From a virus, in IMG/VR virus record IMGVR_UViG_3300021142_000014, positions 1-64,000 of that record: a DNA stretch of 64,000 nt; one strand, given 5' to 3'. The position numbers and the translations under genes were made by a program. The notes beneath the pieces are model-generated. The model was not told the DNA's origin, did not search any database, and worked only from the letters and a program-made list of their open reading frames with translations. Position 1 is the first letter of the stretch; each line of letters starts with the position of its first letter. Shown here piece after piece: positions 1 through 64,000 of this stretch.

Positions 1-602
1 TGGTATACAACGCCTTGATCTATTAATTCTTTTACTTTTTGATCATACGCAAATGTTGTTGTGACGTATCTAACCCTATCACCTGTGACAGGTTTAACTC
101 CATGAAAGTATCTTCCTATACCTGGATGGATTAACAAGTCACCTTTTGATGATTTATACTGTAAACCTAGTTTTGGGTAGTAAATCTCGCCACCTTCAAA
201 GTCACTTAGGTAGAGTGTGAAAGCTAGCTGAACAAAATTGTTCCTGCCCATATCTTCTGTAGGGTTATCGGAATGTTCAAACATCCCTTGACCCTTTTGT
301 ATCCTGTGGATAGATCCAGGATCACTAAGAAACCAGTCTTCTGTAAACAGAGTCGCTATTTGTGCTTTAATCTCTTTGTTCTTCTTATTTACTTCTTCGT
401 TGTCAACAGTATATAAAAACTTTCCATACCACCAACCTCTTCTATTTCTTTCCCACCATTGTTCCTCTGGGACAGACTCTGCAAAATCAACGAGGTAATC
501 ACATGTTTCATCTGAGATGAAGTTTTTTATTACCCATATGTTCTCTTCAATTTGTACAAAATTAGGGTGTGATTTAAGGATGTCGTAATTGAATAATTCC
601 AT
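1..602 (-). CDS. 2-oxoglutarate/Fe(II)-dependent oxygenase, prolyl-4-hydroxylase type (3' end outside window)
   Basis: Read on the minus strand from the ATG at 600-602; about 200 codons are visible and the frame is still open at the left edge. The iron-binding triad is present: H110-x-D112 in FEHSDN and H167 in YFHGV, with a likely 2-oxoglutarate-binding Arg near 176. The segment LYLSDFEGGEIYYP is typical of the P4H-type double-stranded beta-helix. The family hydroxylates prolines or other residues using O2 and 2-oxoglutarate. It lies beyond the tagged small-gene cluster on the same strand. The substrate is unknown; modification of a virion or host protein is an inference. Confidence 0.85.
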   Translation of the reverse strand, partial: MELFNYDILKSHPNFVQIEENIWVIKNFISDETCDYLVDFAESVPEEQWWERNRRGWWYGKFLYTVDNEEVNKKNKEIKAQIATLFTEDWFLSDPGSIHRIQKGQGMFEHSDNPTEDMGRNNFVQLAFTLYLSDFEGGEIYYPKLGLQYKSSKGDLLIHPGIGRYFHGVKPVTGDRVRYVTTTFAYDQKVKELIDQGVVY

Positions 603-726
603 ACTTACTTAGTCAACAACTCAAAGCTTTTACATATGTGACAAAAGTAACGGTTCGGCGGGGGCGGCGCGGCTTGCATATATATTTCCCGAATTTTTTA
701 ATCTTTTAATGAGATCGTAATATAGC
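603..726. other. Intergenic spacer with a GC-rich patch
   Basis: No ORF is seen. Bases 651-677 contain 23 G/C of 27 in an otherwise AT-rich genome. The remainder is the leader of the oxygenase gene on the minus strand and one copy of a 25-nt repeat (700-724). Confidence 0.6.
700..724. repeat. 25-nt direct repeat, copy 1
   Basis: The 25-nt unit starting AATCTTTTAATGAGA at 700-724 recurs at 977-1001 with one mismatch. Each copy follows the stop codon of a tagged minus-strand gene (727-963 and 1004-1204). This is what a tandem duplication of a gene plus its 3' flank would leave. Confidence 0.85.
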
Positions 727-963
727 TTATTCAGTTATAGGCTCAGCAATAGTTGTGCCTTTATCATGAACATTCCAGTGGCACCGGTCAAATCGGCTTG
801 GGGTTCCATAATGGTTGTAATGAGTCCATTGTGGAGGTCTTCCTTTTATTATACCTGCTGGTACTCTTTCGTCAGGCGTTCCCTCATGTATTATACAAAA
901 ACCACAGTTCTTACATTTAGAATGATTATTGCATTCTTTAGCGTATTTGAGATTCCAATTCAT
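727..963 (-). CDS. MNWN-tagged small Cys/His-rich protein
   Basis: This 78-aa protein starts MNWNLKYAKE, the same N-terminal tag found on its neighbours. Directly after the tag comes a probable zinc site, C-x5-C-x2-C-x2-C with nearby His (CNNHSKCKNCGFC). The C-terminal part is rich in His, Trp and Tyr. The stretch just before the ATG (GAAAGACGAATA) resembles the region before the next gene's ATG. Function is unknown. Shared tag and context suggest a small internal virion protein, which is inference. Confidence 0.7.
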   Translation of the reverse strand: MNWNLKYAKECNNHSKCKNCGFCIIHEGTPDERVPAGIIKGRPPQWTHYNHYGTPSRFDRCHWNVHDKGTTIAEPITE

Positions 964-976
964 TATTCGTCTTTCA

Positions 977-1001
977 AATCTTTTAATGAGAACGTAATAT
1001 A
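977..1001. repeat. 25-nt direct repeat, copy 2
   Basis: Second copy of the repeat at 700-724, differing by one base. It lies in the spacer between two tagged genes. Confidence 0.85.
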
Positions 1002-1003
1002 TG

Positions 1004-1204
1004 TTATTTTAGAGTGAGAGGGTGATCCTTAGCCATGTGTTGGCCTAAGTCAATAGAAGACGTTTGTCCTTGTAGCTTTAGATCTCGATATTGACTATCG
1101 TTTAAGTTGTCAGACTTAAGGCCTTCAAAGGCAGAGCGCATGCTCTCTTGTAACTTATTACAAGTAGCACAACCCTCTATAGCGTATCTAGTGTTCCAGT
1201 TCAT
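1004..1204 (-). CDS. MNWN-tagged small protein
   Basis: The frame is open further upstream, but I start it at the ATG giving MNWNTRYAIE because all four neighbours start with the same tag. That gives 66 aa. After the tag there is one CxxC (GCATCNK), then a charged, probably helical region ending DHPLTLK. It starts 1 nt after the upstream gene ends (1206). Function unknown; likely a co-produced paralogue or partner of the other tagged proteins. Confidence 0.7.
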   Translation of the reverse strand: MNWNTRYAIEGCATCNKLQESMRSAFEGLKSDNLNDSQYRDLKLQGQTSSIDLGQHMAKDHPLTLK

Positions 1205-1205
1205 A

Positions 1206-1349
1206 TTATTCGTCTTTAAGATCTTCTTCATATTGACGCATCTTCTTTGCCATTTCAGCAGTGCTTTCAAAACTTTCATCAGGAGTAAAGTCAGCATCAA
1301 TGCTTAAATTGATATTATCTTCTGAAGCGTATCGTTCATTCCAATTCAT
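1206..1349 (-). CDS. MNWN-tagged acidic small protein
   Basis: This 47-aa protein is MNWNERYASE followed by an acidic tail rich in Asp and Glu. The open frame extends upstream of this ATG into the neighbouring gene, so the start is set by the tag. It ends 1 nt before the next tagged gene. After the tag there is little beyond an acidic linker, so the tag itself may be the functional part. Function unknown. Confidence 0.65.
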   Translation of the reverse strand: MNWNERYASEDNINLSIDADFTPDESFESTAEMAKKMRQYEEDLKDE

Positions 1350-1353
1350 ATTA

Positions 1354-1887
1354 TTAAATGTCTTCCATAGCATCTTTGTATGCTTTGTACTTTTTATACA
1401 GGGTTGCTTCGTCATGGCCACAACGACGATCGTTCTCATCACATAAAGGGTGATGTTGATCATTTGCAACGTCGCAATTACAACCGGCGCAGAAGCATGG
1501 TGATTCTGTACGATCACCATATTTATCACGATATTTAAGTATTTTTGAATAATCCGCTACTCCATTAAAACAATCAGTGTAATAATCTAAATCTATATTG
1601 TTTTTAGCAGCATCTAATGCATTTTTGTGAGAATAGTCGTAAAAATGCCGATTAATAATATAATTTTGAAGACGTACACCATTAGATTTAACTTCATGTG
1701 CTTGACCCTTAGTAACCAATGGAAGGTGGTCGCTGTAACGATTCATTAATGAATACTCATTCGTGTAATCATAAGGTTCGTTTTCTTCCAAACGTTTCTT
1801 CTTAAAACTATCTTGCACGTAATTAATAAAATCATTGTCATTTGATGATTTTTTTGCATCTAATGCATATCTAAGATTCCAATTCAT
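1354..1887 (-). CDS. MNWN-tagged protein with HHPLC..CGH zinc-like motif
   Basis: This 177-aa protein starts MNWNLRYALD. It has a charged, Tyr/Asp/Asn-rich middle and, near residues 130-155, a cysteine cluster CFCAGCNC followed by DQHHPLCDENDRRCGH. Almost the same motif ends the unrelated plus-strand protein at 10356-10733. The C-terminus (KYKAYKDAMEDI) resembles that of the next protein, 1889-2269 (KYKEYNDAMKDS), so the two are probably paralogues. The pattern suggests zinc binding. Function unknown. Confidence 0.75.
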   Translation of the reverse strand: MNWNLRYALDAKKSSNDNDFINYVQDSFKKKRLEENEPYDYTNEYSLMNRYSDHLPLVTKGQAHEVKSNGVRLQNYIINRHFYDYSHKNALDAAKNNIDLDYYTDCFNGVADYSKILKYRDKYGDRTESPCFCAGCNCDVANDQHHPLCDENDRRCGHDEATLYKKYKAYKDAMEDI

Positions 1888-1888
1888 A

Positions 1889-2269
1889 CTATTCCTCGTC
1901 GATCATACCACTTATAGAATAAGCGTGTTGTGTTAAATTATTTGCATGCTTTATTAAACTGTCTTTCATAGCATCGTTGTATTCTTTGTACTTTTCATTA
2001 GGAGTCTCTATGTGGTTCCATACATGGTTCCAGGCTTCTGCTGCTAAAGCATGAGCATTTGCGGCAAGCTTGTGGATTGTATGATCCGTATCACCCTCAT
2101 AATGTTGGTCAGCAGATTCAGTATGGTAAGCAGTCATACCATTATGGTAATTTTCATACTCTTCAGCTTTTTCTTTATTATACTTATCAGCATCGCTATT
2201 GAACTTTTCATCAAAGTTAGAAAAGTCATATAATGAATTATCATTAGCGTAACGTTGGTTCCAGTTCAT
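1889..2269 (-). CDS. MNWN-tagged hydrophilic protein
   Basis: This 126-aa protein starts MNWNQRYAND. The rest is rich in Asp, Asn, Tyr, His and Ala and looks helical. The KYKEYNDAMKDS segment matches the C-terminus of the upstream neighbour in the cluster. No membrane segment or known catalytic motif is visible. It is separated from both neighbours by 1-4 nt, so it is probably co-translated. Function unknown. Confidence 0.75.
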   Translation of the reverse strand: MNWNQRYANDNSLYDFSNFDEKFNSDADKYNKEKAEEYENYHNGMTAYHTESADQHYEGDTDHTIHKLAANAHALAAEAWNHVWNHIETPNEKYKEYNDAMKDSLIKHANNLTQHAYSISGMIDEE

Positions 2270-2270
2270 A

Positions 2271-2552
2271 CTACTGGTTCCTTTGCTTATGTATTTGACC
2301 TGTCATTGCGCCATACCAGATGGGTTGACTACCGAAAGGTATTGCTTGAGGGGTTGCTGTCTCTACAGGGGCTTGTGGGGCCTCTACAATGGCTTCTACG
2401 GCTACAGGCTCTTCTACCAAAGCTTCTTCGACAGCTTCCGCAATAACTACTTCTTCTACTTTGTCTTCTTCTTGTAGAACATCACTGAGGCCTTGTAGAG
2501 CTTCCTCTATAGGTGTTTCTATCTTTGTTGTTTTAGGTTTTGCTGTAGTCAT
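2271..2552 (-). CDS. Glu/Val/Ala-rich low-complexity protein
   Basis: This 93-aa protein begins MTTAKPKTTK and has a long acidic Glu/Val/Ala/Pro stretch (residues about 14-70), then a short tail with Trp and Tyr. Such composition is typical of scaffold-like or linker proteins. It has no N-terminal tag, although it sits inside the tagged cluster, 1 nt from the next gene. A scaffold-like role is possible but not shown. Confidence 0.6.
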   Translation of the reverse strand: MTTAKPKTTKIETPIEEALQGLSDVLQEEDKVEEVVIAEAVEEALVEEPVAVEAIVEAPQAPVETATPQAIPFGSQPIWYGAMTGQIHKQRNQ

Positions 2553-2595
2553 TATTCAGGAATTTTCTTAATTATTCATTACATTGCAATAATGA

Positions 2596-3375
2596 TTATC
2601 CATTAATGATCTTGTCTTGGCATTCTCTGCTACAAACATTTGCTTCAGGGTGACCAGTGTCTTTACCACAATTAAGGCAAGCACCAGCGTTGGTTCTCAT
2701 AGAAGTACCTTCACCTCGAAGAGTTTTGCATTCTGTGCAAGATGAATGGTGTTTGATCATATGCCTGTTGGTTGCTTTGATAACTTGCATAACATTGTCA
2801 TGATCGGCATTATCGGCAAAGAGTTGTTCATTCAAAGCCATTCTGGAATTAATGATGCCACGAGCAACACGGCATATAGAGTCTTCAGCAGAAGCTGTCT
2901 TAGAAAGACTTGCTACTCTTTCGCTCAATATATGTTTTTCAGCACAAGGCCGACATGCTACAGGAACATCGAGAGGAAGTTTATCAACACCAGCGTTTTC
3001 AATTCGAGTCCACCTGCCAGTATCAGGGTGTTTTACAAAACCAGAACTCATTAGATTAGTTTTTAATTTACCAAATTCATCATATTGTTTTCCCATTTCT
3101 TGATGATGTTGTACAGCTCGAGCGGTGCCTACGCTAGTCCCACAAGTATCACATTTACCTGTCCTTTTAAGTCGATCAGGTATTGCAGCAGAACCTGGAG
3201 TAGTTTTATTTTGAAAAACAAGTTCTCCATTTTCATTTTCATTTACTGAGGTTCTGGTTATGTCTGGGGATGCTGGTTGACCTGGTATTCTATCAAGAGG
3301 CGCAGCAATCTTTTGACCTAACGAGTTTGCATATTTAACATCCCATGGGGATAGTGGGTCGGGAATAAATGGCAT
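2596..3375 (-). CDS. Multi-zinc-ribbon protein with internal W-D-V-K-Y-A tag variant
   Basis: This 259-aa protein starts MPFIPDPLSPWDVKYANS, a variant of the WNxRYA tag at residues 10-15. It carries at least three cysteine clusters: CDTCG near 75, CRPC near 138, and C-terminal CTECKTLRG plus CLNCGKDTGHP..CSREC. These are consistent with several zinc ribbons. It is the first gene of the left minus-strand operon, next to the divergent spacer. Its function is unknown. Compare the similarly cysteine-rich 21398-22468. Confidence 0.75.
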   Translation of the reverse strand: MPFIPDPLSPWDVKYANSLGQKIAAPLDRIPGQPASPDITRTSVNENENGELVFQNKTTPGSAAIPDRLKRTGKCDTCGTSVGTARAVQHHQEMGKQYDEFGKLKTNLMSSGFVKHPDTGRWTRIENAGVDKLPLDVPVACRPCAEKHILSERVASLSKTASAEDSICRVARGIINSRMALNEQLFADNADHDNVMQVIKATNRHMIKHHSSCTECKTLRGEGTSMRTNAGACLNCGKDTGHPEANVCSRECQDKIING

Positions 3376-3674
3376 GACGAATCCTTTCGTATCTATATCC
3401 TATAGTAATTAGCACCCTATTTTACAGTATCTCTGAAAATGCCCCAAGGGGTCCCCGCCATTTTTTTTAAGTGACCTCTTTTCCTATAATAGGGGTCCCA
3501 TTTTCTATAAGTACCCCCCCTATGAAAACCCTTTGTTTCTGGAAAAGGCAAAAACTTGTCATCCTATTTTACGCCTTACATTGAGAGATGAAGTACAAAG
3601 GCAAAAAGGTTATGAACTTCTTTGGACATCATCATTCGGTAATCCTAAGTAAGAAATGAAAGGAGGTGAGTAAC
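3376..3674. other. Divergent intergenic region, probable promoter region for both directions
   Basis: No gene is seen. The region separates the left minus-strand operon from the plus-strand block, so it should hold divergent promoters. A TATAAT occurs on the plus strand at 3485-3490, but without a good -35 box. CCTATTTTAC occurs twice (around 3417 and 3563), and GGGGTCCC-type strings and homopolymer runs are present. I could not assign a convincing promoter. Confidence 0.4.
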
Positions 3675-3809
3675 ATGCGTATTCCAAAGTTTAACTCTGG
3701 AAGCAAGCCAACGTATCGTGGTCAGTTTAGTACACCTGCATGGCCTGCAGCTAGTGGCAGAACAACGTCATCAGGTAGACGTAATTCACCACGACGTAGA
3801 ACTAAGTAA
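3675..3809 (+). CDS. Small basic protein
   Basis: ATG at 3675 follows a strong ribosome-binding site (AGGAGGTGAG). The protein has 44 aa and ends in a Ser/Arg-rich basic tail (GRRNSPRRRTK), which suggests nucleic-acid or membrane-phosphate binding. It is the first gene of the plus-strand block. No family was recognised. Confidence 0.65.
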   Translation: MRIPKFNSGSKPTYRGQFSTPAWPAASGRTTSSGRRNSPRRRTK

Positions 3810-3863
3810 ACCTCAATGCAGGAGGTCCCATATCAACTCAGAAATGGTTTGGTGTGGTGCCTC

Positions 3864-3877
3864 ATGTCGTGAGACAT
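3864..3877 (+). ncRNA. GNRA-type leader hairpin (ATGTC-GTGA-GACAT)
   Basis: Perfect 5-bp stem with a GTGA tetraloop, in the leader of the gene at 3910. The same hairpin occurs at 4290-4303 and 5612-5625, and as ACGTC-GGGA-GACGT at 14318-14331. It is always followed by an A-rich stretch with AACAAG and a Shine-Dalgarno sequence. Confidence 0.7.
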
Positions 3878-3909
3878 CAATTAAACAAGTAAGAAAGTAA
3901 GTGATAAAT

Positions 3910-4071
3910 ATGAGTGTTAACTCGTACACAAGTAATGACTGGAGTAAGTTCATAGATGAGTTTGAATCTGGTGAGCTTGCCCCTCCAATGGTTGAAGTAA
4001 TTGAACCTGAGGAACCACGTCGCACACACTGTTGTTCTGACTGCGGTTGTGAGTGTGGTGGTTGTAACTAA
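3910..4071 (+). CDS. Small protein with Cys-rich C-terminus
   Basis: 53 aa from the ATG at 3910. The N-terminal 40 residues are acidic. The C-terminus is packed with cysteines (CCSDCGCECGGC, residues 41-52), a metallothionein-like density consistent with metal binding. The next gene starts 18 nt on behind GAAAGGAGG. A membrane-anchored protein at 52084-52251 ends in a comparable Cys-rich tail. Function unknown. Confidence 0.65.
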   Translation: MSVNSYTSNDWSKFIDEFESGELAPPMVEVIEPEEPRRTHCCSDCGCECGGCN

Positions 4072-4089
4072 GTAAGAAAGGAGGTAATC

Positions 4090-4251
4090 ATGGCATCAAG
4101 CAAAAGCTTGATCCAATGTGACACATGCGGACGATGGGACGAAGTTTACGACCAAGACTTAATGTCAATCTTTAAGACGCTTGGCGGTTGTAAATTCGTC
4201 TGTCACCTTTGTGCAATTGAAGCAATGCAACAAAAAGAAGTAAGCCTCTAG
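4090..4251 (+). CDS. Zinc-ribbon miniprotein
   Basis: 53 aa from the ATG at 4090, preceded by AGGAGGTAATC. Four cysteines fit a zinc ribbon: C10-x2-C13 (CDTC) and C38-x2-C41 (CHLC), with an extra C34. No catalytic motif is visible. Such ribbons in phages often bind host proteins or nucleic acid; that is inference. Confidence 0.7.
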   Translation: MASSKSLIQCDTCGRWDEVYDQDLMSIFKTLGGCKFVCHLCAIEAMQQKEVSL

Positions 4252-4261
4252 ACAGGCTGGC

Positions 4262-4303
4262 ATCACCGGGGTAACTCGGTGGTGGCTACATGTCGTGAGA
4301 CAT
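4262..4303 (+). ncRNA. Two-hairpin leader element
   Basis: Starts 10 nt after the stop of the upstream gene. Hairpin 1 pairs ATCACCG (4262-4268) with CGGTGGT (4277-4283). Hairpin 2 is the recurrent ATGTC-GTGA-GACAT (4290-4303). The AACAAGTAAGAAAGGA leader of the next gene follows. Confidence 0.6.
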
Positions 4304-4335
4304 CTGCAGTAAATAACAAGTAAGAAAGGAAATAT

Positions 4336-4617
4336 ATGTCAGAGACAGTTCTAGCCTGGTCAACAATGATCTGGTCAGATACACCTGAGCCTCAACCCAG
4401 AGAGTTGTATGGAGGTTCACTTCTGTTGGCTGTACAAAACAGATGGAATCGCTCAAGCGACGATCCAGATAGGAAGTTTATACCTGGTCTGCTCGGGGCA
4501 TCACCTACTGTCACTGTTATCAGTGGCACAGGTAATATCGAGGTCGTTATAGCCAACGATCTTAACGAAGTCAGGGTAGAGAATATCAAGCCTAACTTAT
4601 TAGTCATTACAGACTAA
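4336..4617 (+). CDS. Hypothetical protein
   Basis: 93 aa behind the standard AAGTAAGAAAGGA leader. It contains Trp/Pro-rich N-terminal segments and a C-terminal half of alternating hydrophobic residues (TVTVISGTGNIEVVIAND), which suggests a small beta-rich domain. No cysteine cluster or membrane segment is visible. It is flanked by structured RNA elements on both sides. Family not recognised. Confidence 0.6.
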   Translation: MSETVLAWSTMIWSDTPEPQPRELYGGSLLLAVQNRWNRSSDDPDRKFIPGLLGASPTVTVISGTGNIEVVIANDLNEVRVENIKPNLLVITD

Positions 4618-4624
4618 TGGGTTA

Positions 4625-4717
4625 CCCCACCTGGCTATCCACCAGGCTCCTGTTCAATGGAGAGTCAGAGTCAAATCTGACTTGGGGACGTTACCACTGC
4701 AGGGATGCAGGAGTAAC
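4625..4717 (+). ncRNA. tRNA-like four-arm leader element without a D-arm
   Basis: Begins 8 nt after the upstream stop. Closing stem is CCCCA (4625-4629) with TGGGG (4683-4687). Arm A is CCTGG, a 7-nt loop CTATCCA, then CCAGG, with anticodon-arm geometry. Arm B is CTCC-8-GGAG. Arm C is AGTCAGA-GTCAAA-TCTGACT, resembling a T-arm. A nested hairpin GTTAC/CTGCA-GGGA-TGCAG/GTAAC follows (4690-4717). It lacks a D-arm, so it is not a standard tRNA. Confidence 0.55.
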
Positions 4718-4778
4718 AGCAGTAACCGGTAACTCAGCGGATCTGAGGAAATAAATAAATAAGAGAAGGAAGACTATT

Positions 4779-5510
4779 ATGTCAGAATTCAACGTAACCA
4801 CAACCAACGAGATCATGTCGGAGGAGGATGTAGCTAAACTGTTACACGACTCTTTCTACGTATTCTCGGAGGAGACTGTAGCAGAACACGAGATGCTCGT
4901 GGATGCTGTGCAGATCTTGACTCTAGCAGGTAAAATGCTAGACCAAGTCGCTGCAGCTGCAATTAGTCAGGCTAAGTCAGAGAACAACTACGGCGTAGGT
5001 CGTGTGTTCGATGTCTTTACCACTGACCAATTGAAGTACGGTCGTCACGTAGTTGCAGCTGTTATGGCTCTTACGCCAACAACAGTTGTGACCCGTGCTA
5101 TGTCATACGCTGGTAAGTACAGTAAGTCCCGTCCGCAGATCATGATCAACTCTGAGATCAAGATTGACGGTAGAGGACATAAGTACTACGAGTACATGCG
5201 TAGCTACCACTACGTGACATCCAATGTTCACAGTCCATGGGATGCGTTTAACACCAAGAACGGTGCCAAGCGTACACACAAGTTGTTCATTGCCGGTGAC
5301 CAGAAGTTCTACACCGTCAAGAACGGCAAGCGTGTTGCGGTTGCACTCGGTGCTCCAAGTGAATATGACAAGGAGATCAATGCAGCCCACTCCAGTGGTG
5401 CAGTTACACAATACACACAGGCTCTTAATGAGATCCCACAGGACCTTATCGAGACGCTGAGTGAGAATCAACAGCAGTTGTTCTTGGAAGCATTCAAGAG
5501 CATTAAGTAA
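4779..5510 (+). CDS. Hypothetical protein, 243 aa
   Basis: ATG behind AAGAGAAGGAAG. The N-terminal half is helical and acidic. The middle is basic and Tyr-rich (SYAGKYSKSRPQIMIN, YYEYMRSYHYV), and the C-terminus is Gln/Leu-rich. Codon use here is more GC-rich and C-ending (GTACGGTCGTCAC) than in the AT-rich small genes downstream, which may mark high expression or a different origin. No family was recognised. Confidence 0.7.
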   Translation: MSEFNVTTTNEIMSEEDVAKLLHDSFYVFSEETVAEHEMLVDAVQILTLAGKMLDQVAAAAISQAKSENNYGVGRVFDVFTTDQLKYGRHVVAAVMALTPTTVVTRAMSYAGKYSKSRPQIMINSEIKIDGRGHKYYEYMRSYHYVTSNVHSPWDAFNTKNGAKRTHKLFIAGDQKFYTVKNGKRVAVALGAPSEYDKEINAAHSSGAVTQYTQALNEIPQDLIETLSENQQQLFLEAFKSIK

Positions 5511-5551
5511 TACCCGCAGTAAGACCTGAGGTATGTCTATAAACTGCCTCA

Positions 5552-5625
5552 CCACCCCCCCTGGGGGATACCTTATAGGTGTATTAGGTTCGATTCCTAA
5601 TGGGGTGGGCCATGTCGTGAGACAT
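5552..5625 (+). ncRNA. tRNA-like element ending GCCA, plus GTGA hairpin
   Basis: A 7-bp closing stem CCACCCC (5552-5558) pairs with GGGGTGG (5602-5608), followed by G and CCA (5609-5612) as in a tRNA 3' end. Inside is an ACCT/AGGT stem and an exact T-arm: ATTAGG, loop TTCGATT, CCTAAT (5583-5601). There is no canonical anticodon arm. The hairpin ATGTC-GTGA-GACAT (5612-5625) overlaps its last base. A site for host RNase P or Z is the obvious inference. Confidence 0.6.
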
Positions 5626-5656
5626 TGAATAAATAAACAAGAAAGGAAGTATAGGT

Positions 5657-5971
5657 ATGATAAACGAGCGAGTCGTTATCACATGGATAGATGAGCCTAA
5701 GCTATTTGACAGGGTATTCCGGAAGAAGGAAATGCGCTGTGGAGTAATTAGAGAGTCATTCCCATCTCTAGAGACTGCAGTTGTCTTTATGACAGAAGTC
5801 TATGGAGTTAATCCTAAGACATGGGTTATTAACCGAGAAGGAGATACTCTTTCCGCGAGTAAGGATCTACGTCCCATGGGCGGGGATAAGTCTATTCGTT
5901 TCACGATAACTAATCTAGTTATATCTAATGACATGTTAGACGAACCATTAGGTATCGATCTAGTGTTCTAG
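5657..5971 (+). CDS. Hypothetical protein
   Basis: 104 aa behind CAAGAAAGGAAGT. Mixed alpha/beta composition with a basic patch near residues 20-30 (FRKKEMRCG). No cysteine cluster, signal peptide or membrane segment is visible. It is the last gene before the long non-coding region at 5972-6544. Family not recognised. Confidence 0.65.
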   Translation: MINERVVITWIDEPKLFDRVFRKKEMRCGVIRESFPSLETAVVFMTEVYGVNPKTWVINREGDTLSASKDLRPMGGDKSIRFTITNLVISNDMLDEPLGIDLVF

Positions 5972-6544
5972 TATAGATCGTTCTGCGTGGGACATACGAA
6001 ATATTATACGGGTGATTTAGGTCTCCGCATTTGTACTTCATATGTTCCACGTGGAACATTTATATCGATTCGATATATACTAATAAACTAATATCATATT
6101 ATGCTAATAGGTTATTACATTATTGTAATGCCATCCTAAGCTATGTTAAATGGCCTTGTTATTCAAATTCAGGGGCCTAACGTATGTTGCTAATAAGTTA
6201 ATAGCTTATTATGCTAGACACTCAAACCTCCCGAGTGCGACGCATATGTGCATAGTTTAGAATGGCATTAGGATCATGTATCCTATGAAAAAGCGCATAT
6301 TTTGAGACATGTTTACACATATCTAAGGCATCTCTTTTGTAGGTCTATCTACAATCATATGGAGAGTAGTGGTTCTATGTGGAGCGATGTGGTGTAAAGT
6401 GGTGTGGATACAGTCTCTATAGGTAGCTGTGTAGGTAGTATTCTAGTAAGGGCTGGAGTGTTATCTACAGGGTTATCTATGTACGTGAGTACAGTGGTTT
6501 CTCTCCTTGCCCAGGGTTTGGGTGTTAATAATAAGTAAGGAAGT
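5972..6544. other. Non-coding palindrome-rich region, candidate partition/replication region
   Basis: About 570 bp without a credible ORF. It contains the parS-like palindrome at 6042-6059 and further inverted repeats: ATATCGA-T-TCGATAT near 6063-6077, ATTACA-4-TGTAAT near 6114-6129, and AATAAG-7-CTTATT near 6192-6210. DnaA-box-like 9-mers occur at 6403-6411 (complement GTATCCACA) and 6461-6469 (TTATCTACA), each one mismatch from TTATCCACA. An origin or centromere role is inference. Confidence 0.45.
6042..6059. promoter_or_regulatory. Perfect 18-bp parS-like palindrome
   Basis: ATGTTCCACGTGGAACAT is a perfect palindrome. Its 16-bp core TGTTCCACGTGGAACA differs from the common bacterial ParB site TGTTTCACGTGAAACA only at one symmetric base pair, and such C/G versions are known as chromosomal parS sites. 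No ParB gene is seen in this window, so host ParB would be the reader if the site is functional. Confidence 0.55.
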
Positions 6545-6550
6545 ATGTAT

Positions 6551-6952
6551 ATGCTAATGTCACTTTACAGCGCATGCTGGAAGTACGATCAAGTAAGTGT
6601 GGAGGGTTCCCCGCTTGGCTATGTCTTTGATGAATGGCTTAAGCTGTTTGGACACCATCACATTCATGTTGGTTTGTTTGATTTGTCAGATGTATTCTCT
6701 GTGGTTCAAATGGAGGTTTCTCCGCAGGGTGTCTGGCAGTTGACTAGCAGTACTCCGCGACTCAGGGATGAAACAGCAATATCTCTCTTTCAGGCTACCA
6801 AGAAGGTAATCCGTTCAGAGGTAAAGCATGGTCCATATGTGTGTGCAAATAGTTGCTCTCACGGCCGGATCGAGGGTTCATTCCTTCACCTAGTACAGAA
6901 TCAACACATAGATTTGTATAACCCAGAGCGTGATGGAGTAAGTCAGTATTGA
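6551..6952 (+). CDS. Hypothetical protein
   Basis: I use the ATG at 6551 because it is 9 nt from AAGGA; an in-frame ATG at 6545 is only 3 nt from it. The protein is about 133 aa with a hydrophobic, His/Phe-rich centre (FGHHHIHVGLFDLSDVF) and one Cys near the start plus two near residue 100. No known motif was recognised. It follows the parS-like region and precedes a hairpin element. Confidence 0.6.
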   Translation: MLMSLYSACWKYDQVSVEGSPLGYVFDEWLKLFGHHHIHVGLFDLSDVFSVVQMEVSPQGVWQLTSSTPRLRDETAISLFQATKKVIRSEVKHGPYVCANSCSHGRIEGSFLHLVQNQHIDLYNPERDGVSQY

Positions 6953-7005
6953 TTATTGCACAGGTCTCCTCCCGATAAGGGGAGGGGGCCGATGGGATGA
7001 TTAAT
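6952..7005 (+). ncRNA. Hairpin element with conserved flanks, copy 1
   Basis: An 11-bp hairpin (6963-6973 with 6980-6990, loop GATAAG) is flanked by ATTATTGCACAG on the left and GATGGGATGATTAAT on the right. The same flanks surround a different hairpin at 7229-7284. It begins on the stop codon of the preceding gene. Confidence 0.65.
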
Positions 7006-7037
7006 CCCAATATAAACAAGAAAGAGAGTAAGCAATT

Positions 7038-7229
7038 ATGTCTAATCTAGTGTTAGGTTGCAATTGTGGAGATGATGAATGTGGAAACACAAAACTAAAG
7101 ATTGTGGGGATGGGCGGTAATGAAGCCGGTATCCTCCTTTCTGATAGAGGTGTTGAAAATGCATTCTTTGTTGGTGGCGAAGCGTTACAACACGTCATTG
7201 ACAGTTTAACTAGTATCTCTAATAGTTAA
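7038..7229 (+). CDS. Small Cys-containing protein
   Basis: 63 aa behind AAGAAAGAGAG. The N-terminus has CNCGDDECGN (residues about 8-17), a likely metal site, followed by a Gly-rich stretch and a helical end. It lies between the two copies of the ATTATTGCACAG hairpin element. Function unknown. Confidence 0.6.
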   Translation: MSNLVLGCNCGDDECGNTKLKIVGMGGNEAGILLSDRGVENAFFVGGEALQHVIDSLTSISNS

Positions 7230-7284
7230 TTATTGCACAGCTCATCCAGGGTTAACCCCCTGGGTGGGCGATGGGGTGATTAAT
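7229..7284 (+). ncRNA. Hairpin element with conserved flanks, copy 2
   Basis: A continuous 12-bp hairpin (7240-7251 with 7258-7269, loop TTAACC) lies between ATTATTGCACAG and GATGGGGTGATTAAT. Twelve base pairs is the length of a stacked tRNA acceptor plus T-stem. The stem sequence differs from copy 1 while the flanks are kept. Confidence 0.65.
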
Positions 7285-7330
7285 AAAGAAGTTAGTAAGA
7301 ATCACTCCAAATAAGAAAGGAGCAAGGTAC

Positions 7331-7858
7331 ATGGAAACACTGCGTAAGCTGTGTCTTTGTACTTCATTGCTACTGATGGGGAATATGGGAATTTCGGGGC
7401 TAGTTTCGGCTGCCCACGCGCCCGACCTCCCACATCAGGTTCAGACAGTAACTAAGGCTAATCTGCACTGGTATGAGAAAATCATGCCAAGTGTGGTTAA
7501 GCACGAAGTTCCTGCTCTGATGCGATGGAATACAATGGCTACAGATGTAACAGCCGCATGGCCTTCTGCAACTGATCCAACTAGACAATTGCCTATTCAC
7601 ATACAAGCACAGTTTGCCTGTATTCGATACCAAGAGTCTAGAAACCACCTAACTAGTGTAAACATTCACTCTGGTGCTGGTGGTTGGTATCAGTTTACTC
7701 CATATATATGGGGTTTTGCTAGAGGGTACATACATGGATTACCTGCTACACCACAGATGGCAACTGGTGAACAACAATCACTTGTGGCTGTCTGGTATTA
7801 CCAACGTAACCACAGTTTGGTTCCCGAATGGGGTCCAGATCTGAGGATATGTAAGTAA
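7331..7858 (+). CDS. Secreted transglycosylase/lysozyme-like protein (Rpf-type fold)
   Basis: 175 aa. An N-terminal signal peptide is visible (hydrophobic residues 6-27, cleavage around SAAHA). The C-terminal domain, from about residue 95, reads FACIRYQESRN..SGAGGWYQF..Y.W, the pattern of the Rpf/transglycosylase-like lysozyme superfamily. The catalytic Glu is probably the E of YQESRN. The family cleaves peptidoglycan glycan strands outside the membrane. In a phage this could serve lysis, entry or wall remodelling; the early-looking location favours a host-acting role, which is inference. A second Rpf-type protein is at 56506-56895. Confidence 0.8.
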   Translation: METLRKLCLCTSLLLMGNMGISGLVSAAHAPDLPHQVQTVTKANLHWYEKIMPSVVKHEVPALMRWNTMATDVTAAWPSATDPTRQLPIHIQAQFACIRYQESRNHLTSVNIHSGAGGWYQFTPYIWGFARGYIHGLPATPQMATGEQQSLVAVWYYQRNHSLVPEWGPDLRICK

Positions 7859-7861
7859 TAC

Positions 7862-7909
7862 GGTATCCCCGATGGTCGTAATTCAGGTTCGACTCCTGAT
7901 TGGGGAGCC
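7862..7909 (+). ncRNA. tRNA acceptor/T-arm minihelix-like leader element
   Basis: Starts 4 nt after the upstream stop. TCCCC (7866-7870) pairs with GGGGA (7902-7906). Between them are GATGGTCGTA and a canonical T-arm: 5-bp stem TCAGG/CCTGA with the 7-nt loop TTCGACT. The same GATGGTCGTA plus TTCGACT arrangement occurs at 15142-15186. Two further short hairpins (AGCAC-AAAA-GTGCT and GTAGA-GCAA-TCTAC) follow. Confidence 0.6.
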
Positions 7910-7980
7910 GGAGCACAAAAGTGCTGCCCTGGTAGAGCAATCTACTAAAAATAAATAAACAAGAAGAAAGTAAGAAAAAC

Positions 7981-8742
7981 ATGAGTGAAGCAACCTATGA
8001 AGGTATTCCAGTTCCACAGTGCTACAAGGACTTGGAGGATGTGCTCAATGCCGGTGTAGACCGTGTCATTTTGTACGGCCCTCCAGGTACTGGTAAGACT
8101 TACTCTGGCCTCAACTTTGGTATTAACCAAGCTGGTGCCGAGCGTCTTATCTGTTCTGAGGATATGACGAATGCCGATGTCTCAGGTTCTGTCATGCCTA
8201 ATGAGCATGGTGGGTTCACATTCGTTCCAGGTGCTGCATTACGTTCCTGGATCGGTGACGGTACTATCGGTGCTCGTCTCGTTGTTGACGAGATTGACAA
8301 AGCCGGTGGTGACGTACAATCCACTTTGTTGGCATTCCTTGACAGTGTTGAGTCTTCATCGTTCAAGCACCCTTACACTGGAGAGACTTATACTCCAAAT
8401 CCAGGGTTCTCAGCGATCATGACTACTAACCTAGAAGACATGGATGAGTTGCCAGTCGCACTCAAGGACCGTTTTCCGATTGCAATCAAGATTGATGCTG
8501 CACATCCTGCTGCATTGATTGCTGCATTGCCACCGGAACTACGTCAACTTGCAGCTACAATCGTAGCTGGTAAGCCAGGTCAACGTGCTTCTCTACGCGC
8601 ATTCAAAGCGTTTGAGCAGCTTCGTAGTACTCCTGACTTCGGTGTAGAACGTGCAGCTCGCATGGTATTCGGTCGTATGGCTGATCCTATCATTGATGCT
8701 CTCAAGATTGGCACTCTAACTCCTGAGTATTCTCTATCATGA
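7981..8742 (+). CDS. MoxR-type AAA+ ATPase
   Basis: 253 aa. Walker A GPPGTGKT at 33-40, Walker B LVVDEID around 100-106, sensor-1-like TTNLED near 148, and an arginine-rich C-terminal lid. MoxR/CobS-type ATPases act as chaperones or metal-chelatase motors together with a VWA-domain partner. The next gene is that partner, and the ATG of the VWA gene overlaps this stop by 4 nt (ATGA), so the two are translationally coupled. The target is unknown. Confidence 0.9.
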   Translation: MSEATYEGIPVPQCYKDLEDVLNAGVDRVILYGPPGTGKTYSGLNFGINQAGAERLICSEDMTNADVSGSVMPNEHGGFTFVPGAALRSWIGDGTIGARLVVDEIDKAGGDVQSTLLAFLDSVESSSFKHPYTGETYTPNPGFSAIMTTNLEDMDELPVALKDRFPIAIKIDAAHPAALIAALPPELRQLAATIVAGKPGQRASLRAFKAFEQLRSTPDFGVERAARMVFGRMADPIIDALKIGTLTPEYSLS

Positions 8743-10220
8743 GTTATGACGATGACATTCTCAAGGATGAGGTAATGCCCCTACCAGGGGTTATTACCTC
8801 ATTCCGAGAGGATATTCAACAGCCAATCCAATGGGATGTTGTTCCAACTTCTGGTGAGCTAGGCGTAGGCGTAGACTTTAGTGCTGGTGTAATATCTGTT
8901 CCTCTTTCAGGTGACAGTTATTCTCAGCGTTTACAACTACAACAGCTTATCAAAACTCGTGTTTCTCCAGTTGATGACAAAGTATTATCTGAGTTAGCTA
9001 GGCAATACAAGACTAGTGGTGTTACGCTAGATGTTCTTCGTGTTTCCGAGCAAGCTCGCATCAACAAAATAACAGCTCAGTTTGCTGCTGCTAAGGGGAT
9101 AGTCACGGAGCCTGATGGTCACGAAAAGATATTGGGTAAGAGGTTGGCAACAGCCGGTGATATGCGTTCATGGGATAAAGCAGTGGAGTTCACTGCTCAG
9201 AATGCAGGTACGAAAGCTTTCGATTCATTCGCAAGTGGTATTCGTTCTGTTAATCCTGAGTGGAGTAAAGATCTGCGTAATCTCAATAAACGACTGGGTA
9301 AAACCTTCAACGAATCTGTTCAAGAACTCGGCGATACAAGACCACTTAACTTTGGTAATGATATCGTAGGTCCTAGAGGTTTACGTCACACTCTTTATGC
9401 AGCTAATGAAGTTGCTGAGTTTATGTCTGCAGGCTATAGAGCTCCTCAGAGCATTAAAGCCCTCAGAAGAGACTCAGAGGACAAACGAGCTCGTGAGTGG
9501 GGTGATACCAATGAAGATGGTAAGGTTGACTCTAATCAAACTACACTGGATACATCGGATGTACCAGATGACTTCGAATTTGCCTATGATGATGGTGAGT
9601 TTGGTAAGTTAGTCTGGGCTGAAGATCTGCCGTTGACCGTTGAGGTTAAAGGTTATATGCGCCGTAAAAAGCGTGGTATGCAGTCTGGTCGTAGAGTATC
9701 TTATCCTTCACGTCTACTTACTGACCCAGAGCGCAGAATATTTAGCCAGAAGGTTAAAGTCAAAGGTGGTATCGTTGTCGTTGACATATCAGGTTCTATG
9801 AGCTTGAGTCAAGCAGACATTGAATCCATCGTTGAAGCAGCTCCAGCTGCAGTCATTATGGCATATAGTGATTGTGGTGAGAACAGTCCCAATGCTTGGC
9901 TCCTTGCTAACCGTGGTTGGCGAGTAAGTCACGTTGACAACATTGGTGGTATGAACAATGGTGTTGACGGTACAGCATTGACATGGGCAATTCGACACAA
10001 GAAGTATGGTGAAGATATTGTCTGGGTCAGTGACGGTCAGATTACCTCAATGAATGGTGGACAACGAGATGAGTTGGCAATTCAATGTGCTAAGTTAGTC
10101 AAGAAGCACAGGATCATTATGATTCCTAGTGTTCAAGAAGCAGTCGCAATGTTTAAGAAAGGTAAGCTTATCAACAAGCCTGCCGGTCCTATTCGCGATG
10201 CTTTGCTTGGTAAACTTTAA
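8739..10220 (+). CDS. VWA-domain protein, partner of the MoxR-type ATPase (CobT-like)
   Basis: 493 aa. The C-terminal von Willebrand A domain has a complete metal-ion-dependent adhesion site: DISGSMS at about 349-355, a Thr in DGTALTW, and an Asp in WVSDGQ. The N-terminal 250 residues are helical with an acidic linker (DDFEFAYDDGEF). The pairing with an AAA+ ATPase matches CobS/CobT, RavA/ViaA and MoxR/VWA modules, in which the ATPase remodels a substrate delivered by the VWA protein. The substrate is not visible from the sequence. Confidence 0.88.
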   Translation: MSYDDDILKDEVMPLPGVITSFREDIQQPIQWDVVPTSGELGVGVDFSAGVISVPLSGDSYSQRLQLQQLIKTRVSPVDDKVLSELARQYKTSGVTLDVLRVSEQARINKITAQFAAAKGIVTEPDGHEKILGKRLATAGDMRSWDKAVEFTAQNAGTKAFDSFASGIRSVNPEWSKDLRNLNKRLGKTFNESVQELGDTRPLNFGNDIVGPRGLRHTLYAANEVAEFMSAGYRAPQSIKALRRDSEDKRAREWGDTNEDGKVDSNQTTLDTSDVPDDFEFAYDDGEFGKLVWAEDLPLTVEVKGYMRRKKRGMQSGRRVSYPSRLLTDPERRIFSQKVKVKGGIVVVDISGSMSLSQADIESIVEAAPAAVIMAYSDCGENSPNAWLLANRGWRVSHVDNIGGMNNGVDGTALTWAIRHKKYGEDIVWVSDGQITSMNGGQRDELAIQCAKLVKKHRIIMIPSVQEAVAMFKKGKLINKPAGPIRDALLGKL

Positions 10221-10231
10221 TCATGCGTTCC

Positions 10232-10334
10232 TTGAGTAACGTTATGTAACTCAAAGACCTGGGGGTCTATCAAGCGACCCTCAGGTGCCATGCATATCAT
10301 ATGGTATGCAGTGTGCTAAATAGCACTGTAGTAA
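10232..10334 (+). ncRNA. Multi-hairpin intercistronic element
   Basis: Directly behind the VWA gene are TTGAGT/ACTCAA, a 10-bp stem ACCTGGGGGT/ACCCTCAGGT (10257-10286), a GCATA/TGTATGC-like stem and GTGCT-AAAT-AGCAC (up to about 10325). The GCAAGGAG leader of the next gene follows. There is no clear U-run, so processing or leader function seems likelier than a terminator. Confidence 0.5.
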
Positions 10335-10355
10335 GAAAAAGCAAGGAGTAAGTAG

Positions 10356-10733
10356 ATGGAAGAGTTTAATCTCGACTTGATGCTTGACGAAGCAGCAAAT
10401 GCACGTATTGCCCACGCTGATTACCTTAATCGGGTTAAAGATTGGGGTGTTGAAATGGGGCAAATCATGGAGCCATTCACTTCAGTTGCCATGATCCTTA
10501 TGGATGATGACAGGGATGAGGATGATTTTAATCTTATGTGCAGAATGTTTCCTTTAGGACTTCAATTAGCCGTTGATAAGTTAAATGAATTCTATGAAAC
10601 AATGCAGAGTGAAGCAATAAAAGTCCTTGGTGCACCATTTCAACTTCATGATCAACACCATCCTTTGTGTGGAGAAAATGATAATAAATGTGGACACCAA
10701 GATCACTACATGCCCAAGCAAGAAGACGAGTAA
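10356..10733 (+). CDS. Hypothetical protein with C-terminal HHPLC..CGH motif
   Basis: 125 aa behind GCAAGGAGTAAGTAG. The body is helical and acidic and resembles 11888-12220 in layout, starting with an acidic (L)LDE segment and having GxPF near the C-terminus. The last 25 residues contain DQHHPLCGENDNKCGH, nearly identical to a motif in the MNWN-tagged protein at 1354-1887. The pattern of His and Cys suggests zinc binding. Function unknown. Confidence 0.7.
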   Translation: MEEFNLDLMLDEAANARIAHADYLNRVKDWGVEMGQIMEPFTSVAMILMDDDRDEDDFNLMCRMFPLGLQLAVDKLNEFYETMQSEAIKVLGAPFQLHDQHHPLCGENDNKCGHQDHYMPKQEDE

Positions 10734-10763
10734 TCGTCATAAATAAGAAAGAAAGTAAGTAAT

Positions 10764-11051
10764 ATGTCCAAAGAAACAAGACAAGCAATACTTGGAATGA
10801 AGAATTGCATTGCTCAAGAACAAGACATTGATCAGTTACGTGATGCAGCTTTTGGTGTTATTGAGCTGCTCACTGATGTTGATCGGTTAATTGAACAAGA
10901 AAAAGAGCAAAGTGGCAAAGTCATTCTACAACTTGTAGGTGTAATTGAAACTGCAAGTAAAGCTCTTGATCAAGCAGGTATTGAATTGTTTAATACTGAC
11001 ACAGTAAAAGAATTGGTAGATTTTGCCAATAAAGTTACTAAAGTTAATTAA
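10764..11051 (+). CDS. Small helical protein
   Basis: 95 aa behind AAGAAAGAAAGTAAGT. Almost entirely predicted helix with regular Leu/Ile spacing, probably a coiled coil or helical bundle; no Cys cluster beyond a single C15. Its layout is like 17047-17289 and 18568-18879. Function unknown. The long non-coding RNA region follows directly. Confidence 0.65.
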   Translation: MSKETRQAILGMKNCIAQEQDIDQLRDAAFGVIELLTDVDRLIEQEKEQSGKVILQLVGVIETASKALDQAGIELFNTDTVKELVDFANKVTKVN

Positions 11052-11054
11052 TCA

Positions 11055-11083
11055 TTGACATGAATGAAATGCTCTCATAAACT
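11055..11083 (+). promoter_or_regulatory. Sigma70-type promoter candidate for the large ncRNA
   Basis: Perfect -35 TTGACA at 11055-11060, 17-nt spacer, and -10 TAAACT at 11078-11083. It lies immediately upstream of the structured non-coding region and directly behind the stop of 10764-11051. Confidence 0.5.
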
Positions 11084-11860
11084 CTCTAAGACTCAGGTCT
11101 GTTGAGATGGGTTATGAAGAGTGCTTTTCCTTCTTGTTGTTGCATCTTCATAGCCCTTCTGGACAGGCCAGGGGGCTTTATTGATCTGTGAAAAAGCCAG
11201 CTATGTCAACCCGCCAGATTGGATGTTATATTAATCCAGAGTGCCTAGTTGCAAGTCTTGCATTTCACAAACCCAGCCTAAAGGGGAAGCTTAGGTAGGA
11301 AGTAACATCCTTAACAACACACTATGAGGTCTAGGCCACTGACCCAAAAAACGTGGCAATCCCATATAACTTTTATCGGTTATATGGGACCTAGTCACAT
11401 TATGGTACAAGACTTAAACGGTTCCATACGCTAGCATCGTACTGCAACCCACTATAAAGGGAAGTTTATAGAAGGTTTACCATTTCACCTAAATAATATA
11501 ATAAAGGGGCACATATGCCTAAAATATGTTGTGGGCTTACTACAATAAACGCGCCATACTTCTTGGTTGGTAGGTTAGGAACCAAGGTCGCTTTGAGCAT
11601 AGCGTCGGGAATAAAGCTCAACCTATACATGCTGTCATGGTGTGTATAGGTGCCAAGTCCTGAACAAGACTATACCACAGTTGCAGGTGTAAAAACTGTT
11701 CAAAACTCAGCATGTGGAGAAGCACATGTAGGTTAAATCACCTTAAGTATAACCTGTTGGTGGTATAGGTGAGCCAACTACCTTAGAGTGTGAAGGCAAC
11801 TCTGGTGTTGTGAGTGGATCCTTATCGAACTCTCCGTCCTGGGTATGACGTTAAAGTGCC
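11084..11860 (+). ncRNA. Large structured non-coding RNA, about 780 nt
   Basis: No ORF above about 60 codons, but dense pairing. GGGTTATGAAGA/TCTTCATAGCCC (11109-11120 with 11145-11156) is followed by GGCTTT/AAAGCC and by GGATGTTA with TAACATCC at long range. CTAGG/CCTAG encloses CCAC/GTGG and CCCATATAAC/GTTATATGGG. Others are CTATAAA/TTTATAG, CTTGGTT/AACCAAG, TTGAGC/GCTCAA, CCTATACA/TGTATAGG and CATGTG/CACATG. A motif TAAAGGG(G)AAGYTTA recurs twice. Size, complexity and phage context recall the large ornate RNAs GOLLD and ROOL, but I cannot assign a class without a covariance model. Confidence 0.65.
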
Positions 11861-11887
11861 CACTTAAATAATAAACAAGGAGTAAGT

Positions 11888-12220
11888 ATGGATGAGAAAG
11901 AATTCAATTCTTTACTCGATGAAGAAGTGTCTACACGTTTACATTACGGAGATTCTGTAGGTAAACTAAAGACAATATTCATGGATATGGCAACACCAAT
12001 CTTATGGCTGAAAGGTGCCAGTGAAAACTGGGAAGACCTTGATGAGGATTCTATGGTTGTTGTTGGTAAATCATTAGAAGAATTGGTTGAATATGTCCGT
12101 GCAACTATGAAAGAACTATTGGATGTAATTCAAGATAGTGCTACATATTTGTATGGCGAACCATTCAATGAAGAATCATTCCATGGAGCAAACTGTCAAT
12201 GTGACAGAGATCATAAGTAA
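11888..12220 (+). CDS. Hypothetical helical protein with Cys/His tail
   Basis: 110 aa behind AACAAGGAGTAAGT. It resembles 10356-10733 in layout: start MDEKEFNSLLDEE, helical acidic body, GEPF near the end, then a short tail ANCQCDRDHK with two Cys and a His. Probably a diverged paralogue with a reduced metal-binding tail. Function unknown. Confidence 0.65.
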   Translation: MDEKEFNSLLDEEVSTRLHYGDSVGKLKTIFMDMATPILWLKGASENWEDLDEDSMVVVGKSLEELVEYVRATMKELLDVIQDSATYLYGEPFNEESFHGANCQCDRDHK

Positions 12221-12233
12221 GAAAGGAATTATC

Positions 12234-12467
12234 ATGAATGTTAAAGGCGTTCAAACTGGAGCGGAGTTAGTTATTACTATTAACTTTGATAACGTTAATC
12301 AGTCAGAAATCTTTAATAGGCTATTTGTAGAATGTTTACAAAAAATGGCTGATGAAGATGGCTCTCAATTAATGGATATCAAGGGAGATAGAGTAAAAAA
12401 CCTTCGTCAAACAGAAATAAGTGAATCAACAAGTAAATTATCGGAGAAATTTAATAATTGGATATAG
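12234..12467 (+). CDS. Hypothetical protein, 77 aa
   Basis: I use the ATG at 12234, 6 nt after AAGGAA. The frame is open further upstream but would overlap the previous gene. The product begins MNVKGVQTGAELVITINF, is beta-like at its N-terminus and helical afterwards. No motif recognised. It sits between two other small unknowns at 13-nt and 7-nt spacing. Confidence 0.6.
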   Translation: MNVKGVQTGAELVITINFDNVNQSEIFNRLFVECLQKMADEDGSQLMDIKGDRVKNLRQTEISESTSKLSEKFNNWI

Positions 12468-12474
12468 GAGTTAA

Positions 12475-12870
12475 ATGTCTCGAATGGTAACATGGCGTCG
12501 GGATAGAGAAGAAGCAATGTGGAAAGCAAAGACTGCAGGATATTCAATTAAGTTTGATTTAAAACTTGAATTATCTGCAGGTATTCAAAGTGCATTGATA
12601 AATAAAAATGCAGTGCTTAAAGTAATGCGTCCTATCCCAGGCACCAATAAGAAAGAATTGTTATTTAGTAAAGAATTTTCGTCTAGCTGGATAGCTAAAG
12701 ATACTATAGATTCTTTACTATTTTTATGCTATAGTCTTTTTATAGTTTTAGGAGAAAATGAACAAGCTGAACAGTGGTTTATCGATACTCTAAGTAATTT
12801 TAAAGGTGTGGATTACCCTGAACAACCAGATCCATCAGATTATACTAAAATGTTTAAATATTATAAGTAA
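12475..12870 (+). CDS. Hypothetical protein, 131 aa
   Basis: Starts 7 nt after the upstream stop, behind TAGGAGTTAA. Basic N-terminus (MSRMVTWRRDREEAMWKAK) and one strongly hydrophobic segment (LLFLCYSLFIVL, residues about 81-92) that could be a short membrane or buried helix. A hammerhead-like motif begins 6 nt after its stop codon. Function unknown. Confidence 0.65.
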   Translation: MSRMVTWRRDREEAMWKAKTAGYSIKFDLKLELSAGIQSALINKNAVLKVMRPIPGTNKKELLFSKEFSSSWIAKDTIDSLLFLCYSLFIVLGENEQAEQWFIDTLSNFKGVDYPEQPDPSDYTKMFKYYK

Positions 12871-12876
12871 TAAATA

Positions 12877-12936
12877 ATCGATAACCCCGTGAGGGGTCTG
12901 TATGGGATGACCTCCATGCACTGATGAGATAGGTCA
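12877..12936 (+). ncRNA. Hammerhead ribozyme-like motif 1 (permuted, stem II open)
   Basis: Stem II is ATC (12877-12879) with GAT (12928-12930). The GAA strand reads GATA here. Stem III is ACCCC-GTGA-GGGGT. Predicted cleavage is after C12898. Stem I is TGTATGG/CCATGCA and the core CTGATGA is at 12921-12927. The stem I loop (TGACCT) pairs with AGGTCA just after stem II, a pseudoknot at the place where hammerheads make their loop I-loop II contact. The extra T in GATA departs from the consensus. Confidence 0.7.
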
Positions 12937-12952
12937 AATTAAGAAGGATAAT

Positions 12953-13348
12953 ATGGATAATGAAATGTCAGATGAACTGAAGTTGCAACTCATTAAAACT
13001 CAGTTTAATAACTTGACAATGTGTATTAAAATGCAAATCACAATTCAGACTACTCTTGAAGCATACCGACAGTATGTTGCTGGTGAGTTGCCAGAAGTGT
13101 TCAACGATGTTGTTGAAACTGAAGCATTTAAAGACACTTTTAATCAAGCTGTTCAAGCTAGTACTGAAGTTCTTCAGAATCTTATTACGTTTGCAGATAA
13201 CGTAGGTTCTGTCTTTGGAATTGATTTCAGAGCACAATTGCCTAAAAACAATGATGAACTTAATCAGATGACTAAAGATTTACATGATGAATTGCAACAA
13301 CAAAGAGAATCCGATCAAGAATTTGATTGGGAATTTAAAGACAAATAA
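12953..13348 (+). CDS. Hypothetical helical protein
   Basis: 131 aa behind AGAAGGATAAT, with the ATG 54 nt after the predicted ribozyme cleavage site. The product is helical and acidic with Gln-rich stretches. It resembles 10356-10733 and 11888-12220 in layout (acidic start, long helices, short G-x-x-F segment before a charged tail) but lacks the Cys/His tail. Function unknown. Confidence 0.65.
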   Translation: MDNEMSDELKLQLIKTQFNNLTMCIKMQITIQTTLEAYRQYVAGELPEVFNDVVETEAFKDTFNQAVQASTEVLQNLITFADNVGSVFGIDFRAQLPKNNDELNQMTKDLHDELQQQRESDQEFDWEFKDK

Positions 13349-13378
13349 TTAATGTATTAAATAAAGTAAGGAAATAAC

Positions 13379-13537
13379 ATGACAGTAAAAACATTTATAT
13401 GTCCACTTTGTAAAGAATCTTGGACAGGGCATCCCGCTTTGTCTAGGGTTGATAACAAGACTGATATTTGTTCACCTTGTGGCATGCAAGAAGGTTTTAA
13501 TGACTACTTTGGTGTACCATTGCAGTCAATCGATTAA
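13379..13537 (+). CDS. Zinc-ribbon miniprotein
   Basis: 52 aa from the ATG at 13379, behind AAGTAAGGAAATAAC. Two CxxC knuckles are present: CPLC at 8-11 and CSPC at 31-34, a classical zinc ribbon, with WTGHP between them. A hammerhead-like motif begins 3 nt after its stop codon. Function unknown. Confidence 0.7.
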   Translation: MTVKTFICPLCKESWTGHPALSRVDNKTDICSPCGMQEGFNDYFGVPLQSID

Positions 13538-13540
13538 TTA

Positions 13541-13604
13541 GTCGATAACCCCCGTGAGGGGTATTCATAGGATTGACCGCCTATGGACTGATGAGACAGG
13601 TCAA
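13541..13604 (+). ncRNA. Hammerhead ribozyme-like motif 2
   Basis: Same architecture as motif 1 with compensatory changes. Stem II is GTC/GAC instead of ATC/GAT. Stem I is TTCATAGG/CCTATGGA (8 bp). Stem III is ACCCC-CGTGA-GGGGT, and the core CTGATGA is at 13588-13594. Predicted cleavage is after A13563. Stem I loop TTGACC pairs with GGTCAA (13599-13604). The GAA strand again reads GATA. Confidence 0.7.
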
Positions 13605-13630
13605 AGTAAGAAATAAGAAAGGAAGTAAGT

Positions 13631-14263
13631 ATGTCAGAAATGATTTGGGTAGCCAAACGTGACGGCAGTGGTTGGATTTCTAATCGCACACGTGACGTAG
13701 TTGACCTAGCATTTACTGTAAGCCGTGAACATGGTGATTACTATAGTGAAGTGTTGATTCGTTCAACATGGCACGATGGTGATGATGCGCGTGCGACTAG
13801 AATTATTGGTCGTATGTATTTTGCTACTAACAAAAATGCTAAGGCAATTATTGAAGACATTATTAAAGAAGCCAATGGAACCTTCATCGTTAAGGATGCT
13901 GGTCGTGAATGGTTGCTTAATAAAATGCTTAGTATATCCATTGATGAAGGTTTAAAAGGTAAAAGTATTTTGTTTCCTTATGCAATCATTAATCATAAGT
14001 ATATACGTAAAACACCGCCAGTTCCAACTACAACTGTAACGCCAACAACGGCTCCAGTTAGCCATGGATTGTTTAAGCCTGTTATGACTAAAACAACTAT
14101 AGATGAATCAGTTGAAGCTGAGGTGGAACAACGTTTAGCATCAATGTCATCTAACATGATAGAAACTATTACTGAAGTAACAGAAACTGTAAAACCAGTA
14201 ATAGAAACACCAAAGACTATTGTTATCAATGGTAAAGAAATAACTATCGGTTGGCCTAGCTAA
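13631..14263 (+). CDS. Hypothetical protein, 210 aa
   Basis: ATG behind AAGAAAGGAAGTAAGT, 67 nt after the predicted cleavage in ribozyme motif 2. The N-terminal 120 residues look like a mixed alpha/beta domain (MSEMIWVAKRDGSGW). The middle is a Thr/Pro-rich linker (PPVPTTTVTPTTAP), and the C-terminal part contains repeated ET/TE helices ending in a short beta segment. No family recognised. Confidence 0.65.
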   Translation: MSEMIWVAKRDGSGWISNRTRDVVDLAFTVSREHGDYYSEVLIRSTWHDGDDARATRIIGRMYFATNKNAKAIIEDIIKEANGTFIVKDAGREWLLNKMLSISIDEGLKGKSILFPYAIINHKYIRKTPPVPTTTVTPTTAPVSHGLFKPVMTKTTIDESVEAEVEQRLASMSSNMIETITEVTETVKPVIETPKTIVINGKEITIGWPS

Positions 14264-14270
14264 CTGAGCA

Positions 14271-14331
14271 ACCCCACCATGGTGGCTTGAGACAGTTCAA
14301 TTCTGTCTTGGGGTGCTACGTCGGGAGACGT
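14271..14331 (+). ncRNA. tRNA-like T-arm element plus GGGA hairpin
   Basis: Starts 8 nt after the upstream stop. ACCCCA (14271-14276) pairs with TGGGGT (14309-14314). Inside is a T-arm: AGACAG, loop TTCAATT, CTGTCT (14290-14308). The hairpin ACGTC-GGGA-GACGT (14318-14331) and the AACAAACAAG leader follow. Same grammar as 5552-5625 and 15142-15201. Confidence 0.6.
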
Positions 14332-14368
14332 TAGAGTAAGTAAATAAACAAACAAGTAAAGGAATAAT

Positions 14369-14722
14369 ATGAAAGCAATAGTAGCATCTGCTGATTTTAA
14401 ACTTGATGTAGTTGAGTTTAATGAAAGTAAATCATATGAAACTATACGCGATGCAGTAGATGGCATGTTTGATTGTGTTCGTCTACCTAGTTTAGGTGTA
14501 GACATGTGGGTTAATGATGAAGGTAAATTAAATAACCTTGATTTAAACCCATTTGGTACCGCATTGTGGGTTTCAGAATATGGTATGACTGATATTGTTG
14601 TTGGTGATGTAATTATTACCGGTGGTACTGATGGTGAAGGTAAAACATTAGGTATGACCAATGAGCAGGCAATTGAAGTATTAAAATCTGCTCGTGCAAT
14701 GATGGATGAATTAATTAAATAA
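14369..14722 (+). CDS. Hypothetical protein, possible DUF3846-like
   Basis: 117 aa behind AAGTAAAGGAATAAT. The segments YETIRDAVDGMFDCVRLP, MWVNDEGKLNNLDLNP and a later VVGDVIITGGTDGEGKTLGM follow the layout of small phage proteins of the DUF3846 type (question-residue beta strands, then N-P-A near the middle). This assignment is from memory of the family pattern and is tentative. No enzymatic motif is visible. Confidence 0.55.
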   Translation: MKAIVASADFKLDVVEFNESKSYETIRDAVDGMFDCVRLPSLGVDMWVNDEGKLNNLDLNPFGTALWVSEYGMTDIVVGDVIITGGTDGEGKTLGMTNEQAIEVLKSARAMMDELIK

Positions 14723-14750
14723 CAAATATTAAGTAAGAAAGGTAAGCAAG

Positions 14751-15134
14751 ATGGGATTAGATCAGTATGCATATGCTGTTATGCCGCATCCAGATAATAC
14801 AGATTTGAGTTATGTCTGGACTCATGAACAATATGAAGGCAAAGTCTTTTTAATTGCTCAATGGCGTAAACATCCTAATATTCAAGGTTGGATGGAAAAG
14901 CTATATGAAAGTAAAGGTGGAGAACGTGTTTTCAACTGTCAACCAGTTCGAGTGACATTTCAAGACCTTATTAATCTTAAGTATGCTGTAATAAATGAAA
15001 AGCTTCCAGTAACTCAAGGCTTCTTCTTTGGTGAAAGTCTACCAGAAGATAGAGAAGATGACCTTAAATTTATTGAGGATGCTATGAAAGCTATCGGACA
15101 AGATATGGAAATCTATTACGATAGTTGGTGGTAA
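14751..15134 (+). CDS. Conserved phage protein of the MGLDxY type
   Basis: 127 aa behind AAGAAAGGTAAGCAAG. It starts MGLDQYAYAV, has a W-RKHPNIQGWME segment near 43-53 and LPVTQGFFFGES near 93-104. These mark a small protein family found in many phages of different hosts. The biochemical role is not established to my knowledge. A tRNA-like element begins 8 nt after its stop. Confidence 0.75.
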   Translation: MGLDQYAYAVMPHPDNTDLSYVWTHEQYEGKVFLIAQWRKHPNIQGWMEKLYESKGGERVFNCQPVRVTFQDLINLKYAVINEKLPVTQGFFFGESLPEDREDDLKFIEDAMKAIGQDMEIYYDSWW

Positions 15135-15141
15135 TAAGGTA

Positions 15142-15201
15142 GCCTTGATGGTCGTAGAGTAGGTTCGACTCCTACTCAAGGCACTACGTCGGGATGACGT
15201 T
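15142..15201 (+). ncRNA. tRNA acceptor/T-arm minihelix-like element plus hairpin
   Basis: GCCTT (15142-15146) pairs with AAGGC (15178-15182). GATGGTCGTA follows the 5' strand. The T-arm is GAGTAGG, loop TTCGACT, CCTACTC (15157-15177). The hairpin ACGTC-GGGAT-GACGT (15186-15200) follows. It shares GATGGTCGTA and TTCGACT with 7862-7909. Confidence 0.65.
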
Positions 15202-15234
15202 AAACAAACAAACAAGTAAGAAAGTAGGATAAAC

Positions 15235-15651
15235 ATGGGAGACCGTGGACAAGTACAACTTATTGGTACATATGGATCAGAGCATTCTATCTATCTATAT
15301 ACCCATTGGGGAGCTAGTCATCTAGAAAACGTTGTAGCTGACGCTATAGTACGTGGCAAGGGTCGTTGGAGTGATGACGAATACCTTAACCGTATTATCT
15401 TCAGTGAAATGATTAAAGATGATGTAATGTCTGATACTGGATATGGTATCGGACTTTCTCTTCATGGTGATACATGGAAGTTAGTTGTTGTAAATCACAT
15501 TGACCAAACTGTTGGTATTAAGGTAGTTAACTATGATAAAGTTGACTGGCAAAACTACAACGAAGACGATGTTGTATGGGATTGGGAACTAGAGCCAGTA
15601 CCTTTTGAGGTGTTTGTTTATCTTAATAGTTTAGTTACAACAAAGGAATAA
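15235..15651 (+). CDS. Conserved phage protein of the MGDRxQV type
   Basis: 138 aa behind AAGAAAGTAGGATAAAC. It starts MGDRGQVQLIG, then IYLYTHWGAS, LENVVADAI and RWSDDEYLNRIIFSEM, ending in a beta-rich part with TGYGIGLSLHGD. This is a recognisable hypothetical family in phages and bacteria; its function is not known to me. It is followed 2 nt later by the next small gene. Confidence 0.75.
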   Translation: MGDRGQVQLIGTYGSEHSIYLYTHWGASHLENVVADAIVRGKGRWSDDEYLNRIIFSEMIKDDVMSDTGYGIGLSLHGDTWKLVVVNHIDQTVGIKVVNYDKVDWQNYNEDDVVWDWELEPVPFEVFVYLNSLVTTKE

Positions 15652-15653
15652 TA

Positions 15654-15818
15654 ATGGGTAAAAAATTAGACAAAGCTTTTTATCAATTGAGCAATGAAAC
15701 TCGTCATCACATTAACTTAGCAATGGCTAAGCAAACTGATTTTGAGAATGGATTTGCTCAAGGATTTGCAGAAGCATTACGCATAGTAGCAAATATAAGA
15801 GAGAAGGAGAATGAGTAA
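15654..15818 (+). CDS. Small helical protein
   Basis: 54 aa from the ATG at 15654, overlapping the end of the upstream AAGGAATAATA leader. Helical, with Gly-x-x-x-Gly-like FENGFAQGFAEAL. Its last 14 codons lie in a 41-nt stretch that is duplicated exactly at 16070-16110. It overlaps the next gene by 8 nt. Confidence 0.65.
   Translation: MGKKLDKAFYQLSNETRHHINLAMAKQTDFENGFAQGFAEALRIVANIREKENE
15769..15809 (+). repeat. 41-nt direct repeat, copy 1 (coding and RBS)
   Basis: Exact 41-nt sequence from CAGAAGCATTACGCATAGTA to the GAGAAGGAG ribosome-binding site. Copy 2 is at 16070-16110. Here it encodes the C-terminus of 15654-15818 and carries the RBS of 15811. Confidence 0.95.
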
Positions 15819-15993
15819 AACATATATATATAATGTACAGTTTGTGTTTGACTATGCTGTGCTCATAACTACGATTACATCTGACTCTGAAGATGACGAT
15901 GTAATTGAAAAAGAAGCATTGGGATGGTTAGAACACAATGGATTTGCTATTAAAAATACTATCAATGATATAATTATTGAGGAAATAGAATAG
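15811..15993 (+). CDS. Small acidic protein
   Basis: 60 aa, ATG at 15811 behind GAGAAGGAGA. N-terminal beta segment (YIYNVQFVFDYAVLITTI) followed by an acidic helix. It resembles 16113-16301 in layout (short beta start, conversion to acidic helix), so the two may be paralogues separated by the ribozyme and the repeat. A hammerhead-like motif begins 7 nt after its stop. Confidence 0.6.
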   Translation: MSKTYIYNVQFVFDYAVLITTITSDSEDDDVIEKEALGWLEHNGFAIKNTINDIIIEEIE

Positions 15994-15999
15994 TAAAGA

Positions 16000-16059
16000 A
16001 TCGAAACGCCGGGAGGCGTCTGTATGGATTAGCCACCATGCATTGATAAGATAGGCTAA
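16000..16059 (+). ncRNA. Hammerhead ribozyme-like motif 3 with U3-A8 core variant
   Basis: Stem II is ATC/GAT. GAA (16003-16005) matches consensus. Stem III is ACGCC-GGGA-GGCGT, and predicted cleavage is after C16020 (GTC triplet). Stem I is TGTATGG/CCATGCA. The core reads TTGATAA (16043-16049) instead of CTGATGA, so C3 and G8, which pair in the active hammerhead, have both changed to U and A. The stem I loop TTAGCC pairs with GGCTAA (16054-16059). Confidence 0.65.
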
Positions 16060-16069
16060 TAGTAAGGAA

Positions 16070-16110
16070 CAGAAGCATTACGCATAGTAGCAAATATAAG
16101 AGAGAAGGAG
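16070..16110 (+). repeat. 41-nt direct repeat, copy 2 (non-coding, supplies RBS)
   Basis: Identical to 15769-15809. Here it is non-coding and ends in the GAGAAGGAG ribosome-binding site of 16113-16301. It lies just downstream of ribozyme motif 3. Confidence 0.95.
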
Positions 16111-16112
16111 TA

Positions 16113-16301
16113 ATGAAAGAATACTACACAAGAGTTTCTATGGACGTTCTTGTTATAGCAAAAAATCCTGAAGAAGCAACTGATAAATTGAATCAATGGT
16201 TGGATGGTCAACAATTGATTGACAAATCAACAGGGTCTGACTTCTGGTGGGACGACATTAATTGGGATGACTGGACTGCTGTAGAATCAGAAAAAGAATA
16301 A
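16113..16301 (+). CDS. Small acidic protein
   Basis: 62 aa, ATG 2 nt after the GAGAAGGAG of repeat copy 2. The first strand (YYTRVSMDVLVIAKNPEEATDKL) resembles proteins that sense or bind through a beta-alpha unit. The C-terminus is Trp/Asp-rich (FWWDDINWDDW). Function unknown. The next gene begins 1 nt downstream. Confidence 0.6.
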   Translation: MKEYYTRVSMDVLVIAKNPEEATDKLNQWLDGQQLIDKSTGSDFWWDDINWDDWTAVESEKE

Positions 16302-16302
16302 A

Positions 16303-16548
16303 ATGGATATGAACTGGCGAGATGATGCCGCTTGCATTGGTGCCTCTATTGATATTTTCTTTATAGATGAAAAAGGTAGAGGTGCTAATGCAAAGTTAGC
16401 AGAAGCTAAACAATATTGCGATTCTTGTCGGGTTCGTGAAAATTGTCTTAATTACGCTATGGAAAATAACATATATGTTGGTATCTATGGTGGATTAAGT
16501 AATAAAAAACGTAGAGAAATGAAAAGAAAGAATGGATTATGGGTTTAA
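16303..16548 (+). CDS. WhiB-like transcription factor
   Basis: 81 aa. Four cysteines in the WhiB arrangement, C11 and C39-x2-C42-x5-C48, would hold a [4Fe-4S] cluster. GIYGGLS (about 59-65) is the glycine turn and a basic tail (KKRREMKRK) follows. WhiB proteins bind region 4 of the primary sigma factor in actinobacteria and alter promoter choice. The family is essentially restricted to Actinobacteria and their phages, which places the host. Confidence 0.93.
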   Translation: MDMNWRDDAACIGASIDIFFIDEKGRGANAKLAEAKQYCDSCRVRENCLNYAMENNIYVGIYGGLSNKKRREMKRKNGLWV

Positions 16549-16667
16549 CTTTAAATGATTTTGGTTTAAAATCACCAACTACATTAGCAGAAGCTGAAGC
16601 TGTTATATCTAATTTATTAGATCGTTGTGATCAATTAGAAGAAATAATTATAGAAATGGAAACATAA
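16539..16667 (+). CDS. Small helical protein
   Basis: 42 aa from the ATG at 16539, overlapping the WhiB gene end by 10 nt, and sharing a TAATG junction with the next gene. It starts MGLTLNDFGL, then a helix rich in Leu, Ile and Glu with one Cys. Too short for the longer-ORF threshold, but both junctions argue it is real. Function unknown. Confidence 0.55.
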   Translation: MGLTLNDFGLKSPTTLAEAEAVISNLLDRCDQLEEIIIEMET

Positions 16668-16870
16668 TGGAATATCATTTTGTAGTAAACTGGTCTGAAG
16701 AAAATGGCTGGGTTATAGATTGGGAAATTACCATTGCTAAATTTAAGGGTAATAATGTATACATTCCTAACATAGATGAATGGGTATTTCCTGGTAAAGA
16801 TACAGAAACAGGAGACAAAGAAAAACAATTAATTGATTTATTAGAAAAAGCATTAGATAATATAAAGTAA
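16667..16870 (+). CDS. Small protein, 67 aa
   Basis: TAATG overlap with the previous gene. N-terminal half Trp-rich and beta-like (MEYHFVVNWSEENGWVIDW), C-terminal half an acidic/basic helix ending ALDNIK. No Cys. The next gene starts after AGTAAGGAACAAAT. Function unknown. Confidence 0.6.
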   Translation: MEYHFVVNWSEENGWVIDWEITIAKFKGNNVYIPNIDEWVFPGKDTETGDKEKQLIDLLEKALDNIK

Positions 16871-16879
16871 GGAACAAAT

Positions 16880-17035
16880 ATGCAAAAACATACTGCAATA
16901 GAACAATGGGAAATATACAAAGTATTACAATGTGTTCTTGAAGCAAAGAAAAATATCCAAGGAGGTGAGTACAATAAAGCTATACAATCCCTTAATTCAT
17001 GTTTATGGATGATGGGTATAGATGGATTAGAATAA
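16880..17035 (+). CDS. Small helical protein, 51 aa
   Basis: ATG at 16880 behind AAGTAAGGAACAAAT. Amphipathic helix with two Cys (C18, C41) and a hydrophobic end CLWMMGIDGL. An internal AAGGAGGTGAG is a near-perfect Shine-Dalgarno, but no second start follows it in frame within normal distance. Function unknown. Confidence 0.55.
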   Translation: MQKHTAIEQWEIYKVLQCVLEAKKNIQGGEYNKAIQSLNSCLWMMGIDGLE

Positions 17036-17046
17036 GTTAGGATAAT

Positions 17047-17289
17047 ATGATAGTAAGTAATGAAGCTAAGTTGCAGAAGGTAAGCTCAATAGTAGATGAG
17101 ATCAGTAAACTAGAGTATCGGTTTAATGAACTATTAGCTGGGTTTAAACTCTACAATGAACACAAAGGTACGTTTGACATTGATCTATATGAGAAAAGTC
17201 TAGCGTTGTTCAATAATGCCATAGCAGCATTAGAGGAACAAATGATTAATTTTCATAACCTTTTACGAGAACTGAAAGGAACATTATAG
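17047..17289 (+). CDS. Coiled-coil-like small protein
   Basis: 80 aa behind AGTTAGGATAAT. Heptad-like spacing of Leu, Ile and Val over most of its length suggests a coiled coil. A hammerhead-like motif begins 6 nt after the stop codon. Function unknown. Confidence 0.6.
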   Translation: MIVSNEAKLQKVSSIVDEISKLEYRFNELLAGFKLYNEHKGTFDIDLYEKSLALFNNAIAALEEQMINFHNLLRELKGTL

Positions 17290-17294
17290 TAAGT

Positions 17295-17352
17295 ATCGAA
17301 ACGCCGGGAGGCGTTTATGGGAGATTGCCTACCCATACTGATGATGATAGGC
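17295..17352 (+). ncRNA. Hammerhead ribozyme-like motif 4
   Basis: Stem II is ATC/GAT. GAA (17298-17300) matches consensus, and stem III is ACGCC-GGGA-GGCGT. Predicted cleavage is after T17315. Stem I is TATGGG/CCCATA, and the core CTGATGA is at 17338-17344, with one extra T before stem II. The stem I loop GCCT(A) pairs with (T)AGGC at 17348-17352. Confidence 0.68.
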
Positions 17353-17378
17353 TATAATAAAGAAAGGAGGAATAAACT

Positions 17379-18068
17379 ATGGTTAGTAAGTTATCTGATG
17401 TAATTTCTAAAGTTCAAAAACTACTCCGTGTTGCAGAAAGTAGCGACAAGATCGGTGAAGTTGAAGCAGCTCAGTCATTAGCTCAAGAGTTAATTACTAA
17501 GTATCAGATTGAAGAAGCTATGTTAAATAACCATATTGGTGAAGGTGGAATCATATCTCTTCGAGTAGAAACACCTAAACCATATGCTATTGATAAGAGT
17601 GTTTTGCTTAACTCTATTGCTAAATATAACTTTTGTAAAGTTCTACGCGGCGATACATACTGCATGATATATGGTTATGAAAGCGACATACAATTATGTA
17701 TTGCATTATACAATGCATTGTCTCTTCATATGATCAATGAGATGAGAGTTAAATTACATAAAACTAATGAAATTAAAGCAGAAAGACATCCTAAAGCTTG
17801 GGCTAAAGGTTTCTTCAGTGGATATGCTATATCTATAGAAGAACGTATAAGGTTTTCTAAGTCTAAAGTTATTAAGGAAGTTGAGTCTGATGTTAGCAAA
17901 TCTTTAGAGCTTGTAGTTAGAGATAAACAACATGCTATTGAAGAATACTTTCAAAAGTTAGACCGTAAGAAAGCTACTGATCGTAAATTAACCTCAGTTT
18001 CTGGCTACCGTGCTGGTATAGACAGTGGCAAAGAAGCTAATATTAATCAATTAACAATAGAAGGATAG
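17379..18068 (+). CDS. DUF2786-domain protein
   Basis: 229 aa behind AAGAAAGGAGGAATAAACT. The N-terminal 40 residues (ISKVQKLLRVAESS..GEVEAAQSLAQELITKYQIE) are a clear DUF2786 signature, a short helical domain found in phage and bacterial proteins. The rest is mixed, with a basic C-terminal end containing a DRKKATDRK stretch. The molecular function of DUF2786 is not established. Confidence 0.82.
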   Translation: MVSKLSDVISKVQKLLRVAESSDKIGEVEAAQSLAQELITKYQIEEAMLNNHIGEGGIISLRVETPKPYAIDKSVLLNSIAKYNFCKVLRGDTYCMIYGYESDIQLCIALYNALSLHMINEMRVKLHKTNEIKAERHPKAWAKGFFSGYAISIEERIRFSKSKVIKEVESDVSKSLELVVRDKQHAIEEYFQKLDRKKATDRKLTSVSGYRAGIDSGKEANINQLTIEG

Positions 18069-18073
18069 ATAAA

Positions 18074-18394
18074 ATGAGTAAGATTATTAATGGTTGGAAG
18101 TTAAAGCAATTAGCAGCAACTCTACCAGATAATAAAGGAATTGAATGGGTTGACGAAGCTAAATGCAACGGCAAAAACGTAGATGATTTTGTCTATGCTA
18201 GCGCAATGCCTACATTGAGTCAACGCCATAAGCTTAAGAAAACTTGCGAAGGTTGCCCCGTTATGCTAACTTGTAGGTACGAAGCTGTTCGTAACCTTGA
18301 AGAAGGTTGGTGGGGTGGCATGGACGAAAAAGAACGTGCAGTATGGGCAGCGGAGGAGCTGTTTAATGAAGATAGCTTACATACTACTATATGA
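18074..18394 (+). CDS. WhiB-like transcription factor
   Basis: 106 aa. Cysteines C31 and C58-x2-C61-x5-C67 form the [4Fe-4S] ligand set, followed by GWWGGMDEKER (about 77-87), the WhiB G-W-W-G-G turn. The N-terminus is extended compared with the shortest WhiB proteins. It would act on the host sigma factor to redirect transcription. The second WhiB in the plus-strand block. Confidence 0.93.
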   Translation: MSKIINGWKLKQLAATLPDNKGIEWVDEAKCNGKNVDDFVYASAMPTLSQRHKLKKTCEGCPVMLTCRYEAVRNLEEGWWGGMDEKERAVWAAEELFNEDSLHTTI

Positions 18395-18557
18395 CATTGG
18401 AGATGGCGCTGCCGAAGTCTCTGGGGTCTATTCTAGTTTAACATCTGCTAAAAATGCTGTAGGTGTTGGTATAGAATGGAAAGAAAACCTTGCTGGTCTT
18501 TGGGAAGCATATACTGATCGTTTATGGTATATCGAAGCTCATGGGTTGCAGGATTAA
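18366..18557 (+). CDS. Small protein, 63 aa
   Basis: I use the internal ATG at 18366, behind GGAGGAGCTGTTTA; the frame is open further upstream inside the WhiB gene but without such a site. It overlaps the WhiB gene by 29 nt. Alternating hydrophobic start (MKIAYILLYDIGDGAAEVSGVYSS is beta-like), then a Trp/Glu-rich region. Function unknown. Confidence 0.6.
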   Translation: MKIAYILLYDIGDGAAEVSGVYSSLTSAKNAVGVGIEWKENLAGLWEAYTDRLWYIEAHGLQD

Positions 18558-18567
18558 AGGATAAGCA

Positions 18568-18879
18568 ATGGATATATTTGATAGTAACGAAGATAAAATA
18601 AATTTAACAATGGTTGCTTATGAAGTTGGCATGGCTACACTTGGTAAAATCATTGATTATTATAATCAAATGTTGTTAATTACAGTTACCCAACTGTCAG
18701 AGCTTTCTGATAAAACACCCAATGAAATTAGAATAGAAATAGAAACTCAGCTTGGTTTGCTAGGTGCAATGGATACTTACTTAGAAAGATTGCAAGCAAC
18801 TTCTGACTTTAATAAAGAAATGCTTGGCATTACTGACGAGGATGTTGAAAGAATACTTGACGAATTCCCAGAAGATTAA
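18568..18879 (+). CDS. Helical protein, 103 aa
   Basis: Last gene of the plus-strand block, behind AAAGGATAAGCA. Helical with many Leu, Met and Glu and an acidic C-terminus (DEFPED). It ends at 18879, one base before the terminase gene ends on the other strand. Function unknown. Confidence 0.65.
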   Translation: MDIFDSNEDKINLTMVAYEVGMATLGKIIDYYNQMLLITVTQLSELSDKTPNEIRIEIETQLGLLGAMDTYLERLQATSDFNKEMLGITDEDVERILDEFPED

Positions 18880-18880
18880 C

Positions 18881-20881
18881 TTATATCTTCTTTTGACTTC
18901 TAGACATACCACCGTAGTCTCTTGCAGAACGCGCAGCACCAAACTTTTGTAGTTTCTGTCTAGCACTTATAGGCCCATTGTCTGCACCATTGCGGGTGTG
19001 GTATCCACCCTTAGCACCTGGATAAAGATCTGTATTACTTAACCTATCACGCATCTCTAGCTTAACAAAGTTATCTTCAAGCAATGCATCAACAATTACC
19101 ATGATACAGTCAGAAAGATCTTCTGTGCGTATAGGTCCAAAGTCTTGCTTACGCACTCGACCATTCACTTCTTGCAAGAACTTAAGTTCCTGTTCTAATA
19201 GACTAGTTCCATCAGGACCGTAGTTATCACGATATGAATGGATCCAATTCATACCAATAGCAGACTTAAAACGCTCTGCTCTACGCATATTGCTTTGCCC
19301 AGTAAACTTTTCCTCACGAATGATTACCTTGTGTGGAGGATTTACTTGCTTAAGACGTTTTTTTAGCCTAGGCAGCGTAACAAATGCTCCGTACTGGTCA
19401 AACGAAAAGACCTTGGTTGTTCTAAAATCACACAGCGTTCTTACGAGCTCTTCTTCGATCTCTTCATAGTCTATTTGATTATCTTCGTAATCTTCTGGAT
19501 TCCATACTTTAATCCAGTCTATGATAACGTGATACCATTCTTCACCATCTTCTTGGTCCGGTATCTTTTCAACGTGTCCAATCATCGCTGCTGTGTTAGC
19601 ACCACTCTTTGAAGGGTCGCAGTGTCCTTGATAGATTATGCTAAATTTACCTTCATATTGTGGCTCTAAAATGATGAGATCACCGTCTGCATTAACATAT
19701 GGTTCAAACATACGCTCTACCATCTTAGGGTTGAGGTAAGCATTAGTAACTTCAGCCCATTGAGAAAGACGCTCTACCTTGAATGCATCAGGTTCACGCT
19801 TCTCTAAACGCTTCATAGATTCATCGTATGCCTGTGGAGCACCACGGAAATTAAACCCACCAGTTGCTCTTGGGTCATCCCAGTCTTCGTAAGGTCCCCA
19901 CGATGGCAACTGCACCATCATCATATCTGGATAGGATGGAGTATTTGTTTCATTATCTCGTTCTATAGCAGACTCATATAGGCTATATGCTTTACCAACT
20001 TTGGTGAATGGAGATGTTGGAATATAAATAAACCCATCTTTACCAAATTGGTCCAATGCAGGAGTAATAGCATTATATACTTCTTCACTCGTACGTGAAC
20101 CACCCGTACCAACTAACATGTGTGCAAACTCATCGAACATAACGCCAAAAGCCGCAGCACCACGACTAGCTTTAGAGTTACTTGTAACAGCCATGTTTCT
20201 GATTGATGCAATCAAACGACTAGGGCGAATGCCTCTAGCTTCGAACGCTGCAATTCTACGAAGGTCAGCAGGTGTACGCAATGCAAGAAAGTGCTCCTTA
20301 GCATCAGCGATATATGGCTGAAAGCATGGAGCATCAATGATAGTGTTAGCAAGGTCAGCAAACTGGAATTGTTTGGCCTGTTGAATGTTGGTAGCCACAC
20401 AGAACATATACATGTCCTTAGACTTGTCGATACCGTAATGGTACTGAGGATCATCTAGCATAAGCAGGCCCCAGTTGATATAAGCACCTATGATACCACC
20501 GATGTGGCCTTTACCACCACGACGGCCTGTGATGTTTACCACTTCACGGAAATGCTTATAGCCATTATCTTTAAGATAAGCTACACGTTCAAGAACATCA
20601 GGAGACACACCAATACTTGTGCCATTGCGATCGAATCCCTTTGTCCATCCATCAATGACTTCATAATCATAATCTGTCATATGCTCTGTCTCTAAGCATA
20701 TGAGACGAAGTAGAGTCTTTTGGCGTGGATATAGCCTACGTCCCAAGAACTCTGGATGCTCAGCAAACGTGACAATATCAGGGAGATCTGGTGTCTCGAT
20801 TAAGCTTTTTTTAGCTATCTCGAAGAAGTCATGCTGACCCTTGAGGATATTAGCATTACTATTTTTGGTTACTTTTGCCAT
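18881..20881 (-). CDS. terL: Terminase large subunit
   Basis: 666 aa. Walker A-like GRRGGKG near 119-125, Walker B GVMFDEF near 246-252, and a C-terminal nuclease region with an Asp in GHCDPSKSG (about 422) and in FSFDQYG (about 500). The protein is the ATPase and nuclease motor that cuts concatemers and fills the prohead through the portal. Length and domain order fit tailed-phage large terminases. Stop codons of this gene and the convergent plus-strand gene lie 1 nt apart, so no terminator fits between them. Upstream partners 20881-22704 overlap or abut it. Confidence 0.92.
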   Translation of the reverse strand: MAKVTKNSNANILKGQHDFFEIAKKSLIETPDLPDIVTFAEHPEFLGRRLYPRQKTLLRLICLETEHMTDYDYEVIDGWTKGFDRNGTSIGVSPDVLERVAYLKDNGYKHFREVVNITGRRGGKGHIGGIIGAYINWGLLMLDDPQYHYGIDKSKDMYMFCVATNIQQAKQFQFADLANTIIDAPCFQPYIADAKEHFLALRTPADLRRIAAFEARGIRPSRLIASIRNMAVTSNSKASRGAAAFGVMFDEFAHMLVGTGGSRTSEEVYNAITPALDQFGKDGFIYIPTSPFTKVGKAYSLYESAIERDNETNTPSYPDMMMVQLPSWGPYEDWDDPRATGGFNFRGAPQAYDESMKRLEKREPDAFKVERLSQWAEVTNAYLNPKMVERMFEPYVNADGDLIILEPQYEGKFSIIYQGHCDPSKSGANTAAMIGHVEKIPDQEDGEEWYHVIIDWIKVWNPEDYEDNQIDYEEIEEELVRTLCDFRTTKVFSFDQYGAFVTLPRLKKRLKQVNPPHKVIIREEKFTGQSNMRRAERFKSAIGMNWIHSYRDNYGPDGTSLLEQELKFLQEVNGRVRKQDFGPIRTEDLSDCIMVIVDALLEDNFVKLEMRDRLSNTDLYPGAKGGYHTRNGADNGPISARQKLQKFGAARSARDYGGMSRSQKKI

Positions 20882-21396
20882 TAATTACTTAGTATACCAT
20901 TACTGTGCTGAAATGCATCGTTAGCAACTGCCTTATAATGATCTTCATCATCACCAGTCTCCGTATTAACACTATGTTTACCCATAATACCATTGATTAA
21001 AAAACGGCAATGTTCATGTTTGCCAATTCCTTCACGCATAATATCTTTTTTATCTGGGTCATATGTATTCATAAGTCGACGGTTTAATTGCCTTATAGCC
21101 TCGTGATGACGACCATACATATCAGCATAGTGATCCATGAATGCACGACTCATTGAACCAAACTGGTCTCCCATAGCTTGGTTAAATTCCTGCTCATTAG
21201 CAATAGCATAGCGTTCTGACCACTTCATTGCTGCCTTCTTTTCTTTTTTGCTTTCACGTTCTTGACTCTTGTGAATGGCGTATAATTGTATCTCAGCGTC
21301 TCTACGAGTTTTGTGAGTTCCAAGAGTTCTACTACCGTCTTCCGTTTTGACATAGTATTTACCGTTCTCATGTACGATAATGGCAATCTTTAACAT
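20881..21396 (-). CDS. Hypothetical protein with internal MKWSERYA tag
   Basis: 171 aa. The N-terminal 45 residues carry a YYVKTEDGSRTLGTHKTRRDAE motif of a small domain found at the edges of many phage virion proteins (G-x-Y-x-V...LG.h.t...A..QL.AI). Then KKAAMKWSERYAIANEQ places the WNxRYA-type tag at about residue 57. The rest is helical and His-rich. An alternative start at that MKW would give a tagged protein of about 115 aa. It shares a base with the terminase gene start. Confidence 0.72.
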   Translation of the reverse strand: MLKIAIIVHENGKYYVKTEDGSRTLGTHKTRRDAEIQLYAIHKSQERESKKEKKAAMKWSERYAIANEQEFNQAMGDQFGSMSRAFMDHYADMYGRHHEAIRQLNRRLMNTYDPDKKDIMREGIGKHEHCRFLINGIMGKHSVNTETGDDEDHYKAVANDAFQHSNGILSN

Positions 21397-21397
21397 A

Positions 21398-22468
21398 TTA
21401 CCAATCAGAATTTACATTAGAGTGTTCGCCGCGGAAATCTTTTGCTGGTTTAAACTCTTTACAATTTGTGTTGAAATCACCCGTTTGGGTCCATGATCCA
21501 CATTCTCTGCAACCTAGATCTTCCATTTGTGACTCTGCTTCTGGGTTCATCTTAGTATCCCACATGTGTGCATTCTGATCGTGACCACACTTGCATTTAG
21601 TAGCAGTTTTTTCACTAGCGTAGCGTTCATCAAAATCTTCTGGTTCTTTTTGCTCTTCTGGTTCTTCTTGTTTACGTTTTTTATCATTACGTTTATTAAT
21701 TTTATCCATAATAAAGGGTTGAGCAACAATTGCAGCTGGTGTCAAAAGATTAAGAATTTCAGAAACAGATGCTTCTTTTTTCTTACCATCATGGCTTTTA
21801 GCGATACCAGCAGCCCATGGCTTATCGCTAGCAGTCTTAGAAGCAATTGTATCTTCTGGTTTCCAAACATGTTCTGGGTGATCTAGACTAGGACCAGGAC
21901 CGCCTTTGCGAGGACCAAATTCCGGCATGTGTTCTGCACAGGCATAATTGTGGCTCCAATTTTGGTGACCATGCTGATCCCACGTACCCTCGCCTCTCTT
22001 ACGAGACATGCAGTATCGTTCAGCACAGGTTACATCACCCTTTACTTCATGGTTGCCAATGTCGCATGTGTGTGTAGGAAGGACAATATCAACGTGACCA
22101 CCACGATCAGTGCCTTCACTGGCATCAAAACCACGAGTGGTAATATCATTTGGTGTTTTTACAGATGCTCTGCGGGAGTAGTTCCATTCTGCATTAGCAG
22201 TTGAAGCACCATCTTCAGCGTCTCGTTGAATTTCTGCTAATTTTTCTTGGCACTCAGTGCTACAAGATCTTCCAGCTTCTTCATTAGCTCCACCATTTCC
22301 CATAATGTCATCAAAGTCTGTACCTGGAGGGAACTTTTTACCACAAGCATCACAATTAAAACCATTTTTCATAACATCAGCATGATTTTTGTCTACCCAA
22401 TCACGATCAGATGCTGTACGAAAGTTTAATATAGTGTGTTGTTCTTGAGCTTTTGAGATTTTACGCAT
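21398..22468 (-). CDS. Multi-zinc-finger protein with internal RYA tag
   Basis: 356 aa. Cysteine clusters: CDACGKKF and CSTECQEKL near the N-terminus, CDIGNHEV..C near the middle, and CKCGHDQNAH plus CRECGSW at the C-terminus. The latter two form a double ribbon. The segment EDFDERYASEKTA (about residue 278) is a copy of the RYAxE tag. The middle is basic and charged (KINKRNDKKRKQEEPEE). Likely a DNA- or capsid-associated protein; function unknown. Confidence 0.7.
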   Translation of the reverse strand: MRKISKAQEQHTILNFRTASDRDWVDKNHADVMKNGFNCDACGKKFPPGTDFDDIMGNGGANEEAGRSCSTECQEKLAEIQRDAEDGASTANAEWNYSRRASVKTPNDITTRGFDASEGTDRGGHVDIVLPTHTCDIGNHEVKGDVTCAERYCMSRKRGEGTWDQHGHQNWSHNYACAEHMPEFGPRKGGPGPSLDHPEHVWKPEDTIASKTASDKPWAAGIAKSHDGKKKEASVSEILNLLTPAAIVAQPFIMDKINKRNDKKRKQEEPEEQKEPEDFDERYASEKTATKCKCGHDQNAHMWDTKMNPEAESQMEDLGCRECGSWTQTGDFNTNCKEFKPAKDFRGEHSNVNSDW

Positions 22469-22704
22469 TATTTTGTTCCTTTTCCTAAACTCTGGTGTAA
22501 TTCACGTACCTTTTTAATGATATCGACGTGCTTTTTGGACTGTGAGTCCATCTTTTTGCCATCACTAGTGGGTTTTTTAGCTTCCTGGACTTCGTCCAGA
22601 TGTTGACAGAATCCACAATCTGAACCAGTACAGTGACCGGCTCTTCCAAAATCAATACCACTCTCGGCCATAGTGCCGCTAGCATAGCGTAGGTTCCAAT
22701 CCAT
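22468..22704 (-). CDS. MDWN-tagged small zinc-binding protein
   Basis: 78 aa, starting MDWNLRYASG. C-x4-C-x2-C near residues 24-33 (HCTGSDCGFCQH) suggests a zinc site, similar to the CKNCGFC in the tagged protein at 727-963. A basic helix follows. It overlaps both neighbours by one base. It links this block to the tagged cluster at 0.7-2.3 kb. Confidence 0.75.
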   Translation of the reverse strand: MDWNLRYASGTMAESGIDFGRAGHCTGSDCGFCQHLDEVQEAKKPTSDGKKMDSQSKKHVDIIKKVRELHQSLGKGTK

Positions 22705-23426
22705 TAACGTTTCCTATCCATTCTGACTTGTTGTGCTTGGTTTCTTAATACTTCTACAGAGGCACGAGCATCATCCAAAGCTTTGTGTCCACCAGGATCT
22801 ACGCCATACTTATCGCATAATTTTTCTAGCTTAACAAAACCTTCTCTTCCTGTTACAGCCTGTTCATGACGAATAACATCAATCATCCTTGTGCTATCTG
22901 GATCAAACCCAGATGTTTTGAGTGGAGCACCATTGTTATACTTAGAGTAAGTATTCTTAAGCACGTTCATGTCATAGCCTCTGTGGTTGGCACCGACAAT
23001 GACTGCACCTTGCTTGGCATAGTGTGCTAGCACTTGCGCCATTCTATTGACACCAATCTTTGGGTGTAATGCTGGTGCCATTCCTTTAATGAATTCACCA
23101 CCGTAGCTTCTGTTTAATTCATCTTCAGACCATCCATGCACTGCTTCTGCCATGGGGTTGCTTGTTTTTGTTGGTCTAACAAGAAAATGGTGTTGTTCAT
23201 GTGGTTGAATGATACCATTGCGGTACACTACAAGACCATAAGACACTGGTTCATCAAGGTCTTGCCTTGTAATAATCCTATCAGTGCCTTTTTCTTTCTT
23301 ACCAACTTCTTTATTAAGACCAGTGGTTTCAGTATCGAACCCCACCACTAATGGTGGTAGGTTATCGTGCTTCTGAAGATCTTCGTTAAAGTTAAATGTA
23401 CTAGTATTAAAAGAAGGAGTAGTCAT
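22704..23426 (-). CDS. DEDD-type 3'-5' exonuclease (DnaQ-like)
   Basis: 240 aa. Exo I motif FDTETTG (about 30-36), a second acidic motif in NHRGYDMNVL, and Exo III HKALDDARAS with catalytic His and Asp. This is the RNase T/DnaQ fold. It would remove 3' nucleotides from DNA or RNA; in a phage it could proofread, recombine or degrade host nucleic acid. It sits in the packaging block, not beside the polymerase (37645-40932). Confidence 0.88.
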   Translation of the reverse strand: MTTPSFNTSTFNFNEDLQKHDNLPPLVVGFDTETTGLNKEVGKKEKGTDRIITRQDLDEPVSYGLVVYRNGIIQPHEQHHFLVRPTKTSNPMAEAVHGWSEDELNRSYGGEFIKGMAPALHPKIGVNRMAQVLAHYAKQGAVIVGANHRGYDMNVLKNTYSKYNNGAPLKTSGFDPDSTRMIDVIRHEQAVTGREGFVKLEKLCDKYGVDPGGHKALDDARASVEVLRNQAQQVRMDRKR

Positions 23427-24124
23427 TACGCTTCCTCATACTTGTCTTGTCTATAATCTACTGGCATGTAGTGGCCGCTGCCCAAATTTGTCAGAGCATT
23501 GATTATCCTATTATGAATAACATGATCTTTAACAGTGTTAGCAAACATTGAGCTGTAACGATGATGGCTTATCAAACGATTGATTCTTTCGTTATAATCA
23601 TCAACAGGCAATATGCCACGTTCATCGTAAGCACTACTACCTATATGCTTTGTTAAGCTAGGATCTATCTTTGAGCATTCACTCATCATCCATTCATTTG
23701 CTCTGCGGCGGAATGGAGCATCTGGATAAACACCATCATATTGTGGTCTATTTTTTAAAGCTAAGTGATGACCAAAGATGTCTTGGACTGCATTGGATAC
23801 ATGAGGTTTATTACCTTCAACAATGCCTCTAATTTCTTCAAATTGTGAAGGGTTAGCAATTACAGTCTTATCATTATCAAGCATTGTCTTCTTATAATGA
23901 TCTTGATAACCTAGTGCTTCATCGACAGATGCATGATGACTGCCAGGATTATTTATCCTAGCAGTTTCATAGTCTTCGATTGGAATACCTTGAGATGATG
24001 CATCTTTTACTTCATCGTGAGTTGCACCCATGGAACGCACACGCTTATACGTAGCTTTATCAAAGGTATCTGGATCTATGTCCAGTCCTTTGATCTCTGC
24101 GTATTCTTCAGCCGTGGGTTCCAT
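23426..24124 (-). CDS. Hypothetical protein, 232 aa
   Basis: Acidic/helical protein starting MEPTAEEYAEIKGLDIDP. There are several His-rich segments (GSHHASVDEALGYQDHY, HHLALKNRPQYDG) and no Cys cluster apart from one C near 147. It abuts the exonuclease gene with 1-base overlap. Virion-associated location; function unknown. Confidence 0.65.
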   Translation of the reverse strand: MEPTAEEYAEIKGLDIDPDTFDKATYKRVRSMGATHDEVKDASSQGIPIEDYETARINNPGSHHASVDEALGYQDHYKKTMLDNDKTVIANPSQFEEIRGIVEGNKPHVSNAVQDIFGHHLALKNRPQYDGVYPDAPFRRRANEWMMSECSKIDPSLTKHIGSSAYDERGILPVDDYNERINRLISHHRYSSMFANTVKDHVIHNRIINALTNLGSGHYMPVDYRQDKYEEA

Positions 24125-24130
24125 GATAGT

Positions 24131-24613
24131 TTACATACCAGGAAGGATTAGCTTGTTGCTCATACCTAATGACTTACGCTTCTGTTCGTAGTAAAGGTCA
24201 GCAACACCAGCACCAGTTTCGTAACGGTTCTGTTCTGGGTTGAACTCTGAGCCATCAACACGACCTACAATAGTAATAGTAGGTGGAGTAGGCTCTTGCA
24301 TGATACCAGGCATAACCCAGTCAACGACTACCTGAAAGCCCAGAGCGTGGAACTTTTCATCTGCTTCGTTACGTAGTGAAGTTAGGTTAGCAAAGCTACC
24401 CTTACGATTACCATACTTGTATTGAAGCTCTTGAAGCAGTCTCCATACTCCCATAAGCTCAGATTCCATTAGCTCGATTGGTTCTTCCTTACCGAGTGCC
24501 TCTTCTTCAGCCTTCTGGCTAGCAAGATAGGCGTTGACCTGTGCAATTTGTTCTGGTGTCTGCTTAACATCTTCTGGACGAATTCCACCGATGTCGTTAA
24601 TATTAGTAGTCAT
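24131..24613 (-). CDS. Hypothetical protein, 160 aa
   Basis: Glu-rich N-terminal half with likely helices (PEQIAQVNAYLASQKAEEEAL), then a beta-rich part (FQVVVDWVMPG, TITIVGRVDGSEF) and a basic end. It is on the more GC-rich side of codon use for this block, like 4779-5510, which may indicate high expression, as for a structural protein. Function not recognised. Confidence 0.65.
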   Translation of the reverse strand: MTTNINDIGGIRPEDVKQTPEQIAQVNAYLASQKAEEEALGKEEPIELMESELMGVWRLLQELQYKYGNRKGSFANLTSLRNEADEKFHALGFQVVVDWVMPGIMQEPTPPTITIVGRVDGSEFNPEQNRYETGAGVADLYYEQKRKSLGMSNKLILPGM

Positions 24614-24633
24614 TATTTCCTTTTTGTAATAGA

Positions 24634-25566
24634 TTACTTATCTTCAAGGATACCAGAGTCTTGGATACTATTCCAGGATTTGTTGGTAGCCTTTTGATCT
24701 CTACGTTGTTCTAGCTTATTTTTGAGAGCATCAATAGCAGCAGGAGCCTTCTTTTTGATTGCCATCCCACCAGCTGCGTTAGCTGCAAGATCAAGCATAG
24801 ACTTAAGCTCTGTGCCAGCAGGTGCGTCTGTACCATGTGGTCCAGGGTGTCCTGCTACGTTAGCAATATCTTGTCCCAAGCCTTTTACATAATTAAAAGC
24901 AGTTTCGGCCACAGCCCTAGCGCCGTGACCCAAAGCATCAATCATCGGTAGATGCTCTACGATTCCTGCTTCTTTTTCAATAGCATAACGTTCATCAAAA
25001 GATCCTATGCGTTCTGGTAGGGGTGGTGTTCCATAGTTAATCTTAGAAGAATTAGCATTAACTGTAGCAGCGTTTGCAGAACTACTCTTAGAAACAGCAT
25101 CATTGTGATTACTAATAAGTTGCGTAGCAAATTCTGCACCTCTTGCAGAAGTGCTTGAACCAGTATCAGAAGGACCATGGCCGGGGGCATTGTTCTTAAT
25201 CATATTACTAGTGAGGGAGTGTGCATTAGCAGCATCAAGGTGAAGATTGGCAGCACTAGTATGAGCTGCAGATACTATTGGGTCAATATTTTTTAATGCA
25301 TTAGCAATATTATTGTGTTGTTGATAAGAACGTTGGTGAGCTTGACTTGCCATTAATGAAGCTGGTCCCATTTGACCTTGTCCAGCAACAGCATTTCTAA
25401 CATCAGAATGTCGAACTGCAGCATTATTAAGTCCCATCCCCAGAGTGTTTTGCTTAACTACATCATGATTAAGGGTTCCTAAGTAGTGCTCAGCAACAGG
25501 AGAGACTTGTTGACTTTGAGCACCTGCTTCTTTTTTAGAGGCATATTTTTCATTCCAATTTTTCAT
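24634..25566 (-). CDS. MKNWNEKYA-tagged Ala/Asn/His-rich protein with second RYA copy
   Basis: I start at the ATG giving MKNWNEKYASKKEAG, preceded by AAAGGATAATACA; the frame extends 9 codons further up but lacks such a site. The 310-aa product is rich in Ala, Asn, His and Ser. A second tag-like copy, SFDERYAIEKEAG, lies about two-thirds along. Two copies in one protein, separated by a low-complexity part, suggest two modules or a processing site. No enzymatic motif is visible. Confidence 0.7.
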   Translation of the reverse strand: MKNWNEKYASKKEAGAQSQQVSPVAEHYLGTLNHDVVKQNTLGMGLNNAAVRHSDVRNAVAGQGQMGPASLMASQAHQRSYQQHNNIANALKNIDPIVSAAHTSAANLHLDAANAHSLTSNMIKNNAPGHGPSDTGSSTSARGAEFATQLISNHNDAVSKSSSANAATVNANSSKINYGTPPLPERIGSFDERYAIEKEAGIVEHLPMIDALGHGARAVAETAFNYVKGLGQDIANVAGHPGPHGTDAPAGTELKSMLDLAANAAGGMAIKKKAPAAIDALKNKLEQRRDQKATNKSWNSIQDSGILEDK

Positions 25567-25580
25567 TGTATTATCCTTTA

Positions 25581-26933
25581 TTAATCGTTCCAATAAGCAC
25601 TATCTGCAGCATCATTACGTTTTTTATTATCACGGTTCTTCTTACATTCATCAGCATCTGCGCAATGTAAACCACATTTTTCACAGACCTTTTTGTTTTT
25701 ATTAGCTAAAGCTTCCATGCGTTCTTTAACATCTTGAATAGTAGTTAGCTTTTGGCTACCACCTGAATTAAATGTTGTCATAGTATTTTCTTTCTTTGCA
25801 TTAAAACGACGAGTCTTATTTCTTGTATCTTCTTCTGGGTTATATTCTTGTTGTCCTCTTTGTTCACGAGTGAAGTAGCCACCACGAGGAACTGCTTCAA
25901 ATTCACTAGAGAATTCATATGTTGTAGGAAAACCTTTGATTGTACTACCAGGTGTTTCGACAATCTTTTTCTTAGGTCCACCAGGCAGTGTGCTTGGTAG
26001 AGTTTCAGTTGGAGTCTCCTGCCTTTTTCGCATCTTCCATCCCGGTGCAAGGCGTTGAACCTTCTTTTTAAATAGAGTAGTTAAAAACTTTTTACTATCA
26101 TCGCCTGTTACAACTGGTGTATATGGATCATAGAAGCTAGTAAAGTCATACTTGTGAGCATTGCCTAGGTGCTTCTGCCAATTACCAAGGATGCCATGGG
26201 CAGCTGCGACTGCAGAGCTTTGACTAGATCTTGTCTTATTACCTGACATAAAATCATCATGAATATTTGCCAACAGCTCATCTTCAGATTTACCAGCATC
26301 TTCTGGTTTAGTAGACGTACTCATCATTGAAGCATTGTCGAGGTGTTCTTTATATTTTGCTACGTGAGATTTTATTGCAGAAAGGTATTGGTTGCATACA
26401 CCACAATTATTTACATTGTAATGTGGTTGGTTAGCAGCAGATGTTTGAGACTGTTGCATAAGACCTTGGCTCTCTTTGAATTGAGAACCTAATTCATTAT
26501 CGCTGATACCCAAATCCCTGTGACTCATACCTGCACCATAGAGGTGAGATAATAGATGGTTTTGGAACTCATGGTTGGAATCAGCAGTAGGAGTTGTTCT
26601 TTGCAGAGTAGCAAGAGTGTTTACATTTTCTGTTCGTTTAGAAGCATCTGGCTCATTCATAAGATCAAGCCATTTATTAACAACAGTCTTATGGAATTCT
26701 TTTTTTGCCTCAGTGCTAGATGGTGTAGATTGGATCTGCTCTCGTACTTCTTCAGGCTTTGCGTCCCTAGGTATTCTTATAGATGGTGTACTAGGTGCAA
26801 CGATACCTAACTTCTCTGCGCAATTGCATGAGCTAGGGTCTGCTATTTCAAAAGGCTTTGGGTTAGCAACTTCTGTAGAAAATCCAGCGGCTTCTTTAAT
26901 ATTCTTTCTTTTAAAAACATCAAATAATTTCAT
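25581..26933 (-). CDS. Hypothetical protein, 450 aa, with C-terminal Cys cluster
   Basis: Starts MKLFDVFKRKN, a start seen in many phage structural proteins. It contains CNCAEK near 37, CGVCNQY near 178 and a C-terminal KVCEKCGLHCADADEC cluster, suggesting zinc sites. The middle has Ser/Pro/His-rich stretches. It overlaps the upstream gene by one base and ends 15 nt before the tagged gene. Function unknown. Confidence 0.65.
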   Translation of the reverse strand: MKLFDVFKRKNIKEAAGFSTEVANPKPFEIADPSSCNCAEKLGIVAPSTPSIRIPRDAKPEEVREQIQSTPSSTEAKKEFHKTVVNKWLDLMNEPDASKRTENVNTLATLQRTTPTADSNHEFQNHLLSHLYGAGMSHRDLGISDNELGSQFKESQGLMQQSQTSAANQPHYNVNNCGVCNQYLSAIKSHVAKYKEHLDNASMMSTSTKPEDAGKSEDELLANIHDDFMSGNKTRSSQSSAVAAAHGILGNWQKHLGNAHKYDFTSFYDPYTPVVTGDDSKKFLTTLFKKKVQRLAPGWKMRKRQETPTETLPSTLPGGPKKKIVETPGSTIKGFPTTYEFSSEFEAVPRGGYFTREQRGQQEYNPEEDTRNKTRRFNAKKENTMTTFNSGGSQKLTTIQDVKERMEALANKNKKVCEKCGLHCADADECKKNRDNKKRNDAADSAYWND

Positions 26934-27757
26934 TAGTAAACGTCCGTCGTTCTTCCATGATCAACACCAAAATAATCTCGATGCACACCGCCACCTTTAC
27001 CATTTGTTTCAATGTAATCTTTTTCATAAGCATCATTTAGCTTATCTGCAACAGATCTCATAGCAGTAGCCATTTTTGCATGACCATAATTATCTCTATC
27101 ATAGTCTCTATTGTCATAAGTAGCTATGTCATTGCCTTGTGATTCCTGATGAGCAGCCCAACTATTTAGTGTAGTAATAAGGTTTTTAACATGCAGACTG
27201 CGCATGCCATCACCTGTATTTGGATCACGAGAAGTTATGCCTTTCAAAGCTTTGTTTAGCTCCTCTTGGTGATTAACACATTCTTGACAATGCCTACAGT
27301 GATCTTCTAAACAAGGTTCTAATGTTTCTCTAGAAAGTGTTGGCACTCTTAAATCTTCCATACCACTAGTGGGCGCTTTATCTCTTAGATAACCAGATGT
27401 AGATTCACCACCACTTTGGTTGTTTAACTTAAGACAAGGAATTGGTTGTCCTTGTTCATCACGTGTTCTAATACGAAATAGCGTACCTAGTGTTGGTGAT
27501 GATTGTGATGTTTGATTAAATGCTTCAGTAAATCTTGGAGAATTACCAAATGTGTGGTTAGTTCCATCAAAGCTGTGAGTTAAAACAGGAAAACCTCGCT
27601 CACCTAGCTTAGTTACGCTTTCAGCATTCTTTTGAAGATTTTTATAAAGAAATGATCCATTGTAAAAATCATTACTAGTTATTGAATCAGACAAATGTTT
27701 GGATGTTCTTTTGCCATAATCTTGGCCAAGCTTACTTATTTCAGGTTCGTTTAACAT
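26933..27757 (-). CDS. Hypothetical protein, 274 aa
   Basis: I start at the ATG giving MLNEPEISKLGQDYG, 7 nt after the stop of the upstream gene; the open frame extends upstream from a TTG but would overlap the previous gene. The product is hydrophilic with a CxxHCRHCQEC-like cluster near residue 160 (CLEDHCRHCQEC). Zinc binding is likely. Function unknown. Confidence 0.65.
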   Translation of the reverse strand: MLNEPEISKLGQDYGKRTSKHLSDSITSNDFYNGSFLYKNLQKNAESVTKLGERGFPVLTHSFDGTNHTFGNSPRFTEAFNQTSQSSPTLGTLFRIRTRDEQGQPIPCLKLNNQSGGESTSGYLRDKAPTSGMEDLRVPTLSRETLEPCLEDHCRHCQECVNHQEELNKALKGITSRDPNTGDGMRSLHVKNLITTLNSWAAHQESQGNDIATYDNRDYDRDNYGHAKMATAMRSVADKLNDAYEKDYIETNGKGGGVHRDYFGVDHGRTTDVY

Positions 27758-27764
27758 GGCAACT

Positions 27765-28229
27765 TTAGTTTCTTCTTCTTCTTGCACCCTCAGGGTTGCC
27801 TTCAGAGTTCCAGCCAGTACAGTTGTTCTTGCATACACGGCCAACAAATGGTGGTACGTTGATCTTTATTTGTTTAGTTTGGCTAGGCTTCTTAGGCTTA
27901 CCACAGTTACGGCATTCAACGTTCCTACTAGGGCCTGCTAGACCAAGTTTTGTTAGCACGATGTCTCTACGAGAAGCATAGACCGTGGGAGCACCATAGT
28001 TATTAAAATCGTCACTCTCAATTAAATCACGAGAATGTAGCTGACGTTGGATATCACTATCGTTATCGCTGATTTGGGTCAAAGACTCACGCATATCTGG
28101 ATTGGAAGAATTTGGGTCATACATACCAGTAACACGCTCTGGATACGGCAAGATATATGATGGAACATCCTGGGTGGAGACAGCTTTGATGCCTCTTTTG
28201 TATCTTTTTGGTGACCCGTTGTTTGCCAT
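27765..28229 (-). CDS. Small zinc-containing protein, 154 aa
   Basis: Hydrophilic protein with a basic start (SPKRYKRGIKA), a region rich in Asp/Asn/Ser, and a C-terminal CRNCGKPKK..CKNNC pattern suggesting a zinc ribbon, ending in a poly-Arg tail (ARRRRN). First gene downstream of a short spacer on this strand, so transcription may start there. Function unknown. Confidence 0.65.
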   Translation of the reverse strand: MANNGSPKRYKRGIKAVSTQDVPSYILPYPERVTGMYDPNSSNPDMRESLTQISDNDSDIQRQLHSRDLIESDDFNNYGAPTVYASRRDIVLTKLGLAGPSRNVECRNCGKPKKPSQTKQIKINVPPFVGRVCKNNCTGWNSEGNPEGARRRRN

Positions 28230-28308
28230 GAATATAACCTTGCTTAACCTACACCAACTTTGGCGATTTAACGCTTATTTTACATTAAAACATGGAAAAT
28301 TGAGTGTT

Positions 28309-29037
28309 TTACAGATCTTCTTCTAATAGATCTTCATCGACATAATCATCTATATCGATATCAGCTTCTTTCAGAGCCTGTGGATTCTTATGCTTCTTAT
28401 CAGCAGTTTGGAACTCTTCAATCTTACGGAAGAGTGCTTCCTTCATATCTGGAGGCAACACTTCACGAACAGCCATAAGGATAATATCCAATTGGTTAAT
28501 AAGCTCTTCTGGACGATAGTCTTCCTGTCCTTCTTTCTCAAGCTTTTGCAGTCTTTCCATGGCTTCCATGGTCTGGTTCAAGGTTGGTTGGGTGTGACCC
28601 TTAGCAATCTCTTCCCATCCCTTGGCTACAATAACTTCATAAAACGCTTCAGCAGTGAGTAATCTTTCACTGGTATCTAGGATGCTACGATTCTTTTCAC
28701 GAGCACGACGCTCAACAGTCTCTCTGACCATTGCTTTATCAAAAGGAAGATGCCGCTTTTGATGGTTGCGAATATTTTCATAATTTATACGGTCATCACC
28801 TTCGATGCCTAGCTTATCCTGTAGTGACTGGATAGACTGGAGGACCTCTTTGTATGTCTTTGGGAACAATAGAAGTGAATCAATAATGTTCCTGAGGTCT
28901 TCACTGGTATTACAAATCTTGCACTGTGATGAATATTTATACAGATATAGTTCACCGTCAATCTCTTCACTCAATAGCTCTTGAGTAGTAGGAGTCATGT
29001 GAACTAATTCTTTGTATTCTTTAGTTCTTCTGTCCAT
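28309..29037 (-). CDS. DNA-binding-type protein, possible small terminase subunit
   Basis: I use the ATG giving MDRRTKEYKELVH, behind AGAGGGTACCG. 242 aa. CKICN near residue 40, then an HTH-like part (EDLRNIIDSLLLFPKTYKEVLQSI) and IRNHQKRHLPF. This C-x2-C...H-x4-H layout occurs in actinophage proteins next to terminase genes. Helices and an acidic C-terminus (DEDLLEEDL) follow. A small-terminase role is an inference from layout and neighbourhood. Confidence 0.55.
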   Translation of the reverse strand: MDRRTKEYKELVHMTPTTQELLSEEIDGELYLYKYSSQCKICNTSEDLRNIIDSLLLFPKTYKEVLQSIQSLQDKLGIEGDDRINYENIRNHQKRHLPFDKAMVRETVERRAREKNRSILDTSERLLTAEAFYEVIVAKGWEEIAKGHTQPTLNQTMEAMERLQKLEKEGQEDYRPEELINQLDIILMAVREVLPPDMKEALFRKIEEFQTADKKHKNPQALKEADIDIDDYVDEDLLEEDL

Positions 29038-29416
29038 CGGTACCCTCTGGTTTCTTATCTTCTGGCTTAGTGTTATTATCACCCGTCAATAGATTATTCT
29101 TATCAACGTGAACACGGCGAAAAACACCTTGTCTTGGAGGTAGATCATCCCACCCACCAATAAGTTTGCTTTGTACTTCTCGTCTTCTGCGACGCTCTAA
29201 TTGGTAATCACTGAGGAATCCCCAGTCTCTAGTGGCATCACGACCAGCTTCTTCACGAAGATCTAGAAGTATGCGGTGACCAAACCAATCGAGTCTTGCA
29301 CTCATATTCATCTCATCCCAGTTTTGTGGGAGTCGTTCTCTATACTGTTCTTCTAGAATAGAGTATTGTTCGTAAGAAGACTTTAGTCTATCTCCGATTT
29401 CCACACTGTCTCGCAT
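29021..29416 (-). CDS. Hypothetical charged protein, about 131 aa
   Basis: The open frame reaches up to 29518, which would overlap the sigma-like gene by 136 nt. I prefer the internal ATG at 29416 (MRDSVEIGDRLKSSYEQ), which has GAGGAAAG about 15 nt upstream and a 34-nt overlap. The protein is helical and basic (LERRRRREVQ) with a charged C-terminus. Start uncertain. Function unknown. Confidence 0.5.
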   Translation of the reverse strand: MRDSVEIGDRLKSSYEQYSILEEQYRERLPQNWDEMNMSARLDWFGHRILLDLREEAGRDATRDWGFLSDYQLERRRRREVQSKLIGGWDDLPPRQGVFRRVHVDKNNLLTGDNNTKPEDKKPEGTDGQKN

Positions 29417-29751
29417 AATGTCTTCAGAGCTTTCCTCTTGTACATTCCCACTTGACTGCTCCACTTCGTGAAGCCCATTATCCTCGCTACTTCTACTTCT
29501 TTTCGATTTTCCAAACATGATAGTACGACTGCTTGCTTCTGGCGAGGAGGCAAGCGATCTATTCCTTTCAAAATGTCATAGATGTTGACGGTAATTCCAT
29601 TCAACAGTTGCAACTCAGGGTTTCCTGTTGTTTGATAGACTTCATACCATTCCCAATAATTATTTAAAAGTCGTTCAAGAATTTGCCATGTCATCTTTCC
29701 TCTGATGACTTCTTGTTTACGACTTTTTCTTTGAGGTGGTGTGTCGCTCAT
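29383..29751 (-). CDS. Sigma-70 region 4-like HTH protein
   Basis: 122 aa. The C-terminal half (IDRLPPRQKQAVVLSCLENRK..EVARIMGFTK..QVGMYKRKALKTL) follows the helix-turn-helix of sigma factor region 4, which contacts the -35 element. The N-terminal half is helical and may mimic region 2 poorly or not at all. A role in late transcription is possible. Overlaps the upstream gene by 4 nt (ATGA). Confidence 0.7.
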   Translation of the reverse strand: MSDTPPQRKSRKQEVIRGKMTWQILERLLNNYWEWYEVYQTTGNPELQLLNGITVNIYDILKGIDRLPPRQKQAVVLSCLENRKEVEVARIMGFTKWSSQVGMYKRKALKTLCETVWKSEID

Positions 29752-30308
29752 GTTCTATACCCAGAACGATAGATCTTGTTTTGTATGTGTCTTTGTGTAG
29801 CTTTTAGACTTTGTACTTTGTCATTGATAATACGCCATGCAGCATATTGAACAAAGTAGAAATAACGATCATCACGAGTTTCCATTCGTGCACGAGCAGT
29901 TAAATCATTAGTAGTTCCATTACCCTTACGGTAGTTCTCCCAATACTTATCGTCTAGCATATAATAACTAAACTGTGCTTTAAGATACCTACGAGTAACT
30001 TCTTCTTCAATTGATACTATTGTGCTTTGCAGGTTAAGAAACAAACGTTCAGCTTCTGCTTCACCCATGTTAGCATCAGTGTTAAACTTAGCTATGATAA
30101 CTTCAGCAGGATTAAGATAATCATATAAGAATTGCTCTACGATAACTTCTATGCTATCTAGCATTTCTTTTTCTTCTGGACGATCTTTCCAGTCAAACGC
30201 ACGGACTGCAAACGAATGAAGTTCATTGAACTTATCGTTATGCTCCATGCCGAGCTCTGGCTCTGTGAGCCCACTTAGTCCCTTGCGTAATGATCTGTTA
30301 TTATTCAT
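29748..30308 (-). CDS. Hypothetical helical protein, 186 aa
   Basis: MNNNRSLRKGLSGLTEPELGM, then helices rich in aromatic residues (FYFVQYAAWRIIND), basic at the end. No Cys. It overlaps the next gene by 4 nt and follows a 40-nt spacer. Function unknown; its position beside the sigma-like gene may point to gene regulation or packaging. Confidence 0.65.
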   Translation of the reverse strand: MNNNRSLRKGLSGLTEPELGMEHNDKFNELHSFAVRAFDWKDRPEEKEMLDSIEVIVEQFLYDYLNPAEVIIAKFNTDANMGEAEAERLFLNLQSTIVSIEEEVTRRYLKAQFSYYMLDDKYWENYRKGNGTTNDLTARARMETRDDRYFYFVQYAAWRIINDKVQSLKATQRHIQNKIYRSGYRT

Positions 30309-30348
30309 CTCTGCAATTTTAGATGAACTAAACTAATTTGTAAAGGGT

Positions 30349-30693
30349 TTAATGGTTATTTTGATAAAAAGAATATAGATCAATCCACTGCTCTAGAGTC
30401 ATGACAACATATGCTTCTTTGGCGCTCTTATTACGTCGTTTAATGATGCTAATACCAAATCGCTTCTTGGCATTCTTTTGCTCAACCAATGCTTCATCCA
30501 TAATTGAAGCTAGGGTAATCTTTGCTACATTTTTGCATTCAACGGCTGTATCTTTAACACCATTGATATCACCCTTATCAAGAGTGGCTCCAGCACCGTA
30601 ACGTCGTTCCACTTCTTGGTAGCCACGCTCATTAAAGTACTTAGCTACATCTCTTTCCCATTGAGAACCTTTAGCCTTCTGTGGCGAAGTCAT
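30349..30693 (-). CDS. Holliday-junction-resolvase-like PD-(D/E)XK nuclease
   Basis: 114 aa. N-terminal KGSQWERDVAKYFNERGY with the conserved Glu, then DKGDINGV..AVECKN, the PD-(D/E)XK active site with metal-binding Asp and ECK. This matches archaeal Hjc-type and related phage resolvases, which cut branched DNA before packaging. It shares one base with the following small gene. A second nuclease of the same kind lies at 33132-33545. Confidence 0.78.
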   Translation of the reverse strand: MTSPQKAKGSQWERDVAKYFNERGYQEVERRYGAGATLDKGDINGVKDTAVECKNVAKITLASIMDEALVEQKNAKKRFGISIIKRRNKSAKEAYVVMTLEQWIDLYSFYQNNH

Positions 30694-30836
30694 CAGCCAC
30701 GCAACTTAAAAGCTTCAGCCTTATAGTCATGCACTAATCGAACACCACAATCAGGACAGAAAATGTTCTTATAAGGTTCTTCTACAACCTCACCAGCAAG
30801 ATTGGTAAACTTATTAATGTGCAAACATTCGGTCAT
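30693..30836 (-). CDS. Zinc-ribbon miniprotein
   Basis: 47 aa from the ATG at 30836; the open frame continues upstream, but only this start gives a compact product. MTECLHINKF.. then CPDCG at 30-34, with the other ligands probably C4 and H6. It sits 7 nt after the phosphoesterase gene and overlaps the resolvase start by one base. Function unknown. Confidence 0.6.
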   Translation of the reverse strand: MTECLHINKFTNLAGEVVEEPYKNIFCPDCGVRLVHDYKAEAFKLRG

Positions 30837-30843
30837 GTTTAAT

Positions 30844-31836
30844 TTAAAGAATATCCAAGTCAGACCAACCATAGGGTCCGCAAGCTTCACCGATGAGCAA
30901 TGTAAGCAACCCTGGTGGGTTTGCCTTACCTGTTGTACTAGTGTACCAATGCGAACCACCGTCAGCTGCAGGTGACATAAACACTTGTCGTCCAGATGCA
31001 GATGATGCCACAAAGTGATGAAGGTGTCCACAGAACAAAATATCTGCTTCTGAAATAGGCTGACGAGTCATTGTCTGTCCCATCCACCATGTTTCAATTC
31101 TTCCAATGCTACCGTTTGTCTTTGTCCAACCTTTGTTTCCATTGCGGAAAGTGTGACCATGAGCGAATCCACACTTAACACCAGAAATATCTAGTGTCAT
31201 TGTAAGATCTTGTGCAATAGCACCCAGTGGGATGTCAACGTTTGCGTAACGCTCTGGATTGTGTTCAATGATTTCCTGAATACCATCAAAGATAGCAAGG
31301 TCATCGTTATCAGTCCACGTTGTGTAAGCTTTGCCATATGAGTTTCGGTTTTCCCCATGGTTACCGGGAACAGCACCTAGAACAACACGGTATCCTTCGT
31401 CAACCAATCGATCAACAAAGTTCATAACAAGGCGTCGAGCTAAACGCATTTGCTCTCGACGGTCTAAATCTGTATTAAACGCCTGCATGTCGTAGTGTCC
31501 CGAGCATTGCTCAATTAAATCACCCAAACCCACAAGATAAACGGTAGAGATATCTCTACCAATCTTTGTTAGTTCCTTTAGGCGCAACATAAGACGGTCT
31601 TGGAATTGTCCAATGCGTTCTGCAATAGCTTCGCTTCCGCCGCCTTCTTTCTTTCCAGCCTGCCAGTCACTTAAAAGAACCAACATAGATATTTCACCTT
31701 GTGGACGAACAGGTTTTCCTGGCTTACGCTTAGCAACTGCTTTGCATAGATCGCTTAGATCTTCACCGTCAACCTCCATAGGCTCCATACGGTAACGATA
31801 AAATTCGCTGAGATCTAGTTTGTTTTTACTTGGCAC
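30844..31836 (-). CDS. Calcineurin-like metallophosphoesterase
   Basis: Motifs of the two-metal phosphoesterase family are present: an Asp in LLSDWQAG, GLGDLIE, GNHGE, and GHTF plus GHLHH near the C-terminus. I start at GTG 31836, 7 nt from AAAGAG, because the in-frame ATG upstream (31884) would overlap the previous gene by 59 nt; an ATG at 31788 is also possible. About 330 aa. The substrate (nucleic acid or nucleotide) is unknown. Confidence 0.82.
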   Translation of the reverse strand: MPSKNKLDLSEFYRYRMEPMEVDGEDLSDLCKAVAKRKPGKPVRPQGEISMLVLLSDWQAGKKEGGGSEAIAERIGQFQDRLMLRLKELTKIGRDISTVYLVGLGDLIEQCSGHYDMQAFNTDLDRREQMRLARRLVMNFVDRLVDEGYRVVLGAVPGNHGENRNSYGKAYTTWTDNDDLAIFDGIQEIIEHNPERYANVDIPLGAIAQDLTMTLDISGVKCGFAHGHTFRNGNKGWTKTNGSIGRIETWWMGQTMTRQPISEADILFCGHLHHFVASSASGRQVFMSPAADGGSHWYTSTTGKANPPGLLTLLIGEACGPYGWSDLDIL

Positions 31837-32056
31837 AGACACACTCTTTTGAACGGTGACGCAGAATTGCAGGGTGTTTGGCATCTACGCCACGCTTCTG
31901 AATAAAGCGCACAATAGCCATAGCATTGATAGACTTTTCTTCTAACGCAGCAATAACTTTTTCTTTATCTTCTTTGTTTAGCTTATCGATGAGACGACCA
32001 GCAATACATTGCTTATCGACTACTTCAAAAAATTCGCTTAAATCAGGATTAGGCAT
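31826..32056 (-). CDS. Small helical protein, 76 aa
   Basis: MPNPDLSEFFEVVDKQ.., then a helical stretch (LNKEDKEKVIAALEEKSINAMAIVRFIQKRGV) and a C-terminal ECVC. It is the first gene after the promoter candidate at 32079-32107 and is preceded by AAAGGAGATGC. Resembles a small regulatory DNA-binding protein; not identified. Confidence 0.65.
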   Translation of the reverse strand: MPNPDLSEFFEVVDKQCIAGRLIDKLNKEDKEKVIAALEEKSINAMAIVRFIQKRGVDAKHPAILRHRSKECVCAK

Positions 32057-32078
32057 GCATCTCCTTTGTTATGAATAT

Positions 32079-32107
32079 ATCTTACACGATTGCAACGACG
32101 ATTGCAA
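32079..32107 (-). promoter_or_regulatory. Promoter candidate with direct repeats
   Basis: On the minus strand, TTGCAA (-35, 32102-32107) and TAAGAT (-10, 32079-32084) are 17 nt apart. CGATTGCAA occurs twice on the plus strand (from 32087 and 32099) within the element and could be an operator. Downstream genes run from 32056 to about 18.9 kb. Confidence 0.4.
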
Positions 32108-32176
32108 ATCGTATTCATTATACATAATGCTATAACATTTTACCATATATTTTACTTATTAATTTCAAATTATTCG

Positions 32177-32923
32177 TCAATTCCAATAGCTACAAATCTT
32201 ACGTGCAGGACAACTGAGAAAGACTTCATCAGTAGGGCCATTGCAACAATGTTTAAGTTCAGAATTATCATTCTTACCGATAGCAACTCTCACTCTATCC
32301 CATTTATCATATAGTTTGTCAAGCTCATCTTGATCTTTCATCACTTCAATCGTTTTGATTTTATGAGGATAAGATTTTTGGATAAATAACAATGCCATGC
32401 GGTCAGGAGCACCAGGGCAATTATCCTGATAGGTTCTTAGCTGCATTTGGTATTGATAGCTAGCTTCTTTAGGTAATTGATTACAACTTTTTATATCTAC
32501 TAAGAATTGTTCTCCATCTGGAGTTCGTAGTTTCAAGATATCTACTGCGCCAGCGCACATTCTTTCTTCGTTTTTGAACTTTACTTCTACTTCTTCCATA
32601 GTCGTAAAACCTAAATGGATTAACATGCTCTGAATAATACTGTGAAAAGCTGAACCCACTTGAAAGGTCATTTGCAGTGTTGGACTTATTCTTTCTTCTT
32701 GACATTGTAACCTCAATTCTGGATGGAATTTATAATATAATTGCAACTCACCAGCTGTTACGTCTGATGAGGGGTGATACATGTTATCAAACTTACGTTC
32801 TTTATTAAATACCTTTACAGGGTATTCTTCAGGCCAATCAGCATGAAGCAAAGCTTCCTCAATATGAGGAGTAATTGGTTCATTGTTTTGGTATGTTGCT
32901 AGAGTGCGCTCTAGGAAACTCAT
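32177..32923 (-). CDS. PD-(D/E)XK nuclease, RecB/Cas4-like, with Cys cluster
   Basis: 248 aa. GSAFHSIIQ (conserved His), CAGAVDIL with the Asp, FLVDIKS (the D-x-K), and QYQMQLRTYQ, the order of RecB-type nucleases. A C-terminal CCNGPTDEVFLSCPARKIC resembles the Cys ligands of Cas4/AddB-type iron-sulfur nucleases, with another Cys at about 74. It probably acts in DNA recombination or degradation. It overlaps the membrane gene by 4 nt. Confidence 0.8.
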   Translation of the reverse strand: MSFLERTLATYQNNEPITPHIEEALLHADWPEEYPVKVFNKERKFDNMYHPSSDVTAGELQLYYKFHPELRLQCQEERISPTLQMTFQVGSAFHSIIQSMLIHLGFTTMEEVEVKFKNEERMCAGAVDILKLRTPDGEQFLVDIKSCNQLPKEASYQYQMQLRTYQDNCPGAPDRMALLFIQKSYPHKIKTIEVMKDQDELDKLYDKWDRVRVAIGKNDNSELKHCCNGPTDEVFLSCPARKICSYWN

Positions 32924-33132
32924 TCTTTGTCTTTCTTCCAGTTTAGATAGTTTCTAATATATGCACCCATATATAGAGCAGAGGCAAAAATAAAACCATA
33001 TTGTTTTGTATGTAAAGCATAGGCTACCCAAAGGCATTCATTCAAGAATAAGATAACCCATCCATAGATATTTTTACTACCTATAGTAAAGACACCGAAG
33101 CCTCCGACGACTGCCAGTATCCATGACCACAT
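32920..33132 (-). CDS. Small membrane protein, PnuC-like
   Basis: 70 aa with two hydrophobic helices (about 2-22 and 46-60) and W-rich motifs (GWVILFLNECLWVAYAL, MGAYIRNYLNW). This pattern is that of the nicotinamide riboside transporter PnuC family, but it is only a fragment in length. It overlaps both neighbours. It could import or exclude a nucleotide precursor; this is uncertain. Confidence 0.55.
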   Translation of the reverse strand: MWSWILAVVGGFGVFTIGSKNIYGWVILFLNECLWVAYALHTKQYGFIFASALYMGAYIRNYLNWKKDKE

Positions 33133-33545
33133 TATTCTTTTTCTTTCAATCTTAAATAGTCTTCGTATAATTCAAGAAAATCATCTTTATCCATTACTAT
33201 TAGATCAAGTTCGACCGGTAGAGTCTCAGCAGTGTTTTCTCGTTCACCCCACTCAGTCATTTCAATAGTAGGGCCATACAAACGTACAGCGAGCACTGGT
33301 CGACTAAGCCAACTTTTATTTTGAGCGTGACTCTTAACAGTATTCCAAATAGTTTTAGTAATAGAAAAACTAGAACTTTGTGTGCTCTTGCATTCAATCA
33401 TAAACTCTATCTTTTGATGTTCTTGTGTTTGAAGGTCTGCCTTCTCCCACTTAGCACCTGAACCAATAGTTCTCTTGGCCATTGGCCATTGTTCTTCTAG
33501 CTCACGCTCTTGACGTTGGCTAAATTTCTGTTGGAACTTCCCCAT
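33132..33545 (-). CDS. PD-(D/E)XK-type endonuclease, resolvase-like
   Basis: 137 aa. I use the ATG at 33545 (MGKFQQKF..) instead of the upstream GTG, as AGAAAGTGAAA precedes it. GSGAKWEKADL..EFMIECKST carries Asp, Glu and Lys in a PD-(D/E)XK arrangement. The remaining part is acidic. A second such nuclease in the same region as 30349-30693; which one resolves junctions is unknown. Confidence 0.65.
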   Translation of the reverse strand: MGKFQQKFSQRQERELEEQWPMAKRTIGSGAKWEKADLQTQEHQKIEFMIECKSTQSSSFSITKTIWNTVKSHAQNKSWLSRPVLAVRLYGPTIEMTEWGERENTAETLPVELDLIVMDKDDFLELYEDYLRLKEKE

Positions 33546-33699
33546 TTTCACTTTCTAATTCATTAATCCATCCAAGTACAATATGGTAAGTATCATAACG
33601 CCCTCTATCGTAACTGTGGTATGTGTTATCAGCACCTGTCTCCATAAAACCTTCAAGATTTTTTAGAGCTTCAACTATTAATTGTTTGACTGGTTTCAT
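33520..33699 (-). CDS. Small protein, 59 aa
   Basis: ATG giving MKPVKQLIVEALKNL, behind GCGGAGGAAAACA, a strong site. The open frame extends 14 codons further up without one. Helical N-terminus, then a Tyr/His-rich segment YHSYDRGRYDTYH. Overlaps the nuclease gene end by 26 nt. Function unknown. Confidence 0.6.
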   Translation of the reverse strand: MKPVKQLIVEALKNLEGFMETGADNTYHSYDRGRYDTYHIVLGWINELESENGEVPTEI

Positions 33700-33730
33700 T
33701 GTTTTCCTCCGCAGGTTCGGCTGCTTAGTT

Positions 33731-33874
33731 TTATTCTTCAAACGTTGGTTTTATTGTGTTATATTGAATAGCAAATTGATTTTGCCTTGGATCGCACCAA
33801 GTATCATTGGTCTCATCATGCACCCACCAAACATTACCAACGTGCACTTTTTTCTTACAACGTTCACAAATCAT
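33731..33874 (-). CDS. WVH-type zinc-ribbon miniprotein
   Basis: 47 aa. MICERCKKKVHVGNVWWVHDE, that is CxxC near the start and a W-W-V-H motif. The same CxxC...WVH layout recurs in 34122-34256, 34711-34884 and 34954-35103, so the cluster looks like a family of miniproteins. It overlaps the next gene by 4 nt. Function unknown. Confidence 0.65.
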   Translation of the reverse strand: MICERCKKKVHVGNVWWVHDETNDTWCDPRQNQFAIQYNTIKPTFEE

Positions 33875-34125
33875 GAATCTATTTCACCACATTTACTGCA
33901 TACTTGGGATAGGTCTGTTCTTAAATTGAGGCAGGTTGGGCATCTATATTCATCCATAGCATTGTATAATGCATAATTACAAAATTCTTCAAGATCCATA
34001 CCGTACATTGATGCTGCTGTTTTAATTTTTTCTGTTGCAGCATCATCTAATTCAATTTCAAACGATACCCAATTTGTTTTATCCTTAGCACGGAATTCTG
34101 TTAACCATGATTGTGGATCTATCAT
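33871..34125 (-). CDS. Small protein with C-terminal zinc ribbon
   Basis: 84 aa from the ATG giving MIDPQSWLTEF, behind AAGGAGCG. N-terminal helical-acidic half, then CPTC and CSKCG at the C-terminus forming a ribbon. The ATG overlaps the stop of the preceding gene. Function unknown. Confidence 0.65.
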   Translation of the reverse strand: MIDPQSWLTEFRAKDKTNWVSFEIELDDAATEKIKTAASMYGMDLEEFCNYALYNAMDEYRCPTCLNLRTDLSQVCSKCGEIDS

Positions 34126-34256
34126 TCTGCTACGCTCCTTAAAAAACATTCTGGATTATTTGCTAAATCAGCATCATCATGAACCCAATAAATATTGTTT
34201 CCTTCAGTGATAAGCCGAAGATCTTCATTGCATTCAGGACACTTATTATATCCCAT
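34122..34256 (-). CDS. WVH-type zinc-ribbon miniprotein
   Basis: 44 aa: MGYNKCPECNEDL.. then NNIYWVHDDADLANNPEC. Ligands are CPEC and perhaps the C-terminal Cys with the WVH His. Start and stop overlap the neighbours (TAATG and ATGA), so it belongs to the operon. Close in layout to 33731-33874. Confidence 0.65.
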   Translation of the reverse strand: MGYNKCPECNEDLRLITEGNNIYWVHDDADLANNPECFLRSVAE

Positions 34257-34336
34257 TATAGCCTACCACTCCAAAAAACACCAATTGCAAAAACAAATAA
34301 TGAGATTAACAATATTGAATTTAAAATAACACGCAT
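34256..34336 (-). CDS. 26-residue transmembrane microprotein
   Basis: ATG at 34336 behind AAAGGTTAATTC. Encodes one hydrophobic helix (ILNSILLISLFVFAIGVF) and a basic end (SGRL). TAATG overlap with the next gene and close spacing to the previous one support translation. Possibly a membrane-active peptide; function unknown. Confidence 0.5.
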   Translation of the reverse strand: MRVILNSILLISLFVFAIGVFWSGRL

Positions 34337-34339
34337 GAA

Positions 34340-34711
34340 TTAACCTTTATTATTTTCTTCTCTAAATAATACCAGAGCAATAATTGTATAAGTTGCTAGA
34401 TCAAGCAAAGAATCTTCAATACTTTCATTGACTAAATTTTGGCCACGAGCTGCTGCTTGGAGCCGTTTAATCTTGTCCGTTCCTCTAGTCATACAGCCTA
34501 TCCAACCTGGGATACCCCACTCTTCGCTTGCTCTTACATTTGCGAATGGGTCACCTTTTTTCCCATAGTCCGCTTGCTTTTTATCATGCATAGATTGTAT
34601 TTCTTTAAGAATCTGTTGGAATGGAGTTAAATGGTCATGGTCATCTAAAGGAACATCATCAGCAAATTTTATTTTTTCATCATACCAATAATTATTATTT
34701 GGTTTTTCCAT
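34340..34711 (-). CDS. DUF1599-like / all-alpha nucleotide-pyrophosphohydrolase-like protein
   Basis: 123 aa from the ATG giving MEKPNNNYWYDE, behind GGAAGAAGAATA. Motif LKEIQSMHDKKQADYG, WGIPGWIGCMTRGTDKIKRLQ and a helix with SLLDLATYTIIALVLF match a small phage protein family known as DUF1599, thought to be related to NTP pyrophosphohydrolases of the MazG type. The likely activity is nucleotide hydrolysis, not shown here. It shares a TAATG with its upstream neighbour. Confidence 0.7.
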   Translation of the reverse strand: MEKPNNNYWYDEKIKFADDVPLDDHDHLTPFQQILKEIQSMHDKKQADYGKKGDPFANVRASEEWGIPGWIGCMTRGTDKIKRLQAAARGQNLVNESIEDSLLDLATYTIIALVLFREENNKG

Positions 34712-34884
34712 TATTCTTCTTCCATTGGTTCGGCTACCCATTGTTCAAATGGATGACATTTTATAGTGTAATCAAGAAATTGATGAACCCACTCACCATT
34801 AGCACCTTGAAGAATTTCTTTACGTTCTCCATTTTTACGATAGCAATTTTTGCATAATGCTTTTTTAGGTACGTAATCAGCCAT
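34711..34884 (-). CDS. WVH-type zinc-ribbon miniprotein
   Basis: 57 aa: MADYVPKKALCKNCYRKN.. then GEWVHQFLDY and CHPF. Same CxxC...WVH layout as its neighbours. Its stop overlaps the next start (TAATG). Function unknown. Confidence 0.65.
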   Translation of the reverse strand: MADYVPKKALCKNCYRKNGERKEILQGANGEWVHQFLDYTIKCHPFEQWVAEPMEEE

Positions 34885-34957
34885 TTTTATTCCTAGATAT
34901 CAAAACCATACCAATAGTCATGATAAGGGTATCAATTATCATAACCCATGAATTCAT
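34877..34957 (-). CDS. 26-residue transmembrane microprotein
   Basis: ATG at 34957, MNSWVMIIDTLIMTIGMVLI then a basic end. One hydrophobic helix, a second microprotein of the same size as 34256-34336. A GGGAAACTAAATC lies upstream. Overlaps both neighbours. Function unknown. Confidence 0.45.
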   Translation of the reverse strand: MNSWVMIIDTLIMTIGMVLISRNKNG

Positions 34958-35103
34958 GATTTAGTTTCCCAATCTGGTTCAGCTTTGTGAGGTCCATGAG
35001 GGCTTGTGTGAACCCACTGATCATCATCACCTAATCTATCCCAATCGGTAGCATCGGAGCTATATTTTACGATTGGCATACCACAGTGTTTACATTCGGT
35101 CAT
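34954..35103 (-). CDS. WVH-type zinc-ribbon miniprotein
   Basis: 49 aa: MTECKHCGMPIVKYSS.. then DDDQWVHTSPHGPHKAEP. CxxC near the start, WVH and further His. Belongs to the same miniprotein family as 33731-33874, 34122-34256 and 34711-34884. The TCA of its stop overlaps the downstream ATG. Confidence 0.65.
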   Translation of the reverse strand: MTECKHCGMPIVKYSSDATDWDRLGDDDQWVHTSPHGPHKAEPDWETKS

Positions 35104-35230
35104 TTTCTTTTTTATCCTCTGGAGTAAAATATTCTACAGCAGCTTTTATTTCTTTGCAAGTATGACTAATAAAATCAACAGCTCTATGGAAATTAACATT
35201 ACAAACGTGACAAAAATGCTTAATCGTCAT
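35090..35230 (-). CDS. Small C2H2/zinc-like protein
   Basis: 46 aa: MTIKHFCHVCNVNFHRAVDFISHTCKEI.. The spacing C-x2-C ... H-x3-C resembles a C2H2-type finger with the last ligand a Cys. Acidic C-terminus. Overlaps both neighbours by 11-14 nt. Function unknown. Confidence 0.6.
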   Translation of the reverse strand: MTIKHFCHVCNVNFHRAVDFISHTCKEIKAAVEYFTPEDKKENDRM

Positions 35231-35396
35231 TTATTACTCCAAATTTCCATATTGGATCACCGACTACAGTAACCTTACCATCAACAATATAAAAAGGTTT
35301 ACCATTGATTAGAATACCAGCCAGGTCATCTGGCCAACCCTCAGGATCAATCTCAATAGATACGCCTTCATTTTCTTCATTAGACTTCTGGGTCAT
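35220..35396 (-). CDS. Small protein, 58 aa
   Basis: Start chosen at the ATG giving MTQKSNEENEGVS, 4 nt after GAGGATGTCA; two ATGs just upstream in the RecA tail are also possible. Acidic with a PEGWPDDLAGILINGKPFYI segment. The actinobacterial literature has similar small proteins near recombinases, but I cannot name this one. It overlaps the recA end. Confidence 0.55.
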   Translation of the reverse strand: MTQKSNEENEGVSIEIDPEGWPDDLAGILINGKPFYIVDGKVTVVGDPIWKFGVINDD

Positions 35397-36495
35397 TGAC
35401 ATCCTCACTATCTACAGTTAATGGACGACCAAAGAATTCATCTTCGTCTACAACAGCAACGCCTGATCCTTTTTTAACAGCAGCAATAATTTCTGCTTCA
35501 AATTCTTCAGACTTACCACTAGACCAAATCTGTTCAAAGAATGCATCGCGACCTTGTGCCTTGATATCTCTCCATGTAAACCATGCACCACCTCTTTGAG
35601 CTACGCCAAGAAGAATGCCCATACGAGCAAGATCACGTCTAGTATCAATACCAGGGTGGTCTAGGAACACGTTAGGTTGGTTATAGAAGTCAGTCCAACC
35701 TTCACGAAATGGAGGGCCGTAACTGTTTTTTACTGTTTTCATAACAACAGGGAACCCAACTTGTACGTTCTCACCATTGATCTTATCAAAATATTTATCG
35801 CTACCAGGACGCAAGTAGATGCGAACTGACATTGCATGCTTAACTGCATGACCACCGGGAGTCATAGGACGGTTGTATCCATCCATGTCTGCACGTAATT
35901 GATTTAGATAGAAACAAGTTACACCATAAAGGTTTGCCAGTGGAGCAACAGTCTGAACATTACGTTTCATAACTGCAGCGTTACCACCCATTTTGTCATT
36001 CTTATCAGTCAATTGTTGCATACTATGCTTAGTGGCTGCAGCACCAATGGAATCCCATACAACTGCACAGACTTCTTTGGACTTAATCAAACTAACCATC
36101 ATGTCAGTGCCAGTCTCAGCATCTGGTGGTTGCACCACAATAAGACTTTCGTCAACCTTAAGACCAAGCTTCTCAGCCCATTCAGGATTAAAACGGTGTT
36201 CTAAGTCGATATAAGCGACCATCTTTTCACCGTTGTAGTAATCGTAACAGTCTTTCAATGCAAGAAGAGCAAAAGAACTCTTACCGCTATGTTCCTTACC
36301 GAATAGTTCAATCATCTTGCCCTCAGGCCATCCACCAACAGCAAGAAGATAAGCGAGTGCAGGAGTAAAACATGGAATAGCATTGATCTTTTCAATGTTG
36401 TTACCACGCAGAACAATAGGTTTGTTACTACCCTCAGGTGTAAATTTATTCAAATCAGCAATAAGCTTGTCGATGCCATCTCTTGTTCTAGCCAT
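35380..36495 (-). CDS. recA: RecA-family recombinase
   Basis: 371 aa. Walker A GKEHSGKS near 66-73, Walker B region AVVWDSIGA near 145, a KDVAP/TVAPLANLYGVTCFYLNQLR region, and the MAWfold core DLEHRFNPEWAEKLGL. Phage RecA/UvsX proteins pair homologous DNA and support replication restart. The C-terminus is acidic. It is slightly longer than bacterial RecA, as usual for phage versions. Operon with a small helical gene (36488-36610) and the resolvase-type nucleases. Confidence 0.9.
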   Translation of the reverse strand: MARTRDGIDKLIADLNKFTPEGSNKPIVLRGNNIEKINAIPCFTPALAYLLAVGGWPEGKMIELFGKEHSGKSSFALLALKDCYDYYNGEKMVAYIDLEHRFNPEWAEKLGLKVDESLIVVQPPDAETGTDMMVSLIKSKEVCAVVWDSIGAAATKHSMQQLTDKNDKMGGNAAVMKRNVQTVAPLANLYGVTCFYLNQLRADMDGYNRPMTPGGHAVKHAMSVRIYLRPGSDKYFDKINGENVQVGFPVVMKTVKNSYGPPFREGWTDFYNQPNVFLDHPGIDTRRDLARMGILLGVAQRGGAWFTWRDIKAQGRDAFFEQIWSSGKSEEFEAEIIAAVKKGSGVAVVDEDEFFGRPLTVDSEDVNDPEV

Positions 36496-36610
36496 AGTAA
36501 TACTCCAAGTGTCGTTGTATAAAATCTTCTACATCAATGTTATCTCTTGCAGCTTGTTTTTGCAAGGCTTCATACAAGTTCTTATCTAAATCAATCAATA
36601 ACTGTATCAT
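36488..36610 (-). CDS. Small ribbon-helix-helix-like protein
   Basis: 40 aa: MIQLLIDLDKNLYEALQKQAARDNIDVEDFIQRHLEYYYG. The beta-strand followed by two helices is typical of RHH/antitoxin-type DNA-binding proteins, which act as dimers. Its stop lies inside the recA start region (8-nt overlap). Possible autoregulator of the recombination genes; inference. Confidence 0.6.
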   Translation of the reverse strand: MIQLLIDLDKNLYEALQKQAARDNIDVEDFIQRHLEYYYG

Positions 36611-37032
36611 TATGCTCCTATCGGCCAGACGTATTCAAGATCATCTGGTACATCTGTAAAATATTGTGAATAGTGTTCTGGAAACTTACGTAGAAGATTA
36701 CTTTGATGTGATTTATGAAATTCTACGTCACCTAACCATTCTGGTTTGGTTATGCCAATAGGATAACCAGCAAGTAAATCTATGGATTTTTCAAGACATG
36801 TATCTTTATAACCACGACTAGTCCATTCATTACAAATGGCTTCTTGGTATTTAAGAAGAGTGTATTCGTGACCACGCCACATCTTTACTGCTGGGTGGTT
36901 TTGCCAACCATATCCAGGAGTGATTAATGCTTTGATTACTTGTAGGTTCTCTACACGTTGTTTGCCTAAGCGTTGACGATCAAGCACAGAAGCAGATTTA
37001 GCGAAGTCTTCATATGGTAGGAATGTTTGCAT
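36610..37032 (-). CDS. Pyrimidine-dimer-glycosylase-like / MSMEG_6728-type protein
   Basis: 140 aa. MQTFLPYEDFAKSASVLDRQRLGKQRVENLQ and GWQNHPAVKMWRGHEYTLLKYQ are characteristic of a small family common in actinobacteria and their phages, related to the T4 endonuclease V-type pyrimidine dimer excision family. It may act in DNA repair by a base-excision mechanism. Catalytic assignment is not certain. Overlaps its upstream neighbour by one base. Confidence 0.7.
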   Translation of the reverse strand: MQTFLPYEDFAKSASVLDRQRLGKQRVENLQVIKALITPGYGWQNHPAVKMWRGHEYTLLKYQEAICNEWTSRGYKDTCLEKSIDLLAGYPIGITKPEWLGDVEFHKSHQSNLLRKFPEHYSQYFTDVPDDLEYVWPIGA

Positions 37033-37328
37033 TATTTAGATTGTACAGCTTCGTATTCTTCTTCTGTGGCAAATTTAAAACAACATCCATCACAGTTATG
37101 AGTACCATCATCTACGCCATTGATAATAGAAATATCATCAGGGTCTGGGTGGCCAATGTTATGAGTGCATCTACGTTCCATAATGCCACGATCGAATCGA
37201 TAAAATTGTGGAAAACTACGCATATGGTGATTACTACGCATATGGATGGTACACACTTCTCCTAAACATTGATCTTCTTCATGCGTACGGAGGCTAATGT
37301 GACTATGCTCTAACTCATTGTATTTCAT
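37032..37328 (-). CDS. Small His/Cys-rich protein
   Basis: 98 aa. MKYNELEHSHISLRTHEEDQCLGEVCTIHMRSNHHMRS.. with many His and Cys, and C-terminal HNCDGCCFKF. Several putative metal ligands but no classical spacing. Overlaps the next gene by 14 nt. Function unknown. Confidence 0.6.
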   Translation of the reverse strand: MKYNELEHSHISLRTHEEDQCLGEVCTIHMRSNHHMRSFPQFYRFDRGIMERRCTHNIGHPDPDDISIINGVDDGTHNCDGCCFKFATEEEYEAVQSK

Positions 37329-37482
37329 ACTCTTCTTCCCCTAGTGTTTCATAAATCATAGTAGCTACTGCTTGCAAAACAAAATCATCAGGTGACAACC
37401 CTGACTTTCTAAGAGCTTTACCATAACGGATCAAAGCTACTGGACCTAATTTGAGGTTTGTATTGATAACGATTTCATTCAT
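37315..37482 (-). CDS. Small helical protein, 55 aa
   Basis: Start at the ATG giving MNEIVINTNLKLGPVALIR, overlapping the upstream stop (ATGA). Helical with an acidic end (GEEEYEIQ). It resembles DNA-binding ribbon-helix-helix proteins only loosely. Function unknown. Confidence 0.55.
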   Translation of the reverse strand: MNEIVINTNLKLGPVALIRYGKALRKSGLSPDDFVLQAVATMIYETLGEEEYEIQ

Positions 37483-37613
37483 TCTTTTTCGTCTGCTTCT
37501 TCCCATTGTGTATTCAAATTCTTATTACTAGGACAGCGATGAGTTACCTCACGAGCTAGTGCTTGAATAACTTGCTTACATTTTGGGCAACGCCATGATT
37601 TTAATTGTGTCAT
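37479..37613 (-). CDS. Zinc-ribbon miniprotein, 44 aa
   Basis: MTQLKSWRCPKCKQVIQ.. then THRCPSNK. Start codon behind AAGAAAGGAAACACA-type leader. Ligands are CPKC and the His/Cys pair near 25-27. It is the first small gene downstream of the polymerase. Function unknown. Confidence 0.6.
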   Translation of the reverse strand: MTQLKSWRCPKCKQVIQALAREVTHRCPSNKNLNTQWEEADEKE

Positions 37614-37644
37614 TGTGTTTCCTTTCTTACTTAATTCAAAGATA

Positions 37645-40600
37645 TCATGCTGACTTTAATAAGTCAAGACGAAATAAATTCTTAAGGCTTAGGCCATCTT
37701 TGAGCTTTTCTACTTCCACCAAGACCGGCGTACCGATTTCAAGGCTTTCTTTGATCCTTGCGTAGGTGCTTGGGAAGGCCACGATTTGAATGCTTTCATC
37801 TTTCGGAGAGCTCTCTTCATCTTCCTCTTCAAGTAATCCATCCTCATCAAAATTATTAATAGGTAATTCTATCCATACTTGGCACATTTCTGCACCAGGA
37901 CTTTTGCCCTTCTTGGTTATTAATAGCTTAACCTGGGTTACCATGCCACCAATCATAGCCTTTTCGCCTTGGAACATACGTTTTTCACCAGGAAAGTTCT
38001 GTTCTTCTTCAATCAGATTAATATAATCAGCAAGAGGATCAATGCTAACCATTGTACCCAAGAGTTCCTGCTCATGGTGACCTCTGGCATTAATGTTTTC
38101 CTCATTCTCAGCGTAACATTCAAAAGTGCTAAGGCGACCAGCACAATGGATACAAGCCTCATTGCAATTATCATCTAATTTTTTGAACTCTTTCCTTGTC
38201 TTTAGGTATTCATATAGTGCTTGCTTAGTACTACCACATAAGCTATCAAATACACCACATTTAATCATTGATATTACGGCACGCTTATTGACTTTTCTAG
38301 TTGGTACACGTGCAAGGAAATCTTCCATGCTTTTATATGGCCCTAGCTTCTGAAGTTCTTCTGCAGCATTGGCAACATATTTAACACTGCTAAGCCCATA
38401 ACGGATTACACCAGCAGATGTAAGTGTAAAGTTGCCTTCACTTTCGTTAATGTCTGGACCAAGTACTTGAATACCCAATCTACGTGCTTCTCTAGTGTAA
38501 ATCACACTATCTGAAGGATTAGTGCGGAAAAGAGCAGTCATATATTCACGTGGATAATAGTATTTCATCCATGCAGTCCAGTAAGAAAGCATACTGTAGC
38601 CGTATCCGTGACTTTTGTTAAAACCATACATACCAAATGCACGCATGTCATCAAAAATAGATTCTGCAGTTCTTTTATCAATACCACTTTCAATACATTT
38701 CTGCACAAAAGTTTCTGCTTCTTCTTTCATATCCTCATAGTTAGACTTAGCAACAGCTTTACGAACACGATCAGTTTCAACAATTGTATAACCTGCTAAT
38801 TCTACGCAAGTCTCCATAATTTGTTCCTGGTAAACAAAACTACCATAAGAAACACCAAGGATCTTTTCAAGCTTTGGGTGTTTGTAAGTAACCTTACGTT
38901 TACCCTCACGCTTTTGCATATACATCTCAAGCAAGTTAAGACCAGTCTCTGCATCAAATGAACGTGTAATACCTGGGCGATAGATGGCAATCATTGTGCA
39001 TAAGTCTTCGATGCTACGTGGCAAGAAACGCTTTACAAGAGACCTAAGGCTACCTGTTTCAATCTGGAATAGACCAATGTTATTACCTGTGCCGACACTA
39101 TCCCATACTGCAGGGTCATCGTAGTACTTTTCCCATTCATGATTCCAATCATAAAAATGTTTAAACGGGAGTACACCATCGTTATTAGTCTTGATTAATT
39201 CCAATGCAGCCATCAAAGTACTTAGAGTGCGAAGTCCAAGCAAGTCGATCTTTACAAAACCAAGCTCATCGACTTCATTCATATCAAATTGTGTACGAAT
39301 ATCATCATTCTGTGGACTGTAACGCAATGGCATTGCACCAAGTAGAGTCTCTTTGCTAATCAAAATACCAGCAGCGTGCGCACTGGTGTGGCGAATGTGA
39401 TTAACGAACTCAGGCAAGTTATCAAATAGCTTAGAATACTTAGTTCTCCACGGTGAATACTCTTTAGCATATTGCTTCTCAACATCTTCCCATGTAGCAC
39501 CACGGTTCTTGATGTTCCAGTCATCATCGATGATATCAATCATTTTCTGAGTATCATCCTTATTAATATCAAGACCACGACAAATATCACGGAGTGCCTG
39601 TTTCGGACCCAGTGTATTTAAAGTTCCAATGCTTGCAATATTATTCCTACCGTACTTATTTTCTAGGTACTCACGAACAAGATGACGTTCATTCTTTGGC
39701 ATGTCAATATCAATATCGGGCATGCTTACACGTTCAGGATTAAGGAAACGTTCAAAAATAAGACCAGATGGCATTGGGTCTACGGTAGTAATGCCCATAA
39801 CGTAAGCAAGAAGAGAACCACCAACTGACCCGCGACTAGGACCAACGAGGAAACCATTCTTTTTACTCCAATCAATAATGTCATGCACTGTTAAGAAATA
39901 ACCTGGGAAGCCACGTGTAACAATAACTTCAAGTTCATACTCCATGCGTTCACGGTACTTAGGAATTAATTCTTCGTCTACGTGACCAACAATTTTGTTG
40001 GCAAAACCTTCTTCGATAACTTCACGAATCTTACGTTCATCCATAGCAGAAGATGAATAGAATACAGGCATCTTACGAGAACCTGGGACACGAGCATCAC
40101 ACATCTGTGCTATCTCATTAGTACGGTTGATAGCTTGATCAACCAATGATTCTGGCAAGTAACTCAAACGACTTCGGGTTTCTTCTTCAGAAAAAATACA
40201 TAGCTGGTTTGGACCATAAGAGAAACGGTTAGGGTCGTTGATAGTCTTACCCATTTGAATTGCAGTCATTAGTTCGTGAGCAAACCATTGCTCAGGCTCA
40301 GCATAATGAGAGTCACTAACAGCCAAGAGAGGAACACTAAAGTCCACTGCCGCTTCAGCTACACGTAGGTTCCATTCATTACTTTCAGGGTCAAGATATG
40401 TATGTAGTTCCAAGTGAAAACGATCACCAAAGATTGCTTGGTATCTACCAATGCGTTCAACAGCTTTCTCATAGTGTTCACCATCTTTAAGGTGCTTACC
40501 AATGCAACCACCCATACAACCACCAGTAACAACAAGGCCTTCGTTATATCGTTCTAGCAATTCCCAATCGAATCGTGGATTACCGTAATAACTACCTTCG

Positions 40601-40932
40601 ATATAAGCGAGACTGCTCAAAGCCCACAAGTTTTCTAGACCTTTGTTGTTAAGAGCAATGATGGTCATGTGGTCATAATTTTCACCTTTGCGACCACTTT
40701 TCTCAAAACGATCTTCAGTAAAGTATCCTTCCATACCAAAGAGAGGTTTGATGCCTGCTTTATCTGCAGCACGTTGAAGCCTAAGATGGCCACCACATTC
40801 GCCATGATCAGTGATAGCAACGGATTCTTGTCCAAGCTCTACTACTCGATTTACTACTTGGTCAATAGTTGAAAGACCATCCAAAAAACTGTACTCACTG
40901 TGCGTGTGAAGGTGCACTAACCGATCTGTCAT
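37645..40932 (-). CDS. dnaE: DNA polymerase III alpha subunit (DnaE type)
   Basis: 1095 aa. N-terminal PHP domain with HLHTHSEYS and DHGECGG (metal-binding histidines), then the polymerase core with MPDIDIDMP (catalytic acids), GPSRGSVGGSLLAYVMGI and GYGYSMLSYWTAWMKYYYP, and a C-terminal OB-like region. It would copy the phage genome. Using a bacterial-type C-family polymerase instead of a family A or B enzyme is seen in several large actinophages. It forms a coherent replication block with primase, helicase and loader on the same strand. Confidence 0.95.
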   Translation of the reverse strand: MTDRLVHLHTHSEYSFLDGLSTIDQVVNRVVELGQESVAITDHGECGGHLRLQRAADKAGIKPLFGMEGYFTEDRFEKSGRKGENYDHMTIIALNNKGLENLWALSSLAYIEGSYYGNPRFDWELLERYNEGLVVTGGCMGGCIGKHLKDGEHYEKAVERIGRYQAIFGDRFHLELHTYLDPESNEWNLRVAEAAVDFSVPLLAVSDSHYAEPEQWFAHELMTAIQMGKTINDPNRFSYGPNQLCIFSEEETRSRLSYLPESLVDQAINRTNEIAQMCDARVPGSRKMPVFYSSSAMDERKIREVIEEGFANKIVGHVDEELIPKYRERMEYELEVIVTRGFPGYFLTVHDIIDWSKKNGFLVGPSRGSVGGSLLAYVMGITTVDPMPSGLIFERFLNPERVSMPDIDIDMPKNERHLVREYLENKYGRNNIASIGTLNTLGPKQALRDICRGLDINKDDTQKMIDIIDDDWNIKNRGATWEDVEKQYAKEYSPWRTKYSKLFDNLPEFVNHIRHTSAHAAGILISKETLLGAMPLRYSPQNDDIRTQFDMNEVDELGFVKIDLLGLRTLSTLMAALELIKTNNDGVLPFKHFYDWNHEWEKYYDDPAVWDSVGTGNNIGLFQIETGSLRSLVKRFLPRSIEDLCTMIAIYRPGITRSFDAETGLNLLEMYMQKREGKRKVTYKHPKLEKILGVSYGSFVYQEQIMETCVELAGYTIVETDRVRKAVAKSNYEDMKEEAETFVQKCIESGIDKRTAESIFDDMRAFGMYGFNKSHGYGYSMLSYWTAWMKYYYPREYMTALFRTNPSDSVIYTREARRLGIQVLGPDINESEGNFTLTSAGVIRYGLSSVKYVANAAEELQKLGPYKSMEDFLARVPTRKVNKRAVISMIKCGVFDSLCGSTKQALYEYLKTRKEFKKLDDNCNEACIHCAGRLSTFECYAENEENINARGHHEQELLGTMVSIDPLADYINLIEEEQNFPGEKRMFQGEKAMIGGMVTQVKLLITKKGKSPGAEMCQVWIELPINNFDEDGLLEEEDEESSPKDESIQIVAFPSTYARIKESLEIGTPVLVEVEKLKDGLSLKNLFRLDLLKSA

Positions 40933-41128
40933 TGCTATTCTTTTCTACTAATTGTTTTTCTACTCTATCAATATATTTGGGACTAGTTACAAGATATTCC
41001 CTAGATTTATCGTTTGGCAAACATTGATAAATTATTGTGACTAACTTTTTACGTTTACGTGGCAAACGTTTAGCACCAACTATGTGTATGTGTTTACCAT
41101 CATACATGGTTACCCACTCAGTGTTCAT
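40895..41128 (-). CDS. Small basic protein
   Basis: 77 aa from the ATG giving MNTEWVTMYDGKHIHIVG, which overlaps the preceding stop (ATGA-type junction). Middle part basic (KRLPRKRKKLVTIIYQ). It overlaps dnaE by 38 nt. No domain recognised; small basic proteins next to polymerases may be accessory, but this is inference. Confidence 0.55.
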   Translation of the reverse strand: MNTEWVTMYDGKHIHIVGAKRLPRKRKKLVTIIYQCLPNDKSREYLVTSPKYIDRVEKQLVEKNSNDRSVSAPSHAQ

Positions 41129-41298
41129 GCATATAACCACTTTAGAAAGAAAACTATTAGAGTAAAAATCCCTAAAAATATAACCAAGTAGAATGGTAAA
41201 AAGACAATGTATTTCCAATCATCTTTATTTTTGGCACCCATAGCACCAATGCCTAGGTAAGCTAGAATAGGTACAAGTATTTGAAGAAACAACTTCAT
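41125..41298 (-). CDS. Small membrane protein, 57 aa
   Basis: Two hydrophobic stretches: residues 1-20 (MKLFLQILVPILAYLGIGAM) and 31-51, joined by a short basic loop (GAKNKDDWKY). ATG at 41298, next to the groES stop at 41301. Function unknown; an anchor or membrane-active protein is possible. Confidence 0.6.
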   Translation of the reverse strand: MKLFLQILVPILAYLGIGAMGAKNKDDWKYIVFLPFYLVIFLGIFTLIVFFLKWLYA

Positions 41299-41300
41299 GA

Positions 41301-41591
41301 TTACTCTTCTACGATAGCTAGAATGTGATCCGTAAGGAACACAAGATATTCTTCTTCATCGAGTTCAACTTTTTGAGCAGCTCGACGTTCAAATATTACT
41401 TTATCTCCAGCTTTAATTCCAGTTGGGATGATAGATCCATCCATGGCAATTCTTCCTGGTCCAATAGATACAACAACACCAGTTTCAGGCATAGCAGTAG
41501 CAGTATCCGGAATGTAAAGACCACTCTCGGTGGTTTCTTCTACTGCAGCGATCTTAATAATTACTTTGTTTTCGAGTGCATTGAATGGCAT
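41301..41591 (-). CDS. groES: GroES-type co-chaperonin
   Basis: 96 aa with the GroES features: roof/mobile-loop motif ETTESGLYIPDTATAMPETGVVVSIGPG, GDKVIFERRAAQKVEL and DHILAIVEE. GroES caps GroEL and enables folding of large phage proteins. Phages that carry only GroES (T4 gp31 is the known functional analogue) use host GroEL; no GroEL is visible in the window. The RNA upstream (41600-41753) contains hairpins and could control it. Confidence 0.9.
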   Translation of the reverse strand: MPFNALENKVIIKIAAVEETTESGLYIPDTATAMPETGVVVSIGPGRIAMDGSIIPTGIKAGDKVIFERRAAQKVELDEEEYLVFLTDHILAIVEE

Positions 41592-41599
41592 TCTATTCT

Positions 41600-41753
41600 T
41601 TCTTATTACGTTAGTAGTTATCTGAGTACCCAGTGGAGCAATGAATCGTGTCGGGTTAACCCACTACTCCACTGAGTCTTCAGAATATTTGATTCCTTGA
41701 TAAGTTCCATCAAGATGGAGGTGACTAATCCTCCCTCATCAAGGGTCAAACCT
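41600..41753 (-). ncRNA. Structured leader upstream of groES
   Basis: Between the SSB-like gene and groES. On the minus strand CAGTGGAG pairs with CTCCACTG around a palindrome GGGTTAACCC, and GGAGG pairs with CCTCC with a further ATC/GAT helix nearby. There is no U-run, so a plain terminator seems unlikely. It could be a processing element or a thermosensor-like leader; neither is demonstrated. Confidence 0.45.
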
Positions 41754-42569
41754 TTAGTTAGCTGCTAGCTTCTTACGAAGTCGTTCAGCTGTTGTCTCTT
41801 CATCGATAGCGACATACTCATCTTCACCATACTCTTCTTCTTCCGCAACAGGTGCAGCAGCAGGAGTAGGAGTGTCAGAAGCCTTAGGTGCTTCTTTTTC
41901 CTTGATGATTCCGTGTAGTTGAGCATCGTAGTACTCTTGGCTACCAATACGGTTGAGGAATGCTTCTACATCTGGCATGAACTTAGCATACCGAGTGTCG
42001 ATGTTCTCAATTGCCTTTTCAGGAAGAGCGAATGCCATGTATGTGGTGTCAGTTCCAGCACCTTGACGCAAGATCTCAATCTCACGGTCACGGAGTGAAC
42101 CATACTTCTCAGCGATAACCGCAATCTGATTCCAGTAGTTGCGCATACCCTGTGAAACAATGCCGACATACGGCTTCTTCTTAGTTACAGTCTTACCGTC
42201 AACAGTCTCACTGTATTCAGAAGTAACATCACGGTATCCAGTAATCTTACCGTCTTCACGTACTTCTTCACGGAGCACTGCTACGCCATAACCAACATCA
42301 CGACGGTATACCTTGTTCTGACAAAGCTCACATGAAGCATCGAATGCAGAACGGCATACAAACGTCTTCTTCTTACCATCATGGGTAGGAACATTATCGT
42401 GCACTGGAACAACAAAGATGTCATTCGAGTCAGTTAAAAATCGGAGAACTTTGCTCTCTCCACCCTGCCAGTAGAACCAGTTGGTCTGTTCATACGTCTT
42501 AGGGCCACTACTTTTCTGCGAACGTTCAAGGCTTTCACGTACTGCAGACATACCTTTTTTCAATGCCAT
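41754..42569 (-). CDS. Single-stranded DNA-binding protein (phage gp32-like)
   Basis: 271 aa. Central domain with NWFYWQGGESKVLRFLTDSNDI.., a CxxC pair (CELCQNKVY) with an upstream Cys, and a long acidic C-terminal tail (EEEEYGEDEYVAIDEETTAE). The acidic tail is the protein-interaction element of T4 gp32-type SSBs, and actinophage replication blocks carry proteins of this shape. Overall similarity is by layout only, so moderate confidence. Downstream of primase and helicase on the same strand. Confidence 0.7.
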   Translation of the reverse strand: MALKKGMSAVRESLERSQKSSGPKTYEQTNWFYWQGGESKVLRFLTDSNDIFVVPVHDNVPTHDGKKKTFVCRSAFDASCELCQNKVYRRDVGYGVAVLREEVREDGKITGYRDVTSEYSETVDGKTVTKKKPYVGIVSQGMRNYWNQIAVIAEKYGSLRDREIEILRQGAGTDTTYMAFALPEKAIENIDTRYAKFMPDVEAFLNRIGSQEYYDAQLHGIIKEKEAPKASDTPTPAAAPVAEEEEYGEDEYVAIDEETTAERLRKKLAAN

Positions 42570-42656
42570 TTTATTTACCTATTTTCTATAATTGTTATAT
42601 CGTCACGTTGACGCTTGTACTACGGTACCACATGTCTCCACCATAAATCAAATTAC

Positions 42657-42755
42657 TTAAAAAATTCTTCTAGCCCAAGCATAAAACCAATAAGCCAATA
42701 TCATATCAAAGACATGACCGTTAAGCCAATGATGAATGCTACCTAAAAAACTCAT
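42657..42755 (-). CDS. 32-residue small protein, coupled to primase
   Basis: ATG overlaps the primase stop by 4 nt (ATGA) and reads MSFLGSIHHWLNGHVFDMILAYWFYAWARRIF. Aromatic and His-rich, with a basic end, possibly membrane-associated. Translation depends on coupling. Short, so confidence is limited. Confidence 0.45.
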   Translation of the reverse strand: MSFLGSIHHWLNGHVFDMILAYWFYAWARRIF

Positions 42756-43759
42756 GCTACTCCTTGATGTGTTAATTGCCATTCCATCGAGTTCATCGTA
42801 CTAGGAATCTCCAACAATGTAGCAGGATCCTCGTCATCCGGTGTTTCGATAACTGCAATCTTAGTATACAACTTCAATTGCTCCACTAGATTATACGTTG
42901 CATTCCTTCCAGGCAAGTCGCCATCCATAAAGATAGTTACCTTAGAGAAGTTACGCAGTAACCCAATCTGTTGAGCATCTACTTTTGCGCCGAAGGTCGC
43001 CACGACATTGTCAATCCCTCTACTCTTCAACACAAGGACGCTCATCGGGCTCTCTACAACATAGACTTTGTCAAACGCCTTGGCGTTATCTAAGTTATAC
43101 AACCAAGCTCCTCGTGGGAAGCCTTTAGAGTTCCTATACTTTGGCACTCCTGGCACATCTTGGATCTTTCTAGCGACCCATCCGACCAACTTACCCTTCA
43201 TAAAGTGGGGCAGTACGACCCTATCCAGGGTCACATTTACGTCCCCTTCTGGGGATTTAGAAATTTCGGTCCTTCCCCTCTCCACACCCGTGCGCATCGC
43301 CCTCTGAACGGCCTCTGAGACCCCTCTAACGGTCAAATACTCACAGGGACCTTCCCACCTTTTAAGCAGGTTATCGCTATAAACTGGGATCTCTGTACGG
43401 TCCTGGGGACTGTTGTCAAATACCCCTTCAAGACGTTTAATAAAGTCCTCAACCGATACAACCTTAAGCTCTGCTACCTCATTCTTGAGGACAGCAATAG
43501 CCTCCTCTTTGGTGACATTCATACAGTTCTGGACTAGCCAGATTATGCTACCCCCGCCACAGGTAAAACAGTTAAAAAGGAAAGTATCTTTGTTTATGCT
43601 GGCACTTGGGTTACGATCACCGTTTTTGTGCATGCCAAAAGGCAACGGGCAAGAATGGATAAATTCATCACCATTCTCAATCAATTCTCCTACCCCAATA
43701 ATATCTTGAAGCACCACCCTAACATCAAGACCAGGGAACAAATCAGATAATGGTGTCAT
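42752..43759 (-). CDS. dnaG: DnaG-type DNA primase
   Basis: 335 aa. N-terminal zinc-binding domain with C37, H44 and C64-x2-C67 (FNCFTCGGG), as in CHC2 primases. Then a Toprim core with VESPMSVLVLKSRG (conserved Glu) and FMDGDLPGRNA (acidic D-x-D). It synthesises the RNA primers for replication. Length is shorter than bacterial DnaG and lacks a visible helicase-binding C-terminal domain. Neighbours are the DnaB helicase and its loader. Confidence 0.88.
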   Translation of the reverse strand: MTPLSDLFPGLDVRVVLQDIIGVGELIENGDEFIHSCPLPFGMHKNGDRNPSASINKDTFLFNCFTCGGGSIIWLVQNCMNVTKEEAIAVLKNEVAELKVVSVEDFIKRLEGVFDNSPQDRTEIPVYSDNLLKRWEGPCEYLTVRGVSEAVQRAMRTGVERGRTEISKSPEGDVNVTLDRVVLPHFMKGKLVGWVARKIQDVPGVPKYRNSKGFPRGAWLYNLDNAKAFDKVYVVESPMSVLVLKSRGIDNVVATFGAKVDAQQIGLLRNFSKVTIFMDGDLPGRNATYNLVEQLKLYTKIAVIETPDDEDPATLLEIPSTMNSMEWQLTHQGVA

Positions 43760-43880
43760 TCTTTAACTTTTCCAAAAAGTCTTTGTTTTCTTTTTTAACC
43801 TTTTCTAGAAAGGCTCGGTCTTCTGGGTTTAAATCTCTAAGGGCGTCTTGGCCCATTTCTTTAGGAGTTCTCTCAATCAT
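43743..43880 (-). CDS. Small helical protein, 45 aa
   Basis: ATG giving MIERTPKEMGQDALRDLNPEDRAFL, behind GAGGATAACA. The protein is highly charged and helical, a probable coiled-coil-like helix. It lies between helicase and primase genes and overlaps both. It could be a helicase accessory protein, but that is inference. Confidence 0.55.
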   Translation of the reverse strand: MIERTPKEMGQDALRDLNPEDRAFLEKVKKENKDFLEKLKNDTII

Positions 43881-45153
43881 TGTTATCCTCATATTCACGA
43901 ACAACTTGAAGTGACGTACGATCTTTAAGTTCAAAACCCATCATCCATGACTTAAGGTCACTGCGACGACTCTTAAGAATATCCATCACCAATGCCTCTT
44001 GTTGCTTCATTTCCTTGGTAGCACCAATGCCGATAGCCATGTCTACAATCTGTTCGATCTGTGAACTAAGTCCAATGTTAGCTAGCCCACCACGACCCTT
44101 CTTATTTTTCATAGCTTCACGGTTGAACTGAGCAAGCCATACAGAGGCCATACCCATCTCTCGGTTGGTAGATGCAACATCAGTAATCACTTCAGACATT
44201 TGTAGAGTCTGGAAGTTGCTTGCTTGGCCGTAACTTTTCTCAGTGCTAATCCATGACAACTGGTCACCGACAATCATGTCTGCTCCCCAATGCTTAGCCT
44301 TAGAGTAAAGTTCCATAACGCTTCGCTCGCTCTTACGGCTAGGAGAGTCGATGAGTAGATACTCACCAAACTCCATAACCTCTTCACGAGCTTCTTTAAG
44401 ACGCTTCAACTCATTAGGTGTTAGCTGACCACGCTCATAACGAGCATACGGCACACCGCTAACAAGACAGTCAAGACGCATCAAGGTTAGTTCTTTACGA
44501 AGTTCTAACGATGCAAAATAAACCTTGTTCTTACGGCGTGCTGCTTCAAGAGCAATAACGGAACCTACCCATGACTTACCAACGTTAGGGATACCTACGA
44601 CAACCGCAAGCTCACCTTTCTGAATTCCATACATGTGATCATTCAATGCATCCCAGCCAAGATAGATGCCCTTCTTATCTTTTGTTGGGTTAGATACTTC
44701 ATCCATGTAATCATTCACACGACGTTCGTAACCATCACCGTAGATTTCAATACGCTCACGTGTACTGGTATCACTCTGAATCTTTGTAAGGCTACTTAGT
44801 GCCATGGAGATACCAACCTCTGGGTCATCTTCCAAAGCATTGGCAGCTTTTAGCAAAGCACTCTGAGTAGATGCTTTACGATATTTAGTTATCAACTCTT
44901 CAATAAGAACGCCTACTAGGTATTCTTCTTCAGGCCACTCATTACGAGCAAAATAATCTTCAAACTTAGTTTCAAGGAAATCACGATCTACAGTTTGTTT
45001 GAACTCACTGCGAATGTAATAATCCACACTATATTCAAACAACTCACGTACACCATCATCAAAGAAGTGCTCACTACGAATTCCTTTCGCCCATATATCA
45101 TCAAAACTTTCTAGCTTGACAAAATGGCGAACCATACTCTTTTCAATATCCAT
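43873..45153 (-). CDS. dnaB: Replicative DNA helicase (DnaB-like)
   Basis: 426 aa. N-terminal helical domain, then the RecA-like core: Walker A VVGIPNVGKSWVGS (187-194), FASLELRKELTLMRLD (motif 1a-like), MIVGDQLSW (Walker B), QFNREAMK, and RSDLKSWMMGFEL near the end. This hexameric helicase unwinds the fork and recruits primase. Its partner loader (45168-45968) is directly upstream. Length is like phage DnaB proteins. Confidence 0.92.
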   Translation of the reverse strand: MDIEKSMVRHFVKLESFDDIWAKGIRSEHFFDDGVRELFEYSVDYYIRSEFKQTVDRDFLETKFEDYFARNEWPEEEYLVGVLIEELITKYRKASTQSALLKAANALEDDPEVGISMALSSLTKIQSDTSTRERIEIYGDGYERRVNDYMDEVSNPTKDKKGIYLGWDALNDHMYGIQKGELAVVVGIPNVGKSWVGSVIALEAARRKNKVYFASLELRKELTLMRLDCLVSGVPYARYERGQLTPNELKRLKEAREEVMEFGEYLLIDSPSRKSERSVMELYSKAKHWGADMIVGDQLSWISTEKSYGQASNFQTLQMSEVITDVASTNREMGMASVWLAQFNREAMKNKKGRGGLANIGLSSQIEQIVDMAIGIGATKEMKQQEALVMDILKSRRSDLKSWMMGFELKDRTSLQVVREYEDNND

Positions 45154-45167
45154 CTTCTTACTTTCTA

Positions 45168-45968
45168 TTAAATAATCTTACGTACTGTACCATTCTTGAT
45201 TTCATCAAGAGTTCTGTTCCTTGCATACTCACGATAGTCGACACCATCCATGTTATGTACAATCATTCTTTCTTTTAGGAGAGAAAAAATAGCACTACCG
45301 TATCCTTCATTCAATTCTTCAATTGTCATGTTCGTAGTAATAAATGTAGGGCGGTTGTCGAGCGCACGCTGACGCAATACATGGTCAAACGTTGCTTCAC
45401 TTAGGTTGTTCTTTGTTCGGAACTCTTTGCCAATGTCATCCAAGAAGAATACATCGCTTTTAACTACCTTAGATTCAAAACGAGCTTTTTCTTCGTTGCT
45501 ACCCCATCCTCTGGTGAACTCATCAACCATTTGTGTAAAAGTAGCAAAGTAAACAGTATAACCAAGCTTTACAAGCTCTTTGGCCATAAGGCTTGTAAGA
45601 AGTGTTTTACCTGTACCCCATGTTCCGTGGTACATCAAACCCATTCCACCTTTAACAAAGTCCTTATGTTGACTTAGATAAATCTGTGCAAGCTCTAAAC
45701 CTTTGTGATCACCGTTGAAATCTTGCCAATCAAGTCGTTGATAATTGAGCCCAATGCCAGCACGTAGATAGTGTTTGTACAATTGCAATTGAACTTTGCA
45801 ATCACCACAAGTTCTATCTTCGCATGTAGGACAACCGTTTTTATTGAACGTCTCAAACTGGGGATGCTTGAGTTCTAGGTACTCAATCTCTTCATCATCT
45901 AGAAAATCATATTTTAGATTGACGTAATCTTTTTGCCAATCAAACAGCGAATCGTTTAAAGAAGTCAT
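45168..45968 (-). CDS. dnaC: DnaC-like helicase loader AAA+ ATPase
   Basis: 266 aa. N-terminal zinc-ribbon-like CPTCEDRTCGDC (46-57), then Walker A GTWGTGKT (115-122), Walker B VFFLDDIGKE (about 173-182), and sensor 1 FITTNMT. The family loads DnaB onto DNA. Zinc at the N-terminus is typical of the DnaC/DnaI loaders. Adjacent to the DnaB gene with a short 14-nt gap. Confidence 0.87.
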   Translation of the reverse strand: MTSLNDSLFDWQKDYVNLKYDFLDDEEIEYLELKHPQFETFNKNGCPTCEDRTCGDCKVQLQLYKHYLRAGIGLNYQRLDWQDFNGDHKGLELAQIYLSQHKDFVKGGMGLMYHGTWGTGKTLLTSLMAKELVKLGYTVYFATFTQMVDEFTRGWGSNEEKARFESKVVKSDVFFLDDIGKEFRTKNNLSEATFDHVLRQRALDNRPTFITTNMTIEELNEGYGSAIFSLLKERMIVHNMDGVDYREYARNRTLDEIKNGTVRKII

Positions 45969-46407
45969 CTGTATTCATTAACCCTTCTGAACTTGGTCGG
46001 TTCTCTTCTTTTATCTTATTTTGTTGCAACTCAATGTAGAGGGTGTCCTGAATCCATTTACTGCCCTTACTAAAAGCTGTAATGGTCATAACCATATCAT
46101 TAATCTTACCGCCATGCTTGTCAAACAACAATGCAATCATTGGACCAGCATCTTCCTTATAACGTTCTTGGAAGCTTTTAAGTATAGCAAGCTCTTTGAC
46201 CCATTCAACTACATATTCAAAACCGTTAACTTCTTTATAACGATTAGAAAAATATAGCAATAGCTCTTTAGGAGTTGCAGTAGAGAGATCTAATTCTTTT
46301 ACAAGATCTTCTTTACTCTCTATTAGCTTTACTTCAACAACGTCATCGTAGTCATTGTCATCATAATTTGACAATGGACCATCAAAACTTTTCTTTTCTA
46401 GTGTCAT
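45940..46407 (-). CDS. Hypothetical protein, 155 aa
   Basis: ATG giving MTLEKKSFDGPLSNYDDN, behind AGAGGAATTAAAA; the frame is open further up but without a site. Acidic N-terminus, helical middle and a C-terminus with NKIKEENRPSSE. It overlaps the loader by 29 nt. Not recognised; possibly a replication accessory. Confidence 0.6.
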   Translation of the reverse strand: MTLEKKSFDGPLSNYDDNDYDDVVEVKLIESKEDLVKELDLSTATPKELLLYFSNRYKEVNGFEYVVEWVKELAILKSFQERYKEDAGPMIALLFDKHGGKINDMVMTITAFSKGSKWIQDTLYIELQQNKIKEENRPSSEGLMNTDDFFKRFAV

Positions 46408-46762
46408 TTTTAATTCCTCTAACTGATAGAAACTTATCACATACATCTGAGAACATTTGAATCTTTTTACTAATAAATTCACGCGTTACAGAATCGATGT
46501 CATGCAAACCACGACCATTTGGACCAATGGCAGAAATATTAGATTTGTTAATCAATAAAAATCGCCATTGAGTGACTATATCATCTCTATCGTTTTCTTC
46601 ATGGCCATAAACCTGTACCCATTTTTCATCAAGACCACAGATATATCCTACGTATACGAATCCATCACTAAAGATTTGTACTTCTTGTTTTCTACTAGCA
46701 ACGATGGCTATATTTCGCTCAAACATTACATCAGAAAGTTGTGCAAGGTTTTCCATTACCAT
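46382..46762 (-). CDS. Hypothetical protein, 124-126 aa
   Basis: Start at ATG 46762 or at ATG 46756, the latter sharing a TAATG with the upstream gene. Mixed fold, Cys-poor, with beta-like FSDGFVYVGYICGLDEKWVQVYG. It overlaps the preceding gene by 26 nt. Family not recognised. Confidence 0.6.
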   Translation of the reverse strand: MVMENLAQLSDVMFERNIAIVASRKQEVQIFSDGFVYVGYICGLDEKWVQVYGHEENDRDDIVTQWRFLLINKSNISAIGPNGRGLHDIDSVTREFISKKIQMFSDVCDKFLSVRGIKNDTRKEKF

Positions 46763-47031
46763 TCACCGTCCGTATTGTTTTTCCAACTACTAAAATCTAC
46801 TTCAAAGCCACCCCATTTGCTAGGAGCTTCAAACAAAGAAAAACTGTTTAATTTATTTTTTTGTTCAAACACAGCATCAACAAGATGCCAAGAATAAATG
46901 AATGGTGTTGCTATGATTACTATTGGCGATAATATAAGAAAAACAATGCCAAACACAGCAGTTACAAACATTTTAATCACATTTGATTTTGACACGATAT
47001 CAACTATCTGTCTCGATCTTTTTCTATTCAT
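46756..47031 (-). CDS. Small membrane protein, 91 aa
   Basis: One clear transmembrane helix at about 21-46 (MFVTAVFGIVFLILSPIVIIATPF), basic N-terminus (MNRKRSRQ) and a hydrophilic C-terminus with a WGGFEVDF motif. The topology suggests insertion with the N-terminus inside. It could be a holin or anchor, but no such motif is visible. Coupled to its neighbours. Confidence 0.65.
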   Translation of the reverse strand: MNRKRSRQIVDIVSKSNVIKMFVTAVFGIVFLILSPIVIIATPFIYSWHLVDAVFEQKNKLNSFSLFEAPSKWGGFEVDFSSWKNNTDGEW

Positions 47032-47060
47032 TTACTTTCCTTTCTTACTTTTGTAAGATC

Positions 47061-48125
47061 TTAAAAATAATCCTCAAATGGATCATCTAATTCTTCGTCA
47101 GCATAAATATTAAAATCATCTACACTGTCATATTGTTCAAAAAACTCTGGGAACTGCATGTTGCCTACTTCACAAATACGTATGATCATTTTATCTTCTA
47201 AAAAATCTAACGAATAAGGATCGTCATCAACATTTATAGCAATAGTACTAATATTATCAATCCAATCATCAATAAAATCATTTACTACTTCTATGTCTTC
47301 GGCAACAATCAAACGTATGTCACCATAGAGTGTATCAAACAGATCTTTAGAATTCAAGTTCTCAAGGCGAACATAACGAGCAACATAATTAGAATTAATT
47401 ATTTTTTGCACCAACTCGCTCTTGCGTGTTAAAGGTAGTTTATCTCTATAACTTTCTATAAACTCACCATAGAATGTAATCATTGCTGCACTGAACTCTT
47501 TAATCTGTTTTTTAGTTAATTTACCTAAAATAAAATAAAACTTTGGTGCTAAGCATCCTTCACCATAAAAAGAAAAGAAATCAAAACATATTCTATTAAT
47601 TATACTTGGTGTTAATTGTTCAGATCTAACTAATCCAAAACTAAATTTAAAACCATGTTCCCAAACGCGACGATCAACCGTTTCATATTCTCTAAACGTT
47701 TCCATAGCATTCTGATTGCCAAAAACAATAATATCAGTAGAATTTTCAATTTCATCTCGCCACTCGCTACTTAATTTTAATTCATCATTGTGTGCAACAA
47801 AGATTCTAGTACGAATATGTTCAGCATAATTATCTAATACATTTTGCACCAAGAAACTTTCATCTAAGCTAGGTACTTTTACAACTATGCTATCTGGTCC
47901 TGACAACATAATGCAAAGGAATACACTTTTAGCAATAAGACCAGGCGTTTCTTTTGATCCAACAATTAGAAATTTACGACCTGTTTTTTCTTTGTATTCT
48001 TCAAAACTGTTAGGTACAAACAAGTGTTCAATTACCATTCGATAATCATTAGGTAGAAAACGACCATATTGCGATAACACATCAACCATATCAATCGATG
48101 GATTGATAATCCATTTGCTATTCAT
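47061..48125 (-). CDS. LuxC-like / aldehyde-dehydrogenase-fold protein
   Basis: 354 aa. The pattern FLIVGSKETPGL..SVFLCIMLSG, a later DIIVFGNQNAMETFREYETVDRRVWEHGFKFS and FSFYGEGCLAPKFYF follows acyl-CoA reductases of the LuxC type. The Cys in GEGCLAP would then be the nucleophile. The homology rests on motif order only and I cannot verify it. An NAD(P)H-dependent reductase would be unexpected inside a phage replication block. The stop overlaps the exonuclease start. Confidence 0.45.
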   Translation of the reverse strand: MNSKWIINPSIDMVDVLSQYGRFLPNDYRMVIEHLFVPNSFEEYKEKTGRKFLIVGSKETPGLIAKSVFLCIMLSGPDSIVVKVPSLDESFLVQNVLDNYAEHIRTRIFVAHNDELKLSSEWRDEIENSTDIIVFGNQNAMETFREYETVDRRVWEHGFKFSFGLVRSEQLTPSIINRICFDFFSFYGEGCLAPKFYFILGKLTKKQIKEFSAAMITFYGEFIESYRDKLPLTRKSELVQKIINSNYVARYVRLENLNSKDLFDTLYGDIRLIVAEDIEVVNDFIDDWIDNISTIAINVDDDPYSLDFLEDKMIIRICEVGNMQFPEFFEQYDSVDDFNIYADEELDDPFEDYF

Positions 48126-49066
48126 CGCAATTTCCTACCAAAAGGGATAACGTCCTTCCATAAGGTGTTATTCTTCCATCGGTCTTTTACTTGAACAAAC
48201 CCAAGTTGATCAAATAGCTGTTCAAGGTTTAAAGCATTATCATCGCCGTATTTCACTGGATTGAATTGTAGATTACCCAATGGAGGGAATGCAAGCTCTT
48301 CATCAATATTTAATTCAATTAATTTTTTAGCAAGACGAACTGTATTTATATGATCAGATATTTTTGGGTCTTCTAATGCCAGTACAGAATTTAGATCACC
48401 ATTTTCAGCAATAAGTTTTGTAGCTTTCTTAGGACCAATACCTGGGATTCCTTTAACGTTATCACCCTTATCGCCCATCAATGCCCAGATTTCAGGAAGG
48501 CGCCATGGGTCTACACCCCATTGTTCGTGGATGGAAACAACATCGTATATTTCTTCTTCAATATCTTTATAACTGATGCTTGGTTTAACAACCGTAATGT
48601 TGTGTCTAATTAATTGGTGCAAATCATGATCAGCACTGACAATAATAATGCGTTCAAAAACTCCTGAATAATTCAAAGCAGCTGTAGCAATTATGTCATC
48701 TGCTTCTACATTCTCAATACGCATATATGGCAAACCAGCATTTAAACAAAGATGCATAAACATGCTAAGTTGTGGTTTAAATTCCATTGAAAAAACATCG
48801 CCCATTGGACTCTTATTATCATGTTTGCGATTGGCTTTATATTCTGGATCGAGAGCCAATCTTTTAGAGCTACGTCCTTTATCAAAGGCTACAAGAAGAT
48901 GTGATGGCTCATACTTACGCACTAAGTTGGCAATAACATTAAATGCACCATAAGCTCCCCATGTACCTGATCCATCTGGGGCACTGAGACCTTGCCTCAT
49001 CAACCCGCTAAACGAGCGAATGAAAACATTATGTCCATCAAAAATAAGTAATGTTTTCTTTTCCAT
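48122..49066 (-). CDS. 5'-3' exonuclease / flap endonuclease
   Basis: 314 aa. Typical FEN/T5-exonuclease motifs: LLIFDGHN, LLVAFDKGRSSKRLALDPEYKANR, VEADDIIAT and a GDKGDNVKGIPGIGPKKATKLI helix-hairpin-helix. The enzyme removes RNA primers and flaps. It is the same family as the N-terminal domain of PolA, here without a polymerase domain. It overlaps the LuxC-like gene by 4 nt. Confidence 0.9.
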   Translation of the reverse strand: MEKKTLLIFDGHNVFIRSFSGLMRQGLSAPDGSGTWGAYGAFNVIANLVRKYEPSHLLVAFDKGRSSKRLALDPEYKANRKHDNKSPMGDVFSMEFKPQLSMFMHLCLNAGLPYMRIENVEADDIIATAALNYSGVFERIIIVSADHDLHQLIRHNITVVKPSISYKDIEEEIYDVVSIHEQWGVDPWRLPEIWALMGDKGDNVKGIPGIGPKKATKLIAENGDLNSVLALEDPKISDHINTVRLAKKLIELNIDEELAFPPLGNLQFNPVKYGDDNALNLEQLFDQLGFVQVKDRWKNNTLWKDVIPFGRKLR

Positions 49067-49074
49067 GGTTATCT

Positions 49075-49416
49075 TTATTTACTACCTTTTCGATAGCGAT
49101 TTCGGTGTTTCTTTATTGGTTCTTTAAAAGCATCAACTCTTAATACAATCAAACGTAATTGTCGATCTGTCATCTTATTAGCTCTACGCAAAGCATGAGC
49201 AATTTTAAGTATGTCATTTAGGCTGTAACGTCTTTTACCGCCAGGTGTTCTATTAATCTCTATTTGATTGCCCAGAGAATCGTATAAAAATTGTTCTTTT
49301 GCTCTAAAAGCTGCTGGCAATAAATCAAAAAATGCTGCAGCCATCCCTTGAGTAAACAAAAGATCATCATCACGAAGTCTTAATGCACGTTTTGGCCTAT
49401 TAGAGGCTTCTGACAT
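49075..49416 (-). CDS. MerR-type HTH protein
   Basis: 113 aa from the ATG giving MSEASNRPKRALRL; the frame is open further up but without a site, and a weak RBS makes this start uncertain. A winged helix signature, INRTPGGKRRYSLNDILKIAHAL, is the MerR-type recognition motif, usually binding near promoters. Basic tail (KKHRNRYRKGSK). It overlaps the end of the next gene by 17 nt. Confidence 0.6.
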   Translation of the reverse strand: MSEASNRPKRALRLRDDDLLFTQGMAAAFFDLLPAAFRAKEQFLYDSLGNQIEINRTPGGKRRYSLNDILKIAHALRRANKMTDRQLRLIVLRVDAFKEPIKKHRNRYRKGSK

Positions 49417-50089
49417 AGAACGCTGAACGAACCTTACCAGGAGTAGTTGCCTGAACAATCTGTTCCATGCCTATGTTGCCAAGTTTAAGTTCTTTTTCCA
49501 AAGCTTCTTCATTGAGTTCATATTCTAAAGAGTATGAAGTCTCAGACTTACCATTGGGGTACTTGATTGTTTTATTAATACCAATCTCGTTAGTTATACT
49601 TGCAAACTGATCTGCATCTAGTTTTTGTCTTAACAAATCAATATCAATATTAAGTTTACCGCCAGAAACTTCTTTACTTAGCTTTATACCATGTTCTGGA
49701 CTAACTAGGTAGCCACTTTCTGTTGTGTAATCTTTGCCTTCGTGGGCAATCCGCATATTAATAACTTCTGTTGCGTATGCCTTAAGAGCACTCTCTCGTC
49801 CTTCTACAATGTCCTTAGCATTACGAACAGCAATCAATTCTGCAGAAAGAGTATCAACCTCTAAAGGAGTAACATTAGGAGATGGAGCACTAATATTTGT
49901 AGAACCAAGAACCTCAAAGAGAGATCCCATAACCTCATCAACATTCGTGAGGTTTACATCAATGGCACTATTTCTTCGAGTCTCCGCTCGTGTTGCCACC
50001 TTGGGTGATTCTCCATACGAAGGTTCCATAACCTCCTGCAGGGGTGTAGTAGTAGGTACCTTGCGCTTTGGCATAATTGGTTGACCCAT
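49400..50089 (-). CDS. Hypothetical protein, 229 aa
   Basis: ATG behind AAGGAGAAAAACA. Acidic and helical with a Pro/Thr-rich N-terminal region (KVPTTTPLQE) and an internal beta segment (GGKLNIDIDLLRQKLDADQF). No Cys and no recognised catalytic motif. It lies between a MerR-like gene and the proteasome-like gene. Function unknown. Confidence 0.6.
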   Translation of the reverse strand: MGQPIMPKRKVPTTTPLQEVMEPSYGESPKVATRAETRRNSAIDVNLTNVDEVMGSLFEVLGSTNISAPSPNVTPLEVDTLSAELIAVRNAKDIVEGRESALKAYATEVINMRIAHEGKDYTTESGYLVSPEHGIKLSKEVSGGKLNIDIDLLRQKLDADQFASITNEIGINKTIKYPNGKSETSYSLEYELNEEALEKELKLGNIGMEQIVQATTPGKVRSAFYVRSL

Positions 50090-50107
50090 TGTTTTTCTCC
50101 TTACTCA

Positions 50108-50680
50108 TTAAGCTTGTTTGATTTCAAGACTCTTGCTAGTAGCATACCATATATCGCCACTAACTCCTACTGCAGTTTTAGTTGCGTTTCTAGCTGCTTT
50201 AATAACATCATTTTTTGTCCATGGGCCTTCATCACCCAAAGAACCAAATGCTTCTGGTGCACCAGATCCCATAGCCCATCGACCACTAATTGGTATAGTT
50301 ACTGAAAAATCATCATCAATAGCTATAATCTTATCATCAATGATAATTAAAAGACCAGCTCCAAAAGATTCAATCTTTTTACTAGTCTCCAATGCACCAT
50401 GCTCATCAAGTGCAGTTCTCATTGCTGGAATTACATCTTTAACAATAAATTGCTCAAGATTGTCACGATGAAATTCACGTAGTTCAGGCCAATCAGTCCA
50501 ATGTTGAATTACTTGAGTTGCTCTAACGCTGCCACAACCGCCAAAAATGTATTGACGTTCTTTATCAATCCAAAGCTTTCCAGATCCTTCATGAGTTTTG
50601 TTATAATCCCAAGAGATTTCTGAATCAGCGGCAATAACCACTCCATCAACTTTGGTAATAGCAGCAGCAAGAACAGTCAT
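50108..50680 (-). CDS. Proteasome beta subunit/HslV-like Ntn-hydrolase
   Basis: 190 aa. Begins MTVLAAAITKVDGVVIAADSE; after removal of Met the Thr would be the N-terminal nucleophile. Asp19 and Lys35 (GSGKLW) match D17 and K33 of the proteasome fold after allowing one inserted residue, and GRWAMGSGAPEAFG matches the conserved GSGAP loop. No ATPase such as HslU or Mpa is nearby. It may be a phage peptidase acting on host or structural proteins; the role is unknown. Confidence 0.72.
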   Translation of the reverse strand: MTVLAAAITKVDGVVIAADSEISWDYNKTHEGSGKLWIDKERQYIFGGCGSVRATQVIQHWTDWPELREFHRDNLEQFIVKDVIPAMRTALDEHGALETSKKIESFGAGLLIIIDDKIIAIDDDFSVTIPISGRWAMGSGAPEAFGSLGDEGPWTKNDVIKAARNATKTAVGVSGDIWYATSKSLEIKQA

Positions 50681-51015
50681 TAGTAGTATTCTTCCTCATC
50701 AGTTACAACTATGTCAGAATCTTCTGATGTAGATTCAACCTCTTCTTCTGTAGATTCTTCTACTTTTGGAAGTGGTTCTGAAATAAGTTCTGTTACTACG
50801 TTCTTAAATTGAGGACCTACAACATCGTCCCACATGCTTCCAAACAGTGCCTGGAGGCGTGTGTTCATATCCTCACCCTCTTCAAGATCAGCAGCTAGTT
50901 CATTTGGGCTAATAGAAAGCTCAGCACCGACTTCGGGCTTAATCCAATCCCATTCGCCTTTAGCGTTCTTTACTTGTAGAGTTGCACCGATACTAACCGA
51001 TAGTTTCAGTTCCAT
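50680..51015 (-). CDS. Acidic-tail hypothetical protein
   Basis: 111 aa from the second ATG (51015), 3 nt from AAGGAAG; the first ATG is directly adjacent to it. N-terminal beta-like segment (MELKLSVSIGATLQVKNAKGEWDW), then a long acidic tail (EESTEEEVESTSEDSD). Shares one base with the proteasome-like gene. Function unknown. Confidence 0.6.
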   Translation of the reverse strand: MELKLSVSIGATLQVKNAKGEWDWIKPEVGAELSISPNELAADLEEGEDMNTRLQALFGSMWDDVVGPQFKNVVTELISEPLPKVEESTEEEVESTSEDSDIVVTDEEEYY

Positions 51016-51121
51016 CATCTTCCTTTAGTTCTTGATCTTTTTTTAATGATTCAGCTTGTAATCTAGCGTGTTCAACTAGATGACGATATCCACAATTAGG
51101 GCATTGGCATTTCACTGTCAT
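50993..51121 (-). CDS. Zinc-ribbon miniprotein, 42 aa
   Basis: MTVKCQCPNCGYRHL followed by an acidic helix. ATG at 51121 behind CGAAAGGAAGACA. Three Cys and a His at the start suggest a zinc site. It overlaps its downstream neighbour by 23 nt. Confidence 0.6.
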   Translation of the reverse strand: MTVKCQCPNCGYRHLVEHARLQAESLKKDQELKEDDGTETIG

Positions 51122-51290
51122 TGTCTTCCTTTCGTTCTTCAATTAAGAATAGCTGATCATCTGGCACTGCGTCAATTTCATCGTAGGTCCATTCAATAAT
51201 TATTCTACCATCAGTAGTCTTACCAACAACTTTACCTAGATTGAGTTTAAGAGCTACGATGTCACCAATTTGATATTCATGTTCATTCAT
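51096..51290 (-). CDS. Small beta-rich protein, 64 aa
   Basis: MNEHEYQIGDIVALKLNLGKVVG.. is the SH3-like/KOW-type fold in layout (QIGDIVALKLNLGKVVGKTTDGRIIIEW). It could bind nucleic acid or another protein; not proven. It overlaps neighbours by 8 and 26 nt. Start chosen at the ATG at 51290, since the upstream ATG (51302) is only 2 nt from AGGAG. Confidence 0.6.
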   Translation of the reverse strand: MNEHEYQIGDIVALKLNLGKVVGKTTDGRIIIEWTYDEIDAVPDDQLFLIEERKEDNDSEMPMP

Positions 51291-51621
51291 TGTTTTCTTC
51301 ATTTCTCCTAGCAGCCTCTTTTACCCAATTCATCATATCTATGAGTTCTTTTGCTTTAAACATAATTGTTTCATCGACTTCAATGCCATTTGCTAAAACA
51401 ATTTCAAGCAACGTATCAGTTACTTCAATAACTTGATCAACACCTTTTTCATAAAAAACATACTTATATGGTTCTTTAAAAGTTGGTGTTTCTTGAACTT
51501 TTTTTCTTTCTTCTTCCATAATTTTTTTATTCTCTTCCATACGATTGCTTAATTTAACTAATTCCATACCAATAGCAAATTGTGTTCCACGTTTTAAGAG
51601 TTGTGTACTTAATCTAGCCAT
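51283..51621 (-). CDS. Hypothetical helical protein, 112 aa
   Basis: Starts MARLSTQLLKRGTQFA, with a strongly charged coiled-coil-like middle (NRMEENKKIMEEERKKVQE) and a helical end. No Cys or signal peptide. First protein gene downstream of the tRNA genes on this strand. Function unknown. Confidence 0.6.
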   Translation of the reverse strand: MARLSTQLLKRGTQFAIGMELVKLSNRMEENKKIMEEERKKVQETPTFKEPYKYVFYEKGVDQVIEVTDTLLEIVLANGIEVDETIMFKAKELIDMMNWVKEAARRNEENNE

Positions 51622-51680
51622 ATAATCCTTACTTTTGTTTATAAAAACTTTACCATAAAAACAATATGATTGTCAAATCT

Positions 51681-51764
51681 TGGTGGATGGAGAGGGATTC
51701 GAACCCCCGAACAATAAAGAACTGGTTTACAGCCAGCCGCGTTTGGCCACTTCGCTACCCATCC
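51681..51764 (-). tRNA. tRNA-Tyr (GTA)
   Basis: Cloverleaf on the minus strand: acceptor GGATGGG/TCCATCC, D-arm with GTAGCGAAGTGGCCAAACGC, anticodon loop CTGTAAA with anticodon GTA and a CTGG/CCAG-type stem, a longer variable arm, T-arm with TTCGAAT, discriminator A and encoded CCA. 84 nt including CCA. Phages keep tRNA-Tyr to support their AT-rich codon use. Confidence 0.93.
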
Positions 51765-51765
51765 G

Positions 51766-51841
51766 TGGTGCCCCAGGCAAGACTTGAACTTGCAACCTGC
51801 GGGTTAGAACTCCGATGCTCTATCCGTTGAGCTACTAGGGC
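51766..51841 (-). tRNA. tRNA-Arg (TCT)
   Basis: GCCCTAG/CTGGGGC acceptor, D-arm GCTC-AACGGATA-GAGC, anticodon loop GTTCTAA with anticodon TCT, T-arm with TTCAAGT loop, discriminator A and encoded CCA. The anticodon stem TCGGA/CCCGC has mismatches at 27-43 (T/C) and 31-39 (A/C), leaving three pairs, so the stem is weak. 76 nt; one base separates it from the tRNA-Tyr. Confidence 0.88.
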
Positions 51842-51847
51842 AATAAG

Positions 51848-52084
51848 CTAATTAGTATCATAGATGTTAACGTCTATGCCATTCTCACGTAGGATATCCA
51901 TTGCTTGTTCAAAATAGGGGTTGCTCATATCATTAACAACTCTACGAGATGCAGACTTGATAACGCCTTTAACCCACATTGTATTAGCACTATAATTACT
52001 AAACGCAGCAATAAGCTTTGGTTGGGCTGGGATCTGTGCTAGTTCTAGCATAGTTTTTGCTGCCCAATTGAGATCTTTAGCCAT
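51848..52084 (-). CDS. Hypothetical protein, 78 aa
   Basis: Helical start (MAKDLNWAAKTMLELAQIPAQPK), beta-like middle, helical C-terminus (EQAMDILRENGIDVNIYDTN). It shares one base with the next gene and lies just upstream of the tRNA genes. Function unknown. Confidence 0.6.
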   Translation of the reverse strand: MAKDLNWAAKTMLELAQIPAQPKLIAAFSNYSANTMWVKGVIKSASRRVVNDMSNPYFEQAMDILRENGIDVNIYDTN

Positions 52085-52251
52085 TACTTCTTACATTTAC
52101 AATTACAGTTGCCACCACATGGGCTTTTCTTCTCAGGAGCTTTAGACTTCTGATAAATACCATTCTTTACACCCTGGCTAAACATATGAACAAAAGCACC
52201 AACAAACATAAAAAATAATGCTGGTAAAACTAATACTAACATTACGTGCAT
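52084..52251 (-). CDS. Membrane-anchored Cys-rich small protein
   Basis: 55 aa: hydrophobic N-terminal helix (MLVLVLPALFFMFVGAFVHMF), then a basic linker and a tail PCGGNCNCKCKK. The Cys-rich tail would face one side of the membrane and may hold metal. Compare the soluble Cys-rich protein at 3910-4071. Overlaps both neighbours by one base. Confidence 0.65.
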   Translation of the reverse strand: MHVMLVLVLPALFFMFVGAFVHMFSQGVKNGIYQKSKAPEKKSPCGGNCNCKCKK

Positions 52252-52409
52252 TATTGTTCCTTCTTCTTTGGAGCAGCTTTCTTTGGTGCTTTCTTAGGTG
52301 CTGGCTTTGGTGCTTCTGTTCCTAGTGGGAGTGGAATATCTGGTACATTGTTATTACCACCAGTGAGACCACCTAGAAAATTCAAAAAACCTTTTAATGT
52401 ACTATTCAT
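52251..52409 (-). CDS. Small Lys/Ala/Pro-tailed protein
   Basis: 52 aa: hydrophobic Gly-rich start (MNSTLKGFLNFLGGLTGG), then a tail of Lys-Ala-Pro repeats (APKPAPKKAPKKAAPKKK). A basic tail like this suits nucleic-acid or membrane binding. TAATG overlap with its neighbour. Function unknown. Confidence 0.6.
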   Translation of the reverse strand: MNSTLKGFLNFLGGLTGGNNNVPDIPLPLGTEAPKPAPKKAPKKAAPKKKEQ

Positions 52410-52410
52410 A

Positions 52411-52593
52411 TTATTCTCCTATATCCCAATCTTCGATTGAACCTAATCTTACCACATGGGCGCAAGGATCTCCACCTTCATCCCACGATCTTTCTTCGCT
52501 TTCATGCATGGGAAAACCATCATGAGTACTACAGAATTGTTCTGTGCAATAACCCTTATCGACACCAAACTTTAACCATTCATCAAAATCCAT
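52411..52593 (-). CDS. Conserved small actinophage protein with Cys/His motif
   Basis: 60 aa: DEWLKFGVDKGYCTEQFCSTHDGFPMHESEE.. then GGDPCAHVVRL. C-x4-C-x-x-H, D-G and PCxHVVRL occur in many small proteins of actinobacterial phages. Probably a metal-binding protein; no function is known to me. It shares a base with the methyltransferase gene end. Confidence 0.75.
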   Translation of the reverse strand: MDFDEWLKFGVDKGYCTEQFCSTHDGFPMHESEERSWDEGGDPCAHVVRLGSIEDWDIGE

Positions 52594-53144
52594 TATTGAT
52601 CCTCATATACTTTCTCAATCCATGCTTGATAAGTCAATTCTATTACTCTAATATAATCATGAGCAATATTCAAGACGGCATTGATACCATCCTTAGGATT
52701 GTAATATGAGCCTTTACCAAGATTCCATTCGTAGTCATCAAAAGCCATAATGCCGCCTACTTCAAGGCATTGAAAAGCATTTAATCCATCAATAGCTGTT
52801 TGGCTAGCTGTATGGTCTCCATCGATAAGGATAAAATCGTACTTTTTAGTATTGTTTTTAAAAAACTCATTGCTAGTCATTTTGTGCTTGATTACTCGTG
52901 AATCTTCACCAAACCTGCTATCATAATATACTTCTACTTCTGCAAAATTAATAGTCTCATGCGCTAATTCTAATGAACCTTCCCATGTATCTACATCGTC
53001 TATAGTTATGATATTACGATTGTTAAGCAACCACTCCGTTGCATCACCTGTGTATGTTCCAATTTGCAATACACGATATTCACGATCTTTTGGTAAATTC
53101 CTATCAAAAAAATGTGGTTGAAACCAAACTGGAAAGCTACTCAT
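52593..53144 (-). CDS. Class I SAM-dependent methyltransferase
   Basis: 183 aa from the ATG giving MSSFPVWFQPHF. Motif I VLQIGTYTGDATEWLL, acidic second strand (IITIDDVDTWEG), FILIDGDHTA, and GGIMAFDDYEW fit methyltransferases of the Methyltransf_24 type. Substrate unknown; its location directly downstream of three glycosyltransferases suggests sugar or surface-glycan methylation. It overlaps its upstream gene by 8 nt. Confidence 0.78.
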   Translation of the reverse strand: MSSFPVWFQPHFFDRNLPKDREYRVLQIGTYTGDATEWLLNNRNIITIDDVDTWEGSLELAHETINFAEVEVYYDSRFGEDSRVIKHKMTSNEFFKNNTKKYDFILIDGDHTASQTAIDGLNAFQCLEVGGIMAFDDYEWNLGKGSYYNPKDGINAVLNIAHDYIRVIELTYQAWIEKVYEDQ

Positions 53145-53910
53145 TGATTGTTTCCTTAATATATTTATTATATTTATTTTTATTATCTCTAAGGTATTTT
53201 GGATAAAAATCAGAATCAATATCTACTAATCTCAACTCATATCCTCTTCCAAGAGTATCTGTATTGTTTTCAAAATTATAATCTAAACTAGATTTAATTT
53301 GATCAGTATTACATTCAGTATGAGCAAATGCTTCGATTTTATTCTTAATAAACTTAGTATCACCACAAAAAGTCCAGTGCCATCCACCATTTGGAACGCT
53401 GATTGAATTAAAACTTAATCTTAATGAAGTAGCATTGAATCCAGGCTCCCGGTACTCACGGACACTACAGGCTTTGGCTTTCCACCACAAACCTTCACCA
53501 ATGTTTTGATTGTTTAAATAGTATTGGTGAACAATCATATTGAATGAATATGAGAAGTCAGGATCAAAATTCTCACGTAAGAATTCAATAGCTTTAGGAT
53601 TGGGTATCTCGTCTAGGTCATTGATAAGAACAATATCATCATCATTATATTCAGATAAATCAAGAATTATATCACGCTGGTAGTTCTCACGACCCCATTC
53701 ATCAAGACCCTCAGGGAACTCAATCTCTATGACTGTGTGCTTTGGGTGCTTGATGGTGTTGGCAAGCATTGGCTTATCAAGACCAGTAAAAGTTTTAGTA
53801 GCTTCAATCGTGTAGAAATGATCAACTACGTCTTCCAAAATACCAAGACGCAATTCAAGAATATGTGTCTCGTTATGGAATGGAGTGATACTAACTACAC
53901 GTCGTGACAC
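53137..53910 (-). CDS. Glycosyltransferase family 17-like
   Basis: 257 aa. VSITPFHNETHILELRLGILEDVVDHFYTIEA, LINDLDEIPNPKAIEFLR and GGWHWTFCGD are the GT17 features. GTG start, with a TAGTG junction to the preceding gene and AAGGAACAAAAGTA upstream. Second of three glycosyltransferases in tandem. It probably adds a sugar to a phage or host glycan. Confidence 0.82.
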   Translation of the reverse strand: MSRRVVSITPFHNETHILELRLGILEDVVDHFYTIEATKTFTGLDKPMLANTIKHPKHTVIEIEFPEGLDEWGRENYQRDIILDLSEYNDDDIVLINDLDEIPNPKAIEFLRENFDPDFSYSFNMIVHQYYLNNQNIGEGLWWKAKACSVREYREPGFNATSLRLSFNSISVPNGGWHWTFCGDTKFIKNKIEAFAHTECNTDQIKSSLDYNFENNTDTLGRGYELRLVDIDSDFYPKYLRDNKNKYNKYIKETINE

Positions 53911-55181
53911 TACTTTTGTTCCTTAAGTTTACGTGCCATCTTTGCTTTATTAGTTGCTTTGTTAAATACATTCAACCATTGCTTACATACATCTGTCCAA
54001 GTGTGTGAAATGACCCATTCATAAGCTTTTTCAGCACGCTCAGCAGCTTCTTCTGGGTGATCCATAATATACTTAATAGTTTGAGCAGCTTCTTCAACAT
54101 CCATCAAAGGACGCATACGCTCATTATCATTGTCTTTAATAATCCAGTGGCTCGGTGTGTGGCCACTAGATACCTTCCAACCACGATCTTCTCCAAGAAT
54201 TTCTGGCACTGACGTGTTGTTAGGAGCAACGACCGGAAGCTTTACAGACATTGCCTCGGTAATGCTCAAACCCCAACCCTCACCATGAGTAGTGGTTAGA
54301 TAAACGTCACTTGCATTGTAAATATGATTAAGGAATTCAATTGGGAAACCACTGTGAGCACCGAACTGTCTTGGGTCTGGCACTGTAAAGTCAACATTGG
54401 GATCAAGACCAATTGATCTTGCCATTTGCATAATGCTTCCACCAAAATCGCTTTCTTGCATGTGCATATAAAGGAATGCATTGTCAACACCCATATCCTT
54501 CAATTGCTTCATGATCATTAAGCTACGTGAGATGTCTTTACGACCTTGGTTTCTGTTCACATTAGTGATAACAAACTTATCTTTCATTGCTGTAAAGATG
54601 TTTTCTTTAGCAGTTTTCTTATCTTCAGGTGATAATGGGAAAAAGTTTTTTGTATTTGTTCCATGGTAAATAACATCTTGTTTGTCTGCCAAAGCACCAA
54701 TGAATTTACGGCTTTCACCCTTTGCATACTCTGTGTAAGCAACTGGGAAATCAAAGCTTGCAACACATTGTTTTACCCATTCTTCACGTGGACCACAATC
54801 GAATGGATAGTAATAAACAGATGAGAATGTATTTGGCTTTGTTCGTTGGAGTTCCAAGATTTGAGGAACGATATCAATTACAATAAAAGTATCTTGAACA
54901 ATAAATACAATATCGTAATCAACCTGAGCAAGTCTATCTAGGAATACTTGACGACCAAAAACGTCTCCGTATGGTCCTTGTGTTCGCAAGGCACTGATGG
55001 CTGGCCATAGAGTACCAGGCCAAAGTTCTCTGTCATAAGGCCCACCATCGTAGTTAACTCCAATAACATCAATCTCATACTTTCCAGTATTATTGATCTC
55101 AGTCATAATATTTTTCATTACAGTACCGAAACCAGTGCTACATGCGTAGTCACCCCACGCTAGTACTTTGATTTTGCTCAT
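53910..55181 (-). CDS. Glycosyltransferase family 4
   Basis: 423 aa from the ATG giving MSKIKVLAWGDYACSTGFGTV, overlapping the preceding stop; GGAG precedes it by 7 nt. Features of GT4: N-terminal GTGFG-like region, VITNVNRNQGRKD, YLTTTHGEGWGLSITEAMSVKLPVVAP with the conserved E-x7-E. Retaining enzyme using a nucleotide sugar. It works in the same operon as GT17 and GT2, so the three probably build one glycan. Confidence 0.87.
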   Translation of the reverse strand: MSKIKVLAWGDYACSTGFGTVMKNIMTEINNTGKYEIDVIGVNYDGGPYDRELWPGTLWPAISALRTQGPYGDVFGRQVFLDRLAQVDYDIVFIVQDTFIVIDIVPQILELQRTKPNTFSSVYYYPFDCGPREEWVKQCVASFDFPVAYTEYAKGESRKFIGALADKQDVIYHGTNTKNFFPLSPEDKKTAKENIFTAMKDKFVITNVNRNQGRKDISRSLMIMKQLKDMGVDNAFLYMHMQESDFGGSIMQMARSIGLDPNVDFTVPDPRQFGAHSGFPIEFLNHIYNASDVYLTTTHGEGWGLSITEAMSVKLPVVAPNNTSVPEILGEDRGWKVSSGHTPSHWIIKDNDNERMRPLMDVEEAAQTIKYIMDHPEEAAERAEKAYEWVISHTWTDVCKQWLNVFNKATNKAKMARKLKEQK

Positions 55182-55873
55182 AGGAGTCTCCATTCCTTTG
55201 GACTTATATTAGGATTATTATAGGGGGTACGATAGGCTTCTTTCAAGTCTTTACGAGCACTTCCCCATTTTTTTACATAATACTCACCGCTCTTTAAAGA
55301 GTTAAGAGGCGCTGTTAATTTTTGAGTAGTTTGGTGACGAATGTGCACATAAGGAATACTTGTTTGCAATGTTTTGTATCCAAGCAAACTGATACGATAT
55401 TTCATATCAGTATCTTCCCACCAAGCTGGATCAAAATTTTCATCAAAAGTACCACATTTATCAAAAAAGTCTGGTCGTATTGCAAAACAAGCAAAACTTT
55501 GATCTTCTATGCTTTTTGTGGCATCACCCAGGACTTCATCATCCCATAAGATTTGTGTCGGATCAGTTAATGTATCAAATACATCTACTGGGAAAGCCAT
55601 TACATAATTATCTGGCATTGCCAAAGTTTCACGAACTAATTGTTTTATTGTTTTTTCAGAAAAAAGAACGTCATCATTACTTACAATAATTACATCACAT
55701 TTATCACTAATAGCTTGACGAATACCAGAATTCCAGGCAGCAGCTAAAGGAACTTGATATCTATACTGTGGTTGAATATATAGTTTTAACTCATGATCAG
55801 TTTTAGCACTATAAATAAAATCGACAGCTTGATCAAAATTATTAAGAATTGGGATTACTAATCCTATTTTCAT
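55178..55873 (-). CDS. Glycosyltransferase family 2
   Basis: 231 aa. VIPILNNFDQAVDFIYS, VIIVSNDDVLF (the DxD-like metal site), a conserved region FCFAIRPDFFDKCGTFDENFDPAWWEDTDMKYRISLLG and a basic end. The fold is inverting GT-A. It is the first of the glycosyltransferase tandem downstream of the WhiB gene. Confidence 0.85.
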   Translation of the reverse strand: MKIGLVIPILNNFDQAVDFIYSAKTDHELKLYIQPQYRYQVPLAAAWNSGIRQAISDKCDVIIVSNDDVLFSEKTIKQLVRETLAMPDNYVMAFPVDVFDTLTDPTQILWDDEVLGDATKSIEDQSFACFAIRPDFFDKCGTFDENFDPAWWEDTDMKYRISLLGYKTLQTSIPYVHIRHQTTQKLTAPLNSLKSGEYYVKKWGSARKDLKEAYRTPYNNPNISPKEWRLL

Positions 55874-55881
55874 ACTTGTCC

Positions 55882-56145
55882 TTAAAACCAGTTAATATTA
55901 ACCAATTCTATACCAAGCTCTTCACGCATTGCAACTCGTTCTCTTGGACCTGTTTTAGCCCAATAACCATACTCTTCAAACTTCAAAGCATGGTCTAAAC
56001 AATCTTTAAAAACAGGACAACCATCGCAAATACCAAAAATATATTGTTCATTGGTTCTACCATGTTTTGCATAATAAGCATTGACATCAACACCTTTACA
56101 AGCTGCTGCTAATTGCCAATCGTAATCAATATATTTACGTTCCAT
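55882..56145 (-). CDS. WhiB-like transcription factor
   Basis: 87 aa from the ATG giving MERKYIDYDWQ. Cysteines C16 and C40-x2-C43-x5-C49 with the motif CDGCPVFKDC hold the cluster. The G-W-W-G-G turn is degenerate (GYWAKTGPRER). The start is chosen at the ATG nearest the conserved DW-AACKG part. A structured RNA precedes it (56146-56272). Third WhiB in the window. Confidence 0.9.
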   Translation of the reverse strand: MERKYIDYDWQLAAACKGVDVNAYYAKHGRTNEQYIFGICDGCPVFKDCLDHALKFEEYGYWAKTGPRERVAMREELGIELVNINWF

Positions 56146-56272
56146 AATATTTATGTGGAGTAAATAGCTAAGGGAAGGGCCTCGGGAGGAGTCAAAGTTG
56201 AACACCGACTGCAACTCCCGAGGAAGACCAGGCCCTTCATGAGGAGCGGAACGCCCTCATAAACTAAAGCTA
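56146..56272 (-). ncRNA. Three-way-junction RNA leader before a WhiB gene
   Basis: On the minus strand AATAGCT pairs with AGCTATT around two arms: ATGAGG/CCTCAT and a long arm AAGGGCC/GGCCCTT extended by CCTCGGGAG/CTCCCGAGG. Stem pairing is almost complete. It occupies the leader between the small gene 56273-56497 and the WhiB gene. No known riboswitch class could be assigned. Confidence 0.6.
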
Positions 56273-56497
56273 TTATTTGCTCTTTTTTACATTATCCTTT
56301 CGGAATTGTTCTGCTTTTTTGAGCAAATTTACAATATATTCTACAAAATCTTCAAGTTCTTTAAGATTTTTGTCAGTCTTACTGCCAACGGCCACAGTCT
56401 TACCAATTAAAGTACTGTGCATTTGACCACTAAGAATCATGTCCATAAGATCTCTATGGATTTGATCATAATCGTTTTTCTTGTTCTTGCCTGTCAT
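56273..56497 (-). CDS. Small charged protein
   Basis: 74 aa from the ATG giving MTGKNKKNDYDQIH, behind AAAGGAAAAA. Helical and charged with a Lys-rich end (RKDNVKKSK). The upstream Rpf-like gene ends 9 nt before this ATG. Function unknown. Confidence 0.6.
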   Translation of the reverse strand: MTGKNKKNDYDQIHRDLMDMILSGQMHSTLIGKTVAVGSKTDKNLKELEDFVEYIVNLLKKAEQFRKDNVKKSK

Positions 56498-56505
56498 TTT
56501 TTCCT

Positions 56506-56895
56506 TTACCATCCTTGTCCGCAACCATTTTGATCGGGGACATAACTACTGCCTTCGATCGTTCGAGCAATTGTCACCTGCTCCTCTGGTGTTGCTAATC
56601 CTGCATTCTTGGCAAATTTTAATCCACCAAACTTAATCCAGTTGATATTGGTTATGCCTAAACCACCACTATAGTAGGGGCCTATGTAATTCCAATTACC
56701 ACCCATTTCACAAATGTTAACTTTTTCCCAAACCAACATAATTGGTCTAGAAAATAATATTACTGGATGTACTACTTTTTTAATTTTTTGAACCACTCGG
56801 GGTGTTTCTTTGCTCGTTGTTACTTTTAGAACTGGGGCATGGTGTCCAAAGATTGTCATGGCTCCCAGGATTGAAATCGTAATTAAACGTCTCAA
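56506..56895 (-). CDS. Rpf-type transglycosylase-like secreted protein
   Basis: About 129 aa from a TTG start at 56895; TTAGGAGAAATC precedes it by 6 nt, whereas the alternative GTG at 56910 lacks a site. N-terminal hydrophobic segment (LITISILGAMTIFGHH, a signal or anchor) and C-terminal Rpf domain: ICEMGGNWNYIGPYYSGGLGI (catalytic Glu), TPEEQVTIARTI, CGQGW. It cleaves peptidoglycan. In actinophages Rpf-type domains occur in tape-measure or lysis proteins; as a free small protein it may help host wall remodelling. Confidence 0.82.
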   Translation of the reverse strand: MRRLITISILGAMTIFGHHAPVLKVTTSKETPRVVQKIKKVVHPVILFSRPIMLVWEKVNICEMGGNWNYIGPYYSGGLGITNINWIKFGGLKFAKNAGLATPEEQVTIARTIEGSSYVPDQNGCGQGW

Positions 56896-56993
56896 GATTT
56901 CTCCTAACACTATATGGATAAGTACATTAATTTTTTATAGAGCCTCCTTGTGTAAGTAAATAAACCTTAATATATCTATTAAAAAAAGTCAAA

Positions 56994-58850
56994 TCAAAAC
57001 AAAAAACCATATGGGGTCAAATCAATTGTATCTTCCATGTCGGCATTTTCATCAACCACTCCACGGATTGCTTCTGCCTCTGCACGTCGTCTTAATACTT
57101 TAGCATCAACTCGTTCTTCAATGGTGTTTACTGCAACTGGACGATATACCCATGTTTTGTCAACACCTTTTGATTTTGAATCAGCTCTATTAATACGATC
57201 TTTGCGTTGTTTATAATCAGCGTATGTGCGAGGCACTTCAATGTTCCAAAGATATGGAGCATAAAGATTCAACCCTTCTTGGCCAACATCACTAGTTATA
57301 AGAATAGCAGGGCCTTTTACAGAGTTAAACGTAGCGATGTTTTTTGCAACTGTGTCTGTATCCATACCAACACCCCAAATTGGTAACACCGGAATATCTG
57401 GAAACTTTTTTCTTAATGCTTCTAAGTATGGAAATAATGTTCCATTGGTCCAGAACGTAAACAGAACTGATTTTTCATTGTTCTCAACATATGATTCCAC
57501 GTTGTCTTCAATAAGCTGATACTTAGCACTATTGAGAATGTTTATACTGTCACCAAATTGTTGTACTATTTCTTTTGCAAACTTGCCTTCACTATTCTTA
57601 AGACCAGCAGTTGTATTACATATCATTCGCAAAACATCAATATAACTCCAGTTAGCTACTGGATTATCCGGGTTGTATCTTTGACGTGCAAGATCTTCCG
57701 CCCAATCATATATTTCACGATCTACATCAGATAGTTCATATACTAATTTTTTAGGCGTACTTTCTGGGAATTGAGCTGCAATGATAGGGTCGCTCTTCAT
57801 TGCAATATGAGTCCAGTTTTCATGTTTTTTACCAAGCAATGGCAGCTTAGTACGATCCCATTCTTTTACGTACATTTCTCGTACATAACCATTAACAAAA
57901 TACCCAAATTCTTTACCGTATAATGTTTTAAATGCATCAGGGTTAATATCGCTAACGCCAGGTATACCAGGGGATACTACAGAAAATATGTTCCTAATAT
58001 TTAATGGACTGGTCGTATATGGGGTAGCCGTTAAAGCCAATGCTTTTGTATTCTCTGTTGCGTTGATTAATGTATGAAATCCTTCACCAAGAAGGCTTGC
58101 ACCGCTATTAATCTTTTGAGCTTCATCAATAATAATAAGAACACGTTGGTCTTTGATCATTTCAAGTATTTGCAAAAGGTCAGTGCGATCATAAGATTTT
58201 ACTTTTTTACGTTGGCCTTTTACTCTAGCCATGTTTCCTTCACGTACTTTTTCGTAGTTAAGAACTAACACTTGGCTATTATTCTTTTCATAAAAGGCGT
58301 GACGTTTAGCTCGAACCATCTTTTCATTAACTCTTTCGACGCTAAGATGTGTCATACGTTTAAACTCTTGTTCCCAGTCAAATTGTTTGATCTTCTTACA
58401 AAAAACCAACACCCTGTCTATCTGACCATGATCAAATAGTTTTTGGCTAGTTAAACAGCTGAGCAGCGTTTTACCTGCGCCAGTATCCCATTGAACTAAT
58501 ACTTTTGGATTCTCTGAATGCATCTGTTTCCAAACGTAATTGAGACCAACATGTTGAAAAGGAAATAAACTGTGTTCTTCCAAGAACGGGCTATTTACTT
58601 CATATTTCTCAGTACTGCATAATTGTAAATCTGTATAAAGATCTTCAGCTTCATCATCTTCAAATACCAAAGAATAATTGTTATTCTTGATCATTTCAGC
58701 GAATTCATCTATCCTGTCACGGTTTTTTAGAGTACCGTAAGAATCTAACATCAAAAGTTTTTTCTTGACTTCTGTGTCCAAGGAGCTGTATCTTAGTACT
58801 CCATTGAGTAATTCACTTTTTTGTACATATATTGTCTTCTCCGAAGCCAT
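56994..58850 (-). CDS. SNF2/superfamily 2 helicase
   Basis: 618 aa from the ATG giving MASEKTIYVQ; the TTG two codons upstream has no advantage. Motif I DTGAGKT (122-128), II DEAQ (242-245), III TATP, then IV-VI in the C-terminal part with TSDVGQEGLNLYAP and QRKDRINRAD (arginine finger). It is an SNF2-type ATP-dependent DNA translocase. Could act in recombination, replication restart or transcription. Between the tail gene cluster and the Rpf-like gene. Confidence 0.88.
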   Translation of the reverse strand: MASEKTIYVQKSELLNGVLRYSSLDTEVKKKLLMLDSYGTLKNRDRIDEFAEMIKNNNYSLVFEDDEAEDLYTDLQLCSTEKYEVNSPFLEEHSLFPFQHVGLNYVWKQMHSENPKVLVQWDTGAGKTLLSCLTSQKLFDHGQIDRVLVFCKKIKQFDWEQEFKRMTHLSVERVNEKMVRAKRHAFYEKNNSQVLVLNYEKVREGNMARVKGQRKKVKSYDRTDLLQILEMIKDQRVLIIIDEAQKINSGASLLGEGFHTLINATENTKALALTATPYTTSPLNIRNIFSVVSPGIPGVSDINPDAFKTLYGKEFGYFVNGYVREMYVKEWDRTKLPLLGKKHENWTHIAMKSDPIIAAQFPESTPKKLVYELSDVDREIYDWAEDLARQRYNPDNPVANWSYIDVLRMICNTTAGLKNSEGKFAKEIVQQFGDSINILNSAKYQLIEDNVESYVENNEKSVLFTFWTNGTLFPYLEALRKKFPDIPVLPIWGVGMDTDTVAKNIATFNSVKGPAILITSDVGQEGLNLYAPYLWNIEVPRTYADYKQRKDRINRADSKSKGVDKTWVYRPVAVNTIEERVDAKVLRRRAEAEAIRGVVDENADMEDTIDLTPYGFLF

Positions 58851-58881
58851 AAACAAATACTACTATATTTTATAAAAAATA

Positions 58882-61800
58882 TCAATTCAGTTCGTATATA
58901 TTTGTTATGTTTGATATTCTGTTGATACTAAAAGCAGAAGGATAAAGATTTTGATTTAATTGGAAATATGGTTTACTACTAATATCTCTTCTGGAACTGA
59001 CCTCATTGGTTTTACTACTACCAACATAGTCAATATTAAGATTAGCATAATAAGCATTCTGGTCATATTGTGGTATGATACTCACCCCAGATATAAATAC
59101 ATTAGGATCGAGTGCAGTCATACGCACTTGAATACCACTAGCTGGTATACCAGATGCAACACTTATAAAATATTCTGGATTATTAATACCTGTAGTAATT
59201 GGATACCATGTTTGGTTTGTTTGGGTATTAGCAAACTCATAACGAACTGGGTGATAAAACGGTGCTAGCATACTTACATAGAATGGTTCGTTGTATGCAG
59301 GGTTTATTTGTTGAAGCTGCATACTAAAAGAAACATAGTTTGTAGCTGTATAGCCTTGTAACTGTATGTCAAACCAGGTATTTAGTGGTAATGTTAATGA
59401 ATTATATACTTTATACACCAATTCAGTTGTATTACCTAGAATGTCAGTAGCAAACAAACTTGCTCTATATGTTCCAAGGTTTGTTCTTGGCAAGAGTGCA
59501 CGTATAACACCACTAATTCTCATATTGCTGTGGTCTGATGGTCCAATCCAAGTTGTTGCTGGTGAACTAAAAGCACCCAATTGGTATAGAGAATAAGGAA
59601 CTGCTGCACTACCACTTATTACAAGTTGAATAATGTTGCTTGGAATGTTTTTGTTATAATTAGTTCCAGTAACTGTTGCTATGTTAATGCCAGAAGTAAC
59701 CGCAAGACTGCTTCCGCTTACAGTTGTACCTGATATTACAGCATTGGTAGAAGGATTTATAAATTGTGTTTTTAGATTGATGGTTGTAGAACCAGATGCT
59801 TGTACATTGCTAAGGAAATAATAATTAAGTCCACTTGCAGGAGAATAACTACCATAACCAACAACACCAAAAGTAGGTGCACCAAATTGCACTTGCCACG
59901 TATTAATACCGCTTGCATTAACATTAGGAATGGTAAAGTTAAATGTTGCAGTGTATGCACCACCGCTAACGCTCAATCCACTAGCTGTGCCACTAAGACC
60001 CGTTGTTGGATTGTAATAATTAACAGAGGTACCAGTAATAGTTGTTCCGCTAACACCTGACCAATTAAGAATAGATCCTGAATATGGCAAGAAGTTAGCA
60101 TTGTAGTAGTTGAGAAGGTTTGTACCACTAGCGTACGGCATTGATTTAATACCGTAAACAGATCCTGGAGTTCCTGATACGGAATAAATAGTACTTGTTC
60201 CCAATGTTCCATTTTTAATCAAAGTAGAGTTAATGCTCATATTTGCTAAGTTTGTAGAAGTAAGATTATTCATCAAAGTTGGGTCTGAACTAATTGTGTT
60301 CCCTTGAGTAAGAAAACTTTGCCAGTCCGTAGTAAGCCCACCAATATTAAAACTTTTAAACGAATCAATTGTTGAAAACCATGGGGTTGTTGCTGTTTGA
60401 TCTACTTGAAGCATTACATAGTTTGTATCTTGTTGTACAAAACCAGTATTAGTTCCATTGCTTGCAAGTAGATTAGATGGAAGACCTCTAAGATCATCAT
60501 ATACTTGCTCGTAGAATGCAGTTAAGTAACGAATTCCAGTAAAATATGCTTGGTGCCAATTTTGTTGAATGTTAATTTGATTATAATTGTGTATTCTATT
60601 ATCTGGAAATCTTCTTTGAAGAAATTCAGTGTATGATTGGTAATTGTAATTACCATTAACATCAATAATTTTGTAACTAATACTTGGATCAATAATAAAT
60701 GAGCTTGTAGTTGGTCCTTGCGTTGTTGTACTATTCAATTGAGAGTTGTTCAAAGATGCAAGACTTGGCCAATTATTATCATTAGCAATTGTATTAGTAG
60801 AAACACCGAGAATTGTTGTTGAGCTTAATTGATTAGAATTCTGTGTTCGTGTTGTTAGATTGGCTCCACTATCATAAGAATATTTTACTGCGTTACCATT
60901 GATAATATTTTGTTCAATATTTGAATAAAATTGTTCTACATCATATGGGAAAACATTAATAGTTCTGTTAACTGAATCCAATGGAAGGTCATATGCTTCT
61001 GCAATTAATTTTACAAATTCAAATTTTAAGTATGTGCAACTAGTAGTTGGTATTTCATAGATACCTTTACGCAATGTAAAATCACGTTGTATTGGAGTCC
61101 AATAAAAACTGCTTGGGTCTACGGTACCGCTGTTTGTAGAATTAATTGTGTAGTATACATTAAATTTACAATTACTATAAATAGGATCTATATATAAACG
61201 GTTAATTGTTGATGGCGATGGATCACTTATTTTTATGTAAAAATAAACAATAGAATCTTTAACTGGTTGTGGAGCACACTTCCAATATGTTGAATCATTT
61301 ACAAACATATTTGTTATATTGTTTGATGAATAAGTATAATTTTCTACAAAACCAAAACGGTTTTGAGTTATTATCGCGTTAGTACCACTGATTACGCTAC
61401 TAGGTACGTCTGCTGTTGATTCAATAATAAGTTTAATACTAAAGTTTTGTAATCCTACTGAGTAAGCGACATCGGTCAACAAATTACCTGGACTGGCTGT
61501 TTGTATTTGTTTTTGGCGTGTAATGCGTATTGAAATACTTTGTGAACCAGTTAAAGGGTATGTAAAAGAACCTGTATTGGTAGATGGAGCATTATATTCA
61601 ATCCTTAACCAATTTGTAGTAGTGTAAATGTCTCCACCACCAGCTATAACAAAAGTAGAAGCACCTGGTAAATTGTTACCATTTTGGTCTAATAATTCTA
61701 CGTAGCAAGGTACATTGAGAATATCAAAACTTATATTGTTATAATACGTTGTATTGACTAAGTTATATTGCAAAACAACTGGTTTGCTATCTGATCCACC

Positions 61801-62046
61801 AAAATCTGTACTGGAGATCCAGTTAGTTTGTGCTGCTGGATTAAAAGTAATTACATTATTTGAATTATTAGAAATTTGTAGATTAGGATCGCTATAACCA
61901 GTGTTTTGAACATTGGATAGAGTGTCTACTACACCTGTTTGTGCATATATTTTATTATAAACAATTCCATCAACAGTAAGTGGTGGTATTACTTGTTGAT
62001 CTACATAATCTTTTGATGGGTCTGTATTCTTTGGTAAAATAGCCAT
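58882..62046 (-). CDS. Large tail/baseplate-associated protein
   Basis: 1054 aa from the ATG giving MAILPKNTDPSKDYV, 1 nt after the upstream stop. Very rich in Ser, Thr, Asn, Gly and Tyr, with repeated short motifs, as in tail fibres and receptor-binding or baseplate proteins. No enzymatic motif. The two genes upstream look like baseplate components. A host-recognition role is inference. Confidence 0.65.
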   Translation of the reverse strand: MAILPKNTDPSKDYVDQQVIPPLTVDGIVYNKIYAQTGVVDTLSNVQNTGYSDPNLQISNNSNNVITFNPAAQTNWISSTDFGGSDSKPVVLQYNLVNTTYYNNISFDILNVPCYVELLDQNGNNLPGASTFVIAGGGDIYTTTNWLRIEYNAPSTNTGSFTYPLTGSQSISIRITRQKQIQTASPGNLLTDVAYSVGLQNFSIKLIIESTADVPSSVISGTNAIITQNRFGFVENYTYSSNNITNMFVNDSTYWKCAPQPVKDSIVYFYIKISDPSPSTINRLYIDPIYSNCKFNVYYTINSTNSGTVDPSSFYWTPIQRDFTLRKGIYEIPTTSCTYLKFEFVKLIAEAYDLPLDSVNRTINVFPYDVEQFYSNIEQNIINGNAVKYSYDSGANLTTRTQNSNQLSSTTILGVSTNTIANDNNWPSLASLNNSQLNSTTTQGPTTSSFIIDPSISYKIIDVNGNYNYQSYTEFLQRRFPDNRIHNYNQINIQQNWHQAYFTGIRYLTAFYEQVYDDLRGLPSNLLASNGTNTGFVQQDTNYVMLQVDQTATTPWFSTIDSFKSFNIGGLTTDWQSFLTQGNTISSDPTLMNNLTSTNLANMSINSTLIKNGTLGTSTIYSVSGTPGSVYGIKSMPYASGTNLLNYYNANFLPYSGSILNWSGVSGTTITGTSVNYYNPTTGLSGTASGLSVSGGAYTATFNFTIPNVNASGINTWQVQFGAPTFGVVGYGSYSPASGLNYYFLSNVQASGSTTINLKTQFINPSTNAVISGTTVSGSSLAVTSGINIATVTGTNYNKNIPSNIIQLVISGSAAVPYSLYQLGAFSSPATTWIGPSDHSNMRISGVIRALLPRTNLGTYRASLFATDILGNTTELVYKVYNSLTLPLNTWFDIQLQGYTATNYVSFSMQLQQINPAYNEPFYVSMLAPFYHPVRYEFANTQTNQTWYPITTGINNPEYFISVASGIPASGIQVRMTALDPNVFISGVSIIPQYDQNAYYANLNIDYVGSSKTNEVSSRRDISSKPYFQLNQNLYPSAFSINRISNITNIYELN

Positions 62047-62047
62047 A

Positions 62048-63010
62048 TTACTGTGCACCGTATAATGTAGATGTAACTTGTAATGAAGGAGAAGCAACAC
62101 TGTTCGCTGGGAATCCAACAGTATCAGTACTGCTTACGTAATTGATATTTCCAGTTAGGTCAATTATGATTTCTTGTGTTTGCAAGTGAGCAAAGTGAGG
62201 AGCAACATTGTTTGTTCCATTTTTTACCCAGTATCGTGTATTAGCACCTGGGTTAATAACACCAGGAGTATCTAGATTATTTGCTGTTACAGTAGTTTGA
62301 AGATTAAAATACTGCGAATATCCACCGCTAGCAGCAGTATAAGATAAAGGTACTTGTGTAAAAGTTTGTATAGGGGCACCGAAACTAATTACAAAATTAG
62401 AAAAGATTAACCTGTTGATTACATTAAGAATAATGTTTTTTGTGCCTTGGTTAAAATTAAAGAAACCAGTATTGTTTGTAGAATCCATCAATGGAATTAA
62501 TACTATTTCTTGAGCTTCATTAATACCAGAAGATCCTCTTCCATACCCTGGGGTTCTCCAACTTTCTACTGCATAAAATTTTATTTGTGTTAATGCTTCG
62601 CAAAGAGTTAACAAACCCCAAAGACTTGCTCCAATTTGAAATGCTTCAGCTGCACCAAGTAATCTTTCACGATATGCAGCATCTTTGCGTATAATTTCTT
62701 GCCATTGGCTATCGGTCAATTGATCAATAAAAGGGTTGGTTGCAAAACTATATATTTCAGAAGATGCTCTTTTAACATTGAGGATAAGACCCATTATTGT
62801 GTCAAGATTGCTAAACTCTATAGTGCTTTGGCCTAACCTTGCTACAAGTTGTAGGTTGTTAAGTTGGCCTGTACCACTGTTACCTAACAATATTTTCATT
62901 AATGTAGTAAGATTGTCACCTTCATTAAAGTTATAAATATCGTCAGGGAAGTTTTTTACTTTCTGTGGGAAAGTAGAGTGTAACTGCTGAGAAAAAACGT
63001 TACCAGCCAT
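62048..63010 (-). CDS. Probable baseplate or tail structural protein
   Basis: 320 aa. Starts MAGNVFSQQLHSTFPQKV, with a helical N-terminal half and a beta-rich C-terminal half of N, T and S. Directly between the J-like gene and the large tail protein with one-base overlaps, so it belongs to the same structural module. Family not recognised. Confidence 0.6.
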   Translation of the reverse strand: MAGNVFSQQLHSTFPQKVKNFPDDIYNFNEGDNLTTLMKILLGNSGTGQLNNLQLVARLGQSTIEFSNLDTIMGLILNVKRASSEIYSFATNPFIDQLTDSQWQEIIRKDAAYRERLLGAAEAFQIGASLWGLLTLCEALTQIKFYAVESWRTPGYGRGSSGINEAQEIVLIPLMDSTNNTGFFNFNQGTKNIILNVINRLIFSNFVISFGAPIQTFTQVPLSYTAASGGYSQYFNLQTTVTANNLDTPGVINPGANTRYWVKNGTNNVAPHFAHLQTQEIIIDLTGNINYVSSTDTVGFPANSVASPSLQVTSTLYGAQ

Positions 63011-64000
63011 TAAAAGTTACTACTTCCCGTAATTGTGTAATTAATACCTGATAGAGAAGGTAATTGGTTGCTTGCAAGTAAGAAATCGCTTGTGTATGTA
63101 CCTGTAGTAGTACCATCAATAGCTACAGTATTAATACTTGTTATTCTTACATTTACCACACCTGCAACAGAAAGAATTTGTGAAGCTACATTTGCAAATG
63201 AAATAGTACCAAGATAACCAAAATTATTAAAATATTGAGCAAGTTGGTTATAAATACTTGTTTGTACAGTTGTTTGACTATAACTTGATGAATATACTAT
63301 GCGAATGTTTATTACTAATTTTACATAAGTAGCTTGGTGTACTAGAGTGTTAGTACCAAATGGTCTGCTTTGTTGTGTTAACGATTCAACAGTTACAACA
63401 TCATTATTGTATCCATGTGTGTAAGTTGCCCATGATATAAGAGTAGGTAATGCGCTTGGCCATCCAGATGGTGGTGTGGTAGTATCGAAGGCAAGACCGG
63501 TTGTTTGCAATACACTATTCTTATTATCAGTTGTATCATAAATTGGGTAAACCAATGCTTTACCACTTATTGTTGTGGTAGTAGCACCAGTACCGCTAGC
63601 AAGAGATACATTTTGGTTCATGTAGATACCACTATTAGTTACTTGTGTAATATAAAATTGTGTACCTGAAGTCATTGCACTGGTGGCTAAAGCCATACCT
63701 GGATAAAGATTTGCTAGACCATTATTAGTGGTTACACTTATAAAGTTTGTACCTGAATTAGTAGCTCCAGATGCAACTGTTCCAGTGAATGTAGTCCATG
63801 GATATTTATTCAAAGCAATTGGATAAGCAACTCCGCTGCTTGTATTGACATTGTATAAATAAATAGTATCTGCAATGCCACTAGTTGCTGTACTTAATTG
63901 TGATGGAAAGTTAATTGCTGGTTGTTGGTTTAATGGAACGTATATATCACCAGATATTGTTGCATTAGTATTTGCAACAGATCCACTAGCTAAAGTATAG
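63010..64000 (-). CDS. Baseplate J-like protein (5' end outside window)
   Basis: The frame is open up to the right edge; I see no stop on the minus strand between 63010 and 64000. The C-terminal part (VKLVINIRIVYSSSYSQ..INQLAQYFNNFGYLGTISFANVASQILSVAGVVNVRI) follows the gpJ/gp6-type baseplate wedge proteins. These connect the tail tube, sheath and fibres of contractile phages. Suggests a myovirus-type virion. Confidence 0.65.
   Translation of the reverse strand, partial: YTLASGSVANTNATISGDIYVPLNQQPAINFPSQLSTATSGIADTIYLYNVNTSSGVAYPIALNKYPWTTFTGTVASGATNSGTNFISVTTNNGLANLYPGMALATSAMTSGTQFYITQVTNSGIYMNQNVSLASGTGATTTTISGKALVYPIYDTTDNKNSVLQTTGLAFDTTTPPSGWPSALPTLISWATYTHGYNNDVVTVESLTQQSRPFGTNTLVHQATYVKLVINIRIVYSSSYSQTTVQTSIYNQLAQYFNNFGYLGTISFANVASQILSVAGVVNVRITSINTVAIDGTTTGTYTSDFLLASNQLPSLSGINYTITGSSNF

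Follow-up and report, generated by a model that had tools for sequence, protein, structure and literature searches.

Few RNA classes of bacteria and phages are as large as the one described here. The closest of them, GOLLD and ROOL, are ornate non-coding RNAs that are carried by phages or prophages and often lie beside tRNAs (PMC12286853); GOLLD RNAs are often over 800 nt long. Other ORF-less RNAs made by phages, namely the abundant transcript of about 800 nt of phage ICP1 and the lncRNAs of phage K, were shown by RNA-seq (PMC7567579, PMC9241854). The RNA presented here was found in a stretch of 64,000 nucleotides (the window), which represents positions 1 to 64,000 of the virus record IMGVR_UViG_3300021142_000014 (99,713 bases as a whole). 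With it a new family of large modular RNAs (about 0.5-1.5 kb) is described for the first time, which joins these few classes. Its length, about 780 nt in the window and 0.5-1.5 kb across the relatives, and its viral source agree with what is described for GOLLD. In contrast to GOLLD and ROOL, the RNA contains GRGMAR modules that are gained and lost as a whole, and its 3' pseudoknot is also placed on mRNAs. In the window the tRNAs are 40 kb distant from it, and in the relative L004 it is adjoined by a tRNA-like fold seen by eye. With the ICP1 and phage K RNAs it has in common a similar size and an ORF-less gap, but theirs were seen by RNA-seq whereas the window RNA is known from sequence alone. 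No sequence relation to these lncRNAs was noticed and the ROOL model has no match in the ICP1 record, where loose matches to the pseudoknot pattern are present.

The RNA is placed between two ORFs (10764-11051 upstream and 11888-12220 downstream), with the following features of the locus:

11052-11887, plus strand: gene-free gap with the large RNA, 836 nt, homologues at the same syntenic place
about 11084-11862, plus strand: RNA body, about 780 nt, with an inferred 5' end
11055-11083, plus strand: promoter-like TTGACA-N17-TAAACT, 10/12 match, unconserved
11877-11882, plus strand: AAGGAG, read from the sequence as Shine-Dalgarno-like, for the next gene (ATG at 11888)

The original prediction of about 780 nt free of genes has been confirmed, as the only ORF of at least 50 aa inside the gap is an antisense one of 54 aa (11466-11630), and no ORF is common to the homologous RNA regions that were compared. 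A 75-aa ORF of the relative L021 was rejected as coding on the grounds that it is missing in the close relative L008. Proteins encoded beside the RNA have no PHROG match. Two plus-strand ORFs (10356-10733 and 11888-12220), located either side of the RNA plus its upstream neighbour gene, resemble each other by eye in their similar length and cysteine/histidine-rich C-terminal ends. The gap sits 7-8 kb from the terminase gene, and the terminase of the record shares about 44% identity with its relatives in the Rhodococcus phages Finch and E3. A promoter of its own had also been ascribed to the RNA. The hexamer pair is present, however such sites are not enriched over shuffles (18 in the same stretch, 16.7 expected) and the pair is not conserved in relatives, which leaves an own promoter unsupported; the giant RNA is probably transcribed within the rightward operon.

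It is very probable that this stretch represents a structured RNA family. The plus strand of the gap folds with a minimum free energy of -253.9 kcal/mol, compared with -215.1 +/- 7.3 in dinucleotide shuffles (z -5.3), the minus strand gives z -3.4 against such shuffles, and homologues range from -1.8 to -6.9. In RNAalifold, four close homologues yielded 112 predicted pairs, 20 of them with compensatory change and mostly in local hairpins. The expected richness in helices is thus real, and the covariation rests in local helices; the long-range pairs that had been announced are indeed predicted by folding, but they hardly vary among homologues and are without covariation. What was foreseen as a very large structured non-coding RNA of a lake phage is borne out by homologues with compensatory changes.

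Relatives were sought from the terminase, which provided 23 loci in IMG/VR, while a search by the neighbouring small proteins found none and a double-motif DNA pattern gave no matches. By blastn and nhmmer the RNA was recognised at the syntenic place in L010/L017, L008, L021, L003, L018 and L004/L005, and the homologues of L006 and L019 were added by inspecting large gaps. The repeated hairpin had been recommended as a search handle and proved to be the best one, its pattern revealing L191/L194, L195 and L196. Altogether homologues are present at the same place in about 12 related metagenomic lake-phage contigs, and to date the family is known from a single clade of actinophage-like lake viruses. 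The upstream neighbour, where visible, is a small coiled-coil-like gene, and downstream follows a small gene of either of two types (a 110-aa type in the window, L010, L018 and L191; the other in L008, L021, L003, L004, L006 and L196). The RNA is shortest in L010 (about 540 nt) and longest in L004 (about 1.5 kb). As L010 equals the window's RNA minus a block of about 230 nt between two hexaloop hairpins, whole modules are gained and lost.

The body is assembled from repeated modules, each with a 7-bp GRGMAR hexaloop hairpin, and its local elements in the window are:

11096-11169, plus strand: 5' hairpin with the conserved pyrimidine-rich loop GCTTTTCCTTCTTGTTGTTGC, double changes in the stem
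11277-11295, plus strand: GRGMAR hexaloop hairpin 1, CCTAAAG GGGAAG CTTAGG, one bulged A
11335-11357, plus strand: hairpin GCCAC..GTGGC, loop holding ACCCAAAAAAC, recurring in the modules of relatives
11361-11388, plus strand: hairpin CCCATATAAC..GTTATATGGG, several double changes
11452-11471, plus strand: GRGMAR hexaloop hairpin 2, CTATAAA GGGAAG TTTATAG
11473-11704, plus strand: module present in the window and missing in L010/L017, L008 and L021, with related modules in L003, L004, L191 and L196
11562-11586, plus strand: hairpin CTTGGTT..AACCAAG, replaced by CCTAGTT..AACTAGG in L003, L004, L191 and L196
11622-11650, plus strand: recurring module hairpin CCTATACA..TGTATAGG
11710-11729, plus strand: GRGMAR hexaloop hairpin 3, GCATGTG GAGAAG CACATGT

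The hallmark of a module is CTCANC-(7-bp stem)-GRGMAR-(stem)-NAGG. Of 25 GRGMAR loops in the seven homologous regions with which the examination began, 20 are carried by a perfect 7-bp stem, whereas elsewhere in the window 3/198 such loops have a stem of at least 5 bp. When 17 distinct hexaloop hairpins were aligned, all 119 cells were paired and each of the seven pairs displayed double changes, with a covariation of 0.767 versus 0.288 shuffled (0/500). The motif TAAAGGG(G)AAGYTTA, said to be repeated inside hairpins, occurs twice in the window's RNA and the third hairpin is a loop variant, GAGAAG. The loop GCTTTTCCTTCTTGTTGTTGC of the 5' hairpin was also noticed in 5 more contig stretches. 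A role of the GGGAAG loops as a CsrA sponge was rejected in view of the variants GAGCAG and GAGCAA, which are without GGA, and a kissing interaction between the hexaloops and the pyrimidine loop at the 5' end was rejected since L004 and L018 have no such 5' hairpin. The modules of this new large RNA family can be compared, cut and swapped.

No Rfam 15 family reaches the gathering score over the region, whether GOLLD, ROOL or another large-RNA model. The ROOL model (RF03087) matched 0/14 and 0/4 related records, with pMP118 as positive control (130.4 bits). The GOLLD model (RF02032), which covers the conserved 3' region, gave no match in the window or relatives; as a control in 99 genomes of one genus was likewise without match, this negative is weaker than that of ROOL. 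The comparison with GOLLD and ROOL drawn from the letters thus holds in kind and not in membership by their models. Weak Rfam matches (E up to 10) were eukaryotic microRNA models on the long 5' hairpin only, and a microRNA identity was rejected.

The original prediction passed over the modular make-up of the family and its 3' end, which is an independent, phage-wide pseudoknot. Two copies of this class are located in the window:

11835-11862, plus strand: 3'-terminal H-type pseudoknot of the giant RNA, 28 nt, CGTC-C-TGGGTA-T-GACG-TTAAAG-TGCCCA
11835-11838 with 11847-11850, plus strand: its stem S1, CGTC/GACG
11840-11845 with 11857-11862, plus strand: its stem S2, TGGGTA/TGCCCA (loop TTAAAG)
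5522-5550, plus strand: second pseudoknot, AGAC-C-TGAGGTA-T-GTCT-ATAAAC-TGCCTC(A), 11 nt past the stop of ORF 4779-5510 and directly preceding a tRNA-like minihelix

The copy of the giant RNA has AAAG in place of the nearly universal AAAC. IMG/VR was scanned with the pattern CCTGGGTATGN{2,12}AAANTGCCC, which contains no S1, and at least 120 stretches, at least 106 of them distinct, were obtained. Among the matches listed, S1 is paired at position 1 in 108/108 and at position 2 in 105/108, with all four Watson-Crick types, and S2 covaries once the letters of the pattern are relaxed (GGG/CCC, GAG/CTC, GCC/GGC, GAC/GTC). Covariation on 66 aligned pseudoknots was 0.492 versus 0.164 shuffled and 0.05-0.10 in slid controls; these 66 were chosen for at least 2 S1 and at least 5 S2 pairs, hence the unselected S1 count is the cleaner proof. 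Among homologues of the giant RNA, the closing C-G pair is swapped to G-C in L191, and S2 of one homologous module reads TGGGTA/TGCCC in L018, TGGGACA/TGTCCC in L006 and TGGACA/TGTCC in L019. The 3' element is therefore an H-type pseudoknot with both crossing stems kept by compensatory change. U-G pairs occur in S2 of 49/66 copies and would read A-C on the opposite strand, which means that the strand given here is the active one, as RNA. L003 and L196 each contain a stack of several pseudoknots. An alternative element, the nested hairpin with bulge TGGGCTCCACCCGAACGTCCAACGGGCCCA, replaces the pseudoknot in the same modules at the 3' ends of L006 and L019 and internally in L196.

The pseudoknot, small and covarying on both stems, is found in cultivated phages of Mycobacterium, Arthrobacter, Corynebacterium and Lactobacillus. 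Named carriers, from widely differing hosts, are Trina, Count, phi673, MTATph1, D6E and a microvirus, and for the GAG/CTC variant Labelle, Molivia, phiEF-1.1, ParKuw1, ParMal1 and a crAss-like phage. All counts are lower bounds, and many copies come from related phages, hence they are not independent events. Cellular genomes (257 Gb), scanned with a slightly stricter pattern, provided 35 matches, about 20 of them in agreement with the full descriptor. The element is absent from Rfam 15, and no relevant open-access paper was found on its sequence or on pseudoknots that follow stop codons in phages. STAXI (RF01728, PMC2864571), which also comprises small tandem pseudoknots in phage-related places, is characterised by UUCG loops and a location near genes for DNA handling, whereas the phage pseudoknot is found mostly as single copies after stop codons; the STAXI model has no Rfam match in the window.

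Among the matches listed, 67 of 97 intergenic copies are flanked on both sides by genes of the same strand as the pseudoknot, the nearest upstream gene is on the pseudoknot's strand in 84/95, and 11 copies lie between convergent genes. Copies with a same-strand upstream gene start 4-7 nt past its stop codon in 43 of 84 listed cases, and an annotated CDS ends at this distance in Trina, Count, Labelle, Molivia, ClubPenguin, ParMal1 and Vibrio 1.238. Many copies are also 18-40 nt before the next start codon, but that distance is broad whereas the distance from the stop is sharply peaked. In 15 of the 143 copies listed the first base of a same-strand tRNA is 3-7 nt downstream, whereas none of these copies has a tRNA ending within 40 nt upstream. 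In L004 about 3 nt separate the last pseudoknot variant of the giant RNA from a downstream tRNA-like fold, recognised by eye and with no Rfam match. Genes preceding the pseudoknot encode, by PHROG match, major head protein, Hsp20 and an endolysin-like peptidase, and in Molivia an annotated single-strand DNA binding protein. A role in stop-codon readthrough was rejected, the in-frame opening having a median of about 7 codons and an immediate second stop being present in 9/70.

Well-formed pseudoknots in cellular contigs were observed in Omnitrophota, Deltaproteobacteria, Saccharibacteria, Lachnospiraceae, an archaeon and others (L153, L157, L161, L163, L164, L166-L169, L172, L174-L177, L179, L181, L185, L186). 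In the L. salivarius megaplasmid pMP118 (NC_007930, 189296-189315, minus strand) a pseudoknot-like element CCTGAGTAAG..AAACT occurs just before the scaffold gene of a prophage-like region, the same place as in D6E and phiEF-1.1, and the same region also encodes ROOL. In several phage contigs conserved non-coding stretches are located directly upstream of the pseudoknot, CTGCCACACGCC..CTACAAACAGAGTGGCTTGAG (L045, L131, L134) and CAGATCCNTATGGTCTGTTCGAGTGCTGCT (L042, L092, L098, L114, L122), which may represent further small RNAs that end in this cap.

The helicase site of the ribosome is about 5-6 nt past the A-site codon, hence a pseudoknot closer to the stop would be unwound whenever a ribosome terminates; the observed spacing is about the smallest that avoids this. 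We infer that the same compact pseudoknot ends phage mRNAs and the giant RNA, where it would block 3'-to-5' exonucleases and in this way set and protect RNA ends; after an RNase P cut at a downstream tRNA the mRNA would end in the pseudoknot, and the giant RNA would be the non-coding case, a long-lived RNA ended by the cap. It is judged probable that we deal with a family of large, stable structural RNAs ended by a pseudoknot which caps RNA 3' ends, the judgement covering the statement up to the cap; the capping role itself, as read from the anatomy, is given a chance slightly above even. The widespread placement suggests a shared way to protect phage RNA ends, and it makes a sharp prediction on how phage mRNAs get their 3' ends. 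More tentatively, at somewhat below an even chance, the pseudoknot may be a previously undescribed phage-wide end cap, placed by phages of unrelated hosts between stop codon and RNase P site and exonuclease-proof after the cut, and one lake-phage clade would have combined this cap with repeated hexaloop modules into a new class of giant non-coding RNA. The repeated hexaloop hairpins may suggest multivalent binding or self-assembly, by analogy with ROOL and GOLLD cages (PMC12286853), and a scaffold or multivalent docking platform during infection is the likeliest role of the giant RNA, although a speculative one at well below an even chance.

The main rival for the pseudoknot assumes that it acts in the opposite direction, like coremin, an Xrn1-resistant RNA of plant viruses (PMC10520033), stopping a 5'-to-3' exonuclease (RNase J in the host) and shielding the next gene, with the giant RNA as a long 5' leader containing several stops. 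Both elements are small 3'-UTR folds, and the commonest phage form, CGUCC(UGGGUAU)GACGUUAAACUGCCC, has GUCC...GACGUUAAACU in common with coremin GUCCGAAGACGUUAAACUAC; the many copies 18-40 nt ahead of a start codon and the stacks in L003 and L196 are also consistent with such stops. We consider it unlikely, though, as it is the upstream stop to which the distance is sharply peaked, a tRNA that needs no 5' protection comes next in 15 of the copies listed, 11 are placed between convergent genes, and the GUC/GAC and GUU letters in common with coremin vary freely across the class. Coremin, moreover, is known from RNA viruses and consists of hp1 with a YGAD or YGNNAD loop, a spacer and a necessary second hairpin, whereas the element of DNA phages of bacteria is an H-type pseudoknot whose 8-nt loop, C-UNNNYA-N, is paired in a covarying 6-bp S2, and no conserved second hairpin was seen.

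Capping of 3' ends remains the preferred reading of the pseudoknot, and for the giant RNA the alternatives are weaker still. A cis-acting leader (riboswitch-like) or an operon spacer that controls the gene at 11888 would suit the position of the RNA, which separates the small coiled-coil gene from a small gene downstream, and the Shine-Dalgarno sequence just past the pseudoknot; it is quite improbable given that the downstream gene is of two types among relatives and that the length varies threefold by whole modules. GOLLD or ROOL diverged beyond the reach of the models would share the size range, the occurrence in phages, the lake water and the lack of ORFs, and the tRNA-like fold adjoining the RNA in L004 recalls some GOLLD RNAs (PMC12286853). 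Against this very doubtful relationship, neither model matches any related phage, nor the window at E up to 10, although ROOL is detected in pMP118, and hexaloop modules and an mRNA-type pseudoknot are absent from the GOLLD and ROOL descriptions consulted. Hardly any weight can be given to decayed genes or to a function of the DNA itself, as replication origin or packaging signal. Hairpins repeated within non-coding DNA 7-8 kb from the terminase gene would speak for such a reading, but the G-U pairs are conserved on one strand only and the nearest gene upstream of the pseudoknot is nearly always on its own strand among the matches listed (84/95), and decay, which the original prediction regarded as a refuting case, disagrees with relatives that keep the same RNA with compensatory changes and no genes.

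Other RNA elements were also observed in the window:

12876-12938, plus strand: hammerhead type II-like ribozyme (RF02276), 31.1 bits, cut-off 37
about 5552-5612, 7862-7910, 14268-14318 and 15135-15185, plus strand: tRNA-like minihelices just past gene stops

The hammerhead-like element fills an 82-nt gap between two ORFs, 5 nt past the stop, and its GAAA core reads GAUAA, by which this copy may be inactive; one to four such copies occur in several relatives, with two above the cut-off in G008. The minihelices, none of which is called by ARAGORN, consist of an acceptor-like stem and a T-arm (GGTTCGANTCC or GTTCAAT) with no anticodon arm, in some followed by CTACGTCGGGANGACGTTA. The first of them, directly after the second pseudoknot, ends in GGGGTGG-G-CCA, and it is possible that the minihelices are RNase P sites between genes.
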